A program made the position numbers and the translations under genes. The notes beneath the pieces were generated by a model. That model was given only the letters and a program-made list of their open reading frames with translations, searched no databases and was not told where the DNA came from. Shown here piece after piece: positions 1-6,387 of a stretch of DNA of 6,387 bases. The DNA lies in NCBI GenBank assembly GCA_014534095.1, contig JACVSD010000101.1, forward strand, positions 1-6,387, read 5' to 3'. The DNA comes from Nitrospiraceae bacterium. GTDB lineage: Bacteria > Nitrospirota > Nitrospiria > Nitrospirales > Nitrospiraceae. Each line of letters opens with the position of its first letter. Positions within the stretch are counted from its first letter, which is position 1.

Positions 1-411
1 CTTTCATTTATCCTGGTTCCCGTGTTCAAGCGCGGAACGTTTGGCGCCGATCGCAGAGTGTTGTTCCAGACCCTGGCACGCCGGTTTCGCATCACGGTAT
101 GGGGATCGATCATTCTGCTCATCGCCACCGGGACACTGCTGGTGAGCTCGAAGACGGGCACGCTGGCGGAGCCGGAAGGTTGGCGGACGGTCCTGACGAC
201 GAAGCTGTGGCTGGTGGCCGTCCTGATAGGGCTCACGGCGGTGCATGATTTTTGGCTTGGGCCGCTGGTCGGGCGTCTACGGAAAGAGTCGTCGGACTCC
301 CCGAGCTCGGCGGATCACTTGCTCATCAATCTGTCCATGTGGGTGGCCCGCCTCGGGCTTCTCGTGGCGGTGACCGTTCTGTTTCTCGCCGCAGCTCTTG
401 CGCGAACCTAG
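1..411 (+). CDS. CopD-like multi-pass integral membrane protein, 3' part (start outside window)
   Basis: The frame is open from base 1 to a TAG at 409-411. A GTG at 22 could be taken as a start, but the seven codons before it (LSFILVP) continue a hydrophobic segment, so I read the gene as truncated by the window edge. The 136 visible residues contain three likely membrane helices: FRITVWGSIILLIATGTLLV, KLWLVAVLIGLTAVHDFWLG and a C-terminal one ending FLAAALA. The pattern 'VP.F.R ... RRFR...WGS..LL.TG' followed by 'TKLWLV...L.A.HDF.LGP' is characteristic of small CopD-family (putative copper export / DUF4149-like) membrane proteins, which usually have four or five helices; the first ones would lie upstream. 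Family membership is inferred from this pattern. A copper substrate is not demonstrated, since many such proteins sit near respiratory genes with unknown function. It is followed after 30 bp by an exported protein, probably in the same operon. Confidence 0.7.
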   Translation, partial: LSFILVPVFKRGTFGADRRVLFQTLARRFRITVWGSIILLIATGTLLVSSKTGTLAEPEGWRTVLTTKLWLVAVLIGLTAVHDFWLGPLVGRLRKESSDSPSSADHLLINLSMWVARLGLLVAVTVLFLAAALART

Positions 412-441
412 CTCCTCAATGCGGAAAACGCCGATACCGCC

Positions 442-1050
442 ATGGCAGACTGCCTTATGCGAAATTTCCCAATGATCAGCGCAATGACGGCGATGCTGGG
501 CTGGTTGACCTGCGCAAGCACATGGGCGCTTGAGTTTACCGCCGATCAAATCACACGCACCGACGGCCATAACCGAAAAGCCAATCTCTATTATCGGGAC
601 GATCGATGGCGGCTGGAACATCAGGAACTCAGTCCGGTCAATGTGACCATTGTGCGCAAAGATAAGCAGGTCATGTGGCTGTTGTTGTCGCGCATGCGGC
701 ACTTCAAGACGGTTCCGTACGATCCGGAGCAAGCACCGAAAGTCAGCGAGCGGCTGGACGGAGAAGTGGCGCGGGAAGAAATCGGTACGGAAATACTGGA
801 TGGGCACCCCACGACTTTGTATCAGGTGACGGTCCGCCATGGCGCACAGACCGACGTCTATTATCAATGGTTGGCGACCGATATTCGGTTTCCGCTCAAA
901 TTGGCCAGAAAAGACGGCCAGTGGCAAGTCGAATACCGAAACGTCAAATTGCGCCGGATGTCCGACTCCTTGTTTGAATTGCCGGTGAACTTTCAACCGC
1001 TGGAAGACTTCGATCACGCTCAACAGTCGAAGCCAAAGCAGACGATGTAA
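442..1050 (+). CDS. Exported LolA-like / DUF4412-like periplasmic protein
   Basis: A 202-residue protein with an N-terminal hydrophobic stretch (about residues 8-29, ending STWA) that looks like a Sec signal peptide cleaved near residue 29. The mature part is rich in beta-strand-like segments: 'DQITRTDGHNRKANLYYRDDRWR', 'VTIVRKDKQVMWLL', 'EEIGTEILDGHPTTLYQV', 'YYQWLATDIRFPLKLARKDG', 'EYRNVKL' and 'SLFELPVNFQPLED'. This order (lipid-sorting-like sheet, 'lDGhpT.lY', 'W...d..fPlKl', 'lFelP.') resembles the LolA/LolB/DUF4412 fold of periplasmic carrier-like proteins; the ligand is unknown. Start choice is uncertain: ATGs at 442, 457 and 472 are all in frame and none has a convincing ribosome site, though GGAAAA at 423-428 lies 13 bases before 442. 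Cys24 is not in a proper lipobox (WLTC), so I do not call it a lipoprotein. It lies between the CopD-like gene and the SUMF1-fold gene, which suggests a shared envelope function. Confidence 0.75.
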   Translation: MADCLMRNFPMISAMTAMLGWLTCASTWALEFTADQITRTDGHNRKANLYYRDDRWRLEHQELSPVNVTIVRKDKQVMWLLLSRMRHFKTVPYDPEQAPKVSERLDGEVAREEIGTEILDGHPTTLYQVTVRHGAQTDVYYQWLATDIRFPLKLARKDGQWQVEYRNVKLRRMSDSLFELPVNFQPLEDFDHAQQSKPKQTM

Positions 1051-1059
1051 TGATGATAA
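1048..1059 (+). other. Four consecutive in-frame stop codons (TAA TGA TGA TAA)
   Basis: The stop codon of the LolA-like gene is followed directly by three more stops in the same frame, giving TAATGATGATAA. The next gene's ribosome site begins nine bases later. It may prevent readthrough into the downstream ribosome site, or it may be an accident of the AT-rich spacer. Confidence 0.9.
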
Positions 1060-1067
1060 AAACAATA

Positions 1068-1075
1068 TAAGGAGG
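1068..1075 (+). promoter_or_regulatory. Perfect Shine-Dalgarno TAAGGAGG deciding the start at 1080
   Basis: TAAGGAGG is fully complementary to the 3' end of 16S rRNA. Two starts follow it in the overlapping string ATGTG. The ATG at 1078 opens only a seven-codon frame (MCEYHSN, stop at 1099-1101). The GTG at 1080 opens the 318-residue SUMF1-fold gene. The gap from GGAGG to GTG is four bases, shorter than usual, but no other in-frame start lies closer than the ATG at 1101, which is 25 bases away. Confidence 0.8.
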
Positions 1076-1079
1076 ACAT

Positions 1080-2036
1080 GTGCGAGTATCACAGCAATTG
1101 ATGCATCTGATCGGGTGGCTTCTGCTTGGTGGCGCTGGCCTGGTATGGGCTCTGGACGTGGCGGATCTGACGCCCGAGTGGACACCCGAGGGAAAGAAAC
1201 TCGCCATCGAGCGGGCGAAACTTCCGTCCAAAGATGAGATGGTCCGAATTCCGGCGGGTGAGTTCCTAATGGGCAGCGACAAGAAAAAGGATCATAATGC
1301 GTATCCTGCTGAGTTGCCTCAGCGACGGGTTTACCTGGATTCGTATGACATCGACAAATACGAAGCCACCGCGCTTCACTATCTGAAGTTTGTGGTGACG
1401 ACCGATCACCCCCCCCTGCTCGATTGGCGATATGACGGCGGAAACTTTCAGGAATCTATGGCCCATCACCCGGTCATGCACGTGTCATGGTACGATGCCG
1501 ATGCGTACTGCCGTTGGGCGGGCAAGCGTTTGCCAACCTCCGCGGAATGGGAAAAGGCTGCCAGAGGCGATGACGGGCGTATCTATCCCTGGGGCAATCA
1601 GACGGCAGGACTAAGCCGGGCCAACTTCGGGCGAACCGGGTTATCGGGGCCGGTCAGGGATCGCCCCGAACGGCTGTTGCTCTATCCACCGATCATTTCA
1701 GTAGACAAATACGAGAACGCGGTCAGTCCGTACGGCCTCTTCCAAATGGCCGGGAATGTGGCGGAGTGGACGGCCGACTGGTACGATCCGAACTATTATA
1801 AGAAGGCGCCGGACCGAAATCCCAAAGGGCCGGAACGAGGAACTCAGAAAGCTTTTCGAGGCGGAGGATGGATCGATAGTACCCCCGCGGTCCGAGCCGC
1901 GCAGCGAAACGGAGCAGAACCGACTGTGAGGATGAACTGGCTGGGATTCCGGTGCGCGCGCGACGTGCCGGATCCTAAAGAGGCTGCTCCGGCAGGAGTC
2001 GTTGCTCCGGCTTCAGGCCTGGCCTCGGGCTCATAA
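1080..2036 (+). CDS. Exported SUMF1/FGE-fold protein lacking the catalytic cysteine pair
   Basis: 318 residues starting at GTG. Residues 9-25 form a hydrophobic signal sequence (LIGWLLLGGAGLVWA), so the protein probably works in the periplasm. The FGE-sulfatase (SUMF1/EgtB/PvdO) domain spans about residues 52-295. Landmarks in order are MVRIPAGEFLMGS (54-66), RRVYLDSYDIDKYE (82-95), HPVMHVSWYDADAYCRWAGK (130-149), RLPTSAEWEKAARG (150-163), YPWGN (169-173), SPYGLFQMAGNVAEWTADWY (216-235), FRGGGWIDS (259-267) and LGFRCAR (288-294). True formylglycine-generating enzymes carry a copper-binding cysteine pair about 20 residues before GFRCA. Here that stretch reads WIDSTPAVRAAQRN, with no cysteine; the only cysteines are C144 and C292. 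It is therefore unlikely to convert sulfatase cysteine to formylglycine. NirV-like, PvdO-like or purely structural roles are possible. The tail after 296 is Ala/Pro/Gly-rich. The neighbours are another exported protein and a membrane protein. Confidence 0.85.
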   Translation: MRVSQQLMHLIGWLLLGGAGLVWALDVADLTPEWTPEGKKLAIERAKLPSKDEMVRIPAGEFLMGSDKKKDHNAYPAELPQRRVYLDSYDIDKYEATALHYLKFVVTTDHPPLLDWRYDGGNFQESMAHHPVMHVSWYDADAYCRWAGKRLPTSAEWEKAARGDDGRIYPWGNQTAGLSRANFGRTGLSGPVRDRPERLLLYPPIISVDKYENAVSPYGLFQMAGNVAEWTADWYDPNYYKKAPDRNPKGPERGTQKAFRGGGWIDSTPAVRAAQRNGAEPTVRMNWLGFRCARDVPDPKEAAPAGVVAPASGLASGS

Positions 2037-2094
2037 AATTGCGAATCTGATGATCGCTGAAGTCGAATCGGCAATCACGGGGCTTGCTTTCGAT

Positions 2095-2502
2095 ATGATC
2101 CGGCTGAAACGCGTTTACAGCGCGCCGAGCGGACGAGACGGCCTCCGAGTCCTCGTGGATCGGGTGTGGCCTCGAGGGGTACGAAAAGAGCGGGCGCGGA
2201 TTGCGCTCTGGCTCAAAGAAACGGCGCCCAGCGCATCTCTCAGAAAATGGTTTGCGCACGATCCTGCCAAATGGAAAGAGTTTCGCCGTCGGTATCGCAG
2301 AGAACTGAAGGCTTCTGCGCAAGGCGAGATGCTCATCGATTTGGCGCGGCAAGCTCGCCGCCGGACCGTCACGCTTCTCTATGGCGCCGTGGACGAGCAA
2401 CATAATCAAGCCGTCGTCTTGAAAGAATGGCTGGAGCAATACAAAGCGCCAAACAAGGCTGTCCGATCACATCGTAAGTCTTCATCCGTTGCGCCTCGAT
2501 GA
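2095..2502 (+). CDS. DUF488 family protein, YeaO-like
   Basis: 135 residues from ATG 2095. It matches the YeaO branch of DUF488 nearly end to end: MIRLKRVY at the N-terminus, RVLVDRVWPRG (18-28), a central 'KWFAHDPAKWKEFRRRYRRE' block (51-70) and 'TLLYGAVDEQHNQAVVLKEW' (93-112). About 20 basic, probably disordered residues follow (KAPNKAVRSHRKSSSVAPR). The biochemical role of the family is not settled. There is no signal peptide, so it is cytoplasmic. The same frame is open upstream with ATGs at 2050 and 2002, the latter overlapping the SUMF1-fold gene. I chose 2095 because family members begin with M-[IL]-x-x-K-R-x-Y and the residues upstream look non-conserved. No strong ribosome site supports any of the three starts. 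Confidence 0.85.
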   Translation: MIRLKRVYSAPSGRDGLRVLVDRVWPRGVRKERARIALWLKETAPSASLRKWFAHDPAKWKEFRRRYRRELKASAQGEMLIDLARQARRRTVTLLYGAVDEQHNQAVVLKEWLEQYKAPNKAVRSHRKSSSVAPR

Positions 2503-2582
2503 CGTCGGCCCTCCAGCGCCTCAGAAGGTCGGACCGGAGCATCCTTCCTTGTTCGTGACGATGCGCACGTGTGAACGTGAAT

Positions 2583-2588
2583 GGGAGG
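2583..2588 (+). promoter_or_regulatory. Shine-Dalgarno GGGAGG that favours GTG 2593 as kinase start
   Basis: GGGAGGT lies inside the first codons of the longest kinase frame (ATG 2581) and four bases before an in-frame GTG at 2593. Nothing resembling a ribosome site precedes ATG 2581. The SUMF1-fold gene in this window uses the same GGAGG-to-GTG gap of four bases, and the regulator gene uses AGGAG with a gap of five, so a short gap seems normal here. Confidence 0.55.
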
Positions 2589-2592
2589 TTGT

Positions 2593-4623
2593 GTGCGGAC
2601 CATCCGTGGTCGGATCGTGCTGGCGATCGTCTTGGTCGGCGGCGTGCCGCTGCTGGTCGGACTCATCCTGGCCTACATGTCGGGCATGCGCTCGCTGCGT
2701 GATGTGATCGGGGGAAACTTCCGGACGATCGCTGCGCAGGCCGCAGATCGCGTCACCCTGCTGATCCAGGGCGAGGTGCAAGCCGTCAAATTGCTGGCTT
2801 CTGCGCCGTTACGGGTGCGGCAGCCGGTAATCGACGCCAATCGCACGTACCAGCGCGACGACCGCAAGCCGACCGAGGTCATCCAAGAGCGCATTCGGGC
2901 TTGGGAGAACGGGACGGCGATGTCCGACCGGTTGCTGAAATCGGAATTGTCCCGGTTTCTCACTGAAACCAAAGTGCGGGATGGAGATCGCGTGGCGGGC
3001 TTGCTGATTACGGACCGGTATGGGGCCTTGGTGGCGGCCAGCTCGGAACCGGCCCGCTATTTTTTCGGCGATGAGGTCTGGTGGAGGCGGCTTCAGGAAG
3101 CGGGCGCGGGACAGGTCTTTATCAGCGAGGTCATTTCAGGACAAAGTGGGTCGTTCGGCACGCCGGAAGAAACCATCGATATCGCCGTCCCGATTTTAGA
3201 TGACCATCAGCGGACGATGATCGGCGCCATCAAAGCATCCTATCGCTTTGACGCTTTGTTCGGCATGGTCAATCAGATCCGGATCGGCCAGACCGGACAT
3301 GCCATGCTGTTCAACGCCGCGGGCGAACCGTTGGTGTGCCCGGTCCTTCCTAGGAAGGCTCATCGGATTCCGGAGCCGCTCATGGCGCTCATCGTGTCCG
3401 ATGAGCCGGGTTGGACCATCGCCGCCGACGATGGGCATGGGGCGCGCGAGACCGTCGTGGGATTTGCTCCTGTCCGGGGGTTGGGCGCGCCGCTCGATGG
3501 CTGGCACATTTTCGTCCGCCAACATCCTTCTGAAAGCTATGCACCGATCCGCGAACAAGTGGGTAATCTGGCGCTCATTGGGATGGTCATGGTCGCTCTG
3601 CTCGGAGGGATGGGCCAATACGTCGCAGCCCGAATCGCACGGCCGATTCAGGTGCTGAAAGACGGCGTCGAAGCGATCAGTCGAGGCACCTACGACGGTC
3701 CGCTCGGCATCCGGACGGGAGATGAGTTCGAAGATTTGAGCATCGCCATCCATCGAATGGCGGATAACCTGAAGGAGTCGCGGGGCGAGCTCGAAGCATT
3801 GAATCGCGACCTTGCGGTGCGGATCGATGAAAAAACCGCCGAAGTCGCCCGACAGATGCGCCGGGTGGAAATCTCGGAACGCCTAGCGGCTCTCGGCAAG
3901 GTCGCCAGCGGAATCGCTCACGAGATCAACAATCCCTTGGGGATTATCCTTAACCGCATCGAATGCATGGAAGTCGAGGCGGTGCAGTTGCCGCTTTCCG
4001 ATGAGCTTCGGCGGGATCTGACGGCGATACGGGCGCAAGCCGAACGCATTTTGCGCGTGACGCGCAGCATGTTGACGTTTTCACGAGGAGCGGCCAGCAC
4101 GTTGAAGCCGATCGATCTGAACTGCGTGGTCCGCGCGTGTCTTGCGATGGCCGGCGAGCGATTGTCCGCCCGTCACGTAAGATTGCAGGCGCATCTGCAC
4201 ACGGATGTTCTTCCCGTCATGGGTGACCGCGCACGTCTGGAAACCGTCGTCATCAATGTCATCAATAATGCCATTGATGCGGTGCAGGAGCGGGGCGAGC
4301 AGGCGGTGGTGGAGGTGGCATCGTCGGTGATGCCCTCCACGGACGGAGAGTGGGCCACCGTGACAGTATCCGACAACGGTCCCGGTATTCCCGAGGATGC
4401 GCTGGAGCGCATATTCGATCCTTTTTTCACGACGAAGACCGCAGCGCAAGGCAACGGCCTTGGTCTGTTCTTAAGTTATGGAATTGTGTCGGAGCATCGG
4501 GGGCGGCTCGACGTGGCCAACGGTGAGCGCGGCGCCATATTTACGGTCCGGCTGCCGGCATTGAGGCATTCCCCCTTGGAAGAATTTCAGGAGCAAACAT
4601 GGGAATCCAGAACAAGATCCTGA
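2593..4623 (+). CDS. Membrane sensor histidine kinase (dCache-HAMP-HisKA-HATPase), partner of a sigma-54 response regulator
   Basis: 676 residues from GTG 2593 (680 from ATG 2581); numbering here is from 2593. The first helix spans about 8-28 (VLAIVLVGGVPLLVGLILAY). An extracytoplasmic region of about 290 residues follows and has dCache_1-type features, including RYFFGDEVWWRRL, GQVFISEVISGQSG, IDIAVPILDD and the 'IGQTGHAMLFNAAGEPLV' segment. The second helix is about 323-345, then a HAMP linker (ARIARPIQVLKDGVEAISRG) and a coiled coil. The H-box is LGKVASGIAHEINNPLG with the phospho-acceptor at His443. The ATPase has an N-box (VINVINNAID, about 553-562), G1 DNGPG from Asp594, an FDPFFTTK F-box (608-615) and G2 GNGLGL from 620. 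This is the NtrB/AtoS/ZraS type of kinase that phosphorylates NtrC-family regulators. All catalytic motifs look intact. The ligand of the sensor domain cannot be predicted. Its 3' end overlaps the regulator gene by 25 bp, which supports coupled translation. Confidence 0.93.
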   Translation: MRTIRGRIVLAIVLVGGVPLLVGLILAYMSGMRSLRDVIGGNFRTIAAQAADRVTLLIQGEVQAVKLLASAPLRVRQPVIDANRTYQRDDRKPTEVIQERIRAWENGTAMSDRLLKSELSRFLTETKVRDGDRVAGLLITDRYGALVAASSEPARYFFGDEVWWRRLQEAGAGQVFISEVISGQSGSFGTPEETIDIAVPILDDHQRTMIGAIKASYRFDALFGMVNQIRIGQTGHAMLFNAAGEPLVCPVLPRKAHRIPEPLMALIVSDEPGWTIAADDGHGARETVVGFAPVRGLGAPLDGWHIFVRQHPSESYAPIREQVGNLALIGMVMVALLGGMGQYVAARIARPIQVLKDGVEAISRGTYDGPLGIRTGDEFEDLSIAIHRMADNLKESRGELEALNRDLAVRIDEKTAEVARQMRRVEISERLAALGKVASGIAHEINNPLGIILNRIECMEVEAVQLPLSDELRRDLTAIRAQAERILRVTRSMLTFSRGAASTLKPIDLNCVVRACLAMAGERLSARHVRLQAHLHTDVLPVMGDRARLETVVINVINNAIDAVQERGEQAVVEVASSVMPSTDGEWATVTVSDNGPGIPEDALERIFDPFFTTKTAAQGNGLGLFLSYGIVSEHRGRLDVANGERGAIFTVRLPALRHSPLEEFQEQTWESRTRS

Positions 4624-6011
4624 TTGTCGATGACGAGCATGAAGCGTTGGAGAATTGCCGGCGTATTTTGAGCCGATTGCGTTACGACTGTTTGACCGAA
4701 GATGACCCCGCACGGGCGCTGACCGTCTTGAAGCAGGAACGTCCCGGGTTGGTTTTGACTGATTTGCGCATGCCCGGGATTGATGGTCTCGAAGTGCTGA
4801 CGGCCGCGAAACGACTGGATCCCGACGTGCAGGTCGTCCTCATGACGGCTTATGCGACGGTTCCAACTGCAGTCGCATCGATGCGAGACGGGGCGTTCGA
4901 TTATTTGCCGAAACCGTTTTCAAGCGCCGAGCTGGAAGACGTGGCGCGGCGCGCATTCGGCGGCGACAACCGCAAGGCCGACGCCATGAGCCGTTCGGGA
5001 CACACACCCGACTCGCAATCCGTTCGGACGAAGGGGCGCTACTATGACCGCATTGTGGGGCGAAGTCCTGCCATGTACCGGGCGCTGGAGCTGGTCAAGA
5101 AGATCGCGCCCACCAATGCCAACGTGCTGATCTATGGGGAAAGCGGAACGGGGAAAGAGTTGTGCGCGCGGGCCATTCATGAGTTAAGCCTGCGAAAACA
5201 TCGCCCGTTCATTCCCGTCGATTGCGTGTCGCTGCCCGATACCTTACTGGAGTCTGAACTGTTCGGCCATGAGAAGGGCGCATTCACCGGCGCGCACGTG
5301 TCGAAACCGGGCCTCTTTGAAATGGCCCACGGAGGCACGGTGTTTTTAGATGAAGTGAGCGGGATGACCCCGATGCTGCAAACCCGGCTCCTTCGGGTAC
5401 TGCAGGAGCGGCAAGTTCGCCCGGTCGGCGGAACTCGCTTTCTGGACGTGGACGTTCGGATTGTAGCGGCATCGAATCAGGATTTGGAGGAGGCATGCCG
5501 GCGCGGGGCGTTCCGACAGGACCTGTATTACCGGTTGAATGTGATTTCAGTCGCCTTGCCTCCGTTACGGGCGCGGGAGGGCGATATTGAACTATTGGCC
5601 GACGAGTTTCTGCAGCGGTGCATGAGCCGAAACGGCATGCCGTCGGATGTGAAACCCTATTTCGATCCGACTGTGTTGCAACTCCTCACTCGGTATACAT
5701 GGCCGGGCAACGTTCGCGAACTGCTCAATGTCGTCGAGCGCGCGGCCGCCCTGGCCGATGGCCCCGTGATCCATTGCGATCATCTTCCTGACCGGATTCG
5801 ATGGTCGGAGGGCGGGATGACGCAGGACAATGACTTGGGCCCATTCAAGACGGCGAAGCAGCGATTGGTCCGATTGTTCGAACGCAATTTTCTTATCGAA
5901 TTGCTGAAACGCCATGACGGCAATATGAGCCGCGCCGCGCGCGAGGCCGGTGTGGATCGCAAGACGATGGAGCGCATGGTCAAAAAACACGGTCTGCGCG
6001 GAAAGGGCTAA
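4599..6011 (+). CDS. NtrC-family sigma-54-dependent response regulator (REC-AAA+-Fis HTH)
   Basis: 470 residues from ATG 4599, preceded by AGGAG at 4589-4593. The receiver domain (about 5-120) has the acidic pair Asp11/Asp12, the phosphorylation site Asp55 (TDLRMPG), Thr83 and Lys105 (LPKPF). The AAA+ domain (about 150-385) has Walker A GESGTGKE (180-187), the sigma-54 contact loop GAFTGA (227-232), Walker B GGTVFLDEV (245-253), AASNQDL (290-296), FRQDLYYRLNV (305-315) and WPGNVREL (368-375). The C-terminal Fis-type helix-turn-helix is about 440-465 (GNMSRAAREAGVDRKTMERM). Length and order are standard for NtrC/ZraR/AtoC proteins and no key residue is missing, so it should be able to activate sigma-54 RNA polymerase when phosphorylated by the kinase encoded just upstream. 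Its own stop codon is followed at once by paired palindromes and a -24/-12 promoter, which suggests that the next gene is a direct target. Confidence 0.95.
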   Translation: MGIQNKILIVDDEHEALENCRRILSRLRYDCLTEDDPARALTVLKQERPGLVLTDLRMPGIDGLEVLTAAKRLDPDVQVVLMTAYATVPTAVASMRDGAFDYLPKPFSSAELEDVARRAFGGDNRKADAMSRSGHTPDSQSVRTKGRYYDRIVGRSPAMYRALELVKKIAPTNANVLIYGESGTGKELCARAIHELSLRKHRPFIPVDCVSLPDTLLESELFGHEKGAFTGAHVSKPGLFEMAHGGTVFLDEVSGMTPMLQTRLLRVLQERQVRPVGGTRFLDVDVRIVAASNQDLEEACRRGAFRQDLYYRLNVISVALPPLRAREGDIELLADEFLQRCMSRNGMPSDVKPYFDPTVLQLLTRYTWPGNVRELLNVVERAAALADGPVIHCDHLPDRIRWSEGGMTQDNDLGPFKTAKQRLVRLFERNFLIELLKRHDGNMSRAAREAGVDRKTMERMVKKHGLRGKG

Positions 6012-6013
6012 TT

Positions 6014-6035
6014 CATGGGGCGCAAACGCCCCATG
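6014..6035. repeat. Palindrome 1: 9-bp arms, CAAA centre; candidate activator binding site
   Basis: CATGGGGCG-CAAA-CGCCCCATG, a perfect inverted repeat starting three bases after the regulator's stop codon. Positions 6016-6035 match palindrome 2 at 19 of 20 bases. Its centre is about 206 bp upstream of the predicted sigma-54 transcription start. No T-run follows (TGATGATTGTACCC), so a classic intrinsic terminator is less likely than a protein-binding site, although the RNA hairpin could still slow or stop transcription leaving the kinase-regulator operon. Confidence 0.7.
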
Positions 6036-6104
6036 TGATGATTGTACCCTTATGGCGTGTAACTCCGCAGCCTCATGATTCATTCAACGCTTCTCTTATT
6101 TCTC

Positions 6105-6124
6105 TGGGGCGCAAAAGCCCCATG
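6105..6124. repeat. Palindrome 2: GGGGC-N6-GCCCC copy; candidate activator binding site
   Basis: TGGGGCGCAAAAGCCCCATG differs from palindrome 1 at one base in the centre (A for C). The inverted repeat is TGGGGC-GCAAAA-GCCCCA (6105-6122), centred about 117 bp upstream of the predicted start. Conservation of the copy against an otherwise unrelated background, in a non-coding stretch, points to selection for a binding motif GGGGC-N6-GCCCC. No T-run follows here either (GAAGCCGAAATGG). Confidence 0.7.
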
Positions 6125-6204
6125 GAAGCCGAAATGGATCAGGGCCCCTCACGACAATCCGCTGAATTGTAGCCCGTTTTGATTAATCTCCTGATCGCTC
6201 TACG

Positions 6205-6220
6205 TGGAACGGCCTTTGCA
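6205..6220 (+). promoter_or_regulatory. Sigma-54 (-24/-12) promoter
   Basis: TGGAACGGCCTTTGCA matches the consensus TGGCACG-N4-TTGCW at every fixed position but one (A for C after TGG). The invariant GG (6206-6207) and GC (6218-6219) are exactly ten bases apart, as RpoN requires. The predicted transcription start is near 6231, reading toward the gene at 6380. Its place, between a sigma-54 activator gene with paired palindromes and a well-marked translation start, strongly supports function. No experimental evidence is available. Confidence 0.82.
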
Positions 6221-6365
6221 GATTCTTACGCTGCTCTGAGCCGGCGCAGTGCCTACCGATTTTGCCATCTTGATGGAACTCATACAGTTTGCGGGTTGAA
6301 ATCGTCATCGATGAATCAGCGTTTCATGTGTTTCAGTTCATTTTAGCGGTCTATTTTTAGTAGTC

Positions 6366-6373
6366 TAAGGAGG
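6366..6373 (+). promoter_or_regulatory. Perfect Shine-Dalgarno TAAGGAGG before the ATG at 6380
   Basis: Same octamer as at 1068-1075, here with a six-base gap (AAAAGA) to ATG, close to ideal. It predicts efficient translation of the next gene. Confidence 0.8.
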
Positions 6374-6379
6374 AAAAGA

Positions 6380-6387
6380 ATGCGAAC
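6380..6387 (+). CDS. First codons of an unidentified gene (continues beyond window)
   Basis: ATG CGA AC is all that is visible (Met-Arg-...). It is called because of the perfect ribosome site at six bases and the sigma-54 promoter upstream. The product cannot be named from this window. From its position it is the most likely direct target of the adjacent two-component system. Confidence 0.6.

Follow-up and report, generated by a model that had tools for sequence, protein, structure and literature searches.

Paired palindromes as candidate activator sites of an NtrC-class regulator upstream of giant MnxG-like multicopper oxidase genes in Nitrospira

Introduction

Upstream activating sites of the NtrC family, as at Escherichia coli glnAp2, are inverted repeats located 80-250 bp upstream of a GG-N10-GC promoter, and their cognate AAA+ activator combines a GAFTGA motif with a Fis-type helix-turn-helix (HTH) domain. 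At E. coli glnA, the NtrC sites are ~3 helical turns apart. The Nitrospira locus described here resembles this arrangement in both sites and activator, and differs from it in its recognition sequence (ATGGGRC-N6-GYCCCAT) and in the distance between sites, which is ~8.6 turns except in one genome (G013, 32 bp).

In Pseudomonas putida GB-1, MnxS1/MnxS2-MnxR control mnxG and mcoA (PMC11409713, PMC11930936, PMC8218464), and IHF and sigma-54 sites have been predicted at both promoters (PMC11409713, PMC11930936). As in our locus, a histidine kinase and a sigma-54-dependent response regulator are there tied to a MnxG-type multicopper oxidase. Pseudomonas belongs to another phylum, however, and the Nitrospira oxidase falls below the NCBIfam MnxG cut-off, and we regard MnxSR as a functional parallel rather than as a system to which this locus belongs. 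For the Desulfovibrio vulgaris orp operon, DVU2106 palindromes, a sigma-54 promoter and IHF-assisted looping have been described (PMC3897727). Palindromic activator sites with a sigma-54 promoter are common to both loci, whereas the IHF sites of orp lie between activator site and promoter and the IHF-like element of Nitrospira lies between the two activator sites (19 of 26 representatives). A MnxG-like multicopper oxidase is conserved in Nitrospina and Nitrospira, with a proposed role in oxidative-stress or reactive-oxygen defence (PMC3578206), and the Nitrospira MnxG has been proposed to act in manganese removal or oxidation in water filters (PMC12070406). Among the titles and abstract openings listed for open-access papers on Nitrospira sigma-54, enhancer binding proteins and the MnxR binding site, we did not find this enhancer described, which does not prove that a description is absent.

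Here, we analyze a 6,387-nucleotide stretch of Nitrospiraceae DNA (hereafter the window) in which an earlier note, made from the sequence alone, had proposed a probable enhancer for the adjacent regulator. For the giant MnxG-like oxidases of Nitrospira, comparison with relatives suggests a two-component regulator, the DNA motif that it would recognize and the gene that it would control.

Results and Discussion

Two palindromes between a regulator gene and a sigma-54 promoter

Two 20-nt palindromes, treated here as unstranded candidate enhancer sites with like pairs at 50 other loci, lie near the end of the window: site 1 at 6016-6035 (ATGGGGCGCAAACGCCCCAT, centre ~6024.5) and site 2 at 6105-6124 (CTGGGGCGCAAAAGCCCCAT, centre ~6113.5). 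Their starts are 89 bp apart and their shared form is TGGGGCGCAAA[C/A]GCCCCATG. A repeat search of 5950-6387 returned a single direct-repeat family (20 nt, 95% identical, one difference), confirming the earlier description of two near-identical inverted repeats that differ by one base. Allowing up to one mismatch, TGGGGCNNNNNNGCCCCA matches the window twice, both times exactly, against 0.03 matches expected, and two matches were obtained in none of 200 shuffles of the window. The simpler pattern GGGGC-N6-GCCCC has no exact match in the window beyond the two reported, and with two mismatches it is found six times in the whole window (6.1 expected), i.e., at chance level. The spacer between the sites (about 6035-6104, 69 bp, unstranded) keeps its length in relatives, not its sequence.

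A predicted, consensus-like -24/-12 sigma-54 promoter follows on the forward strand at 6205-6220 (TGGAACGGCCTTTGCA, TGGAAC-N5-TTGCA, a GG-N10-GC arrangement), recognized by sequence, scan and comparison, with its -12 GC 105 bp from the centre of site 2. Because this promoter puts the start of transcription near 6230, the sites are centred at about -206 and -117, as had been calculated before. All 50 other pairs likewise have a sigma-54-type promoter, in one case at 61 bp.

Upstream of the sites, the forward strand encodes an NtrC-class response regulator (4599-6011) with receiver, sigma-54 AAA+ and Fis-type HTH (HTH_8) domains, as identified from Pfam, orthologs and the motifs GESGTGKE (Walker A), GAFTGA and TDLRMPG; this is the proposed binder of the sites. 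Its gene overlaps that of a sensor histidine kinase (2581-4623, forward strand; dCache, HAMP, HisKA and HATPase domains in Pfam), the proposed partner of the regulator. The window further contains a partial CopD-like gene, an ORF without Pfam match, a gene with an FGE-sulfatase domain and a DUF488 gene. At its very end (6367-6387, forward strand), a strong ribosome-binding site (AAGGAGG) and an ATG at 6380, ~257 bp past site 2, mark the start of a further gene. Since the window ends after the first eight bases of this gene, its identity is taken from the synteny of relatives, according to which it very probably encodes a giant MnxG-like multicopper oxidase.

From the motif, its geometry and the comparisons below, we consider it highly likely that the palindromes are upstream activating sites through which the regulator encoded at 4599-6011 drives sigma-54 transcription of the downstream oxidase gene. 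The dCache kinase would sense a signal and phosphorylate the regulator, dimers of which would then bind both palindromes; the bound dimers would assemble into an AAA+ ring and loop to the sigma-54 RNA polymerase at 6205-6220, leading to activation of the gene starting at 6380.

The site pair co-occurs with the regulator

A search with the kinase returned two loci from Nitrospira MAGs at 63-65% identity (L001 and L002), plus a distant Desulfovibrio match. At L001, the pair is located not behind the regulator but 3 kb further on, as two GGGGC-N6-GCCCC palindromes 88 bp apart, flanked by a divergent FGE-like gene and the gene of a 1,587-aa multicopper oxidase. Across the 3.2 Mb of that relative's genome, G001, GGGGC-N6-GCCCC occurs twice, both times within the pair, and the reversed control pattern four times, so that the place of the sites, and not their number, is telling. 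The motif is thus not scattered over the genome at gene ends, which the earlier note had named as a sign against an enhancer.

We then considered 175 genomes from a single Nitrospira family, that of G001, and searched them genome-wide for pairs. Pairs with the strict core were found in six genomes (one with the reversed-pattern control), pairs with TGGGG-N8-CCCCA in 11 and pairs with TGGGR-N8-YCCCA (TGGGRN8YCCCA), at a permitted spacing of 74-104 bp, in 43, neither of the latter two patterns giving any pair when reversed. The motif proposed earlier, GGGGC-N6-GCCCC, is to be corrected to the more general form ATGGGRC-N6-GYCCCAT, in which the CAAAM centre is variable.

An ortholog of the regulator (E <= 1e-130) is encoded in 52 of the 175 genomes (the second match in G159 is a 53% paralog), including 42 of the 43 with a strict TGGGR-N8-YCCCA pair, G045 being the exception. 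Looser scoring of the regulator loci adds four slightly degenerate pairs, in G081, G125, G155 and G161 (loci L041, L042, L116 and L119), and brings the total with paired ATGGGRC-N6-GYCCCAT-like sites to 47 of 175 family genomes. The pair is hence present in 46/52 regulator-bearing vs. 1/123 other genomes (Fisher p-value 2e-34, relatedness ignored), the looser scan having covered the fetched regulator loci and 27 oxidase loci of regulator-less genomes rather than the whole of these genomes; if only strict-pattern pairs are counted, 42 of the 52 carry one (Fisher p-value 1e-29, relatedness again ignored). These genomes are kin, and the counts are consequently not independent. Still, the pattern supports the earlier reading of an enhancer for an NtrC-type activator, and across relatives the palindromes are conserved along with the promoter, the spacing and the gene of the regulator, which was the comparison that the earlier note had called for. 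Three genomes (G025, G031, G032) each have two regulators and two pairs.

Six of the 52 regulator-bearing genomes lack a standard pair. In G038 and G110 the regulator loci reach contig ends, G123 has single sites instead of a pair, G013 has a closer-set pair (see below), and scans of the G002 and G126 regulator loci detected no sites. In G002, no oxidase gene was detected within the 6 kb after the regulator (L121), and hence there is no target at that place. In G126 (L122), the gap between regulator and oxidase genes is ~120 bp, without sites or a clear sigma-54 promoter, and the circuit seems lost or rewired. Conversely, G045 (L108, G045:C63:14000-22297) has a pair at 91 bp, no regulator ortholog that we could find, and a promoter at a non-phased 61 bp, which possibly reflects decay once the regulator had been lost, or else a MAG that is incomplete.

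In a wider phylum sample of 395 genomes, pairs were detected in 34, every one in the same family. RpoN scored above cut-off in all 12 relatives tested, and the HTH is the best-conserved domain of the regulator (78% identity to the window, vs. 72% for the receiver and 69% for AAA+).

The pair tracks the promoter of a giant multicopper oxidase gene

Downstream of the pair, the nearest gene from the reference set encodes a ~1,590-aa MnxG-like multicopper oxidase in 45 of 51 pairs (the window and 50 pairs from 47 genomes); among relatives, the length of this oxidase ranges over about 1,450-1,730 aa. A duplicate regulator gene, and then the oxidase gene, follow in three (L025, L097, L101), and the downstream gene is out of view in the remaining three (window, L103, L110). 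The estimated oxidase start is 233-478 bp past site 2 in 44 of the 45; at L027 it is 833 bp past, with a 162-aa ORF in between. The ~257 bp of the window come close to the 261-306 bp measured at most oxidase loci in the higher-identity classes, as compared with 169-181 bp at the duplicate-regulator loci. On the other side, the reference-set gene closest upstream is that of the regulator in 38 of 51 (at L093 after 599 bp), a divergent FGE-like gene in 10, another gene in one (L112) and none in two. The pair thus tracks the oxidase promoter. As sites of the adjacent regulator protein, which was the earlier proposal, the palindromes are supported by co-inheritance, but what they would control is most probably the oxidase gene downstream rather than the regulator itself.

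Oxidase genes of genomes without the regulator are consistent with this. At 27 such loci (>= 86% identity), scanned across the 600 bp ahead of the gene and its first 250 bp, no sites were found, the best match reaching 11 of 14 positions. This set leaves out L047, L050 and L057 (loci without a pair, in regulator-bearing genomes whose pair lies before another paralog), L046 (G126, no sites) and L038 (G013, sites at 32 bp). Ten loci at 54-56% identity from regulator-less genomes (L078-L086, L088), kept apart from the 27, had no sites either (best match 11).

The G001 oxidase has Pfam Cu-oxidase domains, and its closest solved relative in a PDB search is MnxG (9bxa, E 6e-91). Against the NCBIfam MnxG equivalog model, the Nitrospira oxidase scores 137.6 bits for a cut-off of 3100, and this label was rejected; an assignment of the downstream gene as nirK was dropped after the Pfam and PDB searches. 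Giant MnxG-like oxidases (E <= 1e-100) were detected in 171 of the 175 family genomes, many with 2-3 matches, and these counts are lower bounds, since only three candidates were scored in most genomes. They form classes of ~90, 70 and 54% identity to the oxidase of G001, and only some of these oxidases lie behind the candidate enhancer.

Spacing and helical phase are conserved

Start-to-start spacing, with 70-109 bp permitted in the locus scan, was confined to 88-92 bp in all 51 pairs: 88 bp in 11, 89 in six, 90 in five, 91 in 26 and 92 in three. Given the spacing permitted in both searches, distances such as the 32 bp of G013 lie outside the genome-wide one. Site 2 lies 93-98 bp from the -12 GC in 37 pairs, 105-108 bp in 12, 85 bp in one and 61 bp in one (G045); at L112 the promoter CGGAACAGGAGTTGCG, at 96 bp, was picked by eye over the first choice of the script. 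In a tree of 51 regulators (midpoint-rooted purely for display), two changes are required for the 105 class and the one 85-bp locus falls inside the 95 class, and the steps between distances therefore each amount to about one helical turn. The window regulator has the longest branch of this tree, with at most 70% identity to any other row, and yet its locus has the 89-bp pair and the 105-bp promoter distance. When 26 representatives whose spacers are dissimilar are compared, identity is 90% in the arms (a value partly due to selection through the search pattern), 38% in the six central bases and 31% between spacers of equal length.

At 88-92 bp, or ~8.6 turns, the two sites are offset in phase by ~0.6 turn, and site 2 is a near-integral number of turns from the promoter. 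The earlier remark that 89 bp (~8.5 turns) would place the sites on opposite faces of the helix thus stands for 51 of 51 pairs. One further genome, G013 (L038:5636-5687, reverse-complement coordinates), is an exception to the 90-bp rule, with sites 32 bp apart (~3 turns, in phase) and site 2 at 96 bp from the promoter as elsewhere. A half-turn offset is odd for direct cooperative binding, a difficulty that would disappear if the DNA bent between the sites. The conserved out-of-phase spacing provides a clean natural series on the cooperation of activator dimers across opposite DNA faces.

One suggestion is that IHF bending accounts for the offset. In 19 of the 26 representatives, an IHF-like element (7 or more matches out of 9) has the same offset. 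Position +8 relative to the spacer midpoint is enriched for it (mean 5.19 of 9 over the 26), to a degree equalled in 0 of 1000 shuffles, for which the largest maximum was 4.27. The explanation remains at the level of a suggestion because, when the full spacers of the 51 pairs are scanned, the best IHF-like scores barely exceed those of shuffles (6.86 vs. 6.47), and because the window, whose spacer lacks the element, scores 3 at the +8 offset. All 12 genomes examined encode IHF-alpha-like proteins, each scoring narrowly below the curated cut-off of a model that also matches control genomes such as Bacillus subtilis, which leaves HU as a possible candidate. It is tempting to speculate on a lineage-specific enhancer design, dedicated to a Mn-oxidase-like enzyme of nitrifiers, in which sites on opposite faces ~8.6 turns apart would be brought together by an architectural protein such as IHF bending the spacer so that the dimers join, with geometry (88-92 bp, whole-turn steps to the promoter) conserved instead of sequence; we put this forward tentatively, and hold it as a whole to be rather doubtful.

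Other explanations for the palindromes

Palindromes so close to a gene end could also be RNA hairpins, forming an intrinsic terminator or processing signal for the regulator gene: site 1 begins 4 nt past the regulator stop codon (6009-6011), and the sites fold stably (-17.2 and -16.1 kcal/mol). However, 5900-6387 contains no terminator-like site with a T-run, a search of Rfam gave no match, and at the 10 pairs where the nearest recognized upstream gene is the divergent FGE-like one the pair stays with the oxidase promoter. An arm mismatch would moreover break an RNA pair in 16 of 52 representative sites, and in five of the 52 the three central pairs are complementary as well, hence leaving no loop. 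We consider a hairpin function very unlikely. A dispersed (REP-like) repeat or mobile element remnant that came to lie in a promoter by chance is more improbable still, to the point of being negligible. It would account for two near-identical palindromic copies and for the few single sites elsewhere. Single ATGGGRCN6GYCCCAT sites are present in 52 of the 175 genomes, of which 45 have the regulator and seven do not, and at least seven of the sites listed sit away from the gene cluster. Against such a repeat, no genome of the 175 has more than four sites, the only two exact core sites of G001 are those of its pair, and no pair was found in the 285 phylum-sample genomes outside the family.

A different regulator, encoded elsewhere, might instead bind the sites, and the adjacent response regulator would then have its own targets at other places. 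G045, with a pair and no detected ortholog, would fit this, as would G002 and G126, with an ortholog and no pair. The co-occurrence of pair and regulator (46/52 vs. 1/123), the matched copy number in three genomes and the conserved HTH make it improbable, if less so than the hairpin, and favour the adjacent NtrC-class regulator as the protein acting through these sites.

A second regulator gene beside the first

At L034 (9656-10864), the regulator gene is adjoined by that of a second response regulator of 402 aa, with receiver and AAA+ domains and homologs at L031, L035, L037 and L115. Neither GAFTGA nor an HTH domain was detected in the L034 protein, which might either partner the main regulator without activating or antagonize it. 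One lone copy of the palindrome precedes the second regulator gene (L034:9514; L031:6668 and L035:2465, both in reverse-complement coordinates; L037:2529), its centre 38 bp from the -12 GC of a sigma-54-like promoter (CGGCATCGCAATTGCT; CGGCATCGCACTTGCT at L035). It is therefore possible that this gene is a second target, with a promoter-proximal site.
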